NCBI GenBank assembly: GCA_030280995.1
Contig: JASXTE010000011.1
Coordinates: 26,747,317 to 26,811,316 of the forward strand
DNA: 64,000 bases
From: Hemileia vastatrix
Lineage: Eukaryota > Basidiomycota > Pucciniomycetes > Pucciniales > Zaghouaniaceae
Direction: 5' to 3'
The notes under the pieces were generated by a model. It worked only from the letters and a program-made list of their open reading frames with translations, was not told the DNA's origin and did not search any database. A program made the translations under genes and the position numbers. Below, in pieces: positions 1 to 64,000 of the stretch. Position 1 is the stretch's first letter, and every line of letters starts with the position of its first letter.

Positions 1-74
1 AAGATAGAGCAATACTGTTCTTAGATCTAGAAGTAATAAAATTATTTTAATAAAATATATTATATTTTTTTAAT

Positions 75-402
75 TATTTCAGTTGACAATTGTCCTGAAA
101 GTGAAAAAATAAACATATAAATCAACTAATTTAATTATAGTAAATTACTTCAGTTGACTCATAGTCCTGATTATTATATATCAATATATATAACTAATTG
201 AGATTGGTATTAATTATTTCAGATGAATTTTTGTCCTGATAATTAATCAATTATATTATTATTTCAGTTGATTCATTTTGAATCCTGGTAATAAAATATA
301 CATATCTTAAGTAGTTTAAATAAAAATTGTCATAATTATTTGGTTGATTTTTGTCCTGATAAATAATATTTTCATTATTCCAGTTGATTAAATAATCCTG
401 AT
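75..402 (+). repeat. Six degenerate copies of a TTCAGTTGA / GTCCTGA motif
   Basis: Copies lie at about 75-98, 144-170, 211-240, 257-290, 331-360 and 371-402. Each has an AT-rich lead, TTCAGTTGA or a close variant, 5 to 12 variable bases, and then TCCTGA or TCCTGG. Spacing is irregular (40 to 72 bp), so this is a clustered motif, not a strict tandem repeat. The TTATTTCAG part resembles a fungal 3' splice acceptor, and CAG with CTG could form small hairpins. It lies just upstream of the first reading frame of element A, in what should be its 5' untranslated leader. Confidence 0.6.
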
Positions 403-518
403 AATTGATTATATACCTGAAATATTTTTATTTTTTACTTTGTTTTTCTTTCAACAAAGTCAAATAATAACTGATTAAATTTTAATATTTCTTTCTCTCA
501 GTTCAGTTACACACAACA

Positions 519-1474
519 ATGACTGATCAAAGTGCTTCTTCTGGCCATGATGAGGAACTTGACTTGATTGATTATGATGAGACTTCTGTAAGTTCTCCTT
601 TGACTACAAAACTTGCTCAAATAATCAATTATTTGACCAATCAGGATGTGGAAATGCAAGAAATAGAAATAATAGTGGAAAAAACTGCTCTGGATCAAAA
701 GCCTTCAGTGAACCCCCCAGAAGAGCTTCCAAAAGGATTCAAGATAAAAAAGATGCCCTTTCAACAGCAAGTCAGCATTCTCTCCACTCACATCAAGGAG
801 TTGAGAGCAGAGAATCTAAAATTAAGGTCAAAAGCAGAAATTCTAGAAGAGAAGGTAAGAAACATAGAATCCTTTCTTCAAGAGAAGAGGAAACCTCCTC
901 CAGCACCAAAAGCCCTTCAACAATTGGCTTCTCAATAACAGGAAAAGATGAAAGTTTCAAAATGGCAATGGGACAGGCTAAACACCCAGTGGGACTACCT
1001 CCAGTCCCAACAACAACAACAACAACAAGCACCTCAGGCAGGTCCTTCCAGAACCCATCTTTTAAACCCAACACCTCCTCACCCCTACCAAGAAGGAAGA
1101 AAGAGGAAGAAAAATCAAATTCTATTTTTGCAAAAACCATGGTAAGCCCCTCTATTGAATTTCAAGTACCTTTTCTTGTTACTGATTCAGTTACTTCAGG
1201 TAATTCTGGAAGAGAAGATGATACTTTGAGAACAGTAGAGGCTGACTGTAGTAGACAGATTTCTCAATATTCTAATGTAACTAATCCTTTGGTATTGATT
1301 GCTACTTCAATGATAAATCCTGATATGGCTGTTATTAATGAAACACTTGATCCTGAATTTTATGAGAATCTGGAAGATTATTCTATTTCCTTATTAAGAA
1401 ATAATCCAGATGTAGCTACCATTAATGATGAATATTTGAGGGATATTATTTTTCTAAACAAAATCATATATTGA
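519..1474 (+). pseudogene. Element A leader/gag-like N-terminal protein, two frames
   Basis: The first frame runs from an ATG at 519 to a stop at about 938. It has an acidic N-terminus, a probable coiled coil (around residues 85-125, with regular Leu and Ile) and a proline-rich end. A second frame, about 962-1474, continues with a Thr/Ser- and basic-rich linker and an acidic region. The frames differ, so at least one frameshift lies near 940-960. I recognise no domain; position upstream of the gag suggests it is part of, or an extra frame ahead of, gag. An internal CAACAACAA tract at 1009-1028 is a possible site of slippage. Confidence 0.55.
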
Positions 1475-3022
1475 ACAACAAGCAATTGACTCAAAAATTT
1501 AATAGTTTTTTAACTGAACAGGGTTATCAATCGGTGAGAAGTGAATTACACAGAGTTTCTGATGATTTTTTCAAGTACAAAGTAACTAATGAAAAGAAAT
1601 TTGCTTTGTGGAAAAATATCAAGAATGATTTGTCTAAATTACAAGATACTGTGTCTATCTGTTGCCAGGAGCTAGAGATACATAAGTTGAACTTAAAGAT
1701 ATTAAGTGACCATTATTCATCTTTGCAAAAGAAGAACCAATTATCTTTTGCAACTATCAATGAAAGTTTATCTAGTATTCCAAGAGTGAAGACTAGGCTA
1801 ACAACCATTGAAGAGAAATTGAATTCATTGTTACATGACCAAAATTTTTCTGAAATTTCTTTGAAAGAATCTGTTGCACAGGATACTCCAATTGTACCTG
1901 TCCCTAGTTCATCTAAAGTAAATTAGTGCCAGAAATGCCTGTAGATATTACTGAGTTTCCATCAAAAATTGATGATGTACCTTGTTCATCTACAGAAGGG
2001 TTAAAAAATGAGATTACTACCCAATTAGAGAAGTTACAGATTCTTCTCACTCAGAATCAAGCTTGTAATAAGGAGACTACTTCAAATCAAAAGAATTGGC
2101 CAAAACTTGACCAATATCCAACATTTGATGGTGATTCTTCCTCTGATTGGCAGCAATTTATTTTAAGGATTGATAATCTGAAGAATTCTTAAAAACTCCC
2201 AGATGAGGAAATTGTCTCAAAATTAATTTCTTTATTTACCAATGTAGCCCTAATGTGGTATAAATATGTCCTCTTAGATAAAAATGACTACTCATAAGAA
2301 GAAGAGAAGAAATTAATTAAAGCACAATTTGGTGGTTCCAAGTTTAGGTTAGCTCAAAAACAGCAATATGAAGAAGCTAGATATAGCTCTTCTTCTGCTA
2401 AAAAACCTTTTTAGTCCCTGATAAAACTTGTGGAAATCATGAGGGAAATAGACCCAGATATGGAGTTTGAATTATGGAAGGACATGATCTTCCATGAATT
2501 TCCTATGTCTCTGAGAAACCTGATAGTTTCTAGGAGTGAGTTATCAAGAAAACGTTCTTCTTTTATTAATACTTGTAATGAGATCCTTTTAAATAAAAAG
2601 TATGATTCTAGAAGATTTATTCCTAGAACTTCATTGGAGAAAACCTCCAATTACCAACAGGAACCTCTTGAAAATGTTGGTAAAACTTCTTCCCCTGTTG
2701 CACCTAAAAGGTATGCAACAAACACTTGCTTTAAATGCAACAAGCCTTTGCAGAAAGGCCATGTTTGTGAAAAGAAAATAAATCTTGTTGAACAGACAGA
2801 GGAACATGCTGATGATACAGTTGCACTGAATGATACTTCAAGTGATTGTTCCAGCAATATTTCATATGAATCTCACCAGGAAATTTTAATGCTGGAAGAA
2901 GATATTCATTATTTAAATAATATTGATATTGGGAATAATGATTTACCTACAGTAGAAGATTGTGAGATCATAAGAAATCTTGAGGAAAGCTCAATTATTA
3001 TTGCCCCCCCAAGGCACCAGTC
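1471..3022 (+). pseudogene. Element A gag (capsid/nucleocapsid), frameshifted
   Basis: Pieces lie at 1471-1926 (coiled coil), 1926-2192 and 2430-3026. The middle piece has the capsid-type stretch PTFDGDSSSDWQQFILRID, typical of Ty3 gag entry regions. The last piece has C-X2-C-X4-H-X4-C (CFKCNKPLQKGHVC), the nucleocapsid zinc knuckle that binds element RNA. Between 2193 and 2429 the homology continues with in-frame stops. An acidic tail follows the knuckle and overlaps the start of the protease frame by a few bases, as is usual in gag-pol. In the active ancestor it would have formed the cytoplasmic particle. Confidence 0.75.
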
Positions 3023-5520
3023 TTGATTAATGGAAATAACATTGAGGTTGTTTTAGATTCTGGAGCTGGAGGAAGTGTAGTATCTGAAAAAGCACTTGCT
3101 TCAGTGGACCAAGATTATAAATCAAAACTTATGTCTATCATTTCTGAGAATTGGAGAGTTTATGGCTCTGTTTTGTCCCCCATTGGTAAATACAAAGCCA
3201 CAGTGTTTTTTAAATACAACCATGGTTTTGTAAGAGCTATTTGTGATTTTGTTTTCATGAAAAATGATTACTTAAGCAATTGGTTTATTATAGGGAATGA
3301 TATTTTAACCAAGTATGGCATAAAATTGGATCCTTCAAACCAATGTTTCACAATGGGGATGAATGGGAAGAGAAAATTTAAGATTTCCTCCCCTAAAAAA
3401 TTATTAAAACAAGAATTGAACACATGTAATTCTGTGGTTCAATATAAAGGAAGATCTACAAAGGAAATGCATGCCCTTATGTCTGAAATTGACAATGCCT
3501 CTTTTGGAGAACAACTTTCTGGTGAGGATAAAGATTCCATCATTAACTTGATAAAGTCTTTTCCTATGGCCTTTGCTCATGGGTCACATGAAGTGGGATT
3601 AGTTAAAGAGGAAATGAAACTTTCATTGTCTTGTCCATTAACTGATATACCACCTAGTTTAAAGAAGAAGCCTTATCCTGCTTCTCCCACAAAGAGAAAA
3701 TATATTGAAGACAATATCTCTACCCTTTTGAAAATGAATATTATTGAAAAGGTAGTTGAAACACCTAAATATTGTGTTATCTCACCTGTCCTAATTTCTT
3801 ATGAGAAAGATAAAGCCAGGTTATGTAGTGATTATAGAGCACTAAATACTTATACTGTTGATGATATCTACCCTTTGCCTAGAATTAGCTCTATACATGC
3901 TACTTTACAGGGAGCTAAATATATCAGCTGTTTAGATGGTAACAAGGGATATCACAAGGTACCTGTTGAGAAAAATTCTCAGAATTTTCTGATGATTGCT
4001 ACTCATATGGGTATTGATAAGTATATTAGGATGCCTTTTGGCCCTAAAATTGCCCCTTCAGTTTTCCAAAAAGTCATGGATAACACAATTCATCAAGAGA
4101 TTATTGAAGGATGGCTGATGGTTTATGTTGATGATATCATTATATTATCAAAAACATTTGAGGACCATCTTAACCACCTGTGTAAAGTATTCCAGAAAAT
4201 GGATGAAATAAATATGACACTTGCTTTGAAGAAATTTCAATTTGGTTTCCATTCTTTAAAAGTTCTTGGTCATGTTGTTTCAGGCTTACAGATATGTGTT
4301 GACCAAAACAAAGTGGAAGCCATACAACAGGTGAAGGCCAGGTTATGTGGTGATTTTAGAGCTTTAAACACTTATACTGTTGATGATATCTATTGTTTAC
4401 CCAGAATTAGCTCTATACATGCTACCTTACAAGGTGCTAAATATATCAGCTGTTTAGATGGTAATAAAGGATATCACCAGGTACCTGTTGAGGAGAAGTC
4501 TCAGAATTTTCTGATGATTTCCACTCATATGGGTATTTATAAGTATGTTGGGATGCCATTTGGCTTCAAAAATGCCCCTTCAGTTTTTCAAAAAGTTATG
4601 GATAACACATTCCATCAGGAAATAATTTAAGGATGGCTGATGTTTTACATTTATGATATCATCATATTCTCTTAAACATTTGAGGACCATCTGAACCACC
4701 TGTGTAAAGTGTTCCATAAGATGGATGAGATTAATATGACACTTGCATTGAAAAAATGCAAATTTGGTTTTCATTCCTTAAAAGTGCTTGATCATCTTGT
4801 CTCAGGTTTGCAGATATGTGTTGACCAGAACAAAGTGGAAGCCATACAACAGGTGAAAGCTCCTACCACAGTTAGAGATCTCCAGAGCTCTTTGGGAATG
4901 TGTGGAAACTACAGACAGTATATTAAAAATTATCAGGTCATAGCACTACCCCTTACCTAATCAACTAGGAAAGAGGTTGCTTTTGTCTGGAACAGTGAAA
5001 GACAAAGAGCTTTTGACACTATGAAGCATTGTTTGATTTCAGCACCAATTCTTGCTTTGCCTGACATTAATCAACCATTTTATTTATACACTGATGCCAG
5101 TTTTATTGGTCTTGGTTCTGCTCTCCATCAAAAACAAGTTATGGATGATAAAGTATCAGAAGTAGTAATTTGTTATATTTTAAGAACCTTGAGAAATAGT
5201 GAATTGAAATATGGTGCCACTCAAATAGAGTGTTTAGCAGTAGTGTGTGCTCTAGAGAAGCTACATGATTATCTGGATGACCAGAAATTTGAACTTGTCA
5301 CTGACTGAAGTGCAGTTAAATCCCTCTTAAACTTGAAAACACCTAACAGACATATGTTCAGATGGCAGCTAGCTGTTCAAGCATACAGAGGGAGGATGAC
5401 AATAATTCATAGAGCAGGTATTTTTCACTCAAATGTGGATATTTTATCAAGTTTACCTTTTCCAAATGATGACTCACATCCTGCATATGTTCCTGAAAAT
5501 GAAATAGGTCACATTCATTA
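3023..5520 (+). pseudogene. Element A protease, reverse transcriptase and RNase H
   Basis: The long open part (3023-4630, 535 codons) starts with an aspartic protease carrying DSGAGG, then the reverse transcriptase with YVDD at about 4123-4134. A second, in-frame copy of RT residues follows because of a 522-bp duplication, and the frame then stops at 4630. Fragments at 4709-4960 (RT thumb and connection), 5021-5308 (RNase H, with YTDAS and a later catalytic-type Glu) and 5333-5521 (end of RNase H) complete the order. In the second RT copy the catalytic motif has become YIYD, so only the first copy keeps the aspartate pair. Stops at 4630, 4960 and 5308 show the element is dead. Confidence 0.85.
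3814..4857 (+). repeat. 522-bp in-frame tandem duplication inside reverse transcriptase
   Basis: Unit 1 (about 3814-4335) and unit 2 (about 4336-4857) are highly similar, with a constant offset of 522 bp, that is 174 codons. The junction falls at a short shared sequence, AAAGCC against AAGGCC. Each unit spans the RT region from just after the fingers (RLC-DY/FRALNTY) through the YVDD box to the IQQVK segment. The duplication keeps the frame. The copies have since diverged at many sites, so the event is not recent. Confidence 0.9.
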
Positions 5521-5524
5521 AATA

Positions 5525-7086
5525 TATTTGGTTGATATGGAGGAAGAGCTATTACAGCTTATTCTGGATTCATATGATAAGGACACTGACTTAAAAATGT
5601 TATGTACTATATTAAATAATCCAAAGAATGCTTCAATATAAGCATTAATTAAAATCCTCCCACCAAAGTACCAGAAGGCTTTAGAAAAAGGTAAATTTTC
5701 AATTGATGAAGGCTACCTCTATTATGGAAGAAAGTTGAGTAATGTTATTGTTATTCCTCCTTCTATGAAAGAGATCATCTTGAAAATTTGTCATGATGAC
5801 ATATTGGCTGGAAATTTTGATCTTGAGAAAACAATGATCAGAATTAAGAACACTGCTTGGTGGATTAATATGTCTGAAGACATCAAACTATATGTTGAAT
5901 CCTGTGATTCTTGCCAAAAATCAAAAAGATTTACTGGTAAAAGAGCTGGATTAATTCAACATATTGAAGCTTATAATTCACCATAGAAAATAATAAACAT
6001 GGACTTTGTAACAGTATTACCCATTTCTGTGAAAGACAGTTATAAATCTTGCTGGGCTATTGTGGACAGATTCACAAAAATGTGTAAATTTATCCCTACT
6101 CACAAGGATGTTTCCACTAAAGAATTAGCTTTCTTGTGGTGGTCTTCTATTTTTAATACTTTTGGTTATTCAAAGGCTATAATCTCTGAAAGAGACCTTA
6201 AATTTACTTCTGAGTTTTGGATGTCTCTGATGGATGCATGTGGTTGTGATCTTAAGGTTTCTACTGCCCATCACCCCCAGACTGATGGATTAGCTAAAAT
6301 AATGATTCAGACCTTAGAGGACATGATAAGAAGGTATTGTGTCTTTGGCATTGAGTACAAAGAAAATTACAGATTCACTCATGATTGGGTTACCTTACTT
6401 CCTGGGTCAGAACTTGCTTAAAATAGCACTGTTCATTCTGTTACTCAGAAAAAGCCTTTTGAGCTCTGGCTGGGATATGTTCTAAATACTCCTGCCCAAA
6501 TTCTCAAAAATCAAATACATAAATTGCATTTACATCCTGGTGTAAAATATTTTCTTAAAATGCAACAACTTTACAAAAGTCATGCTCAAAAATGTATTGA
6601 AAAATCTTTTGAATATGAGAAGAAGGGGTGGGACAAATCCCATAAAGAAAACACTTTAAAAAAGGGTGATGAAGTACTGATTTCCACAGTCCACTTCAAT
6701 TTAAATGGTAATAACAAATCAAAAGACCCATTTTTAGGTCCATTTGTTTTTAGAAGAATGGTTGGTGATAATTCAGTTTAAGTAATCCTGTACTCTCCAT
6801 ATGACAGAAAACATCCTATTTTTCTTATATCTCTTCTGAAACCTTACACATCCAATAGTTATTTATTTCCCAAAAGGAGGGGAAGACTAAAGAAACCCCT
6901 AAGGAAATCACTGAAACAGAAGAAATTGATAAAATTCTAAATGACAGAATAATTACTGCTGAAAAAGGTACTGAATACTTATTGAGATTCAGGAATAAAT
7001 CTTCTGAATATGATTCTTGGATAACAGGGAAAGAGATATCTAATCTTCCTACTATTCCAAAGAAATATAAAAAGAAAAAATCATAG
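5525..7086 (+). pseudogene. Element A integrase with C-terminal chromodomain
   Basis: Fragments give an HHCC-type zinc region (5735-5986, CDSCQKS), the catalytic core (5999-6421, with MDF and ISERD), a linker (6524-6781) and, after a further stop, the tail HPIFLISLLKPY and a chromodomain ending at the TAG around 7084. The chromodomain reads EIDKILNDRI, then an EYLLRF strand and a SWITG motif; such domains direct integration to modified chromatin (family knowledge). In the core the expected Glu of the TDG-E motif reads Lys (TDGLAKI), so the catalytic triad is broken. Stops interrupt it in several places. Confidence 0.8.
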
Positions 7087-7119
7087 CATTTTTTTTATTA
7101 TTTTTTTAGAGTGAGGGAG

Positions 7120-7800
7120 TGTCAGCCAGGCTGCTAGACTTACCCAGTAAAATAATTAATTATTTACTGGGATGAAGCCACACCTTTTTTATTTATTATT
7201 TGATTATTAATTATATTATATTTACTTTAAATTTACTTATAACAAATTAACTAATTACAATAAGTAAATTTAGTAAATATTTAAAATTAATATTAATGTC
7301 CCTTATAATTTTATTTACTAACACCATGCTCAATGACAAGTTACAGAAATAAAATTATACTAATACTAAAAAATAATAAAAAATTCAAATGAGTTTATTT
7401 AAAAAATATTCAAATTTCTAAAAACTGAAAATACAAATTATTTTGTTCTAAGTGTAAAATTCAAAAATGAACTTTAAAATATATCAAATAAATTGATATA
7501 TACTATAACATATTTTATTTGAGCATCTTTTTTAGTACTCTCTGTTATTTGTTATTTCATATTTTGAAAAACTCTTTTCTCCCACAGCCTTGTATGTAGG
7601 ATTATTAACTCTGTGTTTTTTCTATCCTTTTTTCCCTATAAAAGGCCTTCTACTTTGTCCTGTTTTTAATCATTCTATACTACTTACAATTTTTATTATT
7701 TAAAACCCAATAACAATTTTTTTACTACTACTACTGCTTTAGTATTTAAATTTGCATAAAATCTAAACTTTACAAGTAATAATAATCTTATTCTTTTACC
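7120..7800 (+). repeat. Element A 3' LTR (start firm, end approximate)
   Basis: A purine-rich tract (GAGTGAGGGAG) ends at 7119 and is followed by TGTCAGCC, the usual polypurine tract then TG layout. The same junction recurs in element B at 15697. A TATA-type box (CCCTATAAAAGGCC) lies at about 7636-7649, as expected for the U3 promoter of an LTR. I cannot fix the 3' end because no matching 5' LTR is in the window; the limit given is only a guess. Confidence 0.6.
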
Positions 7801-8392
7801 TTTTACTTGAGTAATTAAAACATAAAGATAAAAATTATGTACCCATTTTAAATCCTTGAGTTATCCACCTTCTCCACCATTTGGACTGCTGTAATATCTT
7901 CTAGACCCAAAAGGACCCCTTGACAAATTTTCTCACTTCTTATCATCATATCACACCAAAAAAAAGCTCTATATTATTTTACTACAGGTTCTGTGGAATG
8001 TACACACCTATAAATAGTCCTATCACCACATAGAGTAATAAAACGAGGTCTCCTAATCAGCGTCCACTTGGAGGGTAGTTAACAAGTAAGTAAAGGTAAG
8101 GTAATCCTCATCTAGGTATAGTAATTCTTTGAGACAGTTGAATGGCATAATTTTGGCAAAAAATAATTTACTGAAAAAACAATGAATATACCAAGTTAGT
8201 GCAGAGACATGTGAGAAAATAAATTAGAAATTACTGAATTCATGCAAAACCATGAGTGTTGAATATTTTGGGTAACATGAAAATAGTGAAGATTTTTACT
8301 AATGAGTGTTGAATGGCCTCATTGATTAGTGCAACTCAGAGCTAGTATGCAAGTAAGCAGGAGTTTCACACCCGCATGAGTGTGGATGCTCT
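7801..8392. other. Gene-free AT-rich stretch
   Basis: No reading frame of note. A TATA-like CCTATAAATAG is present near 7988-7998 and could belong to another LTR, but no partner copy is visible. Nothing else is supportable here. Confidence 0.4.
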
Positions 8393-9165
8393 AAATAGGG
8401 CTTCACAGACTACTAAAATTTAAATGGGTTATAAAGGAGAAGTAGCTATATCATCTGTAAGTTTTCTAGATTATTTATTGATATTTTACAGGTTCTAATT
8501 GAGTTCAAAAGCCCATAAAAGCTCCAGAGTGCTCGAGATGAGTTCTGAAAAAACTCCAGTGATATCCAGACAAGCTTCTGAATGATCCATTTAGGGAAAG
8601 TAAGGCCCATGACATACTATGCATATAAAGCCTTTAGACTCAAAATTAGACATAATCTAATAACTTGTATCTTAAAAATCATCATATAACAACCAACAAC
8701 AACAAAAAATATTATTACAATCATTTTATTATTTTCATAAAAAATTATAAAAATTGTAATACCCTTATAAAAATAACAATTTTTCAAAACAATATATTAA
8801 ATTACTCATCATCATAGATATTACCTTATAGGGTACCACTATAAAAGTCTCATCACCAGGGACTAGATTTTAGAAACTAAATATTAAAAATAAAAGCTTC
8901 TTAAAAAAATATTTTTCAATCATTTAAATAACTTTTCAAAATACAGCTTCACTGTTGTGTTTCTCAACCTCATTATAAAGAACACTGATTCTACATCTAA
9001 AAAACATTAATAACAAATAGTTTATTTGTCATTTCTTATCAAGTGGAGGTTATAGCTTAGATAATTGTGAACTCTTTATTTACTTAAAGGGACAGGGTTC
9101 ACTTTGGTTTATTCAACTCACTTGGATTCTGCTTACAGCAAGGTGACTGTAAGAGTTTTTCTACA
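8393..9165 (+). mobile_element. 5'-truncated LTR of the element C family
   Basis: The stretch from AATAGGGCTTCACAG to the terminal TCTACA at 9165 is co-linear with the element C LTRs (26600-27913 and 37822-42176). It shares AAAGGAGAAGTAGCT, the ACATACTA run, AACACTGATTCTACATCT and the end GGTGACTGTAAGAGT. The first part of the LTR and all internal sequence are missing, so it is a solo-LTR remnant cut at its left end. It lacks the 199-bp MITE present in the 5' LTR of element C, and so shows the empty site of that insertion near 8495. Confidence 0.8.
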
Positions 9166-9167
9166 CC

Positions 9168-9453
9168 GTAGATCAGAGTCCACATGGATAAAAATGGGTG
9201 TTGAAATTTAATGTACAGTCATAGATCAGAGTTCACATGCATCAAATTGGATGTGGTACTCTGATGTAAGGCCGTAGATCAGGGTACACATGCATAAAAA
9301 TGCATATGGTACTCTGATGTATGGCCCTAGATCAGAGTACACATGCATAAAAATTCTTGGTGGAATCTGATGTAAATCTGTAGATCTGAGGTCATATGCA
9401 TGAGATTGGATTGTGAACTCTGATCTATGGGTTTACATCAGAGTTCACCAGCT
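9168..9453 (+). repeat. 53-bp minisatellite, five units, each with inverted-repeat arms
   Basis: Unit starts fall at 9168, 9221, 9274, 9327 and 9380, exactly 53 bp apart. A unit reads (g)TAGATCAGAGTACACATGCAT, then an AT-rich loop, then GTACTCTGATGTA. The first and last parts of a unit are nearly inverted repeats (AGATCAGAGT with ACTCTGAT), so each unit can fold into a hairpin. The array begins two bases after the end of the truncated element C LTR and ends with a further TTACATCAGAGTTCACC half-unit. Confidence 0.9.
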
Positions 9454-10090
9454 CATTTTGAGAATTAAAAGATTTTTATTTGCACATTTAATATCACATT
9501 TTGAAATAAAATAAGATAATAAAAATTAAATTAATATGTAAGGGAATAAAATATACTAAAATAAAACAAATCAAAATTAAATTAAATAGAATAATAGTTA
9601 GTGAAATGAAATGAAATATAATATATTATAATAAAGTATTATATAGTATGATTGAATAAAATAAAGCAAAATGAGATCAAATAAAATAAAATGAAGTAAA
9701 GTAAATATATATATTTTTTAAAAGGCTTCATAAAAATTTAAGAAAATTTATAACTCATTAAGAAACATTATGAAAAAATTCAAATTTTTTCATGAGCTAG
9801 GGTTTTTCAGTGTAGTTGAAAGAATATAGATATACCAATACATTTGAATATAAACTAAGGACAGACCTTGAAGCCTGATAAGCTTTTTATCAATATAGAT
9901 AGGTGTAAATAAAATTCTTCTTTATGAATAGGGCTCTTATAGCTCTCCTTTAAAAAAACTGAATACAAATGAGTTTAATAGTGCTCTTTACTCCCAGATA
10001 CCTATGTACTTAAACTAAAAGCTTATCATTTACATTAGATACAAGTTTATTCATTGTTATATTTTTTTTTAGAAAATTCAAAGACATTAA
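9454..10090. other. AT-rich low-complexity DNA
   Basis: The part 9490-9712 is built of AAAATAAAAT- and GAATAAAAT-like words in loose tandem. The rest has no supportable gene or repeat. Confidence 0.6.
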
Positions 10091-12494
10091 ATATGTTAAA
10101 TGTTTAAGCTAATTTTAAGAGTTCTCAGGATGAGATTCGTATTGGGAGTTCAATCAGAGATCCATCAAGACTGAGATTAATCTTGTGATAAGATATTAAA
10201 AATTTATAAAGATATGATTCTATTTACTAAATCTTTTTGAATTAGAATTTATTTTACTTAGGCAATTGAAGGACAAACATTAAAAAATATATTTAAAAAA
10301 TATATTTGAATTTTTTGAAAATAAATTGAATTAATTTGTTTTAGATTGTTATACAAAAATTAAAAGTTGACACTCAAATTTAAAAAATGTAAAAAGGTCT
10401 TGTATGGAATTTTAAGTTGAATTTCATGGAGATTAGGAACAACATCTGTAACTGACAATCAGCACACTATAGGAGATTAAAAGTCAATAAATAAATCTTA
10501 AAACTAATGTTTAAATATGTGAAATAATATTAAATTATAGATTTTCTTTAATGTAAATGCCTTCTACTAATTGTTACTAAATATCTTTGAGAGTTTTGAG
10601 TTTTATTGTAGGTTTTTCTCTCAAAATATTTACTAGATAATTAAATTTGACTGATTTTTCAAAGATATTTATAATTATTATCCTGATAAATTAAAATTAT
10701 TGGAAAGAAGGAATGTATTAATATGTATTTATTAATTTCAATATTTTTTAACTTTTAATTTTTTCAGTTTTATTATTGATATAAGTAGTAAAAACTTATT
10801 TATCTTGAATTACTGAAGATCTATAAAAAACCTTTAACTACAATTTAATTTCAGTTAAATTTAAAATGAAGGTCTCCACTTTAGTATAACAGGGTGAAGA
10901 ATTTAAGACCATAACTCAGTATTCATATGATTGAAATAAAGCTGCATCAGTAGTTAGAATTATAAGATTAAGGTGAATTCTGATTTTTGGTAATTCAATA
11001 TCATCCACTCACTTATTTTTAAATAATCTTATTTCAATTTTTCTCAAACACTTTTTCTAATTTTCTCACTCTTAGTAGCATCTTTATATGTGATAATATT
11101 TGCTCAACAAATGTTTTTCTACCTTCCTTTCACCTTTCAATTTTCTCTCAGCCTTTTTCTTTCACTCCCTATCGCACAAATCTTAACCTATTTCTCGTTC
11201 CATAAAATAGCTCCCAATTCCTTCCAATACACTTCAATCAAAAATTAAACCCATTCTGATCTCTTTTTCTATCCTCAATTATATTTATGTTCTCTTTAAA
11301 CCCATTTCACTTCCCTCTCTAACCCTTTTTTCAACCCATATCTCCAATTTTTATCACCACCCTTTGCCTTTTGCTACATTTACCCACTCATCAATCCATT
11401 TTCATTTTCTTCTCAAAAATATTCTCTTGGTTTTTATGAGCAATAACAGGAATAAAGGTCTGGGGAAGTGATGAATAAGGATGGAAAGAAGTGGAAAGGG
11501 GTAGGGATGCTTTTATGGGGTCAGAGAGCATTTGATAGCAGAATAAAGGGTTTAAAATTATGAAAATAATTGTGTTGAGAGAAAATAAAAGAAAATTTTA
11601 ACAGGGGAATAATATTAAAGATAATTATTTATGTAAGAGCGAAAGTAAGAATGGAGAGATAAGTAATAGTGTTATACAAAATAAAATAATAATAAAACAT
11701 GAAAAATATGTTATACAGCATGGAAACATGAATGGAATCAATTCAAAAAAACAATTAGAAATCAAACAAACCATCTTTGTACTATTAATTCCAATAAAAT
11801 TTCATTTTATGTCTTTCTTTTTTTATATTTTGAATATTAAGAGTTAAGATATTGTAAAAATTACTATTACATGCATATATTTCTTATTTAATGAATAGAA
11901 AGCAGAATAGATATTTATATCAGAATTTAATTTTATCACTAAAGTATTATTCTGTTCATTTTTAAAAGTGTTTTACATTTTCCAGATATTTTAAATATTA
12001 ATAATGGTTAATAAGATCTTTTTGAATACTTAGAATTCAATTTTTGTTTCAAATTCTTACTTAGGAAATGGAATGGAAGATATTAATTCCCAAAATATTT
12101 TTCTTGAATGATTTAAAACAGTGCCTTATAATTTCACCATATATTAACAATTAAGTAAAATTATTTAAACATTTAAGATAAATTTTCCTTCAATTTAAAT
12201 TGGGGTGTTTCTAGTTTTACATGCAACAAAATATAAAATTATTTTAAACATTTTGTAGCTTTTCAGACTGGCTTAGCTGTGGGGAGGGCTAATTTCAACA
12301 TACCATTAAAAAATTGTGTTTTTAATGCTTGAAAATTGTTTCAAAAAATTTTCAAACGTACTTCAATAAATAATCAAGCTAGCTTTATCAGAGGTTCAAT
12401 GTATTTTCACACTTTATTCCTTATTATTTCATAACTACCTCAATGTATGCTCAATTAGATATGAATTTAGGTTCAAGGTTGCGGACTTGCTAGT
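10091..12494 (+). repeat. Diverged copy of the inner part of the 4.6-kb CACCA element
   Basis: Three co-linear landmarks are shared with 45.9-48.2 kb: GGGAGTTCAATCAGAGATCC near 10155 against a similar stretch near 45965; a pyrimidine-rich block (about 11050-11420) that switches abruptly to a purine-rich block (about 11440-11660), as at 46680-47390; and the end CTCAATGTATGCTCAATTAG with GGTTGCGGACTTGCTAG (to 12494), matching 48154-48211. Similarity is low between landmarks. The terminal CCCCCATATTGCATGGTG of the better copy is missing here, so the copy is truncated at its right end. No coding capacity is seen. Confidence 0.6.
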
Positions 12495-13247
12495 TTGTAA
12501 AATCATCAAATATTTATTATTCTTTCATAAATTTTTATAAATAAATCTGATAAATAAATTTACTAAACTAAAGTAAAGGGCAAACAACCTTGTGTTGTAT
12601 AAAAGGTAATAATGACAACTTAAATTGTATCATGGCGTTCCTCTAGCCTATACCTGTGGAAAGTCCAGGACATAGTTTCTAGACTTGTCTGTATTTTGGA
12701 ATGATGAATTATCATTACTTTAAAACTAGTAAATTTGGCTTATCTTTTTTAATAATTTATGAAATTATTCTAAATTTTGGTGACTTGCACCCCTTACTTC
12801 AATAAATTTCAGGGTAGGGTGTTGCCAAATTTTCCAAACAGATATAGAATTTGTTGACTTACCTCTATTTAGAAATACAAATTGGTGATGAGGTGGTAAA
12901 AGTATGTTGTTGATGAGGATGATAAAGGAATAGAAATTAAGATGGTGGTGAGGAGGTGATGAACATATTTGAACAAGTATCAGTATTTTTTCACCATCTG
13001 AAATTCCAAAAGTTTGATATTTTAAATTCCATTAAGGACAAATGGTGTTATTAGAGTCTCTTTATATAACTATCTTTGATAAGATTTAAAGTAACTATTA
13101 AAGTCATTCCCCAACTAGTAACCAAAAAACAATTAATCAATTGAAAAAGTAAAGTATTTTTTTAATTTCCTCATAAGATTGGCCATTCTTTATATATTCC
13201 ATAATAAATTCTTTTTTATAAACTTTTCTTGCTTTTCCAACTCACAA
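12495..13247. other. No gene seen
   Basis: AT-rich sequence with a GATGATG/GGTGGTGAGG-type low-complexity run at about 12870-12965. The stretch 12640-12690 (GGAAAGTCCAGGACATAG) is less AT-rich but has no frame I can support. Confidence 0.4.
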
Positions 13248-13955
13248 TGTAGAAAGACTCTTACAGTTGCCTTGCTTTATGCAGAATCCAAGGGATTTGG
13301 ATAAACCTAAGAAAGCATTGTCCCTTTAAATAAAATACAGGTTCACAATTAACTAAGCTGAATCATCTACTTGATAATAAAAGATCAGTTGACCAATTGG
13401 TATTAAGGGCTTAGAATTTTAGAATCAGTGTTATTAAAGATACGATGAATAAATACAACAACATAGTTGTAATTAGAAAAGTTATTTAAATGATTGAAAA
13501 TTTATGTTTTATAAAGATTTTATTTTTATGAACAGATTTTATAAATGAGTACCTAAATTTAAGACCTTTATAATTATACCCTATAAGTATATATGTATGG
13601 TTTTTTATTTAATATTTATGATGAGTTATATAAAAGTTTTATTTTATAAGGGTATTAAAATTTATGAAATGTTATGTAAATATTATTATGGTTATTTTTA
13701 TAATGCATTTTTCACAATAAGTTGATAATCCTACTAATTTTGAGTCTACAGCCTTTATATGCATATTCAAGTCATGTGCCCAGATTTTTCAGTGGGAGCT
13801 CATCTGTAGCTTATCCAAAACTTGTCCAGACTTCTGGACTCAATTAGAACCTTAAACCCTTAATAAAAATATAGTAAAATTACAGACAAAAAAGCTTCTT
13901 CTCCTTCAAATTACCATCTTATTTTTGTATTCTAAGCAACCCTATTCATCCAACA
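13248..13955 (-). mobile_element. Element C family LTR fragment, inverted
   Basis: Read on the minus strand, it ends with the LTR terminus ...GTCTTTCTACA (plus-strand TGTAGAAAGACTC at 13248) and contains the reverse complements of the CTTGGATTCTGC, CTTTATTTA/AAAGGGACA and AACACTGATTC landmarks of the element C LTRs. The other edge, near GGTTGCTTAGAAT at about 13935-13955, matches the AATAGGGCTGC region in part. It lies about 4 kb from the plus-oriented fragment at 8393-9165, so the two form a large inverted pair. Confidence 0.75.
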
Positions 13956-15279
13956 AAAATGCATCAAAATTAAGTAGTTTATCAAAAATAAAAAGTATTT
14001 AGTAAACTTTATAAAGCTATTAAAAATATAAGAAACATAGTAAAAGCTATAAGAAAGTTTCCTAAGGCTCTTGAGCTTCCTAAATTTCATTTCCATATGT
14101 TTTTCTGTGTGTAAATATAATTTTTTTCCATTAAATAAATTTTTTATCTTGACTTGATTAGTTGACCCATTTTTTGCATTAAACCATCCATTATTTTAAT
14201 CATAAAAACATATAAAGTAAGATTTACCTTTCTGCTCTCTATAGAATTCATCCCAGCTTCCATTATATTTTTTTAACTTCCATAATAAACTTTATACTGC
14301 CAAATCCTCCCTCCAATTAAGAGTGTCCTCATTCTTAAATTTTCATATTTGATTGATCATACATTCATCTTCTCTTCATCCTCTTCAACCATCTCCTCTA
14401 ATAAATATATTTGGCTTCATCTTCATCATCATCATTATAAGATTTCTTCAAAGGATTTAGCTGTAACATGAAAATCATTCACCAGATACTAGGTTACTTG
14501 AATAATATCAAATCCTGGCCTGTCATCTTTGCAGGCTAAAAAAAGTTGAATATATTTGTCCAGTAATTCCTTCCAGAACCAGGTCTACACAGGCAAAGGA
14601 GATTTACCTGATCCCACCATAACTAAAAAATAATATCCAAAATCCCCACTTTCTTTAGAAATATTAGGGCCTAAAAAGCTTCCTCTCACAAAATTCCTAG
14701 TCCTGATCCTGAGCTTCTACATTCATCTCAAGATCTTAAGCCTATTATGCCTGTTTCTCCTTTTAGTTTTGCTGAAACTTTATTTCCTGGCTCCAAGTTT
14801 TTGTCAATTTCTTTATCATTCTTAAATCTACCTACTAACTATCCACTCCTTTCTTTAATCAATCAAAATTAACAATACAGATGATGTTGGCCAGGTTCAA
14901 ATTGAATATATAAATCATTATCCTATATTTCATAGATAACTCTTTTTAGATTTTTGTGATGATATGAAGAAAATTTTTTTAACTTATTTTAAAGATACTC
15001 TAGCCAATAAAAATGAAGAAATTATGAAGTGAAGATTAATAATGCAAAGCTTTGATGCTGATGTAGAAATATTTCAAGGAGATTATTTGTTTTGATTGTA
15101 CTTCTCTTCTTTAAAATTTGTTTCTTTAGTGCTTTTAAACATGCTGTCTGGTTGATCCTATCTTCCATCTGACTGTATTAATATAAAATTGAAATAAACC
15201 ACGTTTTCCTTGTGATAATTTAACTACTGAGAGCCAGGTTTGAATCCCTTCAGAATCCCCTCTACCAATCTCTAATTGA
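13956..15279. other. Decayed AT-rich DNA ahead of element B
   Basis: No open frame of interest. It may hold unrecognisable internal sequence of element B, because the recognisable integrase tail starts directly after it. A TTCATC/ATC-rich low-complexity run lies at 14365-14440. Confidence 0.4.
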
Positions 15280-15580
15280 CACAGAATGAGAACCATATGA
15301 TAGAAAACATCCAGTATTTCCTATTTCTCTTATAAAACCATACCATTCAAATGATACTGCTCTATATCCAAGAAGATCAGGAAGGCATAAACAGCAACCT
15401 GAAGAAATAGTTAAAAAGCCAGAAATTGAAAAGATACTTAAAAAAATATACATTACAAAAGAAAAGGGAGTTGAGTATCTATTAAGGTTTAAAAAAAATC
15501 ATGTGAATATGACCAGTGGAATCCAGAAAATGAAATATCTTATCTTAAAGATCTCTTGAAAAAATTTAAATCCAAATAAT
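15280..15580 (+). pseudogene. Element B integrase tail and chromodomain remnant
   Basis: Translation after ACCATATGATAGAAAACATCC gives an integrase tail like that of element A (HPVFPISLIKPYHS against HPIFLISLLKPYTS), a basic linker (RRSGRHKQQ), then a chromodomain start PEIEKILKK with YITKEKGVEYLLRF. A frameshift in the following A-run breaks the second half of the chromodomain. Only the last part of pol survives; the rest of the element cannot be read. This makes B a relative of A. Confidence 0.75.
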
Positions 15581-15696
15581 ACTGTTTAATTCAGTATATG
15601 TATCATAGAAAATTTAAAAATTATTTTTCTATTCACTCCTTACTTATTGATCAAATTGTCTTAACATTTTTTTATTGTTTTTTTTGGGTGAGGGAG

Positions 15697-16620
15697 TGTC
15701 AGCCTAGGTATCCCCAGGACTGATTAATTCTTCTGTTTAAAATAAGATAACTTTAATTAAATTAAGCTTATAACTTAAAAATAAGGCTAAAATACTTACA
15801 TATATGGTTATAATACTTATATATATAATTATTACACTATTATATGACTTATGGTAGTCTAAATAGCTTATAAATAACCTAATAATATTTTTTAAGGTGT
15901 TAATGGAGTCATAATATACTTATCTTAAGTGATATTAAGTATTATATAGACATACATAAGCATATATGTATACATAAACCTCATATTCAGTGAAATATGT
16001 AGTTATATAATGTATATTTAGGTCTATTAATGGGTTTTAACATCTTAATAGCCTATAACCTTTATTTTTATGCTTAGTTTAGGTCATATGGACATATTCA
16101 GTGGATTAACAATACCTACACAAGCATATACACCTTTTTCAGGTGCATAAAACCAGTTTGGAAAACTTAATCTAATTCCTTTGATCGATTTTCACAGATT
16201 TATGGGTTGGGATATGATTACTGGGTTAATATGGATGCTTGGGGATGTTATTGGGGGTTTTTACAGATAATTTGGATCTTTATATGCTTTGGGTTTCATT
16301 ATATACTCTTTGGGTGAGTTATTTTACCTGTTTCTTTATGGTATCTGCATTTATCTGTTTATTCTATTTATGGTATGGCTCTGTAGTATCATTAATTTTG
16401 ATGGAGGGTCCTTACTGGAGGTCTGGGTAATGAAACTGCTTGGAGTGAACGCCATGGGGAGTTTATGGGCCCTCACAGTGTTTTAATTTCTGGGGATAGC
16501 AGTGACATCATCTGGATTGAAGGTCTGTGCACTCCAGTGGATTTTGATATAAGTAAAGGAGGATTTGATGGGTTATTAGACATCACTTACTTACTAAACA
16601 TCAAATAAACTCTATAACAA
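15697..16620 (+). repeat. Element B 3' LTR (start firm, end uncertain)
   Basis: GGTGAGGGAG followed by TGTCAGCC at 15697 copies the polypurine tract and LTR start of element A at 7120. After the first dozen bases the two LTRs differ, so they are related subfamilies. The stretch 16200-16560, with a higher G content and several short open frames, lies inside the presumed LTR; I find no protein match for those frames. The end at 16620 is a guess. Confidence 0.5.
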
Positions 16621-16904
16621 AATTATTATTATAAATAAATATATTTTAAAGCATTTAAAAATTGATATTATCTATATATAAGCTATAAATATATTTTATT
16701 GATCTATTTTCCACCACTAGCACACATAAAAATACAAGTATTGTGATTTTATATTGAGAATAACTATTTTATTAGTCTTCCCCTGAGGTTTAATCACTAA
16801 ATCATTTAACAATAAGTAGTAGGACCATTAATTTTTACTATTAAATCATACTTAGATACTAGCATACACTGACACATTGGGAGTTGGAGAAGACAGAGAA
16901 GAGT

Positions 16905-17830
16905 TTATTTCCTTAATAGTAGAAGACACAGCAGTAGATTTGAAGAATATCTTTCAGACAAGTAGGTTTTAATTATTTTGACTCCCTCTTCAACTCTCTT
17001 CTTAGTATTAAAAACATTGACTGTGTGACCTCTATTACCACAATAAAAGCATGTGCTTGCATTAGTGGTGCCTGTAGACTCTTTTGGTTTGGGTTTGGTC
17101 ATTGAGTGAGAAGTTACAGAGTCAGAGATAATGGTAGGTGTCTTGGTTTGTAGGTTTTCAATAATAGAAATGATTCTTAATTCCAGTGATGTACAAGTAA
17201 TTCCTGAGAATGTAACAACAGATAATGATTGTATTACAGGAGTAAAATCAACTTGGCAAGACTGGGGTGCAGAATCAAGAGGTGTACACTTATAAATTTC
17301 ATCTGAAATAGTGAATTTGAGAATTTCCAAGCAATGTGGAGTATATTGTAACTTAGAAATTTGAGATTTCATTGCTATGTCAGGTGATTTTTAATTCTTT
17401 TTGTTGAAGTATTTAAAGAGAAGTTGAACAGATGACACAAATTTTTTTTCAAATTCCTTTCTGAAGATGTTAACAATTACTTCTGGAGCACCAATTAGTC
17501 AAATTAGGTGTTTAATATTTTCTTCTAAAGTGTATTTAATAATATGACAAACATATTTTAATCCTCTATCAGAATGTGGATCAGCATTGTTGGTAAAAGA
17601 GTTGGAGATATTAAGTATTCCTCAAGGTCATGTGAAGAGATTATAGCCAAATAATATATTAGTTCATCCAACCAGTCAGTGAAATTTGAACCCTTTAACA
17701 TTTGGACAAAGAGAAAAATTTTGGAGCTTTGTAGAGGAGTTAAGTCAAAACTATCATTAGAAGAGTGTGTGATTGATGACATAGCAGGCTGCTGATGAAG
17801 GTATGTGGATGAGGAAGACAAAGAAGACAA
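16905..17830 (-). pseudogene. Ty1/copia gag remnant
   Basis: Two minus-strand frames are read in order: 17830-17558 with a Ser-rich start and the copia-gag type LKGSNFTDWLDELIYYLA, then 17372-16905 with a Lys/Pro-rich linker and a zinc knuckle CFYCGNRGHTVNVF. The knuckle has C-X2-C-X4-H, but the last Cys reads Phe. About 185 bases between the frames are out of frame. No protease, integrase or reverse transcriptase follows on the minus strand, so the element is truncated after gag. It would package element RNA in the active ancestor. Confidence 0.7.
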
Positions 17831-18259
17831 AGAAATTAACTCAAATTTAGATGAAGAATGAAGATTAAGGTTATGGCATAATGTATATAAGTATGTGTTA
17901 ACTTAGTCAAAAATTTCAACCTAAATAATATTACAGGTGTCAATGCACCATTAGGAAGTATAAATGTTGACCAATCTGCAATTAAATTAATTGCAATAAA
18001 AATAATTATACCCCAATTTTCTTCCACAATTAATTTTTGCTAATAATTGGGTTATTAGACCTTTTACATGTCAATTTTCACCTCTATATAAAATTTTTAT
18101 CCTCAATTTTTCATAACCACATCTTGAACAACTTTGTGGATGTGCCAGCATCCCTACCTTACTGGGCACTCCCATCCTGTCTATTCATTCTATCCATTAA
18201 AAACCCCATCCCATCCCATCTGTCTGTTTCTTCTCCTTTTCATCTTCAAATATCTCAAC
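17831..18259. other. Possible copia LTR material
   Basis: On the minus strand TGTGGAAG begins near 18030, and CTTCCACAATTAAT recurs at about 26351. On the plus strand TGTCAATGCACC starts near 17937, resembling TGTCAATGTTC on the minus strand at 26424. These hint at copia LTR ends in this stretch, but I cannot pair two complete copies. The part 18130-18250 is pyrimidine-rich, with no supported frame. Confidence 0.3.
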
Positions 18260-19590
18260 ATGCCTTGTCATCATAGATCTTCTCAAAGGCAGAATTCCCC
18301 CAGTTGTTCTTCAAATACCATTACTCTCTCTTTCCCCTGATCAGCTGAGAAATCAAAGACCATTCAAATAAAAAAAGATGATTATCTCATACTTATCAAC
18401 TGGCTGAAATCTAAAGCTAATTATGATTCTTGTTTTGGTACTGAGAATTCAACTAAAGTAGGATGGCCCCCTGCATCAAAAGTTAATGGATATCTTCTAA
18501 TGGCCAATGAATTAAAATATAAGACAAAGGGAAGGATTGATCTTTTTCCTATACATATGTCTGAGCACCTCAAGTACTATTGAGCCAAATACTAGAAGGC
18601 TAAGAATCTTTCATCTTCCACTGGTTTTGGTGTTACTGATCTTGATATCAGTAAGGGCATCAAATCTATAAAAAATTAATTGATTATTTATGTCCTTACT
18701 ATAGAGAGATGGATTCCATATTTGAAGAGTGAGCCCATGTTAATCCTGAAAACATGTTGGATGGAGAGGATGATATCTCCAAACATGATGTTGAAAGAAA
18801 TACTTTTCCTTCCTCTTCTACTCATGCCTCCCCCCATTTGACTTTCCCCAATAAAGATATATTTTCAAAAGATTCTTATGGCAATATAAACCAACCTGAT
18901 CTAACTACAGTTAGCCTTTATTTCTTGTCTAGTTGTTTTTTTTTAATTCTAAAAAGGCTAATGAAAAAAACAAGGATCCTCAAGCAAGTGAGTCTGAAGC
19001 TAGGATCAATGATGAAGAGCAAATTTTTACCTCCAAAAAAAGCAAATACCAAAACTACTCTGAATTTTAGCAGTCAAAGAAATAGAAACAGATATAGTTT
19101 TTTCCAAACCCCTTTTTCTTCCATTGATGATTTTTTGGAGAAACATGAGGCTGGTAAGCAATAGCATACCTCTTAATAATTAAGTAAGCTTTTATTTTAT
19201 TTTGTTAATATTCCTTTTCACTCTAGGTAAAGTTGAAGTTTCAAGAGATACTCTCAGCCTCCAAAAACAACAATAAAAGCTCACTTTAAGCAGGGATGAT
19301 AGGGCACAAGACTTGGAGGAGAAGAAATTTGAGCTCTCTTTGCAGAGGAGTGAGAGGGTACAAAACTTGGAGGATAAGAAATTGGATTTTCTTTACAGAG
19401 GGATGGGAGGGTACAATAATTGGAGTAGAAGAAATTTGAGCTTTCTTTACAGAGGGATGGGAGAGTACAAGACTTGGAGGAGATGAAATGTGAGCTTTCC
19501 TTAAAGAGGGATGAGAGGGCACATGACTTGGAGGAGAAGAAATTCAAGATAAAGAAAGAAGTGAAATCTCTTGAGTACAATTTCTAGTTG
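18260..19590 (+). pseudogene. Myb/SANT-like (trihelix-type) protein gene, decayed
   Basis: From an ATG at 18260 the translation gives a Ser-rich leader, a stop at about 18338, then DYLILINWLKSKANYDSCFG, WPPASKVNGYLLM, KGRIDL and, after two more stops, AKNLSSSTGFGVTDLD and PYYREMDSIF. This order (acidic/aromatic helices, GKRIDL-like turn, STGxG-T-D, PYYxxMDxIF) is what I know from Myb/SANT-like DNA-binding proteins of basidiomycetes. The frame then continues at 18754-19164 (MLDGEDDISK onward). A candidate intron lies at about 19166-19225 (ending CACTCTAG), leading into a coiled-coil exon at 19301-19569. At least five stops or frame changes make it non-functional. It could be a host gene or a gene carried by a DNA transposon. 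Confidence 0.55.
19301..19569 (+). repeat. 54-bp coding minisatellite, five units (18-residue coiled-coil repeat)
   Basis: Units start at 19301, 19355, 19408, 19462 and 19516. A unit encodes about RAQDLEEKKFELSLQRSE, rich in Glu, Lys and Arg with Leu at helix spacing, so the repeat is a coiled-coil extension of the preceding Myb/SANT-like gene. Unit 2 has lost one base (53 bp), which shifts the frame and makes the following units unreadable in the original frame. Expansion of the coiled coil therefore came before loss of the gene. Confidence 0.85.
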
Positions 19591-19645
19591 GATCAAATAA
19601 ATTTCAAGTATAAACTTGAAAATTGATAAAAAAAGAATGTTTTAA

Positions 19646-20010
19646 TGATAGAATGTGTTACAGCTAATAAATTTCTTGGGGAAATTGAACGCTTAAGGAA
19701 AATTTTTTATGACTAGTTGTTTTTCTTTTCTTCATATTTTATTTTAAATTTTTTTAGAAATTCTTCTTGATAGAATTCATTAAAGCTAATAAATATGTTG
19801 AATAAATTGACTGCTTAATGAAATTGTTTGATTGCTAGTTTTTTTTATTTTTTTCAATCATATATCACTCCAATTTTTTTAAAGTTTTCTTGATAAAATT
19901 CATTAAAGCTAATAAATCTGTTGAGGAAATTGACTGCTTAACAAAACTTTTTGATAACTAGTTTTTTTTATTGTTTTTGTTCATATTTCATTTTAAAATT
20001 TTTTCAAGTC
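19646..20010 (+). repeat. Tandem triplication of the gene's last segment, 122-123 bp
   Basis: Copies start at 19646, 19768 and 19891. Each begins TGATA(G/A)AATTCATTAAAGC or a variant, continues TAATAAAT and TTGAGGAAATTGA-like sequence, then a T-rich stretch. The first copy encodes a plausible protein end (MIECVTANKF then GEIERLRKIF and a stop); the third encodes a similar end. Copies 2 and 3 thus look like duplicates of a terminal coding segment plus its 3' flank. Confidence 0.75.
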
Positions 20011-20019
20011 AAAAAAATT

Positions 20020-20313
20020 ATAATCTTATTTGAAAATTTAGCAACACCCCCCCCCCTGCAATTTACTCTGAGAAGGGGTAAGGATTACCAAATTTCTATT
20101 TTTTTTCATAAATAATTAATTAAATCAATTAAAAAAAGATAATAAACCAAGTAAAGAATTCCAAATACTATCTGGAAACAATTTCATGAGCAAATTCAAA
20201 GAAAACATAGGACAAGAATGGTATTATGAACTCATTCATAGAATATAAATGACTGAAAACCTTTATACAACAAAAGGGCCCAATGTTACAATACATAGTT
20301 TGATTTATTATCC
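20020..20313. other. Intergenic AT-rich DNA with a C homopolymer
   Basis: An 11-base C run at about 20046-20056 and an AT-rich remainder. No feature beyond this. Confidence 0.5.
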
Positions 20314-21033
20314 TTAAACAGCGTGAAAAAAGTGTGCGCTAGAATTCTAGTGCTTTTATCTTTCCCTTGTTGTAATTCTGCTTGCGACTTCAGTCTATGT
20401 CACTGAATGACTGTGTTCTATCTCATTTCTCCCACCCCCTACCTTATGTCCCCTTCCTGTATTTCCAATCTATTCTTAAAACTCTCCTCAATTACTACTA
20501 GACTAAAGAGGGGCAATGCGCTTCATCCGAGTTTCTCCCTGAATAGTCTAGAGGAACTGAAAAACAGGTTACTGAAGCAGTGAAGAGTTTCAATGTGCAT
20601 GCCAAAGAAAAGCAGCAGAAGTAGACAAAAAGGAAATGTAAGAGCTAAGTGGTGCAGTAATAAATGAAGTGACATTCACTCACCATAATTGTGATTTGTA
20701 CATCTGGAGTTAAAGCTGGTGTAAAGGAGAATAGGTCTCAAACAATCTCAGCATCACTTGAGACTCTACTGTGTCACCTAAGTGGTGGAAGCTTTACTCA
20801 GTATTTATATCACTACTTTTACAAATTTTATTCCCCCAATACTATACTCAAAATTGAAAATTTGTGAAGGAGAATGAATGATTATGCTAGCCAGTCTTAA
20901 TTATGCAATATGAATATCAATATTGAATATCCTCTTTTTTTGATCCTGTTGATATAATATTTTCAACAAAAAATTAAGAATACAACTTTGTCATTTAAAT
21001 AGATAGATAAGTCAATATGATTGTTTCAAATCC

Positions 21034-22468
21034 AATGAGTGATTCAGGTTTATAATCAAAGTTAAATTGGTCAAGTTATAGCCATTTCAAACTAACATGT
21101 TATTTTCACTAAGAAGTGCTATATCTCACTCAAATTTTTAAATAAAATAATAATTTCAAGATATAGAAATGTTAATATGATGATACCAAATCCAATGAGA
21201 TTTTCAGATTAAAAATCTAAGTTAAATTGTCAATGTTATATCCATTTCAACCTAACATGTTATTTTCACTAAGAAGTACTATATCTCACTCAAATTTTTA
21301 GCTAAAATAATATTTTCAAGATATAGAAATGTTAATATATTGATTCCAAATCCAATGAGTACTTTATATTTTGAAGCTAATTAAAATTGGTAAAGTTATA
21401 GCTATTTCAACCTAACATGAACCTAGCATGTAATTTTTACTGAGAAGTGACACATCTCATTATTTGTTATGAGTCGGCCAATAAGACTTATACTCTAAAT
21501 CTGAATAGCTCATTAGCTTGAAATAACTATAGTAAACTTTATATATCTTTAAATTATTATGGTTACTTGAAATTTGAGTGAGATGTGGAAGTTCTTAGTG
21601 AAAATCACATGTTAGTTTGAAATGGCTATAACTTTGCAAATTTTAGTTAGATTCTGAATCTAAATAGCTCATTGTATTTGGAATAACTATATTAACCTTT
21701 CTGTATCTTAAAATTATTACTATAGCTAAAAATTTAAGTGAGATATAGTACTTCTTAGTGAAAACAAGCTGTTAGTTTGAAATGGCTTTAAATTTATCAA
21801 TTTTACTTAGATTCTAAAGATGAATAGCTCATTAGATTTTTAATCACTATATTAATCTTTCTAATTCTTAAAATTATTATTTTAGCTAAAAATTTGAGTG
21901 ATATATAGTACTTATTAATGAAAATAACATGTTAGGATGAAATGGCTATAAAATTGCGAATTTTACTTAGATTCTAAATCTGAATAGCTCATTGGATTCA
22001 GAATCACTATATTAATCTTTTTATTTCTTGAAATTATTATTTTAGCTAAAAACTTGAATGAGATATAGTACTTCTTAGTGAAAACAACATGTTAGGTTGA
22101 AAGGGCTATAACATTACCAATTTTACATAGATTCAAAATTTAAAGTGCTCATTGAATTTGGAATCACTATATTATCATTTATATATCTTGAAAATATTAT
22201 TTTAACTAAAAATTTGAGTGAGATATAGTACTTCTTAGTGAAAATAACATGTTAGGTTGAAATGGATATAAAATTGACAATTTTACTTAGTTTCCTAATC
22301 TGAATAGCTCATTGGATTTGTTATCATCATATTAACCTTTCTATATCTTGAAATTATTATTGTATTTATAGATTTGAGTGAGATATAGCACTTCTTAGTG
22401 AAAATCACATGTTAGGTTGAAATGGCTATAACTTGACCAATTTAACTTTGATTATAAACCTGAATAGC
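21034..22468. repeat. Opposed arrays with an exact 160-bp period
   Basis: On the right half the word CTCATT recurs at 21509, 21669, 21829, 21989, 22149, 22309 and 22469, each 160 bp apart. On the left half its complement AATGAG recurs at 21034, 21194 and 21354, also 160 bp apart. Units share GAGTGAGATATAGTACTTCTT, AACATGTTAGGTTGAAATGG and CTATAAC-type blocks (or complements) but have diverged at perhaps 10-20 percent of sites by eye, while hardly any insertions or deletions are seen. The turn-over point lies at about 21480, near TATGAGTCGGCC. Confidence 0.9.
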
Positions 22469-22668
22469 TCATTGAATTTGAAACAGTTATATTGACTAAT
22501 CTATCTATTTCAATGACAAAGTTGTGCTTAATTCTTAATTTGTTGTTGAAAATATCATATTAACAGGATCAAAAAAAGAGGATATTCAATATTGATATTC
22601 ATATTGCATAATTAAGACTGTCTAGCATAATTTTTCATTCTCCTTCACAAACATTTATTTTTGAGTAT

Positions 22669-22889
22669 CACCACAAAAAAACATCCAGCACCTGCTAGCA
22701 GGTACCAACCCCTCAATCCATTTGTGTTTCAAGCATCTTTCAGATTTGATACCGTGCTAGCTGGAAAGCTGGAATGTTCAGTGTTCAATGCACAGTCTTC
22801 CAAGAAGAATTACAGCTGAGTTAAGAATGAATCAAATAAATGATAGGGATTGGCACCTGCTATCAGGCACCAACATTTTTTTTCTGGTG
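22669..22889. mobile_element. 221-bp CACCA-ended MITE with TAT target duplication
   Basis: Ends are CACCACAAAAAAACATCC on the left and the reverse complement of CACCAGAAAAAAAATGTTGG on the right, with similarity running about 45 bp inward. TAT is duplicated at 22666-22668 and 22890-22892. Removing the element and one TAT restores GAGTATATTATTGGGGG, which matches the opposite arm of the host palindrome (GAGTATAGTATTGGGGG, reverse-complemented). A palindrome CCTGCTAGCAGG starts about 22 nt inside the left end. It is non-coding and so non-autonomous. Confidence 0.85.
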
Positions 22890-23234
22890 TATATTATTGG
22901 GGGAAAAAAATTTGGACAAGCAATGAGAGAAACACTGAGTATAGCTTCCACCACTAAGCTAACACAGTAGAGTCTTAAGTGAAGCTGATATTGTTTGAGC
23001 CCTATTCTCTTTTACACCAGCTTCAACTCCAGTTGTACAAATCACCATTATGGTGAGTGACTGTCACTGCATTTATTACTGCACCACTTAGCTCTTACAT
23101 TTCCTTTTTGTCTACTTCTGCTGCTTTTCTTTGGTATGCACATGGAAAATTTTCACTGCTTCAGAAACTTGTTTTTCAGTGCCTCTAGACTATTCAATGA
23201 GCAACTTGGATGATGCACATTGCCCCTCCTTAGT

Positions 23235-23555
23235 CTAGCAGTAATTAAAACATTTGTGAAGTGGAGTGGAGAATGATAGAAAGCGGAAGGGACATATAAC
23301 AATAGATAGTGAAAGGGAAATATAACTATAGAAAGTGGAAGGGGAAGATAATAAGGGAATGTGAAAGTGATTAATATAAAGATAGAAAGTGGAAGGGGAG
23401 GATAACAGTGGAAAGTGGAGATATAACAAATGGAAAAGAGTGGAGAAATAAGGAAATATTAGATTGGGTAAAAGGAGGTAATGTCTCAAGAGAAGAGAGA
23501 GAAAATAGAAAGGGGAGGTGAGAGATAAAAAAAAATTAGGTGAGGGAGTACACAA
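23235..23555 (+). repeat. Purine-rich degenerate minisatellite
   Basis: Words such as GATAGAAAGTGGAAGGGG and ATATAACAATAG recur with irregular spacing. The opposite arm of the surrounding palindrome has only a short pyrimidine-rich match (about 20430-20500), so the block has expanded on this side. Long frames on the minus strand here reflect composition only. Confidence 0.6.
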
Positions 23556-23660
23556 ATGGAATCACTTCTGGAATCCTCATTAGAATTATTATAGGAAGCA
23601 AAAAAAAGCACTAGATGTCTAGTGCACTCTTTTTTCCTGCTGTGTTTAATAACTAATATA

Positions 23661-24221
23661 TTAAAAATTTAAGAAATAAAAATAAAAATTTGGAAATCCT
23701 TTAATTACCATATTTAGAACCCCTCCTAATTTCTTAGTAGCCATTGACCCTTCACCCCTTACCTTACTTACCTGGCTTATCAAAATTTGATTGATCTGAA
23801 GAGAACATCCAAAAGGAGTAAACATTTTACAAGTTTGCAATTCAGGAGGTGCCTTATTAGTTTGATGATTATCTCTTGATGAATTCAAAATTGCTTTCAT
23901 AATTTCATTTCCTAATCCAAGTTCCATGATACAATTATTATCTGGAAAGTAGAGTCCATGGCATTTAATTTTAGCAGGGGAAGGGATTGATCTTCCAGTA
24001 ATCAGATCAATATAACAGAAAAGCAAAAAAGTAAGAATTTTAGAATTGGTTTTTTCAACATGGCTCTGGCTATGAAATCCTCCATAGATGATGATAAAAA
24101 TAGAATAAAAGATATAATCATTACTGAGTTCAACCCATTCCATATCTCTCCAATCAGGAAGTCCAGATTTCTCAGCCAGTTTATGATTAAATTGAAATGC
24201 ATGAATATTTAATTTTTTCAA
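23661..24221 (-). CDS. Unrecognised open frame, possible exon
   Basis: A 186-codon frame is open on the minus strand in DNA where stops are frequent, which makes it less likely to be chance. I recognise no family. Visible features are WRDMEWVELSNDYIFYSIF (hydrophobic, possibly a buried helix), a Cys/His scatter (KIKCHGLYFPDNNCIMELG) and a basic C-terminus. A strong-looking splice donor (CCAG then GTAAGTAAGG) occurs in the frame about 130 bases from its end, so the true exon may stop there at around 23770. It lies just outside the right edge of the palindromic element. It could be a fragment of a host gene or of a transposon gene; function unknown. Confidence 0.3.
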   Translation of the reverse strand: MKKLNIHAFQFNHKLAEKSGLPDWRDMEWVELSNDYIFYSIFIIIYGGFHSQSHVEKTNSKILTFLLFCYIDLITGRSIPSPAKIKCHGLYFPDNNCIMELGLGNEIMKAILNSSRDNHQTNKAPPELQTCKMFTPFGCSLQINQILISQVSKVRGEGSMATKKLGGVLNMVIKGFPNFYFYFLNF

Positions 24222-24254
24222 GCAATTGGTAAAGAAATAATTGTGTGATCCTAA

Positions 24255-25020
24255 GATTTCAGAGATAAAAGCCTAAATAATCAACAGATTAGTTTTTCAG
24301 AAGCCTTATTCTCTAATTATGCAATATAAAAACATGAAATAAATTTGGTGAAATTTAGAAAAATATCTCAACTTTATAGGTCAATATCTCTGCAACAACT
24401 GAAAAAAAATTCAAATCTATTTACAGGAAATAATAGATAGGCTTCAAAAGAATCTTCATCTGAAAGAAAATAAGATTCCAATAAACCTAACCATAATTCT
24501 GACTCTGATTTTTAAAATTTCACAAAAACTTGAAAACTGATGATGAAATTTCCAACAAGATGGAAATAAAAGCCTAGATAAACATCAGATAATAGATTCA
24601 GAATCCTTATTCTCTAATTATGCAATATAAAAACATCAAATACATTAAGTTAAATTTGGAAAAAAGGCTCAACTTTTAAGGACAAAATCTCAGCAAAAAC
24701 TGAACCAAATTCAAACCTGTTTGTGGGAAATAAAAGATAGGCTTCAGGAGAATCTTCATTTATAAGAAATATACCTTAAATAAAACTAAACCTAACCTGT
24801 TACATAAAAACATGAAATATAAAAAAATAAATTGGGAAAAAAGGCTCATCTTTAATGGTAAGTATCTTAGCAACCACTAAACCAAATTAAAATCTTTTTA
24901 TGGAAAATGAAAGGTAATCTTTAAGAGAATATTGAATTAAAATTAAATTAGAATTAAATAAACTTAACCTTAATTCCAAGTCTGATTTTCAAAATTTTAA
25001 AAAACTTGAAAAGTGGTAAT
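24255..25020 (+). repeat. About 300-bp tandem repeat, two full and one shortened copy
   Basis: CTCTAATTATGCAATATAAAAAC at about 24311 recurs at 24612, 301 bp later. Shared blocks include CAACTTT/GGACAAAATCTCAGCAA, AATCTTCAT, and ATAGGCTTCA. A third copy begins near 24800 (ACATAAAAACATGAAAT) but lacks about 120 bp. The array is non-coding and AT-rich. Confidence 0.75.
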
Positions 25021-26599
25021 GGAGACAAGAACAAGAAGAGTTTGATAAGTCCACTGTTATCCAGATTAGAGTCATGCATATATTTAAGTATGATATTTTG
25101 ATAGAAAGAAAGATATATGTATAGGAATTAAAAAAAGGAGAGGAAACTTACCTTGATTGAAAAGTAGGAAAAATAGAGTGAGAAATATTGATATTGGAAT
25201 TTGGGGAAATTGAATATGGAGCAAGTGAAATGCATAAATAATGTTCAATTTATGTGTTTTAATGAAATGGAACCAAAAAAAAGTGAAATAGGGGAAAGGG
25301 GGGATAATGACCATTTCAAGGAGGGATGAAGAGTAGGGTGATGGAGCTAAAAAAGAAAGAAAAAAGGGAGAGAAAAAAAGGTTAATTTTACCATAAAAAT
25401 CATAAATAACCACATACAAAAATATCTAGATAAAAAAAAGAAAAATAAAACAGAAAAAAAATCAAAAAAAATTATAATTACTTACTTGGAGAGATGAGAT
25501 GAGAAAATAAATAAAACCAAATTATTTGAGGGATGTTTGAGGAGAGGAGGAAAGGATATGTGGGATGAATGAAAAAAAGAAACAGTGAAAAATTATTTGA
25601 TTGCAGAAAATATGTGTTTTCATGTTGAGCTGGTGAATGAAAACAAATGAGACATCCAAAAAAGAAACATTCAGCATAAATTTAAAATAAAAATGATTAT
25701 GCAAAAAATTAAAATAACAAATTAAGTGAATAAAGCACATAAGTTGAACATTTGGAGAGTATTAAAAAAATTAAAAGGGTTGTCTTTCAAAATGTTGAAG
25801 GGTGATTGGCATAATGACAGAGCATATGCTGGTTCAAAGAATATTTGAAATTCAAGGGAGGTGAGAGCTGGTGCAGGTTTAGGATCCTCTTCTTTATAAA
25901 GATCATTGAAAAGACATATAAGCTAAAGTTTCTTCCAAACCCAAGTCAGAATCAGAGTCAGTAGCTAAAGCTAAACTTATATCATTCATAGCTGACTGAA
26001 TATGCTTCCTAGTACAGAGGTACTTTATTTTTGTCAGTAGAAAAGGTTTTTGGTAGAAGGTTTAGGTGATGAGTGGGAAGTGGGAAGTCATAATTTGCAC
26101 CAAATGAGCAGGTGGGGTATGTAGATAAAAAAAAGTTATGTGTTGGCTACCAAAATTAAGTAGCATAAAGTGAAGAGAGACATAAGGATGGCATCTGCAA
26201 TTATATGTCATGTGACTTTCTGACAAATCAATCATGGATGTGATGAGTTTGGGATCAGGAATTAAAAATGGAAATATGGGTATAAGAGGTGAAATAATGC
26301 AATATTGTGCAATTCTTATTTACTAGCGCCAGGTATAGTAGATAACAATCTTCCACAATTAATATTGTCTGATCCTGGAGAAAACAATTCCTGATCCCTA
26401 ATTGTGGATCTCTGAACATTGACACCCCCTATTAAGGGTATTTATATTTTATAAAAGGTATAATGCAATATTTTTTATGCCTTCTAGAAAGAGTAGTTTA
26501 CTGAATGTCAGTAGGAGCTTGATAGAGGTATTCAGGACCATAGTTGAAATATGATCTGAAGTAGGAAAAGAAGATAGTCTCTTCATTGCAGCAATGCAT
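25021..26599. other. Gene-free AT- and purine-rich DNA; possible copia LTR end
   Basis: Two A-rich stretches (25420-25480 and 25535-25600) dominate the left part. On the minus strand AATAGGGGG followed by TGTCAATGTTC at 26424 has the form of a polypurine tract and a copia 3' LTR start; no pol precedes it, so this is weak. Nothing else is supportable. Confidence 0.35.
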
Positions 26600-27913
26600 T
26601 GTGGTAGTTTAAAGCTTATTATGGCACTAAAGAATATAAAAAATGGATCTTTGGGGGATGAATTAATTTTTAAATGGTTATATTAAAGAAATTGAGTATT
26701 AAAAGTGGTTAAAAAGCGTAAATTTTTGAGACAAGATTTAATGAATAATTACTAGACAGGATATACAAGTATAGGTCTAAAGGTGAATGGAAAACAAATT
26801 CAGGAGTCTCAAGAGCCTTTGAAAATTTTTGTGGAATTTTATCTATTTTTCTGCAATTTTTAATAATTTTATAAAGTATTTTTGATTATTTCTGATTCTT
26901 AATAATTTACTTAACTTTGATTATTTTTTACTAGGTGAATAGGGCTGCAAAGTATACCAAAACTTGAATGGATTATAAAGGAAAGGTAGCTCTATCATCT
27001 GTAATTTGTCTATATTTTTATTGGGATTTTAAAGATTCTAATTAGGGGGTATCAAAGTTAGAAATTTGCCATTTCAAAATACCTCTTTTTTCCATCAAAT
27101 TAACCATGACTATTTTTTTAAATATGACATATTGTGCCCCAAAAACACCTTTTTATTGAGAGTTAATTTCAATTTTGTGGCTTTCTATTTGTGTTGTGAA
27201 ATGCCTTTTAAATAATTAAAAATTTCTAACTTTGATATCCCCTATTGAGTCTGGAAGTCTATACAAGCTCTGGAATGTTCTGGACAAGCTCCATACAAAC
27301 TCTGGTGATCTCTGGATGAGCTCCAGAATTCTCCAGTTAGGAAAAAATAAGCACATGACATACTACACATATGGAGCCTGTAGATTCAAAATTAGACATC
27401 ATATAGATCATATAGAGACCAACCAGTAACTTAACAACCAGCCACAACAACACATATCATAACAATCATTTATTATTTTCATAACAAATTATAAAAATTG
27501 TAATACTCTTATATATATAGCACTTTTACATAAAAAATTAATTAATTTCACTCATCATCATAAATAATAGCTTATAGGGTACCATTATAAAGGTATAATA
27601 ATCAGTGATCTGAATTTAACAACTAAATAATAAAAAAGTAAAAGATTCATAAAAACATATTATTCAATCATTTATATAACTTTTCTGAATACAGATTCAC
27701 TGTTGTGAATCTCAACCTCATTATAAAGAACACTGATTCTACATCTCAACACCTTTAATAAAAAATAGTTTATTGGTCATCTCTTATTAAGTAGAGGATT
27801 TAGCTTAGTTAGTTGTGAGCTCTTTATTTACTTAAAGGAACAGGGTTTTTTTTGGTTTATCCAACTCCCTTGGATTCTGCTTACAGCAAGGTGACTGTAA
27901 GAGTCTTTCTACA
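26600..27913 (+). repeat. Element C 5' LTR
   Basis: It starts TGTGGTAGTTTAAAGC and ends TCTTTCTACA. It aligns along its length with the 3' LTR (TGTAGAAGTCAAAAGTTTATC onward) except for a 198-bp MITE at 27045-27242. Without the MITE its length is about 1.1 kb. The LTRs have many differences, so the insertion is old compared with element D. Confidence 0.85.
27045..27242. mobile_element. 198-bp MITE, copy 1 (GGGGGTATC ends)
   Basis: Terminal inverted repeats GGGGGTATCAAAGTTAGAAA and, on the other strand, GGGGATATCAAAGTTAGAAA extend 23 bp with one mismatch. The insertion splits the 5' LTR of element C; related LTRs (8495, 38280) show the uninterrupted site TTCTAATTGAG or TTCTCATTGAG. Flanks read TA on both sides; comparison with the empty sites fits an ATT duplication instead, so the target length is unsettled. 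It is non-coding. A second copy lies at 32057-32255 in the same host element. Confidence 0.85.
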
Positions 27914-27914
27914 T

Positions 27915-27934
27915 TGGTGTCTCCCAACATGGGG
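27915..27934 (+). promoter_or_regulatory. Element C primer binding site
   Basis: Immediately after the LTR end (TCTACA, one T) comes TGGTGTCTCCCAACATGGGG. A TGG start matches the complement of a tRNA CCA end, as expected for a tRNA-primed Ty3 element. I do not name the tRNA. This differs from element D, which appears self-primed. Confidence 0.65.
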
Positions 27935-28050
27935 TTCAAATTTTCTGGTTTTTAATTGATCTTACTTGGTATCTGGACTATCTTATCCTGAAAGAGGCTT
28001 ATTTAATGAAAACTTATCTTATGTTAACGGTTTAATCTTATACTTTTGGG

Positions 28051-29288
28051 ATGTCTTCTGCTGCTGGATCTGGTGATTCTCTTCCTGTCAATGCTTTGGT
28101 CACAATTGTTTCTTGGGATGGCCCCAAGTTTAATTGGGAAGAAGTTTAATGGTTTCTAAATAATTATGATGCTGCTGCTGCTGATAATGGGGCTTCACAT
28201 TTGGACATGGTGAATTAGGTTAAGTTCTTCATTGTTGATAGTGAAGTGGAATTGGAGTTTATTGTGATGGAAGGTTATAAGAAGTGGGACTGGTCAAATT
28301 GTCAAAGGAGATGGTTGATAGATGGGGTATTAGGTACCTTGGAAAGATTGTCAGCAAATGGAAAGCTAAAGGTAGTGTTTCTTATATAGTGGACTTCAAA
28401 AATTAATGCAGGCATTTTACTGAATTGGTGGATTATCTAATTCTGATTGAGGAGATTGGTCATGAAAATCAGGTAAATGATTTGTTTTGGTCAGAGTTTA
28501 GTGGAGATATCAGGATAGATGTTTTGAAGGAGTTGTCTAGGAACCACAAGATGAAGGACATTCCAAATTGGAAACAGCAATTACCTGCTTTGGAGGTCAT
28601 CAAAGAGAATATTCAGGCTTACTTGAAACTAATGGGTTTGGATCATCATCAAGAATCCTGTACTCAATCTGTTAGCAAGGTTAGTGAAGTTTTGGCAAGA
28701 AAAAATGATATTAAGGTCATGTCTCAAGAAGAAAAGAAGTCTCAGTTGGATCAGCCTGTTGCTAAGGTTGAGGTGAATGTTGATAATAAAATGGTGTATC
28801 ATTTAGCTGAATTAACTAAGAAGCTCAAAATATTTTTTCAAGAAACTCAAACGGCCAACAGAGCTCCTGTGGCTTCATCTTCAACTTCTTCTTCTTATCA
28901 GTCAAGAGGCTATGAGAGGAAGACTTATGGTAATAATGGAAATGGAAACCAGTTTAATAAACATGGAAATGGTAATGGTGGAAATAATTATCAAGGTGGA
29001 TATGGAAAACCTAGGGTGTGCTCCTATTGTAATAGGAGGGGGCCCAAAGCAGCTGATTGTTATTTTTTGGATACAGAATTGCAAGCTGGAAGATTAAAAT
29101 TTGTTGGAAAGGTTTATAAATTTTCTTATGGATCTTTCATCAAACCCAGTGACGGGCAAGCACTGTTGGATTTTTTTTGGAGTAATTTAATGGCTGAAGG
29201 GAGAGCCAGATTTGAAGAATTAACTGGTGATGATGATGAAAAGACTAAAGGTGTGAAAAAGAGTGGTGGTACTGACGGTGGAAAATAA
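28051..29288 (+). pseudogene. Element C gag
   Basis: Translation begins at the ATG at 28051 (MSSAAGSGDSLPVNALV), runs through capsid-like sequence with several stops (WDGPKFNWEEV, then a stop), and is open from 28425 to 29288. The open part has a helical region, a Gly/Asn/Tyr-rich linker and a degraded zinc knuckle (CSYCNRRGPKAADC) in which the His position reads Pro. After the knuckle come conserved-looking aromatic residues and a charged tail. The order matches the gag of basidiomycete Ty3 elements known to me. It would form the particle in an active element. Confidence 0.7.
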
Positions 29289-29299
29289 GATAAGTGTAA

Positions 29300-30560
29300 A
29301 GAAAATGAGGTAAGTTAGGCCACTTTTAAAACTTCATATGGTGGACTAGAGTTGGGAATGGTTGAAGGGTGGATAGAAACTGGATAATCGGGGAATATGA
29401 TGTTGATTCTTCTAGAAGAAAAGCTGCTACTATGGCTAAAAGTAGCAATCAGATCCATCTTAGGGCTAAAATGGGAAAGACTTATAGTAAAAATATTGAG
29501 AAGAAATTTATAAAATTCAGAAGTGAATGGCTGATATGGGGCCTTAAAGTTATGGAAAATTTGATATAAACAGTCAGCCTATGCCTGTGGAAGAAGAATC
29601 TGATTTTGAGGACAATGTACCAATAGTTTCTCTTCCCAGACCAAGTTTTGCTGGTCCTACTCCTATGAAGGGAGTAAGGAGAACCAGTGATGGATCTGGA
29701 TTGGTGAAAGAAGCTGGTGATTGAGCTAGGGGTATTGTAGATGAAGATGCTATTATGGGGGGTGAAGATGGCAATACAGGTCCTCAAGAGGCTCCCAAGG
29801 ACAAGGTTGTTAAAACTAAAGTTCAATATGAAAGGCCAGTAGTATCGTTTCAAGAAAATGCTACTGAGAAGGTTTTGGTAGAGTGAATCAACTCCAGGTT
29901 CTTTTATCTTTAGGTGAATTATTTACAATTAGTCCTGCCCTTTGAGAGAAGCAACAGAAGAATCAGAAAAGGAGAAGGGTATCAGTTGGTAAGGTGGATT
30001 ATATATGTGAGAATGCGGAAAATTTTGGAGAGGAAGTGGAAACTCATTTTTCTGCACCCCTAGGGTATTTAATGGTGATCTTAAATGGGAAAGAGGTGAA
30101 GGCCCTGGGGGATTCTGTGTCACAAATTAATTTTATTTCTTTAGAGAAAGCAACTATTATAGGCTTGCCAATCAAAGCTGGAACTGGTGGTAATTTAAGA
30201 GGCATAGGTGGATATGCAACCAAACTTATGGGTATGGCTCAAAATTTCAAATTAAGTGTTTCTGGATCTGTTGGGAAAGTGCACTTTTATGTGGCAAGGG
30301 GATCTGTAAAAATGGTTCTTGGTGGGCCCTTTTTGATGGACTTTGAAGCTAGGATAGGTTACAAAAGTTGCATAAGAATTAGTTTAGAGATTACTTGTGA
30401 CAATATGAGAAGGCTTCATCTACGTTTAGCACCTCTAGGAGATGATGGCTGGGAAAAAAGGCCTGGTATTACTACTATGTGTCAGTGTTGTAGTTGTGCC
30501 AAGAAGAGGCAAAGTAAATGGTTAGCCTCTGGTGAATTTATTAAAAATGGTAAGTATTAA
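29300..30560 (+). pseudogene. Element C linker and aspartic protease
   Basis: The first part (29369-29890) gives fragmentary basic and acidic linker sequence with stops. The open frame from about 29994 to 30560 contains the protease: KEVKALGDSVSQINFISLE, where the catalytic D-S/T-G reads D-S-V, then a glycine-rich flap region and VLGGPFLMDFEARI, the usual second conserved block (LGRPFL-like). Loss of the Gly after the catalytic Asp would inactivate it. It cleaves gag-pol in working relatives. Confidence 0.7.
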
Positions 30561-31499
30561 GACAATTTTTTTTTTGGAGTAGTTGAGGCTGATTGCTCTA
30601 ATGTTGTAATCTCTCCTCAAGAAGAAATCCCAGATTGAATTATGTCAGCTCACTTGAAGATAATTCAAGTAGATTCTCAATTATTTTCTGTTAATTTTTC
30701 TTGGAATGTCATTATTTTCTCGATTTTTCTATATTTTTATTATCTTTATCAAATTATTCTATAAAATATAAAAATAGCCCAAAGGGAAAGATGGGATTTA
30801 TTATGTTGGATAAAAATTGGAAAGGGAATTGGGTTAATTATGGGGATATTAGGGAAGGATTATTTTATGGCATTCAGAGAAAAGATTAACTGCAATTATC
30901 ACATCAAAATCCACAAAAAAATCTTAGTATAATTGATTCACAAAAAAATGATATTTGTGAGGATTCTATTTCTTTCCTCCAGCAAGAGGTTAAGCTGCCA
31001 ACTTTATTTACTGGTGATTTTAAGATGGAAGATGAAAGGGAAAAAGTTTTTGGAGAATTATATGATATATATGATATATTAGACAAAGGAAAAGGTAGTG
31101 GTAGTGATAAAAATTAAAATAATTAAAATAATAATTATGTTTCAACTTACTCTACTTCTGATTCTGGTTCTGAAGCTGATGAAAATTATTATGAAAAACT
31201 ATATAATGGTGAAACTATAATGGATCAAACATCTCAAGTAAAAGTGGATGTCGGCCCAGAAAAATATAAAAAGGTATGAAATAAAATTAGGCCAATTAAT
31301 GAGCCTCTTCCAGCTGAATGAAAGCTGCCTTTGAGAAGAACAGCTTTATCAAGAGATTCATATGACTGTTCTTTAGTCAAGAACCACCTTAATTTTCTGT
31401 AACTTCTAGGATCACTTTCAAGAGATTAGAGGTTGTTAATTTTGAACCTGAAGAATGGCTGTCAGGTGAAGAAAAAGTTTGTTGTTGGATGTAATGGTT

Positions 31500-33120
31500 A
31501 GAGGGAGAAGGACATTTCATTTTTAGAAGAGGAGAGAGTTGTGTTAAAGCATCTTTATGGGAAGCCGTACAAGATTCTAGTTGTTTGCTATGAACCATGG
31601 AAACAGAAACCAAATCCTATACCTGCTGCTTTAAAGGAAGATTATATCAAAGTCATTAGAGAAAGAATTCAAACTGGATTATATGAAAAATCATCATCAA
31701 GCTATTCAAGTCCAGTATTCTGTATTAAAAACCCTAATGGAAAGCTTAAGGTAGTTCATGCTTTAAGTGAACTAAATAGGGTTATGATTAAACATGCAGG
31801 AATACCACTAGCACCAAGGAGTTTGTAGAGATGTTTTCAGGGAGAGTGTGTTATGGTTTAGGAGATATACTGGGGGGAAATGATGAAAGAGATTTGCATC
31901 CATACTCTAGACCTCTTACAAACTTTTATACACCACTTGGATAATTACAATTAACAAGATTACCTCAAGGAGAAACAAATTCAGTCTCTGTATATCAAGC
32001 TCAGATGGCTTGGACTTTACATGAAAAAATTCATAAATAGGCTAGTATATTTATTAGGGGGTATCAAAGATAGAAATCTTCCATTTCAAAATACCTCTTT
32101 TTTCCACCAAATTAACCATGATTATTTTTTAAAATATGCCATATTGTGCCCCAAAAAACACCTTTTTACTGAGAATTAATGTCAAGTTTTTGGCTTTCTA
32201 TTTGTGTTGTGAAATACCTTTTAAATAATTACAAATCTCTAACTTTGATACCCCCTAATGTAGATGGTAGAATAAAAAGACCTTCAGCAGATTATGGTTA
32301 TAAAGTATTGAAGGAGAATCCAGAAATACAAAAATCTATCTGGGAATACGCTGTTATTTTAGAGAGGACTTTTTTTAGGATAGAAGAGGCTGGTTTAAAA
32401 ATTTCAGGTTCCAAATTTTCTTGTTGTGTGCCAGCTTTGGAGATCTTAGGCCATATGGTATGTAGAGATGGTAGGATTATGTTGAAGAAGAAATTATATA
32501 AAATTCAGTCCTGGCCAAGACCCAAGAATATGACCAAAGTCAGAGGGTTTTTAGGTGTTTGTGTTTATGTCAGAATTTTTATCAAGGAATTTCCTTCATT
32601 GGCTACTCCTTTGAGACAGTTGACTAGGAAGGATTCTGAATGGGAGTGGGATGGAGAGTGTGAAGAGGCATTTATTAGGTTAAAGAAAGTAGTTGGGGAA
32701 GATATAATCCTGAACAAGTTTGATTATGGGAAAGATGCAGGCTGGATTTATTTAGAAGTGGATTCAAGTCAGATTGCTTCTGGGGCGGTTCTGGATCAAA
32801 TGGATAAAGCAGGTTACATAAGACCATTCATGTATGAATCTGAGGTTTTTACTGAGGTGGAATCAAGATATTTTCAACCAAAATTAGAGCTTTGTGGTGT
32901 GTAAAAAAACTTAAAGAGACTTCAAAATATTTTTTTGGGAAAACACTTTGAATTGCTAGTTGATTTCAAATCTTTGATTCAAATGATCAATTCCCCTAGT
33001 TTACCAAATGGGCCCATGACTGTATGGGTAGCTTTTATTCAACAATTTTATATTGATTTAGTTCACAAGCCTGGAAAGATTTTTATTATTCCTCATGGAT
33101 TATCAAGAAGACCACCTACT
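31500..33120 (+). pseudogene. Element C reverse transcriptase and RNase H, split by a MITE
   Basis: 31541-31828 gives the RT fingers (PIPAALKEDYIKVIRERI and FCIKNPNGKLKVVHALSELN). A further stretch to about 32055 gives GLGDI, TRLPQGETNS and MAWTLHEKIHK, after which the MITE at 32057-32255 interrupts. Beyond it the frame resumes with DYGYKVLKENPEIQKSIWEY, LEILGHMV and FLGVCVYVRIF, followed by RNase H (LEVDSSQIASGAVL, QPKLELCGV) and a conserved end HKPGKIFIIPHGLSRRP. The residues at the MITE edge, FIN then VDG, sit where the catalytic F-I-D-D is expected, so the active site is lost. Stops at 31826 and 32902. Confidence 0.8.
32057..32255. mobile_element. 199-bp MITE, copy 2 (GGGGGTATC ends)
   Basis: Ends GGGGGTATCAAAGATAGAAA and, reverse-complemented, GGGGGTATCAAAGTTAGAGA. 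The body matches copy 1 (27045-27242) along its length, including CCATTTCAAAATACCTC and GGCTTTCTATTTGTGTTGTG. TA flanks both sides, and removing the element with one TA restores an in-frame coding sequence (TTT ATT AAT GTA GAT) of the reverse transcriptase. It therefore entered while, or not long after, the host frame could be read. Confidence 0.9.
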
Positions 33121-33206
33121 GAAGATGATTCTGACTCAGATGAATTGGATGAAGATATACCTGTAATCAAGGCCAGCACAAAAGGTTCTGAAGACATTCC
33201 TTACCT

Positions 33207-33344
33207 CCCCCATGAGGTTAAACTGGCTGGATTAACATTTTTCAATAAATATGAAGAATACTTTCCCCATGAGGTTAAACTGGCTGGATTAATATCTGTG
33301 GATAGAGATGATGAATAGCTCCACCATGAGGGTAAACTGGAAAA
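33207..33344 (+). repeat. 57-bp coding repeat with CATGAGGTTAAACTGG motif
   Basis: CATGAGG(T/G)TAAACTGG occurs at 33211, 33268 and 33325, exactly 57 bp apart, within the acidic linker after RNase H (protein PHEVKLAGL twice; the third lies past a stop). Similar motifs occur in the untranslated region behind the integrase (35040-35150 and 36535-36905). Confidence 0.75.
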
Positions 33345-35035
33345 TAATAAAAATATGATAAATTATGTGCTTGGGGATTTTGATGATGGTGTAGATAAAT
33401 TTGGTAAAAAAGAGGTTAAATATTTTGTGTATATGGAAGAGGATGTTGAAATAGTGTGGGATGGTAAAAATTTTGTGAATGGTGTATATGTTGAAGTTTT
33501 ACAAAATTTGGTTAAAGAGAGGATGGGTTTTAATAAAAATTTGGTTCAAAAGAGGTTGGATGAAGATTATTATTATGATGATGAAAAGAGTAAAGGGGAA
33601 AAAGAAGGAATTGTGGATGATAAAAGGCTAGAAGGTTCAAAGATGGAAATTTAAAAAATCTTTTATGATAAAAGGCAAAGTCAAGTTTTGAAGTTATTGG
33701 CTCATTTTTGTACAGGTGATCTAGGAAACAGGGAAGTTTCTGTAGATATAATATTAATTGATTTTCATGATGATGTTTGGGGACAGACTTGATTTCATTA
33801 TAAAATGGTTAAATATTTATTAACATTAGAAAAGGTGGAAAAAAGAGATAATGATGAATGGGTGGCTATCAAAGGGAATTCACTGGCATTTTATCTCTTC
33901 AGAAGAAGATTAATGAGAAGGAGGTATCCAAATCCTCAAGTAGTTATTACTTAAAATAAAGGGCAATAATTGGTTATGAAATCACTGAATGAAGATCTTG
34001 GGCATAGAAGAGTTGGTGAAACTTATAGACAAATTGCTGGTAGATTTTGGTGGCCTGGTATGAAGATGACTGTTAAAAAATGGGTTCAGTCATTTGAAGA
34101 ATGTTAAAGAAAAGTTATTTAAGGTCAAAGAAACCTGGAAATGTAACCTGTGAAAAAACTCTTTTTGGTAGGATTATTTTGGATGCTGTTCATGTTAAGG
34201 AGGGGAGATATAAATATTTGATTGTAGCCAGTGATGATTTATCTGGTGGGTAGAGGCAGCGCCTCTTATTAATTTGAATTCCAGGAATGTGGCAGATTCT
34301 TAATGAAAAATTAAGTATATAGGTATGGAGTGATGAAGTTGGTAAATTTTGATGGAGGTCCTGAATTTGGGACAGAGTTTAAAGAGGCTATATAAAAATT
34401 TGGATTAAAGGTAAGGGTAGTAACCCCATATTATCCTGAAGCTAAAGGAATGGTAGAAAGAGAGGATGCTTTAGTTAAAATTTGTGGAGCAAGTGCTGAA
34501 AAGGGGGGGCACCATTAAACTTTAGTTTTATTTGCTGAAAGAATCACTTCCAAAAGGAAAACTGAATATTCACCATACAGACTAGTTTTTGGAGAGAAAA
34601 CAGTTTTACCAGTTGATTTTGAGGCTGAATCATATCTTGGAGTAGATTGGGACACAGTCAATACTACTGAAGAATTATTTTGTGCAAGAATGGTTCAGGT
34701 AGAAAAGAAAGAAGAGACTCTAGAAAAGGTATATTCAAAAATGAGAAATATTAGGAACCAGTCAGTTAGATATTGGGTAAAGAGGTTGGCTCACAGATTA
34801 AGGAAGCCATTGAAAACTGGAGATATGCTTTTGGTGTATAATAGGAGTTTGGAAAGTCAGTGAGGAAAATTTTTTGAAGATAGGTGGAATTGACCATACA
34901 GAGTTAGAGAACAGGCATTTGGGGGTTCATATTTGTTAGAAGAGTTGGATTGAGTGGTTTTTAAAAATAGGGTAGCTGCTGATTAAGTCAAGTGGTTCTA
35001 TCCTAGGGGCACAAGGTGCGTTGAAGTATAAATCT
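33345..35035 (+). pseudogene. Element C integrase
   Basis: After an acidic spacer (33355-33654) the integrase can be followed in fragments: LGHRRVGETYRQIAGRFWWPGMK (N-terminal zinc region, ending SFEEC), a core with VNFDGGPEFGTEF and VVTPYYPEAKGMVERED, then FAERITSKRKTEYSPYRLVFGEKTVLPVDFEAESYLGVDW, and a tail PLKTGDMLLVYNRSLES with WFYPRGT near 35010. Stops and frameshifts occur at about ten places. The core keeps D in FDGGPEF and E in MVERE. The pattern is the long integrase of the basidiomycete lineage; no chromodomain follows. Confidence 0.8.
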
Positions 35036-35988
35036 TAAATGAGGATAAAGTACCTACCATCTTTTAGAAGATTTCCTCCAAAATGAGGATAAACTACTTT
35101 ATCATTGTTTAAAGAAGATTTACTCTGCATGAGAGTATAAACTAGATCTATCATTAAAATTGTCAATCATTAAATTCAAATGTTGAATGTTTATGGCGAA
35201 GAATTGTGTTGAACTGTATTTATTTTTGTTAGAAGTGTTCACAGGGGAACCTACTAAATTTAATATTGGCAAGTTTGGGGGTAATTGATGGGCTAGCTGC
35301 TCTATGAAAAATTACCCCACAATGTTTGTTACAATAGTTTCCCTCTTTCTAGTTGAATCCTGGCTTTTTTTTGTTATATAGGAAGTCCACTAAAACTATA
35401 AACTGGATCAACACAATGCCAAATGATTAAGTTCATTTGAAGCTGGATTCAAGGAATTTTATTTTATTTTATTTTTTATTATAGAAATTCTCTTATGCTT
35501 GAATGTTATATATTAGAATTTTACTTTTAAATTTTATTTTAAATTAATTTTTTCACAGATAAGGATCACTGGTGGTATCCAATCATTTTTACAAATTGGA
35601 GGGACCCCCCCCCCCAGTGATCATTTTTATTTTTTGTTTGTTATGTTTTTCAAAATTTTTCAAAAACTATTTATTTTTTTTCAATTTCTTTTTTGTGTAT
35701 CCTGTTGAGTTTCTAACGATTGTGCTTTCTAACTCAATAATATATTGATTAAAAATATTTTTACTTTTTCTCACTATCTTACTACTACTTAATACCTATC
35801 TTTATAAAGTGTACTGAATACTATATTGATAGGTTAAATAAATAGGTTAAACAATGGTGATAACAACTACATATATATTGCTCTTTGTTACTACAATACA
35901 ATCATTGATTGTTATTGCAATACTATCAGTAACCAAAATTAATCACAGATTATGTGTTACTTGTAATTCCTTGTTACAATCAATCATA

Positions 35989-36128
35989 GGTTGGCTCATC
36001 AGCCTTTGCCAACTTTATCTGATATTGTAACTCACAAGATCTTATTTGTCTTATAAAAGGTTGGCTCATCAGCATTTGCCAACTCCATCTGATCTTGTAA
36101 CTCACAAGATCTCATTTGTCTTATAAAA
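35989..36128 (+). repeat. 70-bp tandem duplication
   Basis: Two units, 35989-36058 and 36059-36128, are each exactly 70 bp and start GGTTGGCTCATCAGC. They differ at only about five positions and end with TTATAAAA. Each unit contains an inverted repeat around ATCTTGTAACTCACAAGAT. Confidence 0.9.
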
Positions 36129-36534
36129 GTCTATATATCCCACATCAGGGTGCACTTAGATGTGGGTATTATTTCATGGGTACAGCTTATCAAATGGCTG
36201 GGGGGCTTCTTTTATATATACTTAATATTAATTTTCAAATTTTAGGGCAATTTTTATGTATATTTAATTATAATTTTCAAATTTCCAAACATCTTTAAAA
36301 ATAAATTTATCTAATTTTAATTTTCTAATTTATAATTATATATTTTCTATTACAAATATTTTTCTACTTTACAATTTATTTTTAAAAAAAAACCAAAATC
36401 AAATAATAATAAAATATAATTTTTAAACATTAAATTTTCTTTATAATTTTAGTTTATTTCTTTTATATTCTTTATTGCTATTTTTCATAGGAAAAAGGTC
36501 TAATGGAGTAAAATATCTGTTGGATTCTATCTTA

Positions 36535-36905
36535 AGATATGCTGGTGGTCCTCCAAGACTTTAAACTGGCTAATTTTTGAGAATATTTCAAGACTTTTGA
36601 CTTATGTATTTGTATCTTTTAGTCCTTCAAAACTTCAAACTGAATACTTATGAAGATTTTTGAATTCTATGGGATCCTTTAGTCTATCAAGACTTAAAAT
36701 TGAATATTAAAAGAAGAAAATTTCAAAAATATATAAGCCAGTCAATCTTTAGTTCACTATGACCTAACACTGGAAATGAACTATAGGGTTTGGTCCTCTA
36801 TGACCTTAAACTGCAAATAACATTAAAATGTCAGTCATTGGTCCCCTATGACCTTAAACTGGAAAATTACTTTCACTTTGTCCACCAAGACTATAAACTG
36901 GCAAT
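36535..36905 (+). repeat. Cluster of degenerate GTCC-n-ATGACCTTAAACTGG motifs
   Basis: About eight copies occur, for example at 36549, 36624, 36690, 36745, 36791, 36841 and 36880, with core TTAAACTGG or a near variant. Spacing is 40 to 75 bp. The best copies read GGTCCCCTATGACCTTAAAC followed by TGGA. The core resembles the 57-bp coding repeat at 33207-33344. Confidence 0.6.
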
Positions 36906-38796
36906 TGATTAAAAGTTTGGATTACAAGGATATGAGGAGGGAATTTTTATCAAGTGGGATATTCAATTCAGTCATTTAAAATTTGTCACTGTTTCATCAG
37001 TACTCAAACTGGTTTTCACTCATTTGGACAGGTCAGTCATTAATGAAAATAGTGCTACTAACTCTAGGCAATGGATATGTCATTAAATGGAGTTATTTAC
37101 AATTAAAGAAAGATGGAGATTTTAAAGGTTATTAATGAAAATTGTTAAAATTCAATAATATAGGTTCTAAGAATGTCTGAGAAAATTATGATTTATGATA
37201 AAAGTAGGAGTGATTTTAAAGGGTTGGAAATTTATTTGAATGTTGTGATGCTGAATCATAGAAGAAGGATAGGATTTGGATTTAGTGGGTCTCTTTGGTA
37301 GAATATTTAGGAGGAAGCTTGGAGGACCTTATGGCAAGAATGGAATCATAGTATTTGGATCAGGGGGAAGTCACAGGAAATGGAATCAAAAGTATTTGGC
37401 TCATTAGGGAGGCCTTCTCCCTCATGCTGTGAAAAAAATGGAGACTGGTAGAGGAGAGTCTGAAGGGATTTAAACCTTTCTCTCAGTAGTGGAATCATCA
37501 CAAGGCAAATACAGTTTCTAAAAAATATATTTCAAAATATGATGAATAAATTACATTTAAAGAAGAATTAAAATCAACAAGACTATAACAGTTAACAGCA
37601 CCAAAGAGTTGAAGAATTAAAGAATTAAAATTTTATAGAAGAGAAGACAATCAATATAAATAGTCTCTTTAGAATCTTTCAACCACAATTTCAAATAACT
37701 TTGCAATAGTAAACTTCACTTCATAATGTCTTCATGTTGAAGATTATGAAGAGAGGACAAATATGTGTTTGATCACATATGAAAATTTAAAGTATGGCGA
37801 CATTCTTCATTGGAGGGAGAATGTAGAAGTCAAAAGTTTATCATGGCACTAAAGAATATAAAAAACAGATTTTTGGTGGATTAATACTGAGATTAGAAAG
37901 GCCAATATAATTTTTAAATGGTTATATTAAAGATATTGAGTATTAAAAGTGGTTTAAAAGGGCAAATTTTAGGAGATAAGATTTAACATATAATTACTAA
38001 AAAGGATTTGCAAGTATAGGTTTAAAAGTGGATGGAAATTAAATTCAGGATTCTCTAGAGTTTTTGGAAATTTTTGTGGAATTTTTACTTTTTTTCTACA
38101 ATTTTTAATAATTTTATAAATATTTTTGGTTATTTTTGATTTTTCATAATTTACTTAATTTTGATATTTTTTTACTTGGTGAATAGGGCTGCACAGATTA
38201 CGAAAACCTGAATGGATTATAAAGGAGAAGTAGCTCTATCATCTGTAATTTTTCTAGATTTTTATTGGTCTTTTAAAGGTTCTCATTGAGTCCAGAAGTT
38301 TGTACCAGCTCTGGAATGTTCCATATGGGCTCCCTACAAACTCCAGTGATCTCTAGACAAGCTCCAGAATGCTCCAGTTAGGAAAAAAAGGGCACATGAC
38401 ATACTATGCATATAAATCCTTTAGAGTCAAAATTAAACATCATATAGATCATATCAAGATCCACCAGTAACTTAACAACCAACCACAACAACACATATTA
38501 TAACAATCATTTATTATTCTCATAAAATATTATAAAAATTGTAATGCCCTAATAAATATAACACTTTTATATAACAATTTATTAATTTCACTAATCATAA
38601 TAAATAATAACTTACAGGGTACAATTTTGAAGGTCTCATCATCAGGGATATTAATTTAACAACTAAATTATAAAAAAATGAAAGCTTCAGAAAAACATAT
38701 TTTTCAATTATTTATATAAATTTTCTGAATACAGCTTCACTGTTGTGATTCTCAACCTCATTATAAAGAAAACTGATTCTACATCTCAACACTGTT

Positions 38797-39854
38797 CTGG
38801 AAAATCCTATAGTACTAGCTATAGGCCTTGACCAAGGGATTTGGAGTAAAACTGGAGAGAAAAACCCCTGTCCCTTTGATAAATACCAGGTGAGATCTAT
38901 TTGCTGCAGCAAATTAGAGACTATTACCATACCCCTTCCAACACACTTCTTGACTGCTTAACAAGTCAAGAAAGTATCCTAGATAGAATACATACCAAAG
39001 AGAGCCTGAAAAGCAGAAATATCCTCACCAGAAAACCAAAACACTGTGCACTTGTTGCATAGAAAACAGCAATAATACTTGATGCAGGTTGAAAAGCTAC
39101 ACCAGAGAAACCAGTTGTCAAAGTTGAGTTAAAGTAAGAACTAAACTTGAAACAAACACAGCCAATTGTGGCCAAAAAAATAGTGAAAACTGAGTGAGAA
39201 ACAATGATATATTTACCAGATGGTTGTATGATAATTAAAGTTTCCCCAAACTATCTCCTTTTTTTTAGTATGTAAACACAGACCACCACCTAAAAAATCC
39301 ATGCACAGCAACTAATTTGGCACTTTTGACAGCCAAATTGAATAAAAACCCTCTATAAATGCTCACCAGCCTTCTATAACTGAGGCGGGCGGACCACCCA
39401 GAAGCCAGAAAACCACCAAAAATATCTAATAAACTCTAAAACACTTAGAAAAATCCACCACGACTACTAAAACCCTTAAAACACAAAATTAAGCTATGAA
39501 AACATTGTGAGATAAAATATAGAGTCAAATTAACCCTACTTAATGGTACTAGGCACTTAACCCTAAGACTTAAGGTTAGCCTGTAAAACACAAAAAATAA
39601 AATTAAACAGCTATCTATTAGAAATGAAAAGTGATTAAATGACCCCTTAAAACTTGGAATATGAGAAATATCAACTGGAAATCAAATATAGAGAAAAACT
39701 GGGGCTATCCAATTGTATTACCCAAATACCCATAGTCCCAATATTCACTGAATAAAAACCAAGATGACACCTAATTCTTCAATTAATGTCAATTAAGACA
39801 TACAAAAACAGTGCCAAACAGACCAACAAAGGCCTCTGCCAATGTTGGAAGACC
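38797..39854. mobile_element. 1058-bp insertion with 8-bp target duplication, unclassified
   Basis: ACACTGTT occurs at 38789-38796 and again at 39855-39862, and the LTR reads on across it. An 8-bp duplication is usual for hAT transposons, but the ends (CTGGAAAATCC and TTGGAAGACC) are not an inverted repeat, so the class is open; a retroposed sequence is also possible. Frames inside are short and unrecognised; a minus-strand frame at 38966-39175 is hydrophobic but weak. Confidence 0.65.
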
Positions 39855-40152
39855 ACACTGTTAATAAAAAATAGTTTGATAATCATTTATTATCAAGTAG
39901 AGGATTTAGCTTTGTTAATTGTGAACTCTTTATTTACTTAAAGGGACAGGTTTTTCTTTGCACCAGGTCAAAAGTTAGATGACTTGCAGTCAAGTGGTTT
40001 TTCAGGTATCTTAAAGTAACATTAGAAGTAACCTTTGAATGAATTTCAGTGCTTAAATTACTTACAAGACAGACCAAAATTCTGAGTGTCTCTGTACCAA
40101 ATAAAAAATTAGAGAAAGTTTATTTCACTGCTTATTGTTAAAACGTTCTATC

Positions 40153-40392
40153 TTATTTGATCTTGAGTGGCTTCCAAAAATTGTGTCTCAGCGTTACATT
40201 ACCTTTTTTTCCTGGAAATAAGTCATCCATGATAACTACTCTTGCACCATTTATTCCAGGCCCATGAAATAACTTGTCATAATTTTCTTTCTGTAGGTTA
40301 GCATTGTAGACTTTACCAGAACAAGCATCAATGAAAGCACATTGAAAAGTCTCATACCCTTTTTTTGTTAGGTAAATGTGGGTTAATTTCAC
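40153..40392 (-). pseudogene. Unrecognised 79-codon frame inside the CACCA element
   Basis: The frame has no ATG; upstream is a stop (TGA), so it is an internal piece, possibly a captured exon with an acceptor near AATGAG. Visible: LTKKGYETFQCAFIDACSG, then GPGINGARVVIMDDLFPGKK and a C-terminal WKPLKIK with stop. The composition is that of a folded protein (mixed hydrophobic and polar, Gly/Pro turns) and not of the surrounding repeat. I do not recognise the family. It is the only plausible coding sequence in the element. Confidence 0.35.
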
Positions 40393-40440
40393 TCATTGAA
40401 AATTTTTTACATGAACTCATATAATATCCTTAATTTTAGG

Positions 40441-41626
40441 CCACATGTCACCTCATGTATGCATGCAAGCAACTTGCTAGCTTTTTTACCTCTGTATGTT
40501 TTTGAACTTCAGGATATATTGCATACATGAGGCGACATTTCGCCTCATGTATTCATGCAAGCAACTTCCTTTTTGTTTTACTTCTGTATTTTTTTGAACT
40601 TAAGGATATATTGCATACATGAGGGGACATGTCACCTCATCTATGCAATAACAAGATCGCTCATAAAAAATAGTGCAATACATTTTTTAATCAGCACTCT
40701 TGTTATTGCATACATGAGGCGACATGTCTCCTCATGTATGCAATAACATTCTTTAAAATCCTTCATTTAGGTGAGCAATGCATTGGTGCATACCTACCAT
40801 ACCAAAGAAAATACACATCATGGAACATTTTTACATGCATACATGAGGCGACATGTCGCCTCATCTATGCAATTTTTTTTTGAAGTTTAACTTATATAGG
40901 TAAGAAATGCACTTGTGAATGCCTACCATACCAAGTGAGTTCCCAGAATGTGACTTGTTTACATGCATACATGAGGCAACATGTCGCCTCATCTATGCAT
41001 GTAAACAAGTTGCATGATGTGGATTTTCTTTGGTATGGTAGGCATTCACCAATGCATTTCTCACCATAATGATGAAGTTCAAAGAATTTTATTGCATATA
41101 TGAGGTGACATGTCACCTCATGTATGCAATAACAAGAGTGCTGATAAAAAAATCTATTGCACTATTTTTTATCAGTGCTCTTGTTATTGCATACATGAGG
41201 TGACTTGTCCCCTCATGTATGCAATATATCCTTAAGTTTAAAACCATGCAGAAGTAAAAAAGCAAGCAAGTTGCTTGCATGCATACATGAGGCGACATGT
41301 CTCCTCATGTATGCAATATACCCTTGATCTCAAAAACATACAGAAGTGAAACAGAAAGCAAGTGGCTTGCATGCATACATGAGGCGACATGTCGCCTCAT
41401 GTATGCAATATATCCTCAAGGTTAAAACAATACAGAAGTCAAAAAGGAAGCAAGTATCTAACATGCATACATGAGGCAACATGTCGCCTCATGTATGCAT
41501 GTAGGCAACTTCCCTACCCCTTTCTCATATGACTTTCCACAAAGCATAAGATGAGGCAAATTGTTGCCTCATCCTTATGCAGTTGCACCATTTTCTGATG
41601 ACATGAGGAAATTCTTTGCCTCATGT
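40441..41626. repeat. Array of about 13 palindromes with ATGAGGCGACATGTCGCCTCAT core
   Basis: Near-perfect palindromes of 34-40 bp are centred at about 40539, 40630, 40725, 40854, 40983, 41110, 41205, 41298, 41390 and 41482, with a half copy at 40441-40466 and two divergent ones at 41544-41580 and 41601-41626. The core is GCATACATGAGGCGACATGT followed by its mirror. Spacing is 90-130 bp. Intervening sequences are themselves inverted copies of one another (for example CTACCATACCAAAGAAAAT at about 40793 against its complement at 41023), so the whole block is a palindrome of palindromes. Variation in the core is largely CG to TG or CA. Confidence 0.9.
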
Positions 41627-42699
41627 AATTGGGATATGGTGTATACTTTGTATGTAGTTCTGTGTGCCAACATAGAAAAATGATTTTATTTTGGATTCAA
41701 GCTCTTTGCTGAGCACATGTGGGGAAACATGGTGCCATATGTCACCACAATTTTTCCTGCATTTCAGATTTAGTATGAAGTAAAATCATATCCAATATTT
41801 CAGATAAAATATTACCTCTTGTATCATAAGAACCTTGTGCCAGTAAGTGTAAGTAATGCACTGCACTGTGTAATGTATTTACTAATGTAGCTGAAACATT
41901 TAATTTTCTTCAAAGGAAGTGCATAGAGAAATATATTTCCAAATTCAGTTCTATTTCAGTTGAAAAATATCTACACTTTCTTTCTACAAATATAAGAGCT
42001 ATGTGTCATGATGAAAAATTGTCTCACCAAAGTTCCAACACAGGTTTGACTCAGGTTAGACCACAGGTACTAAACAACCACTTGACTGCAAGTCATCTAA
42101 CTTTTGACCTGGTGTTGGTTTATCCAACCACCTTGGATTCTGCTTACAGGAAGGCAACTTTAAGAGTCTTTCTACAGCGTGTGCACATAACTTATGACAA
42201 GAGTATTCTATGGAGTTCCCACAAATGTAGAGTGAAACATAATTTAATTTGAGTAATATAGAAAATCCTGTCATGAACTGAAGCCTCAGTTAAGGAGATG
42301 TTCAATTTCAATATTTTACTGCTTTTATATTCTAACAAATACCTAAATATGATTTATGTACAGTGCCCTACCAATAGTCTGTGAATGGTCTTTTTTTGAT
42401 GTCACTCACTCAATATTCCTCAGAAAAACTTCTAGTTTTGTACTCTGGTTCAAAAGCATGTTTCTAATCAAGATAATTATATATAAATACAAAAACACTA
42501 TGATAGCATAAAAATTAAATTGAAATCCAAAAAGCAAAATTTTCAGCTACCATAAATAGGTTCTTTAGCCAGACAAAATACATACCATTAGATATACCAG
42601 ACATTATATAATGTCTCTCCAAAGAGAAATTACAAAACAAAATAATTAAATATAAAATTTTCAAAAAAAAAAATAAGTCCCCTCCCCTCGTCTCCACTC

Positions 42700-43581
42700 C
42701 TGTAAGCTACCAATGAGTTGATCTTCCATGGTTATCAATGACCATTTTTATCCTTGAAGGTATTGAGCTGACTAAATTTTCTTATTGAGTTGTTGGGTAG
42801 TTGTCCTAAGCTTATTCTAATGCTTCTTTTATTTTTCTTACATTTTAAGGCTGGAATTTATCTTGCACATCACATTTGAGAGCCTTCTGGACATTCTTAA
42901 TATGATTGAGGTCTGGAGATTGAGCTTGCCAGAATATCTTAATAATTTTATGTTCTTCTTAGAAGTTTTGTGATGTGAGGGCTTTGTGGACAGGGGAATT
43001 TTCTTCCATGTAATTTAAGATATTCAGGGGATCTTCTTTCTTAAGAAAAGGAAAATGAGTATTCTCATATACATTCTTGATGAAATCGGCTGATTTTCTC
43101 TGTTTAGGAGGCAGAATGATAAGAAGTAGTTTTTTTTTGTTGAAAAATGCACCCCAATTCATTGTTGATGTTCATCCACACTTAAATTTGGGTTGAAGAC
43201 ATTGATCAATATATTTTTCTTCTTTTATTTATCAAGCTAGAATAGCCAATGGACCTTTTTCTATATCAAATGAAGATATATCTTACCATATGATCTTTCT
43301 CCAATCTTTAACACTCCAGTGAGCATGATCTTTAGCAAATTTCAATTGTTTTGCTTTATTGGCCTTGGTGAGAAAAGGTTTCTTTACTGTAAAAATCTTA
43401 TTAAAACCAAGTGAGTGAATTCCTCTTTGGAAAGTGCTAGATGAAGCAGTTGTTTCTAGGGAATCAGTAATTTCTTAGTGTTTTTGCTTGCATTCACTTG
43501 AGACAATATCTGCAAGTTGATGGAGGTTTCAACTCTGAAGCTTATGAGGACTTCAAAATTAAGAAGCTGTTTCAACAGTGC
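42700..43581 (-). pseudogene. Tc1-type transposase, C-terminal two-thirds
   Basis: Read on the minus strand: FNKIFTVKKPFLTKANKAKQ, then WSVKDWRKIIW followed by a stop where the first catalytic Asp motif would be (W, stop, DISSFD), then NWGAFFNKKKLLLIILPPKQ, NVYENTHFPFL, MEENSPVHKA at the second acid, SPDLNHIKNV at the third, and an end with DNHGRSTHW. In this family the third acid sits in a DLNPIEN-type motif; here it is Lys. The N-terminal part lies beyond the MITE at 48576-48720. Confidence 0.75.
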
Positions 43582-43642
43582 CTTTACTACATACCAAGTA
43601 AGATATATCTGATTTGAATATCCAGTGCAAGTTGGGGATATT

Positions 43643-46600
43643 CACCACCCAATATTTGGGGGGGACTTGCTAGCAAGTCCTCAACTTGAACTTAGATGGA
43701 ACTAATATGTAACTCATACTGAACTTATAATGAACTGATACTAAACTTTACTTTGATCTCATCTTTATCTCTTAACAATATATGAGTCTGTGCTGGAATA
43801 ATAGTGAAATTTCAATGAATAATTTATAGAAATAATAACAAGGGAAGATTAAGAATCTGATCCATTCAGAGAATTTTTTTCATAAAACACAATTTAATTT
43901 TCATTTTGAATTTCACTGGATCATTAAAAAGACTGAAAATTATACTATTTATTTCAAAAGAATCACTCTTAACCTCTCTATTAATTTTATTAGTTTTTTT
44001 TGAAAAAATATAAAGTAAGATCAGTGGTTCTTTTTATTGATAACTCCTTTTAACCAAGAATTTTAAGCTTTAATTTTTTAATTTAAACCAATTTACCAGA
44101 TTTTTTATTTGTATTTTTTTATTTCTGATTATGCAATATACTTATTTTCAATTTGATGGATAATTTAAGAAAACATATTAAACCAATAAAATTCTCAAGA
44201 ATTATATTCTAGAATACTGTGAAAAGACTCATAATTAAAAAAATAAAAGATAGAAATATCTTTTTCTACTTTCTGTTTCAATGAAATCATCTCATAGCTT
44301 CTTTATACTAAGCACTAATAATTGATAAATTGTTTAATTATATTTCTAGAAAGAAGTATAATTCTTATGCCAGTGGAATTTAATCCAGTTTTTTACATTT
44401 TTATATGCAAGAAGATGATTAAAATTAAAAGGAATTATATTTTTGCTCTTTATTTGTTCTTTTGAATATTCAACCACTAAGAATTTTTGGAATATACATT
44501 TATTCAATGTAATAAATATATGATATTCTGGAACTCTTCATGATTTATTCTATCAAAATTCCATGTAAAGATGGCTATTTGGTAGAGTAATCTCATGAGT
44601 TGAAATAATTAATCACTACTCAGTAAATTTTACATATGAAAGACTGAAATTCAAGCTAGATGTAAAACTTTAAAGATAATAAAAACAAAGTAGTATAAAT
44701 TTTTAAACTTTAATTTTAGTGCTTTATTTTAATTCAATGCTGTATTGTTGGAAAATTTCAGTGTCAACTTTGGAATAAGCACCATATATTTTGCAAAATT
44801 TTCTCATGTTGAAAAATGTGCTTCAGGTAAAAATTTTGATTGTATTATTGTTCAAGAACTGAATTAATAGGTGGAAGTGGTACTTTTTCATAATTCTATC
44901 AGTATCAAATTGAAAAACTATTATATGATATTCATTTTGTAAAAAAGACACAATTGTCACTTTATATTATACCCATGTAGCAAAGTAGCTGTAAAGGCAA
45001 TCATATTTTGATTAAAAATAATATTATTCCATATTTTAAATTAATAGAAAAATATTTCAATTCTATTGTGCTAAAAAATAAATTAAGTGAAATGTTGCAG
45101 GTACACTTTTTTAGTCTTTAGAATAAAATTTTTGATGGGAGTGATTCACAACTGAACACTTACACACAATTCTAAAATTAAATATATGGGTTCAGGATTT
45201 ATCAATGAATTATTGAAATTATAATATTCATTCTGATTGGTAGATCTCATATGATGTTTTTATTCAATTTCTAAGTGTATGAAAAACAATCCCTTTGATA
45301 TTTTATTTAAACAGAGAAATTTATAAATCTCCTTGAAATTGGCCTTATCACAAAGCAATACTGGAATGAGAATATTGTTATAAAAATTAAATTAAATTGA
45401 AAAATTTCAAATATTCATTACAGATTTAAAACATAAAATAAATATTGATATTTGACTTTTTATAAAAATATATACTGATTTAAAAGATATTTACTTTTTT
45501 TTTACAAAATCATCAATTTTATCATTTGAGGCCTCCCTTCAACTTACAAATATAAGTCTAAAAAACTAATATGATGCTCTGAAGACTCTATAAAATGTGT
45601 ACCTAAAGCAAAAACAATTATTTTTTGAAGTACTTCAGATATAAGCAGAAGAGCTGATATTTTTTTAATATAATATATTTGTATAAAATTAATTTTTAGT
45701 TAGTTTCTTAATCTGTCATATGGAAAGAAATCGTATCATAATAATAGATACACAACTAAAAAATATTTTTAATATAATACTTTCTCAAAATGATTCATAA
45801 TTTGTAGTTTTTTTCAGAACTTTAAAATATTTAATAAAAATATTTTGATATAAAAATTTAATTATTTTTATATTTATAAATACTTAATAAAACTTCTAAA
45901 AAAATAATAATTTTTTATGGCTTAGCTTAGCTTGAGCCACACTTAGAAACAGGATTTCATTGAGAGCTCAATCTAAATTCCACCAAAAACATGATAAATA
46001 ATTTTTTTGAAAATATATATAGTCATTGAAATGACAAAAATTAGTAAAAGAAAGGACTCAGAAATTTTTTTTCTTTTACTGAATAGATTATTGTAAGAAT
46101 ATTGAGGCAGATAACTTATTAAAATTTCTTAAATTTTCAGTTATTACAGTCAATTATCCAGTTATATATAGTAATCAAAAAACAAAAAATCAAGATAAAT
46201 GGTTATATATGTAGATAAATCTTTTCCACAACCTTTACTTGAATAATTTAATTTAATTCAAAGCTATTTTTAATCTAACTAACATATTTTACTGTTACAT
46301 TTAAAAATAAATAAAATAAACTCATAAAATACATAAGTTCAATAGTTTAAAATTTAAAAAAAAATTGTTTTAGTTTTTAGCTTTTTTCTAAAATTCTCCT
46401 ATTATATTATTTATTTATATTATGTATAGTTATCAGAAGCATACTGTGAATTCTTGTGTGAAAAAGAAAAATAGTATTTCATTACCAATTATTTTACTAT
46501 ATTACTTTCTTAGTCTTAAAGTGCATTGTAAAGCAAAAATATAAAATAAAGATGTATAAACTATAGGTTTAAGTTCAAAAATATCAATAAAAAATGATTG

Positions 46601-48237
46601 TCAATTATTTTTCATATTGGCAGAATAAAGCTGTAGATTGAGGGGGTGGGCTCTGATGTTTTCCTGAAGAATATGGTACACTCTCCTTTTTTGCTACCTC
46701 AATGGAAAGCTTCTCAATCTCTCCACAAAACATTTTCTGCCTTGTCATTTCTGTTAATTCTATTACCACCTCCACCCTTTTATTTCCCTCCTTATACATT
46801 CACTACACCCTCTAAGATACAGGATCTAAGTTTAAGGCCTCCTCACTACTCCCCTCCTCTCTATTTTCACTTTTAACGCAACTCCACCCCTTTTGCTACC
46901 ATCCTTATCCCTCACCACTCCTTTCTTGCCTCTCCCTACCCTACCCTATCTATTTTTGCCTCAACTCCACCCCACTAATTTTACAACTAGTTACAATGCT
47001 TTTGCTTTCAACCCCCATTTTTTAATCTTCAACCCAGAAATTCCCCACACCATCCCAATCCACCCTTTCAATTTTCATACCACCCCTATGGCTTTCCAAA
47101 TCACCCCCTTTTCTGCCTGTAGAGTAAAGGGGGTTAGAATGAGTGCAAAAGGAGTGATATTGAGAAATTTGGGGTGGAAATCGGTGGAGAGGGGATCAAA
47201 TAGGGTATTAAGGGGAGCAAAATAAGTGAGGAGGGGTTTAATGGGATGATTAGGGGTGTAGATGGGGGAATTAGGGTTTATGATGGGAGAGTTCTTGTTA
47301 GACGTATATAAGATGTAAGAGGGAGAAAGTTTAAGATGGGAAAAGAATGAGATGTAGAATTCAAGGGAGGAAAGTAGCTGTAAGGACCATTTTGAAACAA
47401 TTTAAGCACACAAATTATATAATATATTATGAGACTTGAAAATCATAATGGCATGAAACATCCCAAAAAACTTAAAAATATTTTCCAATAGTTATTAACC
47501 AAAGATTTTATTCTGATAAAAAATTTATATTTTATTCTTTTGATATAATGGAGATCATGATAAGTTATATTTTCAATAGAATTGGGCCCATATCCTGTTT
47601 TAACTTATATAAATATGGGATTTAAATAAATCTTGTGAATTTTTCTATTGACTAAATTTAATGTTAAGTAATTTTAAAGAGTGTTTCAACTTCCACAAAT
47701 TTTTTGAAAATGAATAAATAACTAATAATATTGATTTATATAATGAGAAAAGGCGTTTATTTCTCAATTTTTTACTGATAAAAATTTGATGAAATATAGA
47801 AATTCAATAAATACTTCTTAATGAATAATTTCTTAGTATATTGGATGTTTTATCTATATATACATAGGGTGAATATCTTATAAATGTTTGTGAAATATTT
47901 TATAATTCAAAGTATATGAGAGTTTCATTAGATTAAAAAAATGTAAAAACTGTATAATTTTTTAAAATCTTATGAAGCCACAAGGCTAGATTGATAGTGG
48001 GGCTCATTTATTTTTTTATTCCTTAAACAAATATTCTAATTCAAGTATAAATATTTTTTGAACTATTAATGAACTGTGGTTGAATGAAGGTTAAAATTGG
48101 TTTCAAGGTGTTTTCAAAGAAAATTCACTTATTCTTCATGACTGTTTTATCACTGCCTCAATGTGTGCTCAATTAGATATAAATTAGGGTTTAAGGTTGC
48201 GGACTTGCTAGAAAGTCTGCCCCCATATTGCATGGTG
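43643..48237. mobile_element. 4595-bp CACCA-ended element
   Basis: The left end is CACCACCCAATATTTGGGGG then GGACTTGCTAGCAAGTCC; the right end, reverse-complemented, is CACCATGCAATATGGGGGCA then GACTTTCTAGCAAGTCC. Similarity continues to about base 50. ATT is duplicated at 43640-43642 and 48238-48240. The intact MITE at 62461 shows the empty site, GGGGATATTGTAGGGAGGG. No transposase is readable; the interior is AT-rich DNA and one strand-asymmetric block. A diverged partial relative lies at 10091-12494. Confidence 0.88.
46640..47395. other. Pyrimidine block switching to purine block
   Basis: From about 46680 to 47110 the plus strand is C/T-rich (CCACCCCTT-type words); from about 47115 to 47395 it is G/A-rich (AGGGGTGTAGATGGGGG-type). 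The switch also occurs in the diverged copy at 11050-11660. The two halves are roughly complementary and could fold back. Open frames here come from composition and are not accepted as genes. Confidence 0.6.
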
Positions 48238-48575
48238 ATTGTAGGGAGGGACATAAGGGTATAAAAATATGTGTAAGGAAGAAATGTGTGAAAAATAAGT
48301 GTAAGAAAAATATTTTTCAACCATGGGAAATTTCGTTTTTTATTTTTTCTCAAAAAAATGATCTTTTGTTTTCATTTTTTCATTTTTTTATTTTATTTTC
48401 TGTTTTTTTACCTTTTTTTATTTTTTATTTTTTAAAAAATAAACTCTTATGTTTGCAAATGATTTTTCTTAAACTTAATTTTCTTGCACTTACTTTTCTT
48501 CCATTTATTTTTCTGACCTTATGTTCCTTTCTAAAATATCCCTGTCAGTGATATCTTACTTGGTGCATAGTGCTT

Positions 48576-48720
48576 GTTTGTTCCAAAATTTGAAAAGGTT
48601 AGATACAGTTGAAGGCCTCAAATCAAAAATATCACAGATTCACCAATTTGGAACATCCAACTTGAATAAAACAACAATTTGCCACTTTTTCTCAGATGAA
48701 AGCTCATTATTTTTTTCACA
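48576..48720 (-). pseudogene. Tc1-type transposase, N-terminal helix-turn-helix part
   Basis: The minus strand reads SSEKKWQIVVLFKLDVPNW, a stop, ICDIFDLRPSTVSNLFKFWNK, which is the DNA-binding helix-turn-helix of Tc1-like transposases. It ends at the CTT duplication of the MITE, and the reading continues across it at 43581. The part is short and has a stop. Confidence 0.7.
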
Positions 48721-48740
48721 ACCTCTTGAAATCTAAAGAA

Positions 48741-49026
48741 AAAAAATTATATATAAGAAAGGAAAGGAGGAAAACAAGAAAAATAAGATACATTGGTTGT
48801 GTTATTAAGGAAAAAAAAATTATGATTTTTGTGTGGTCATTAAAATGACTGTGAGAGCACAGTTGAGGCGTGCAATATGCAAATTTCAAAAATTTTAGTT
48901 ACATAAGTGGAGGGGAGGGGGTAAATAATTTTATTTTTGCAAATTTTATATTTAATTATTTTTGTTTGAAATTTCCTTTTATGGAGACATTCTATAATTT
49001 CTGGGATATCTAATGATATGTATTTC
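48741..49026. other. Short AT-rich spacer between Tc1 and copia elements
   Basis: Contains A-rich runs and a G-rich GAGGGGAGGGGG at about 48911-48922. No feature is supportable; the missing Tc1 end may be here but was not found. Confidence 0.4.
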
Positions 49027-49334
49027 TGTAATTTAGGGTACTTAATATTCTTAGTGATTACTTATTAAGTACATAGTTTTAGTATTTAACCCATGGTACA
49101 GCTGAAGCATCTAACTCTGGTTCAATCTGGATGAAGTGCTGACACTACTACCATAAGTAAGTATTTCAATATGTGGTTCACTCCAGAAAAAGTGCTGACA
49201 CTGCTACAATAGGTTATTGGTTGTCCCTGATTTGTTACTAGCAGTAATTTTAATCTTGTATTTTCCCAGATCTAACTGTGTTCCCTGAGATTGTCTCTCA
49301 TTAAATATGACTCATCATTGCACTCAATTAATTC
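49027..49334 (+). repeat. Copia 5' LTR
   Basis: From 49027 it shares about 70 bp with the 3' LTR (AGGGTACTTAATATTCTTAG, TACATAGTTTTAGTATTTAACC, ATGGTACAGC) before the 3' copy is interrupted. The end is placed before TTGGCACATATCAAC at about 49335, a possible primer site, and is approximate. It has an internal repeat of a GAAGTGCTGACACTACTAC-like phrase at 49133 and 49189. Confidence 0.65.
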
Positions 49335-49368
49335 TTGGCACATATCAACTACTCCAGGCATTTAATTC

Positions 49369-50760
49369 ATGCCTTCCAACCTAAAAACTTCCAATTCCTT
49401 TCAATCTAGATCCAAACTCCAAAGCAACAAACCTACTCTTACTAGGGAACTTAAGAACCTAGATATTCCTCCACAATTCTCAAAAAAACAAAATCTACCA
49501 CACATGACCACTGACGGTCTTGCTCTTTCTCAGGCTTGTTCTCCCCCACCAACACATCTCCATTCAACCCTTCATCCCCTATTACTTCCTCCAGCGGCAA
49601 AAATGCTTGCCCTTTCTTTGATACTCCTGACCCTTATCAAACAAACCCATCTGTGCCTAAATTAACACTTTCTTCAATACTTGCAGCCACTATGTCTTTT
49701 CACCCTGAACCTGAGAATCCTGTTTCTGAGTATAAGGGAAAAGACTGTGGTGCAGTTATTGACAATATACTATCCCAGGTTAAGCATACCTCAAAGCTTA
49801 AAACCAACAGTTCCAATTGGCAGACTTAGTACAAATGTATTAACCTCTTCATGCAAAGGCATGTTTGGTTGACAAAATATATGACAGATCCTAGTTCCAT
49901 CAGTACTGCCGTCCATGCTTTTGAAGATGAAATGTGTTGGAATATCATCTATTTCACAATTGAAGAAAAATTACAGGGATTTTTTGATGTCAGAACCACG
50001 TGCTTCCATGCCTACAGTGTTCTTTCTTCAAAATTTGAGATGGTTACTTGCACTTTGAGAATGACCCTCTTCAAAAATCTTCTGGCCATCAATACGACAT
50101 CCTTTACTGATGCTGTATCCCATGCTGATAATATCAAAAGTATTTTGGACACTCTGAAACAATTTGGTTTCAAAATGGGGTATGACAAACTGGGGTCATC
50201 TTTATCCAACTTCTCCTCCCATAATTTGTTTTGCATATATCAACCAAAAAAAAACAAGCACTTAGAATCACAAAAATATTTGGTTCAAGAATCCTTTGAG
50301 AACATGCTCAAGCTCTACAAAACACTGTTAAGAATGGGTCTACCCTGTTGATTGTCCAGTAAAATGCTTTGGAAGCCTCAATCAGAGGTGATGATATCTC
50401 AAAACTTGCTTTCAAAATAGGAAAAAACAACAGCTACAGACCTAGTAATAAACAACCAGATAATTCTTGCTGTTTATGCCACTCAACAGAATATTTCTGG
50501 AAAACATGCCCTTATTATGTGAATGGGTTGGCTTTCAATTCCAAAGTGTGGACTAGACACAAAGTTAGATTACAGCAAGCTAGAGCAGCTTTGGGAACAA
50601 TTAGATGTTCTATCCATGATCAAAAAGGGAAGGAACCCTCACCCAAAAGTAAACTTAGCAAAATAAATTCTTCAGCTCTAGATGTGCTCCCTACCTCTCT
50701 GGATGATCTTGACCTGGGAAGCAATGAATGGCTTAACATCTTGGATGCTGAGAGTTCCAA
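49369..50760 (+). pseudogene. Copia gag
   Basis: From the ATG at 49369 a Ser/Pro/Thr-rich leader is read, then capsid-type helices in the frame 49851-50351 (TKYMTDPSSISTAVHAFEDEMCWNIIYF) and, after a stop, a region with the zinc knuckle CCLCHSTEYFWKTC at about 50470, where the His reads Tyr. The frame changes about 49820 and stops at 50349. It would form the particle in active copia elements. Moderately decayed. Confidence 0.7.
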
Positions 50761-52344
50761 GGGAGTTTTTGATACAGGGGCAACAAATCATGTCACTGGA
50801 GATTTATTTTTTCTCACTAACTTTAGAAGACTTAAAAAATCTAATTTCAGTTAAAACAGCTACTGATCTTAATTCTTCTTTCATTATGGGATATGGAAAC
50901 CTCACAATTATAGGATGTGGAAAAATTTATTCACACTTAAAAATGTCTTTATTTGTGATAAAACTCATTCTAAATTAATTTCTCCTGTTGATATTCTTCA
51001 GAGCAATTAATGACAATCATGATTTCATTGTTACAAGAGAAAAAAATATTTTCTTAAATTCTCCCTTATTATCATCTGATTTTAAATGGACTATTGATCT
51101 AGTTTACCCTTGTAAATTAGACATTCATTCATTTGAAATAAATTTTTTTAACTCTTTGTCATCCGCTAGCCTGCCCACACCTTTTTTCCCAACTCCAACT
51201 GTGACAATTTCTTATCTGAAAGCTGTTACATATTCCAACATGGACTGGAATCGACACCTGTGTCACAAGAGAAGCAGAGTTCTCCAGCAGATTTTGAAGC
51301 TAGATTTATGCAAAGTTTCCCCCTTGACTGTTTCTTCCTGTATACTAAATTGCAATTTGTGTGTTTTATCTAAGAGAAAGCAACAAAATGCTTGCATTGC
51401 AAAGAAAAGAGATCATGGCTATATGGACCTAGCTGGCCCCTTGGTTGACATCACCAGTGAAGGAAAAATTTATGTGGCACCCTTCAGAGAATCATTCTAT
51501 ACTTATGGTGAAGTATTCATTTTAAAATGGAATCAGATGTCCTTGAAGTGTTTGTTGATTTTAATAGTAGACTCAAAAAATGTTTCTGGCAAAAATTAAA
51601 AATCCTCTGAACCAATAATGGAATGGAATAAATGAATCACAAATTCTCTGATTTCCTATCATCTGCAGGTATCCTACGTGAAAATTTGATGCCATACCAT
51701 CATGAGAAAAGTGGTGTTGCTGAGAGTTTTAATGAAACCATTGGTGAAATTGCTTGCACTATTCTTCTAGGATCCAACCTCCAACCTAACTTCTGGCCAC
51801 TAGCATACTTTTAGGCTTTGTATGTACATAACAGGCTACCCAATTTAGGTCTGACAAAGAGCACTTGTTATCAAATGATCTTTAAAAAAAAGCAGACCTA
51901 TCACCCATTAAAGTTATTAATCAGTGGGCTGACACTCATATCCCTACTGAAAAAAGAATGAAAATTCAACCCCATACTACATGTTGTCGTGTGGTAGGAT
52001 TCCTGAACAGAGGTAAGGTATGGATATTTTGGCACCCTGATACAAGTTCTTTTTTACAGACTGCTATGGCCAATTTTATCCCTGAAAGCCAAGGAAATGA
52101 TGAAAAAATCCTCTCTTCCCCTCTGCATGATTCACAAACTTCCAAAGCAACTTATCACTCATCCTTAATATTCTAAATTTTGGAAATTTCACTGTGGAAA
52201 AGAAAATTTCCAAAAAAAATACAATGGTCAAGTATATTACAAATAATGCAGTGGATTTATCTGACCAGATACCTTGCACCTATAAACAGGCAATGTGAAG
52301 TGCTGATGCCAAAAATTGGAAAATAGCTTTCAAAAATGAACTCA
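50761..52344 (+). pseudogene. Copia protease and integrase
   Basis: The protease motif FDTGATNHVTGD starts at about 50767. The pre-integrase region with DWNRHLCHKRSRVLQQILKL and CNLCVLSKRKQQ (51240-51375) provides the zinc-binding His/Cys, and GYMDLAGPLVDI starts the core. A stop at 51597 is followed by the second half (MNHKFSDFLSSAGI, MPYHHEKSGVAESFNETIGE), whose E is the third acid. Reading then degrades until element D is met at 52345-52349. The last codons before D (AFKNELNN) continue at 60854. Confidence 0.75.
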
Positions 52345-52349
52345 ATAAC

Positions 52350-53123
52350 TGTCACGCGCCACGTGACACTCGAGGCGAAATTAACTCAATAAATCAATAA
52401 TATCGAGTCCTACATCTATACTCGAAGCGCAGAAAGCAATTCTCCATAGCAACTGCGATTTTTCCTTTGTGTACTTACTATTTAACTGCGCTAGCCTAAA
52501 CTCTAAATCTAAATTAGTCAATCTCCCAATAGGGTACCTTAGTCCTTTTCAATAAGCGACGCACAGCGCTAGGATCAACGAAATAGTACAGTAGTAGTTT
52601 TTTCATTAAAGTTTTGTTAATTAATTAAAAAGGGGTATATTGAGCATGGACGGATATTTAGTGAAGAGGGTCTAAGTGTATGTTAGTAATGGTCAATGGA
52701 ATGGGAATACTGCGATGGAAGGGAGGTCAATGCGAGGAGGAACAAAGGATATAAAAGGAGTTGGGTATTTGGTTCGATATTCCTTAGAATTAAATTATAA
52801 TATTGTATTTACATTAATAGTGAAAAAACCTTAGAAGTTAAAACATTGTTATTGTATCTTTCTTTTACCTTCTCAATATTCATTTCTAAATCCTAAATCT
52901 TTGACTATTGAGTTTCCAACCCTTCGTGAGATTTTAAGAATTATTATTACCTTGGAACTAGTTTATAATTCTTCTCGAACAAACCTCGAACCTATAGCTA
53001 TTACTTCGAGTGACCTTCGAATAATTTCCTCGAATCATTCCTCTGTGCTTCGAAGAAGTTTCTAAATCCCTCATCTCACTTTCAGGAACATCCTCGACCT
53101 TGTGCGTAGGTCGTCCGGTGACA
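52350..53123 (+). repeat. Element D 5' LTR
   Basis: It starts TGTCAC and ends GTGACA, a 6-bp inverted terminal repeat. The first 19 bases, TGTCACG-CGCCA-CGTGACA, can form a hairpin of 7 bp. Compared with the 3' LTR it differs at 52457, 52557, 52926 and 53112; in each case this copy has CG and the other has CA or TG. A TATA box lies at 52750-52756. Confidence 0.95.
52750..52756 (+). promoter_or_regulatory. Element D LTR TATA box
   Basis: GGATATAAAAGGAG fits a TATA box. Transcription is predicted to start about 37 bases on, at or near G52787, because the 13 bases from there are exactly complementary to the primer site after the LTR. The 3' LTR has the same box at 60475-60481. Confidence 0.65.
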
Positions 53124-53124
53124 G

Positions 53125-53137
53125 TATAATTTAATTC
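53125..53137 (+). promoter_or_regulatory. Element D primer binding site, likely self-primed
   Basis: One base after the LTR, TATAATTTAATTC is the exact complement of GAATTAAATTATA at 52787-52799, just downstream of the TATA box. It lacks the TGG start of a tRNA site. In Tf1-type fungal elements the RNA 5' end pairs with the site next to the LTR and primes its own reverse transcription (established); the same layout here suggests this mechanism. Confidence 0.65.
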
Positions 53138-53196
53138 TCCGTAGTTCTCATTCTTTGCACTACTATGTCTTTTTTAGGTGCTTCTAAAAATTTTAA

Positions 53197-54384
53197 ATGG
53201 CACCTGTTCAACGCACTCCTCCTACGGGCGCTACTACTAGAGCTTGCGCTAGAGGCAGGCCAACAGCCACAAGGTCTGTTTCTCGCACTCACTCTTTGGA
53301 ACCACTCGACCTTAGGGAACGGCAACACTCAGTTCAATCTGTAGAAGACATTCCACAAGATTTTGAGGATTCTAGTGATGAAGAAGAAGGAGAGGATACA
53401 ATGCATGAGGCACCATCCGCCCCTGCCAATCACCCTTCTGGCCAATCCTCAGAACCGGGACCATCTAACTCTCTGGAAGATTTCATGAGACTTTTTATGA
53501 AAACCCTTTCGAATCCAACGTCTTCAGAGGGATCTAAGTTCAAAACTCCTTCTATGAAATCTCCTGACAAATTCGACGGAGATCACCCCAACAGATTGCG
53601 ACCCTTCTTGCAAACCTGCAAGCTACTGTTCCATAATGACCCTCGAACCTTTAACAGCGACCAATCAAAGGTTGTTTACGCTTCTTCATTCCTAGCCGGG
53701 AAAGCAGCAAGATGGTTCGAACCTTATCTACTCATGCTTTCTTCGACAGAAACCCACTTACTTATCAATAATTGGGAAAAGTTCGAAGACCAACTTTTTA
53801 CGTTGTTTGGGGATCCTAATGAAACGGACAACGCAGAAATTGAACTTGATTTTCTTCGCATGAGTGATAATGGTAAAGCCTCTGAATATATCTCGAACTT
53901 CATAGCACTTCAAACTCGAGTAGGTTGGAATGATGCTGCCCTTAAGTATCATTTCAAGAAAGGACTTCCTTCGAGGATTCTGGATCAATTAAATCTTCAC
54001 GGTCAGAAGATGACTACTTTAACGGATTTAATGGCTCAAACCCTCGAACTTGACGGCGTTTATCAAGGACGACTTCAACATCGTCGATATGCCAACAAAT
54101 CTCAAGGCCTAAATTTTAAATCGGGACCTTCTTCACACCCACAACCAAATCAATCCTCCTTGACTCAATCCAAACCCAATAAGGGAAAGGATAAAACTCG
54201 ACCAAAAGGCTCAACCCCAGGCGATATCAGCAAAGTACTGGATCCTAAAGGGGAAATTAAAGAAGCTGAGAGGAAGAGAAGAGCAGATAATGGGTTATGT
54301 ATGTATTGTGGGGGTAAGCACAAGTTGGAAGACTGTGTAAAGTTGAAGGAAAGAGAAGGTACTAGTTCGAAGTCAAAAAACTAG
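53197..54384 (+). CDS. gag: Element D gag polyprotein
   Basis: The 395-residue protein begins at an ATG in good context (A at -3, G at +4). It has a basic Arg/Thr-rich N-terminus, an acidic Ser/Glu tract (about residues 55-70), the capsid-type region SPDKFDGDHPNRLRPFL with AARWFEPYL, and a zinc knuckle CMYCGGKHKLEDC near residue 370 (spacing C-X2-C-X3-H-X4-C, one residue shorter than usual). It ends at TAG 54382-54384, directly on a -1 slippery heptamer. It would form the particle and package RNA. No lesions are seen. An earlier ATG at 53165 opens a 59-codon frame that overlaps the gag start out of frame. Confidence 0.9.
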   Translation: MAPVQRTPPTGATTRACARGRPTATRSVSRTHSLEPLDLRERQHSVQSVEDIPQDFEDSSDEEEGEDTMHEAPSAPANHPSGQSSEPGPSNSLEDFMRLFMKTLSNPTSSEGSKFKTPSMKSPDKFDGDHPNRLRPFLQTCKLLFHNDPRTFNSDQSKVVYASSFLAGKAARWFEPYLLMLSSTETHLLINNWEKFEDQLFTLFGDPNETDNAEIELDFLRMSDNGKASEYISNFIALQTRVGWNDAALKYHFKKGLPSRILDQLNLHGQKMTTLTDLMAQTLELDGVYQGRLQHRRYANKSQGLNFKSGPSSHPQPNQSSLTQSKPNKGKDKTRPKGSTPGDISKVLDPKGEIKEAERKRRADNGLCMYCGGKHKLEDCVKLKEREGTSSKSKN

Positions 54385-54417
54385 TAGATAGTTTACTTGT
54401 GTGCAAAGCAAACTATC
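54375..54417 (+). promoter_or_regulatory. Programmed -1 ribosomal frameshift signal
   Basis: The heptamer A AAA AAC (54375-54381) is in the gag phase required for -1 slippage and is followed at once by the TAG stop. Five bases later a stem-loop can form: GATAGTTT (54387-54394) with AAACTATC (54410-54417), extended by CTT with AAG inside one mismatch. Heptamer, 5-nt spacer and stem match the classical arrangement. The pol frame is -1 relative to gag and open from 54366. Confidence 0.85.
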
Positions 54418-57400
54418 TTATCTCTCCCAGTGCACAGAACCTCCATGTCTTAAGGACTGGAGTTGCCTTAAACCGCTTGAGATTCATTCTTTTTAAGGAG
54501 GATATCCCCTTCAGTTGTCTTATAGACTCTGGAGCTTCAATTTCTTTTGTTAGTTTATCTTTTGCCGAGAAGCTTCAACTAACATTTACAGATATCGATC
54601 GAACTCCCATCTATTTGGTCGAATCAGAGGAACCCAAATATTGGGTAAGTAAGAAAGTTTTATGGGTTTTCAACTTTCCGAATTTTCCCCCCTTTGAGTG
54701 GGAATTACCAGTCTTGGACGCCCCAAGGATGGACGATACCATTCTTGGCCATGACTTTTTAACGTATTGGAATCCCGAAATTGATTGGACCCGGGGATTG
54801 ATCACCCCACGCTCTAAGTATATTTCTGATTCTTTAATGCAGGTCAATAGGGAGTTAAACAACCCGCCTGACAACGTCCTGCTAGAGGACAAATCTCTGC
54901 CAGATGACTTGCAAGCATCTGTACCTTCTTTAAATGAGCAATTGGCTAACCCTTCTAGCTCGATGACTTCACTCGAAGAGGATTTAAATTGCCTCGAAGA
55001 AATCGAATTATGCTCTCTCAATACAGGTATCACCTCGACAGATTCTCTCAAAGATGAAGAGGATGACCAAATCAACGTTGAAGCCATTAAATCAACTCTA
55101 CCGGAAATCTACCACGATTTCCTCGATGTTTTCTCAATCCGCAAGGCCGATAAGTTACCACCTCATCGACCCTACGACCATCAAATAGAGTTAATAGGCC
55201 CAGTACCTCCGGCAGGTCCTGTCTATTCTCTATTGAAGGACGAATCTCAAGTTCTTCGAGACTACATTGCAGAGAATGTAGCCAAAGGTTTCATCAGAGC
55301 CAGTAAATCTCCAACCGGCTCCCCAGTCCTCTTTGTAAAAAAGAAGGACGGTAGTCTTAGGTTGTGTGTTGACTATAGACAGCTCAACACAGTCACAAAG
55401 AAAAATGCATATCCTGTTCCTCCTATGTCATTACTTCTTACCCTTTTCAATGGTGCTAATTTCTTTTCTAAAATTGATCTTAGAGGCGCTTACAATCTTA
55501 TTCGCATTGCGGAAGGTCATGAACCACTGACTGCAATGCGCACTAGATTTGGTAGTTTTGAATATTTAGTTATGCCTTTTGGATTATGTAACACACCTTC
55601 AACTTTTCAAACTTTTGTTAATGATATCTTTCAAGATGTTGTTGAACAATTTGTAGTCGTCTATTTAGATGATATTTTAATATTCTCGAAAACACTGGAT
55701 GAACATATTCATCATGTTCGACAGGTCCTAAATCGTCTTCGAGATCATGGTCTCTACGCCAAGCATAATAAATGCGAATTCCACCTCAAATCAATTGATT
55801 TTTTGGGGTTTACGTTGTCCACTGACGGTTTAGTCATGGATGACAAAAAAGTCCAGAAAATCCTGGAATGGCCTGAGCCCAAAAACATTAAATCACTCCA
55901 AGGATTTTTGGGTTTTGCAAACTTCTATAGAAGATTTATTAAAGATTACTCTAAAACTATTTCCAATCTTACTTCTCTTCTTAGAAAAGATATTCCTTTT
56001 GTTTTTACTTCTACAGCGCGAAAGGAATTCGAAGCACTAAAAACGGCGTTCACCACAGCCCCAATTCTTCGGCATTTTGATCCTTCGGCCTCGACAATAG
56101 TTGAGACAGATGCGAGCGATTATGCTATTGCAGGGGTCATCTCCCAATTAAATCCTGAAACAAATTTGTTTCATCCTGTTGCTTTTGAGTCACGCAAACT
56201 CATAGCCGCGGAATTAAATTATGAAATTCATGACAAAGAGCTTTTAGCTATTATCCATTGTCTTAAAAAATGGCGTTCTTTTCTTCTCAGCCTAGATAGT
56301 CCTTTTCAAATTTTAACTGATCACAATGCTTTGAAATACTTCATGTCTTCTAAAGTGTTAACCAGGCGTCAAGCCAGGTGGGCTGAACTTTTGTCTGAAT
56401 TTTCTTTCTCTATTTCCTATTGCCCAGGAAAAAACTGCATTGTCCCAGATATCTTGTCACGTCGGGACGACGTTTACCCACAGCGGGGGGACGCATTTGC
56501 TGACAAGAACCCAGCAAATGTGCAATCAATCTTCAACGAATCAATGTTAACAACTCATCAACTTAATTCGATGACAATTCAATCTTTTCAAAATCCACTA
56601 TCCAACATCCTCGAAGCTCAGTCGAAGGACGATTATTGTTTAGGGTTAAAAGACAAAATACTCTCAAAGCAAGGGGCCAAAAGATTTAGTATTGAATCAG
56701 TTCTATTAGTCTTCGAAGGTAGAGTAGTCATACCCGACAACAATGAGATAAAATTATGGATTTTCAATAGTCGACATGATTCTCCGTTAGCTGGTCATTT
56801 TGGGGTTGATAAAACCTACCAGTTAATAGCGAGGGATTTCTTCTGGCCAGGTATGACCAAGGAAATCAAGGCCTATATAAAAGCTTGTTACGAATGTAAT
56901 AGGAATAAGGCTCCCCGTCACCGGAAGCATGGGTTGCTTCAACCACTTCCTATTCCCTCTAAACCTTGGGAATCTTTATCGATGGATTTCATTTCTCAAC
57001 TTCCTATTTCTAATGATTTTGATGCTATATTAGTAATAGTAGATAGATTTTCAAAAATGTCTATTTTTGTTAAAACCACTACTACTGCTACAGCAGAAGA
57101 TTTGTCAAAATTGTTTCTAGAATATGTATTTTCTAAACACGGCTTACCAAATGACATTATTTCAGATAGAGGCTCATTGTTTGTATCCACATTCTGGACC
57201 CAACTGTGTCGACAACTCAATATCACGAGGAATCTCTCCACGGCCTATCACCCTGAAACCGATGGTCAAACAGAAAGAGTTAACCAAATCCTTGAACAAT
57301 ATCTTCGAATGTATGTCAGTTACCAACAAGACGATTGGACCACATGGTTACCATTGGCCGAATTTGCTTATAATAACTCGACTCATTCTTCGACATGACA

Positions 57401-58031
57401 ATCTCCCTTCGAAACCATTTATGGACGACATCCTCGATTCAACTCAATTCATGTAGGAGCTAATCATCCTGCAGAACATTATCTTCGAACTATATCACGA
57501 CTCCAAGAAGAACTTAAAACAAATTTGGAATCAGCGATTCGAAGATACAAGGAACAGGCCGACAAACATCGACAATCTGCTCCTTCCTTTAAACCAGGCG
57601 ACAAAGTATGGCTCGATGCACGAAACATCCGAACAAAAAGACCATCAAAGAAACTGGCTGAAAAGCGCTTGGGACCATTCGAAATCGACTCTGAAGTCTC
57701 TAAAACTGCATTTCGACTCAAGTTACCTCCTAAATGGCAGGCGATTCACCCTGTTTTCCATGTATCTCTCCTGGAACTGGCTCGAGAAATATACCCGGGC
57801 AAGAACCAACCCCCTCCGGAACCGGTCGAAGTAGAAGATCATCTAGAGTGGGAAGTAAGTCGTATCCTTGATTCAAGAATACGCAAGGGGAAACTTCAAT
57901 ACCTCGTGGAATGGGAAGGCTTCCTCAATGACTCAGACAAAACATCCTGGGAACCAGCCATCAATGTTTCCAATGCTCCTGAACTCCTAAAATCTTTTCA
58001 TTCGAAATATCCTTTAAAACCAAAACCTTAA
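54381..58031 (+). pseudogene. pol: Element D pol (protease, RT, RNase H, integrase, chromodomain) with one TGA
   Basis: Read in -1 frame from the slip site, it has 1216 residues. Order: aspartic protease (IDSGASISFVS), RT (LRLCVDYRQLN, SKIDLRGAYN, MPFGLCNTPSTF, VYLDDILIFSK), RNase H (ETDASDYAIAGV, ELLAIIHCLKKW, LTDHNALKYF), integrase (zinc region with AGHFGVDKT and CYECNRNK; acids in MDFI, ISDRG and TDGQTERVNQ), a linker with GDKVWLDARN, HPVFHVSLL, and a chromodomain (EVSRILDSRIRKGKLQYLVEWEGF, then SWEPA). All catalytic residues I can check are present. A single TGA at 57396-57398 cuts the integrase core after its third acid; it probably arose from CGA. After it the same frame runs to the natural stop. 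Confidence 0.92.
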
Positions 58032-59014
58032 AATTTCTTTATTTAAAATTTTCTTTTCTTTTCTTTCTTTCTTTAAAATCTAAAACACCTCTTAAATTTC
58101 TTAGCCTTGTTTTCTTTTTTTCTCTCTTCTTTTTCTTTCTTCTCCTTCTATAAATTTCCTCCAAAACCAACCAAAATAAAATCAAAATTAAAATTAAATA
58201 CAATAAAAAAAATAAAATAAAATAAAAATTAAAATTAAATAAAATTAAATTAAATTAAAATAAATTAAATAAAATAAAATAAAATAAAATAGAATAATAA
58301 AATAAAATAAAAAACTCAAAAATCTCTCTAAATATTTTCTTCTTTTCTTTTTTCAATTCTTTAAATACATTCTTTTCTTAAATTTAAAATTCTCTTCAAA
58401 ATTTTCTCTTTAAAAAATTTTTTTTATTCTCTCATTTAAAGACTTTCTTTTCTTCGAATCATCAAATCCTGTATGGCACGACCATTTCCTCGAACTTAAC
58501 TTCAACCCCTGAATCTCCCTATAATAATTCTTCGAAACAAATAAATCTTCTTTTCAAACTCTCTTAAATTCTACCCTTTGTTTTTTTTTCTTTTCTTTCT
58601 CCTCTTTTTTTTTAAACTAAAATTTCTTTAAAAAAAAAAAAAAAAAAAAAAATTTAAAAAAAAAAAAAAAAAAATCCTCAATTTAACAACTCATCTCAAT
58701 CACAAAACCGTTTCTTTTTCTCTCTCTTTTCTTACATAAAAGTTTTCCTTTTAAACACTAAAACTTCCTTCAATTAAAACAACCTTTTTTCTTTCTTTAA
58801 AATTCTTCTTTCAAATTCTAAAAATTTTTTTTAAAAACTTCTTTTTTCTTCTTTTTTTTTTTTCTCTTCTTTTTCTCTTTCTCAAATCTTGTAAAATTAA
58901 CAACATTCACCTACAATATAAAAAAAAAATAATACTAATAATAAAATAAAATAAAAATAAAATAAAACTAAAATACAATTTTTTCTTCTACTTCTTTCCA
59001 TCTCCTTTTCATTT
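58032..59014. other. AT-rich low-complexity spacer between pol and the antisense gene
   Basis: Pyrimidine-rich TTTCTTTCTT runs, an AAAATAAAATAAAAT-type repeat (58180-58310), a poly-A block (about 58630-58674, interrupted by TTT) and further CTTTTT runs. It separates two genes that face each other (pol on plus, antisense gene on minus) and would contain both 3' ends. Homopolymers make it a likely place of length variation or assembly error. Confidence 0.7.
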
Positions 59015-59966
59015 TCAAATTTTTTCTTTTAATTTTTCTCGAACCAATCTTTTCATTTTCTCCAAAACTACCCTTATCTCCTTCCTGCATTTATCAAATA
59101 CCTCCTCCTCTCCTACCAGAACCACCTCTCCAATCTCCAAGAGCTCCTCCGCCACGTCGAAGGAAGCAGCGTCAATAATAGCGTCGACCTCCCCACATAG
59201 TTCTTCCGCGAACCTTACTCGTCGACCTTGACGAGGTTTCTTCGACCACACCTGGTCCAGGGTGTCTTCGGGCTCTTCAACCACTTCCGTGGCCGGAGGG
59301 TTTGCCTCAGTTGGTATAACCGGCGCGGGTTCCGCAATCGGCTCTTCCAGGTTATTCGATGTCTAAAACGTGACTCATCAGTAACTTCATCGTTGAAATA
59401 AAACAATTAAAACTTACCTCGAAGATGGGATCAGGCTCCAGAAATAACCTGGGCACCACTCCGACTTCTACCTCTCTCTCTTCCTCATCGTCCTCGATGA
59501 CCACCCGACGTTTCTTGGGTGCCTGCCCTGGAACAGGGACTTCATCTTCATCCTCCTCCACCAATTCATCGACCTCTTCCTCGACACCTCGCTTCGAACT
59601 CGTGGCCTGGGTTACCCAGGTTGAGATCTTGTTGTTCATCTCCTTATCATTTTCCCCCACCGATTGTTCATCTTTGATCGAGACATCCCAAATGTCTTCG
59701 ACCACCTCTTTAGTCTTTGGAACTACCCAAAATTTTGTTTTTGTGAATCGATTTTCGATTTCCACGTTCTTCGTCAACGCATCGCACGCCACTCGCCGCC
59801 AACGGCAAAACTCGCATTTCTGGCGAGGGCCTCGAGTCGCCGTACTTTTGACACAGAAATATTCCATGCTTTCACAAGCCGTGCAAGTCCGTGAAAACTG
59901 TCGTGTGATTATTCCCCCATCCGCTTTAGGGTGTGGAGGCGTGGGTGTGGGGGTAGGGCAGTTCAT
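59015..59966 (-). CDS. Antisense two-exon gene for a nuclear-looking Zn2Cys6-like protein
   Basis: Exon 1 runs 59966-59418 (183 codons from ATG), exon 2 59362-59015; the 55-bp intron between (59417-59363) begins GTAAGT and ends TTTTAG at a codon boundary. The 298-residue product has six Cys at residues 28, 31, 38, 51, 54 and 61: C-X2-C-X6-C-X12-C-X2-C-X6-C, the spacing of fungal Zn2Cys6 clusters. The basic stretch lies in the second half (CEFCRWRRVAC) and not the first, the reverse of the usual order. An acidic region and an NLS-like APKKRRVV (about 149-156) follow; exon 2 has KKPRQGRRVRF and a probable C-terminal coiled coil. It lies wholly inside element D. Role unknown; a regulator of the element or of host genes is possible. 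Confidence 0.75.
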
Positions 59967-60058
59967 TATAAAATAAATAATTGAGAGATGCGGGAAAAAA
60001 GTATTAGACAAGTGAAATTAGTGTGGGAAGATGGTTCAAGCTCAACGGAGTTCGCGTT

Positions 60059-60066
60059 CTTATACC
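60059..60066 (-). promoter_or_regulatory. Candidate TATA box of the antisense gene
   Basis: On the minus strand CCCGGGTATAAGAACGCG lies about 95 nt before the gene's ATG (59966), between it and the 3' LTR boundary at 60075. The position suits a promoter of its own. The usual purine tract directly before a 3' LTR is not seen here; this position is instead taken by GCATC and the TATA segment. Confidence 0.45.
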
Positions 60067-60074
60067 CGGGCATC

Positions 60075-60848
60075 TGTCACGCGCCACGTGACACTCGAGG
60101 CGAAATTAACTCAATAAATCAATAATATCGAGTCCTACATCTATACTCGAAGCGCAGAAAGCAATTCTCCATAGCAACTGCAATTTTTCCTTTGTGTACT
60201 TACTATTTAACTGCGCTAGCCTAAACTCTAAATCTAAATTAGTCAATCTCCCAATAGGGTACCTTAGTCCTTTTCAATAAGTGACGCACAGCGCTAGGAT
60301 CAACGAAATAGTACAGTAGTAGTTTTTTCATTAAAGTTTTGTTAATTAATTAAAAAGGGGTATATTGAGCATGGACGGATATTTAGTGAAGAGGGTCTAA
60401 GTGTATGTTAGTAATGGTCAATGGAATGGGAATACTGCGATGGAAGGGAGGTCAATGCGAGGAGGAACAAAGGATATAAAAGGAGTTGGGTATTTGGTTC
60501 GATATTCCTTAGAATTAAATTATAATATTGTATTTACATTAATAGTGAAAAAACCTTAGAAGTTAAAACATTGTTATTGTATCTTTCTTTTACCTTCTCA
60601 ATATTCATTTCTAAATCCTAAATCTTTGACTATTGAGTTTCCAACCCTTCATGAGATTTTAAGAATTATTATTACCTTGGAACTAGTTTATAATTCTTCT
60701 CGAACAAACCTCGAACCTATAGCTATTACTTCGAGTGACCTTCGAATAATTTCCTCGAATCATTCCTCTGTGCTTCGAAGAAGTTTCTAAATCCCTCATC
60801 TCACTTTCAGGAACATCCTCGACCTTGTGCGTAGGTTGTCCGGTGACA
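60075..60848 (+). repeat. Element D 3' LTR
   Basis: 774 bp, the same length as the 5' LTR. Differences at 60182, 60282, 60651 and 60837 all lie in CpG sites of the other copy. It is followed by the target duplication ATAAC. Confidence 0.95.
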
Positions 60849-60853
60849 ATAAC

Positions 60854-62460
60854 ATGTCAAATATGGATGTATGGGATATTGTTCCACTTCTGCTTGGCAA
60901 AACTGTTACAGGAGCTAGATGGGTATTCTCTGTAAAATGGGGTGAATTCGGTAAGGTTATCAAACACAAATCAAGGTTTGTAGCACAAGTCTTCAGGAAA
61001 ATAGAGGGGACTGACTTTAATTATATGTTTCCCCAAGGGTTATGTTTGCTTCCCTATGGTTGATGCTTATATTGGCCGCAACGTACCAATGGCCTATCTG
61101 TACCTTTGATTTTACAGAAGCATATCTGCATAGCCCTCTGGACAAAGAGATCTATGTTAGCCAACCAGAAGTTCTTGAATCTAAGGCCCCAGGGAATGTA
61201 TGTGGGCTGAAGAAGGCCCTGTATGGATCCAAACAGGAGGCTAGGTGCTGGTGGAAACATCTAAGTGGAATCCTCTTTCAGCCTGGCTATCAACCAAGCA
61301 ACCAGGATGCTAGTGTTTATGTTTTGTCAAAAATGGGTTATAAGGGTATGTTATTAATACATGTGAATGATGGTGTGGTCATTGAAAGTGAAATTGTGGT
61401 GATACAAGAGTTAGACAATGATATAGGTAAACATTTACAAGTAAAATGGTCTGATGGTATATCTTCCATAGTGGGTTTAACAAATTCCAGATGTGACCAG
61501 GGCTTGTCAACAAAATTCCACTGGAACACAATGTAATAGGCTTAACCTCTCATTCACCACTGCCGGCTGGCCTCTCATTAGTTTCCCCGCATGACAAAAC
61601 AAACACTCCTGTTGACCCAATGAATTCTTATCTATTATTGGTTCCTTATTTTGTCTTGTGGCTGGATCCAGGCTGTATCTTGCTTATCCTGTTAATTTCC
61701 TGGCAGGCTATTCTGAAAGACCAGGTGAACCCAAATGGAGGGCACTTAACCATCTGCTCAGGTACTTCCAATTTACCAAGAATATGAAGTTCCATATTTT
61801 TCCTTCCATGAGAAAAACACCTAATACTGAAGTGTATTGTGATGCTTCATGGGGTGGTGAATTTTCATAAGCTACTGGTGGTCATGTCTTACTGGTAAAT
61901 AACTGTTTAATTATATGGCAGTCTAAGAGGCAATCATGTGTCACTAAATCTTCTCTTCACTCAGAGCTTATGGCTATGTTGAATACAATGAGACAAGCAC
62001 TATGGATGAGAAACCTTCTTCATGAAATGGACCTTTGTCATGGGCCAACAAAGTTATTCTGAAACAACAAGGGTGCTATTGTGGCTGCTACTGATAATCC
62101 CTCTGAAAAAAGATGTAGACATGTACATTGGGATTTTTACTTTGTTAATGAGCAGGTCCACAGAAAGGAGATTAATATTGAATGGGTATCTTCTAAAGAT
62201 CAGATAGCTGACTTACACTACTACACATTTTTTTTGCCTTGCAGCGCAACAATAACCCAACAGTTATGAAACAATTGTTTTTGCACTTAAGACTCCCTTA
62301 AGACCTTTAAGTGCTAAAAACAATTTTTACATAACTGTTGCATAATCATTGCACCACTTCTGCATGCAAGACAAAACAAAAATTTCTTGCAGTGTTATTA
62401 ACAAAGAATCTGGGCCCAAATGTGTGGCAAGAGAAATGTTGTCTGCTAGGTGGTTTATTA
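60854..62460 (+). pseudogene. Copia reverse transcriptase and RNase H
   Basis: Continues the copia pol across element D: MSNMDVWDIVPLLLGKTVTGARWVFSVKW, then, after a frameshift near 61040, FDFTEAYLHSPLDKEIYV and KKALYGSKQEARCWW. The catalytic box reads IHVNDG in place of YVDD. RNase H follows (WRALNHLLRYFQF, VYCDASWGGEF, KSSLHSELMAML, RHVHWDFYF, IEWVSSKDQIADL). The 179-bp MITE at 62216-62394 then interrupts, and the end LTKNLGPNVW with GGLL is read after it. Stops at 61534 and 61868. Confidence 0.82.
62216..62394. mobile_element. 179-bp CACTA-type MITE in copia RNase H
   Basis: Starts CACTACTACACATTTTT and ends TTTCTTGCAGTG. Inner parts are complementary (CAACAGTTATGAAACAATTG with CAATTTTTACATAACTGTTG). 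TTA is duplicated (62213-62215 and 62395-62397); removing one restores the RNase H frame (ADL then LTKNLG). Related to the element at 63027-63220 through GCACTTAAG and CTTTAAGTGC. Confidence 0.85.
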
Positions 62461-62889
62461 CACTACACACCAAGTAAGATATCTCTGATGGGGATATCCA
62501 GCACAAGTTGGGGATATTGTAGGGAGGGACATAAGGATAGAAATATATGTGTAAGAAAAATATGTGCGAGAAAAGTATGTGTAAGGAAAATATGTGCAAA
62601 AAAAATATGTGAGAAAAAAAAGTGTAAGAAAAATATTTTGCAACCTTGGGAATTTTTATTTATTTATTTTTTTTCTCTCCAAAAAATGATTTTTTATTTT
62701 TTTCTGTTTTTTAACAATTTATTTTTGAAAAAAAAAAAGATTCTCATGGTTGCAAATAATTTTTCTTACACTTATTTTTCTTGCACTTACTTTTCTTACA
62801 TTTATTTTTCTGACCTTATGTCCCTCCCTAAAATATCCACAACTTGCGCTGGATATCCCCATCAGGGATATCTTACTTGGTGCGTAGTG
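62461..62889. mobile_element. 429-bp CACTA-type MITE, intact copy
   Basis: A terminal inverted repeat of about 77 bp begins CACTACACACCAAGTAAG (left) and CACTACGCACCAAGTAAG (right). TTA is duplicated at 62458-62460 and 62890-62892. Inside the repeat GATATCCC-TGATG-GGGATATC forms a hairpin from base 18. Its middle is AT-rich with ATATGTGTAAG(A)AAAAT repeats. It supplies the empty site for the 4.6-kb element at 43643. Confidence 0.9.
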
Positions 62890-63020
62890 TTAGTACTATC
62901 TATTGTGGAATTTTTTTGTTTTTGTTTTTTAATCTTTTTCTTCTCTTTCTCTTCTACTTTTTTAATTTTCTCATGTGTGTGTTGCAACAATGGTGGTGGG
63001 GAAATCACTAAGCAGGGGGG

Positions 63021-63291
63021 TGTTATCACTACAACACATTTTTGTTTTGCCATGAAGCACTACAATTACGCAACAGTTGTGCAACAGTTACAAAACAATT
63101 GTTTTTTGCACTTAAGAGCCACCTATGACCTTTAAGTGCCAAAAATAATTGTTACTTAACTGTTGCGTAATTGTTGCGTCATTGTTGTGCCCCAAGAAGA
63201 AACAAACATTTATTGTAGTGTATGCAGGGTACTTAATATTCTTAGTGACTATTCATTATGTACATAGTTTTAGTATTTAACCTATGGTACA
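63021..63291 (+). repeat. Copia 3' LTR start, interrupted twice
   Basis: A G-run (GCAGGGGGG) ends at 63020 and TGTTAT begins the LTR; the MITE follows, then the LTR resumes with GCAGGGTACTTAATATTC, matching 49034 onward. It stops at GGTA 63291, where Tc1 sequence begins. Confidence 0.8.
63027..63220. mobile_element. 194-bp CACTA-type MITE in the copia 3' LTR
   Basis: Starts CACTACAACACATTTTTG and ends TTTATTGTAGTG. TAT is duplicated (63024-63026 and 63221-63223). Long complementary arms: GCAACAGTTACAAAACAATTG and CAATTATTTTTGGC-type sequence with TTAACTGTTGCG. Same family as 62216-62394. Confidence 0.85.
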
Positions 63292-64000
63292 GCACCCTGC
63301 AAGAAGTCCTCATGATTTCGTTTGCATACACTCTTCCACCAGCCATCACGCCCAAATTCTCACTATCTCACAATCACAATTGCTCTCAAATTTTTATTGA
63401 TGCTCACATAGGTCAACTAGAAATTGATTCACTGTTTATATTACTGATTTTTAAACAATACCGCTGTTGAAGTGGCCAATCTAGACATTGCACATTCAAA
63501 CACTAACAGTCAAATATAGTCCTATGATAAAAACAATCACCAGCGAGTAGACCCTCCCTTTGCCTCTATAACTGCCTCCATTCATTTGGGCATTGAAGCA
63601 ACAAGATTATTGAAAATTGACATTGGCATGTCATTCCAGACTGTGTGTATTGCAGCAACCATTTCATCCTTTGTGTGAGGGTGAAAAACATCATGAACAA
63701 TGAGTTTGATTATTTTCCATACATTTTTGATTGGGTTGAGATCAGGTGACCGGGCTGGCCAGTCTGGAAGCTTTTTTATGTTATTTTGAGTGTGGAAATC
63801 TTCACTCTCTCTGGATTTGTGGGTGGAAGTGTTATCCTCCATGAAGAGTTCATGATGAGGATCATCTTCTTGGAGATAGGGCACTGGTGTAGATTTGTAT
63901 ACATTCTCAATGAAATATTTTGATGTTCGTTTATTTGGAGGAAGAATGACCAATGGGAGCTTTTTATTTCCTGAGAACCCTCCCCATACCATGACACTTG
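63292..64000 (-). mobile_element. Tc1-like transposon 2, continuing past the window
   Basis: It starts after TA in the copia LTR with CAGCACCCTGCAAGAAGTCC, similar to the end of the first Tc1 copy. The transposase is on the minus strand and its N-terminal part lies beyond 64000. It is better preserved than copy 1. Confidence 0.75.
63549..63997 (-). pseudogene. Tc1-type transposase, C-terminal half, partial
   Basis: Visible: MVWGGFSGNKKLPLVILPP, FIENVYKSTPVPYL, MEDNTSTHKS with the second catalytic Asp, LPDWPARSPDLNPIKNVW at the third acid, and SMPK followed by a stop; the homology continues beyond the stop to MEAVIEAKGGSTRW at about 63549. The third acid, Glu in active members of the family (DLNPIEN), is Lys here, as it is in copy 1. 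So this copy is probably inactive even if the rest is intact. Confidence 0.75.

Follow-up and report, generated by a model that had tools for sequence, protein, structure and literature searches.

The window analysed here, a 64-kb stretch of AT-rich DNA (by composition) from Hemileia vastatrix, contains a Ty3 element, element D, made up of the following parts (positions are those of the window):

52345-52349, no strand: left target site duplication, ATAAC, read from the sequence
52350-53123, plus strand: 5' LTR of 774 bp, TGTCAC...GTGACA, from the sequence and self-comparison
53197-54384, plus strand: gag (Retrotrans_gag, E=2.1e-9), with a CCHC-like motif near its end found by eye
54399-57398, plus strand: pol with protease, reverse transcriptase (RT), RNase H and integrase (Pfam), with an in-frame stop at the end in the window copy
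57399-58031, plus strand: remainder of pol with SH3_Tf2-1 and chromodomain (Pfam)
58040-59014, no strand: AT-rich low-complexity spacer between pol and the antisense gene, from the sequence, with many indels among copies
60075-60848, plus strand: 3' LTR, beginning with the palindrome TGTCACG-CGCCA-CGTGACA, from the sequence
60849-60853, no strand: right target site duplication, ATAAC, read from the sequence

The two LTRs are 99.4-99.5% identical in a self-comparison of the window, and the 5-bp duplication bounds the element on both sides. Together with the chromodomain in pol, this bears out the young Ty3 setting proposed in a first-pass annotation of the same DNA. As in chromoviruses, RT, RNase H, integrase and chromodomain are all detected in pol by Pfam. 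The in-frame stop of the window copy (57396-57398) is missing from 37 of 40 aligned copies. A protein search with pol returned 7967 relatives; among the 120 listed, eight belong to the rust Austropuccinia psidii, the best of them being 60% identical. By eye, we saw no purine-rich tract immediately upstream of the 3' LTR (60060-60074), the expected place of the plus-strand primer.

Self-comparison detected no further copies of element D within the 64 kb. Two more Ty3-like pol stretches (3287-6445 and 32332-34113) share 27-42% identity with its pol, in pieces. The flanks (52300-52349 and 60849-60920) read by eye as a Copia reverse transcriptase stretch split in two, and element D seems to sit nested inside an older Copia element. 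At 40405-41499, ten alternating palindromic repeats of the ATACATGAGGCGACATGTCGCCTCATGTAT type build a large inverted repeat with arms of 434 nt (88%). Elsewhere in the genome, some copies of element D stand in head-to-tail rows (G000 C34:28893641-28917791, C84:14590277-14613979, C67:5009701-5017973 and C84:25812225-25822812); their spacing, about 7.72-7.73 kb, matches one LTR together with the inner part and suggests tandem arrays with shared LTRs.

Between pol and the 3' LTR, the minus strand carries a predicted spliced gene with these features:

60060-60066, minus strand: GGTATAA, candidate TATA box, from the copy alignment
60010-60074, minus strand: core-promoter stretch adjoining the 3' LTR, recognisable in four of four branches of the family (copy alignment)
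59418-59966, minus strand: exon 1, 549 nt, 183 codons (translation, copy alignment)
59784-59885, minus strand: six-cysteine motif, residues 28-61 (sequence, copy alignments)
59499-59519, minus strand: basic PKKRRVV, residues 150-156 (sequence, copy alignments)
59363-59417, minus strand: intron, 55 bp, phase 0, GTAAGT...TTTTAG (translation, copy alignment)
59375-59384, minus strand: branch-site-like TTACTGATGA
59015-59362, minus strand: exon 2, 115 codons plus TGA, with a C-terminus conserved around EEVFEKCRKEIR (translation, branch comparison)

Translation of the joined exons gives 298 residues without a stop, confirming the two-exon gene with its phase-0 intron that had been annotated from the window. 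The gene (59015-59966) lies wholly inside the element, as had also been claimed, and has the position of an antisense additional ORF of Ty3 elements (aORF-3R), lying past the end of pol (58031), before the start of the 3' LTR (60075) and opposite to gag-pol. The candidate TATA box proposed for it stands 94 nt upstream of its ATG and held up in the alignments: TTATACC (GGTATAA on the strand of the antisense gene) is kept in 13 of 14 distinct aligned copies, and the core around it is recognisable in all four branches, unlike the 5' leader between this core and the ATG, which shows no recognisable conservation across branches. The palindrome at the LTR start (60075-60095), 8 nt from the TATA-like box, contains CACGTG and is likewise kept in 13 of 14 distinct aligned copies. 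The LTR start including this palindrome is among the best-conserved LTR stretches, for which recognition by integrase could alone be the cause. A scan for bacterial-type promoters, a model not relevant here, gave results close to chance level.

To relate the window copy to its family, we searched the genome assembly (747.6 Mb, 791 contigs). A DNA search with the final part of pol gave 3637 candidates; the 40 best were scored and, leaving out the window's own, 39 sister copies were fetched. The antisense gene is in place between pol and 3' LTR in all 39 of these copies, and all 39 have GT-AG at the intron. Both exons are open and in frame, each in its own coordinates, in 26, and 21 of the 39 are free of both coding indels and stops. 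A protein search with exon 1, in which 150 of 6868 candidates were scored, listed only matches of at least 93% identity; this sample is biased to intact copies because it was ranked by protein score. Older relatives were sampled by choosing, from 150 listed PF24626 (SH3_Tf2-1) hits among 24374 candidates, 19 with regard to match and ORF length. Sixteen belong to the same superfamily, and 14 of the 16 match both antisense exons; one (L076, the same as L090) retains only about the first 175 residues of the antisense protein, and the sequence of another (L092) was covered in part only. The three remaining hits come from another family and had no match to the antisense gene in the 3.5 kb downstream. 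Presence in most copies, a further mark of an aORF-3R, is thus seen in all 39 copies chosen by pol and in the 16 superfamily hits, 14 of them with both exons.

By DNA identity of the antisense gene to the window, the copies fall into branches D, B (83-86%; four copies, one incomplete), C (about 72-73%) and E (68-72%). Further searches added 39 copies each to branch C (87-92% to copy L071) and branch E (86-89% to copy L091), and because of these identities C and E look like old waves. Old copies are mostly broken: one of 11 in branch C, and none of three in B or of three in E, has both exons open. None of the three E copies examined has the window's start codon; an ATG lies one codon upstream instead.

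The splice signals recur throughout: GTAAG is found in 79 of 88 aligned rows and TAG in 86, and 83 rows have the branch-site-like TTACTGATGA. The 68 rows of branch D average 0.04 gap columns per copy over the 549 nt of exon 1, 0.99 over the 55 nt of the intron and 1.10 over the 345 nt of exon 2, so that indels per base are by far densest in the intron and exon 2 carries some as well. L071 and other C copies have one entire additional codon in exon 2.

We then compared the reading frames, counting dN/dS by the Nei-Gojobori method with the window copy as reference. Against 11 copies, the spliced antisense frame gave dN/dS of 0.09-0.49, with an upper 95% bound below 1 in ten of them, and the remaining two antisense frames gave 0.56-4.28. 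Against eight copies of branches B, C and E the values were 0.07-0.14 for the spliced frame and 1.08-2.20 for the other antisense frames, at dS of 0.5-2.7, which is saturated for C and E. Fixed differences at codon positions 1, 2 and 3 number 38, 18 and 117 between D and C (p 3.5e-20), 12, 7 and 49 between D and B, and 50, 27 and 108 between D and E. Shared changes among 40 young copies gave pN/pS of 0.40 for the true frame, against 1.20 and 1.15 for the other antisense frames; the cysteine region alone has 12 nonsynonymous and four synonymous shared changes (pN/pS 1.37) and by this measure looks loosely constrained. Young-copy pN/pS is a weak yardstick, because the chromodomain end of pol, taken as a control, also gives 1.34.

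The dN/dS values and the codon-position pattern rule out pure neutrality or chance, and they amount to conservation as a protein, the third mark of an aORF-3R. The first-pass annotation had staked its gene on other copies keeping frame and intron with dN/dS below 1, and this is what we found (GT-AG in 39 of 39 copies, dN/dS 0.07-0.49), with many old copies decayed. The comparisons of copies show that the spliced frame is under selection, with splice signals and a TATA-like core recurring in four branches. On this basis it is almost certain that element D carries a selected, spliced, protein-coding antisense gene.

Two other readings bear directly on these counts. The first starts from a sense ORF on the plus strand (59425-59976, 183 aa, serine-rich), which might be the selected product, with the antisense frame as its mirror. 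This ORF is open in 31 of 39 young copies, compared with 29 of 39 for antisense exon 1, and dN/dS in its frame is 0.18-0.25; the low value in exon 1 arises because wobble positions are shared with the antisense frame. However, all 11 C and all three E copies examined have the sense ORF closed, whereas antisense exon 1 is open in two of the former and one of the latter. Its replacements are non-conservative (mean BLOSUM62 of -0.64 to -1.31, against +0.10 to +0.55 in the antisense frame; exon 1, five copies), and it leaves exon 2, the splice sites and the branch-site-like motif unexplained. We therefore give this reading almost no credence. In the second, which is proposed in the available text of PMC7264820, the antisense RNA itself matters, through dsRNA or interference with the sense RNA, with the protein as a by-product. 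The conserved TATA-like core would fit such a role, but the codon-position pattern and a between-branch dN/dS of about 0.1 show that the protein is selected, and we regard this explanation as highly unlikely.

The divergence of the antisense gene differs from that of gag-pol. Compared with the B copy L070, element D is 95-97% identical in gag-pol, 85% in the antisense gene and 90% in the LTR. For the C copy L071 the corresponding values are 90-93%, 72.5% and 74%, and for the E copy L095 they are 86-93%, 68% and 74%. The pol of one C and one E copy is still 88-93% identical to that of element D, and their gag 90% and 86%. In five copies the antisense gene exceeds the sampled end of pol in synonymous divergence by a factor of 5 to 13, for example 1.89 against 0.20 in L071 and 0.56 against 0.085 in L070. 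On a plain reading of these sequence distances, gag-pol and the part comprising LTR and antisense gene would have different histories. For the B copy, identity is 94-96% over the final part of U5, 88-92% over U3 and 95-96% over gag; in the C and E copies U5 is also diverged (72-84%). A single template switch in the spacer, which predicts that U5 tracks gag-pol, fits the B copy but not C and E, and we record the mosaic as an observation. Recombination is only suggested, because the order of distances agrees between the parts, decay of old copies raises all values, and U5 tracks gag-pol in the B copy only. It is possible, although we hold this idea tentatively, that the LTR and the antisense protein together make up a single control cassette that can be exchanged. 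If so, the lineage would pair a self-made regulator with a matching promoter on a shared gag-pol chassis, and each wave would have its own regulatory specificity.

The antisense protein itself has six cysteines at residues 28, 31, 38, 51, 54 and 61 (C-X2-C-X6-C-X12-C-X2-C-X6-C), each present in 62-64 of the 64 gap-free exon-1 rows (69 rows in total). Zn2Cys6 binuclear clusters have the spacing CX2CX6CX5-12CX2CX6-8C, with basic residues in the first half. The likeness to this class proposed in the first-pass annotation stands as far as spacing goes, which is shared with fungal regulators of the Gal4 type, and so does the observation that the basic half comes second (CTACESMEYFC first, CEFCRWRRVAC second). 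Membership does not: the Pfam Zn_clus profile scores 9 bits against a cut-off of 21 (E=2), its first half aligning weakly with the second half of the motif. With the basic half second, Pfam below its cut-off, and AlphaFold models of the antisense protein (pLDDT 32 and 37) giving no usable fold, we do not class it as Zn2Cys6. PKKRRVV, which we take to resemble the SV40 nuclear localisation signal, was found at residues 150-156 together with the acidic stretch that had been annotated, in fact with acidic runs on either side; its KKRR core occurs in eight of 11 other rows, with every branch represented.

No Pfam domain was accepted in the antisense protein; matches to acVLRF1, Augurin and TRAM were rejected as under their cut-offs. 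The only two matches to solved structures (E 1.5 and 6.8) were taken as chance. A word-limited search of 5.8 billion proteins found no relative at E<=10, either for the whole product (1834 candidates) or for the cysteine region (one candidate), and searches of IMG/VR with the antisense protein and with pol confirmed no relatives. Judged by its sequence, the product is a cysteine-rich protein that is probably metal-binding and probably nuclear.

Antisense genes of this position have precedents. The brtn antisense gene of Boty was reportedly described by Zhao et al. in 2011 (Virology 417:248). Boty-like elements of Botrytis cinerea, which carry brtn (PMC7264820, PMC8365987, PMC4227169, PMC5987419, in their available text), are like element D fungal Ty3 elements with a chromodomain pol and an additional antisense gene. 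A fungal element with such a gene is therefore less unprecedented than the first-pass annotation supposed (PMC7264820, PMC8365987, PMC4227169). We liken the two genes by description, and the available parts of those descriptions do not mention splicing or cysteine richness of brtn. The annotation's reference to antisense extra genes in plant Ty3 elements agrees with Grande and Retand (PMC7264820, PMC11963269, available text). The antisense protein of maize Grande is nuclear and has its own promoter, according to the accessible part of PMC7264820. Its gene23 resembles the element D gene in lying antisense between pol and the 3' LTR; own promoter and nuclear protein are shown for Grande and predicted for element D. 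It differs in coming from a plant, and the same text does not mention a cysteine motif. An antisense TRP28 protein predicted to bind DNA is found in 97% of Retand clusters (PMC11963269, available text), and the main text of that paper does not contain the word intron, in contrast to the intron of the element D gene. TRP28 (PF04195) differs from the element D protein, whose Pfam hits up to E=10 do not include PF04195.

HBZ of HTLV-1 has a spliced form and is a bZIP protein. It is a nuclear antisense protein (PMC11963269, available text). Like HBZ, the proposed element D product would come from an antisense transcript from the 3' LTR side and is predicted to be a nuclear regulator; the protein type is different and HTLV-1 is a retrovirus, making this an analogy of working and not of kinship. 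The function of extra antisense genes in Ty3 elements is not known, according to the available text of PMC7264820. The kind of gene is thus already known, from plant Ty3 elements and fungal Boty, and the element D gene is, on the sequence comparisons above, a spliced, cysteine-rich, long-kept variant of it. What is new within the literature searched is that the intron is conserved, that the protein has a cysteine module, that no relative of it was found and that the gene has persisted through four branches.

We propose, with a probability of roughly 55%, that the protein works in the nucleus and regulates the transcription of its own element. On this view a chromodomain Ty3 element would carry a genuine accessory gene, transcribed leftward from the core promoter that adjoins the 3' LTR on its inner side. 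The transcript would be spliced once, and the 298-residue protein translated from it would combine a cysteine-rich, probably metal-binding module with acidic runs, a basic nuclear signal and a C-terminus that is conserved. This protein would enter the nucleus and serve the element there; the likeliest way is that it binds the LTR or chromatin and tunes sense transcription, much as antisense HBZ does in HTLV-1.

A real gene could instead encode a protein that acts in the particle or at integration, as a nucleic-acid chaperone or as a nuclear import or targeting factor. A cysteine-rich basic module with a nuclear localisation signal would fit this, and import of the pre-integration complex into the nucleus is raised for antisense proteins in the available text of PMC7264820. 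We nevertheless consider it rather unlikely, arguing that an antisense promoter core and splice signals of its own uncouple the gene from sense RNA and particles and better suit a regulator. The protein might also be directed outward, to host chromatin, silencing or rival elements, to which its acidic runs and nuclear signal and the many copies (3229 candidates) would lend themselves; in the places examined, however, the gene is seen only within the family of element D, and we find outward action unlikely.

As a regulator of its own element or in another role, the gene provides a family marker, one that our protein searches did not detect elsewhere. The gene further shows how a retroelement can keep an intron: the RNA copied in retrotransposition is the sense RNA, from which the antisense intron is not removed, and an intron-containing gene can therefore be maintained. 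With its conserved intron, its promoter core and four branches of natural variants, element D offers a compact fungal case in which expression, nuclear entry and action on its own LTR would be directly testable.
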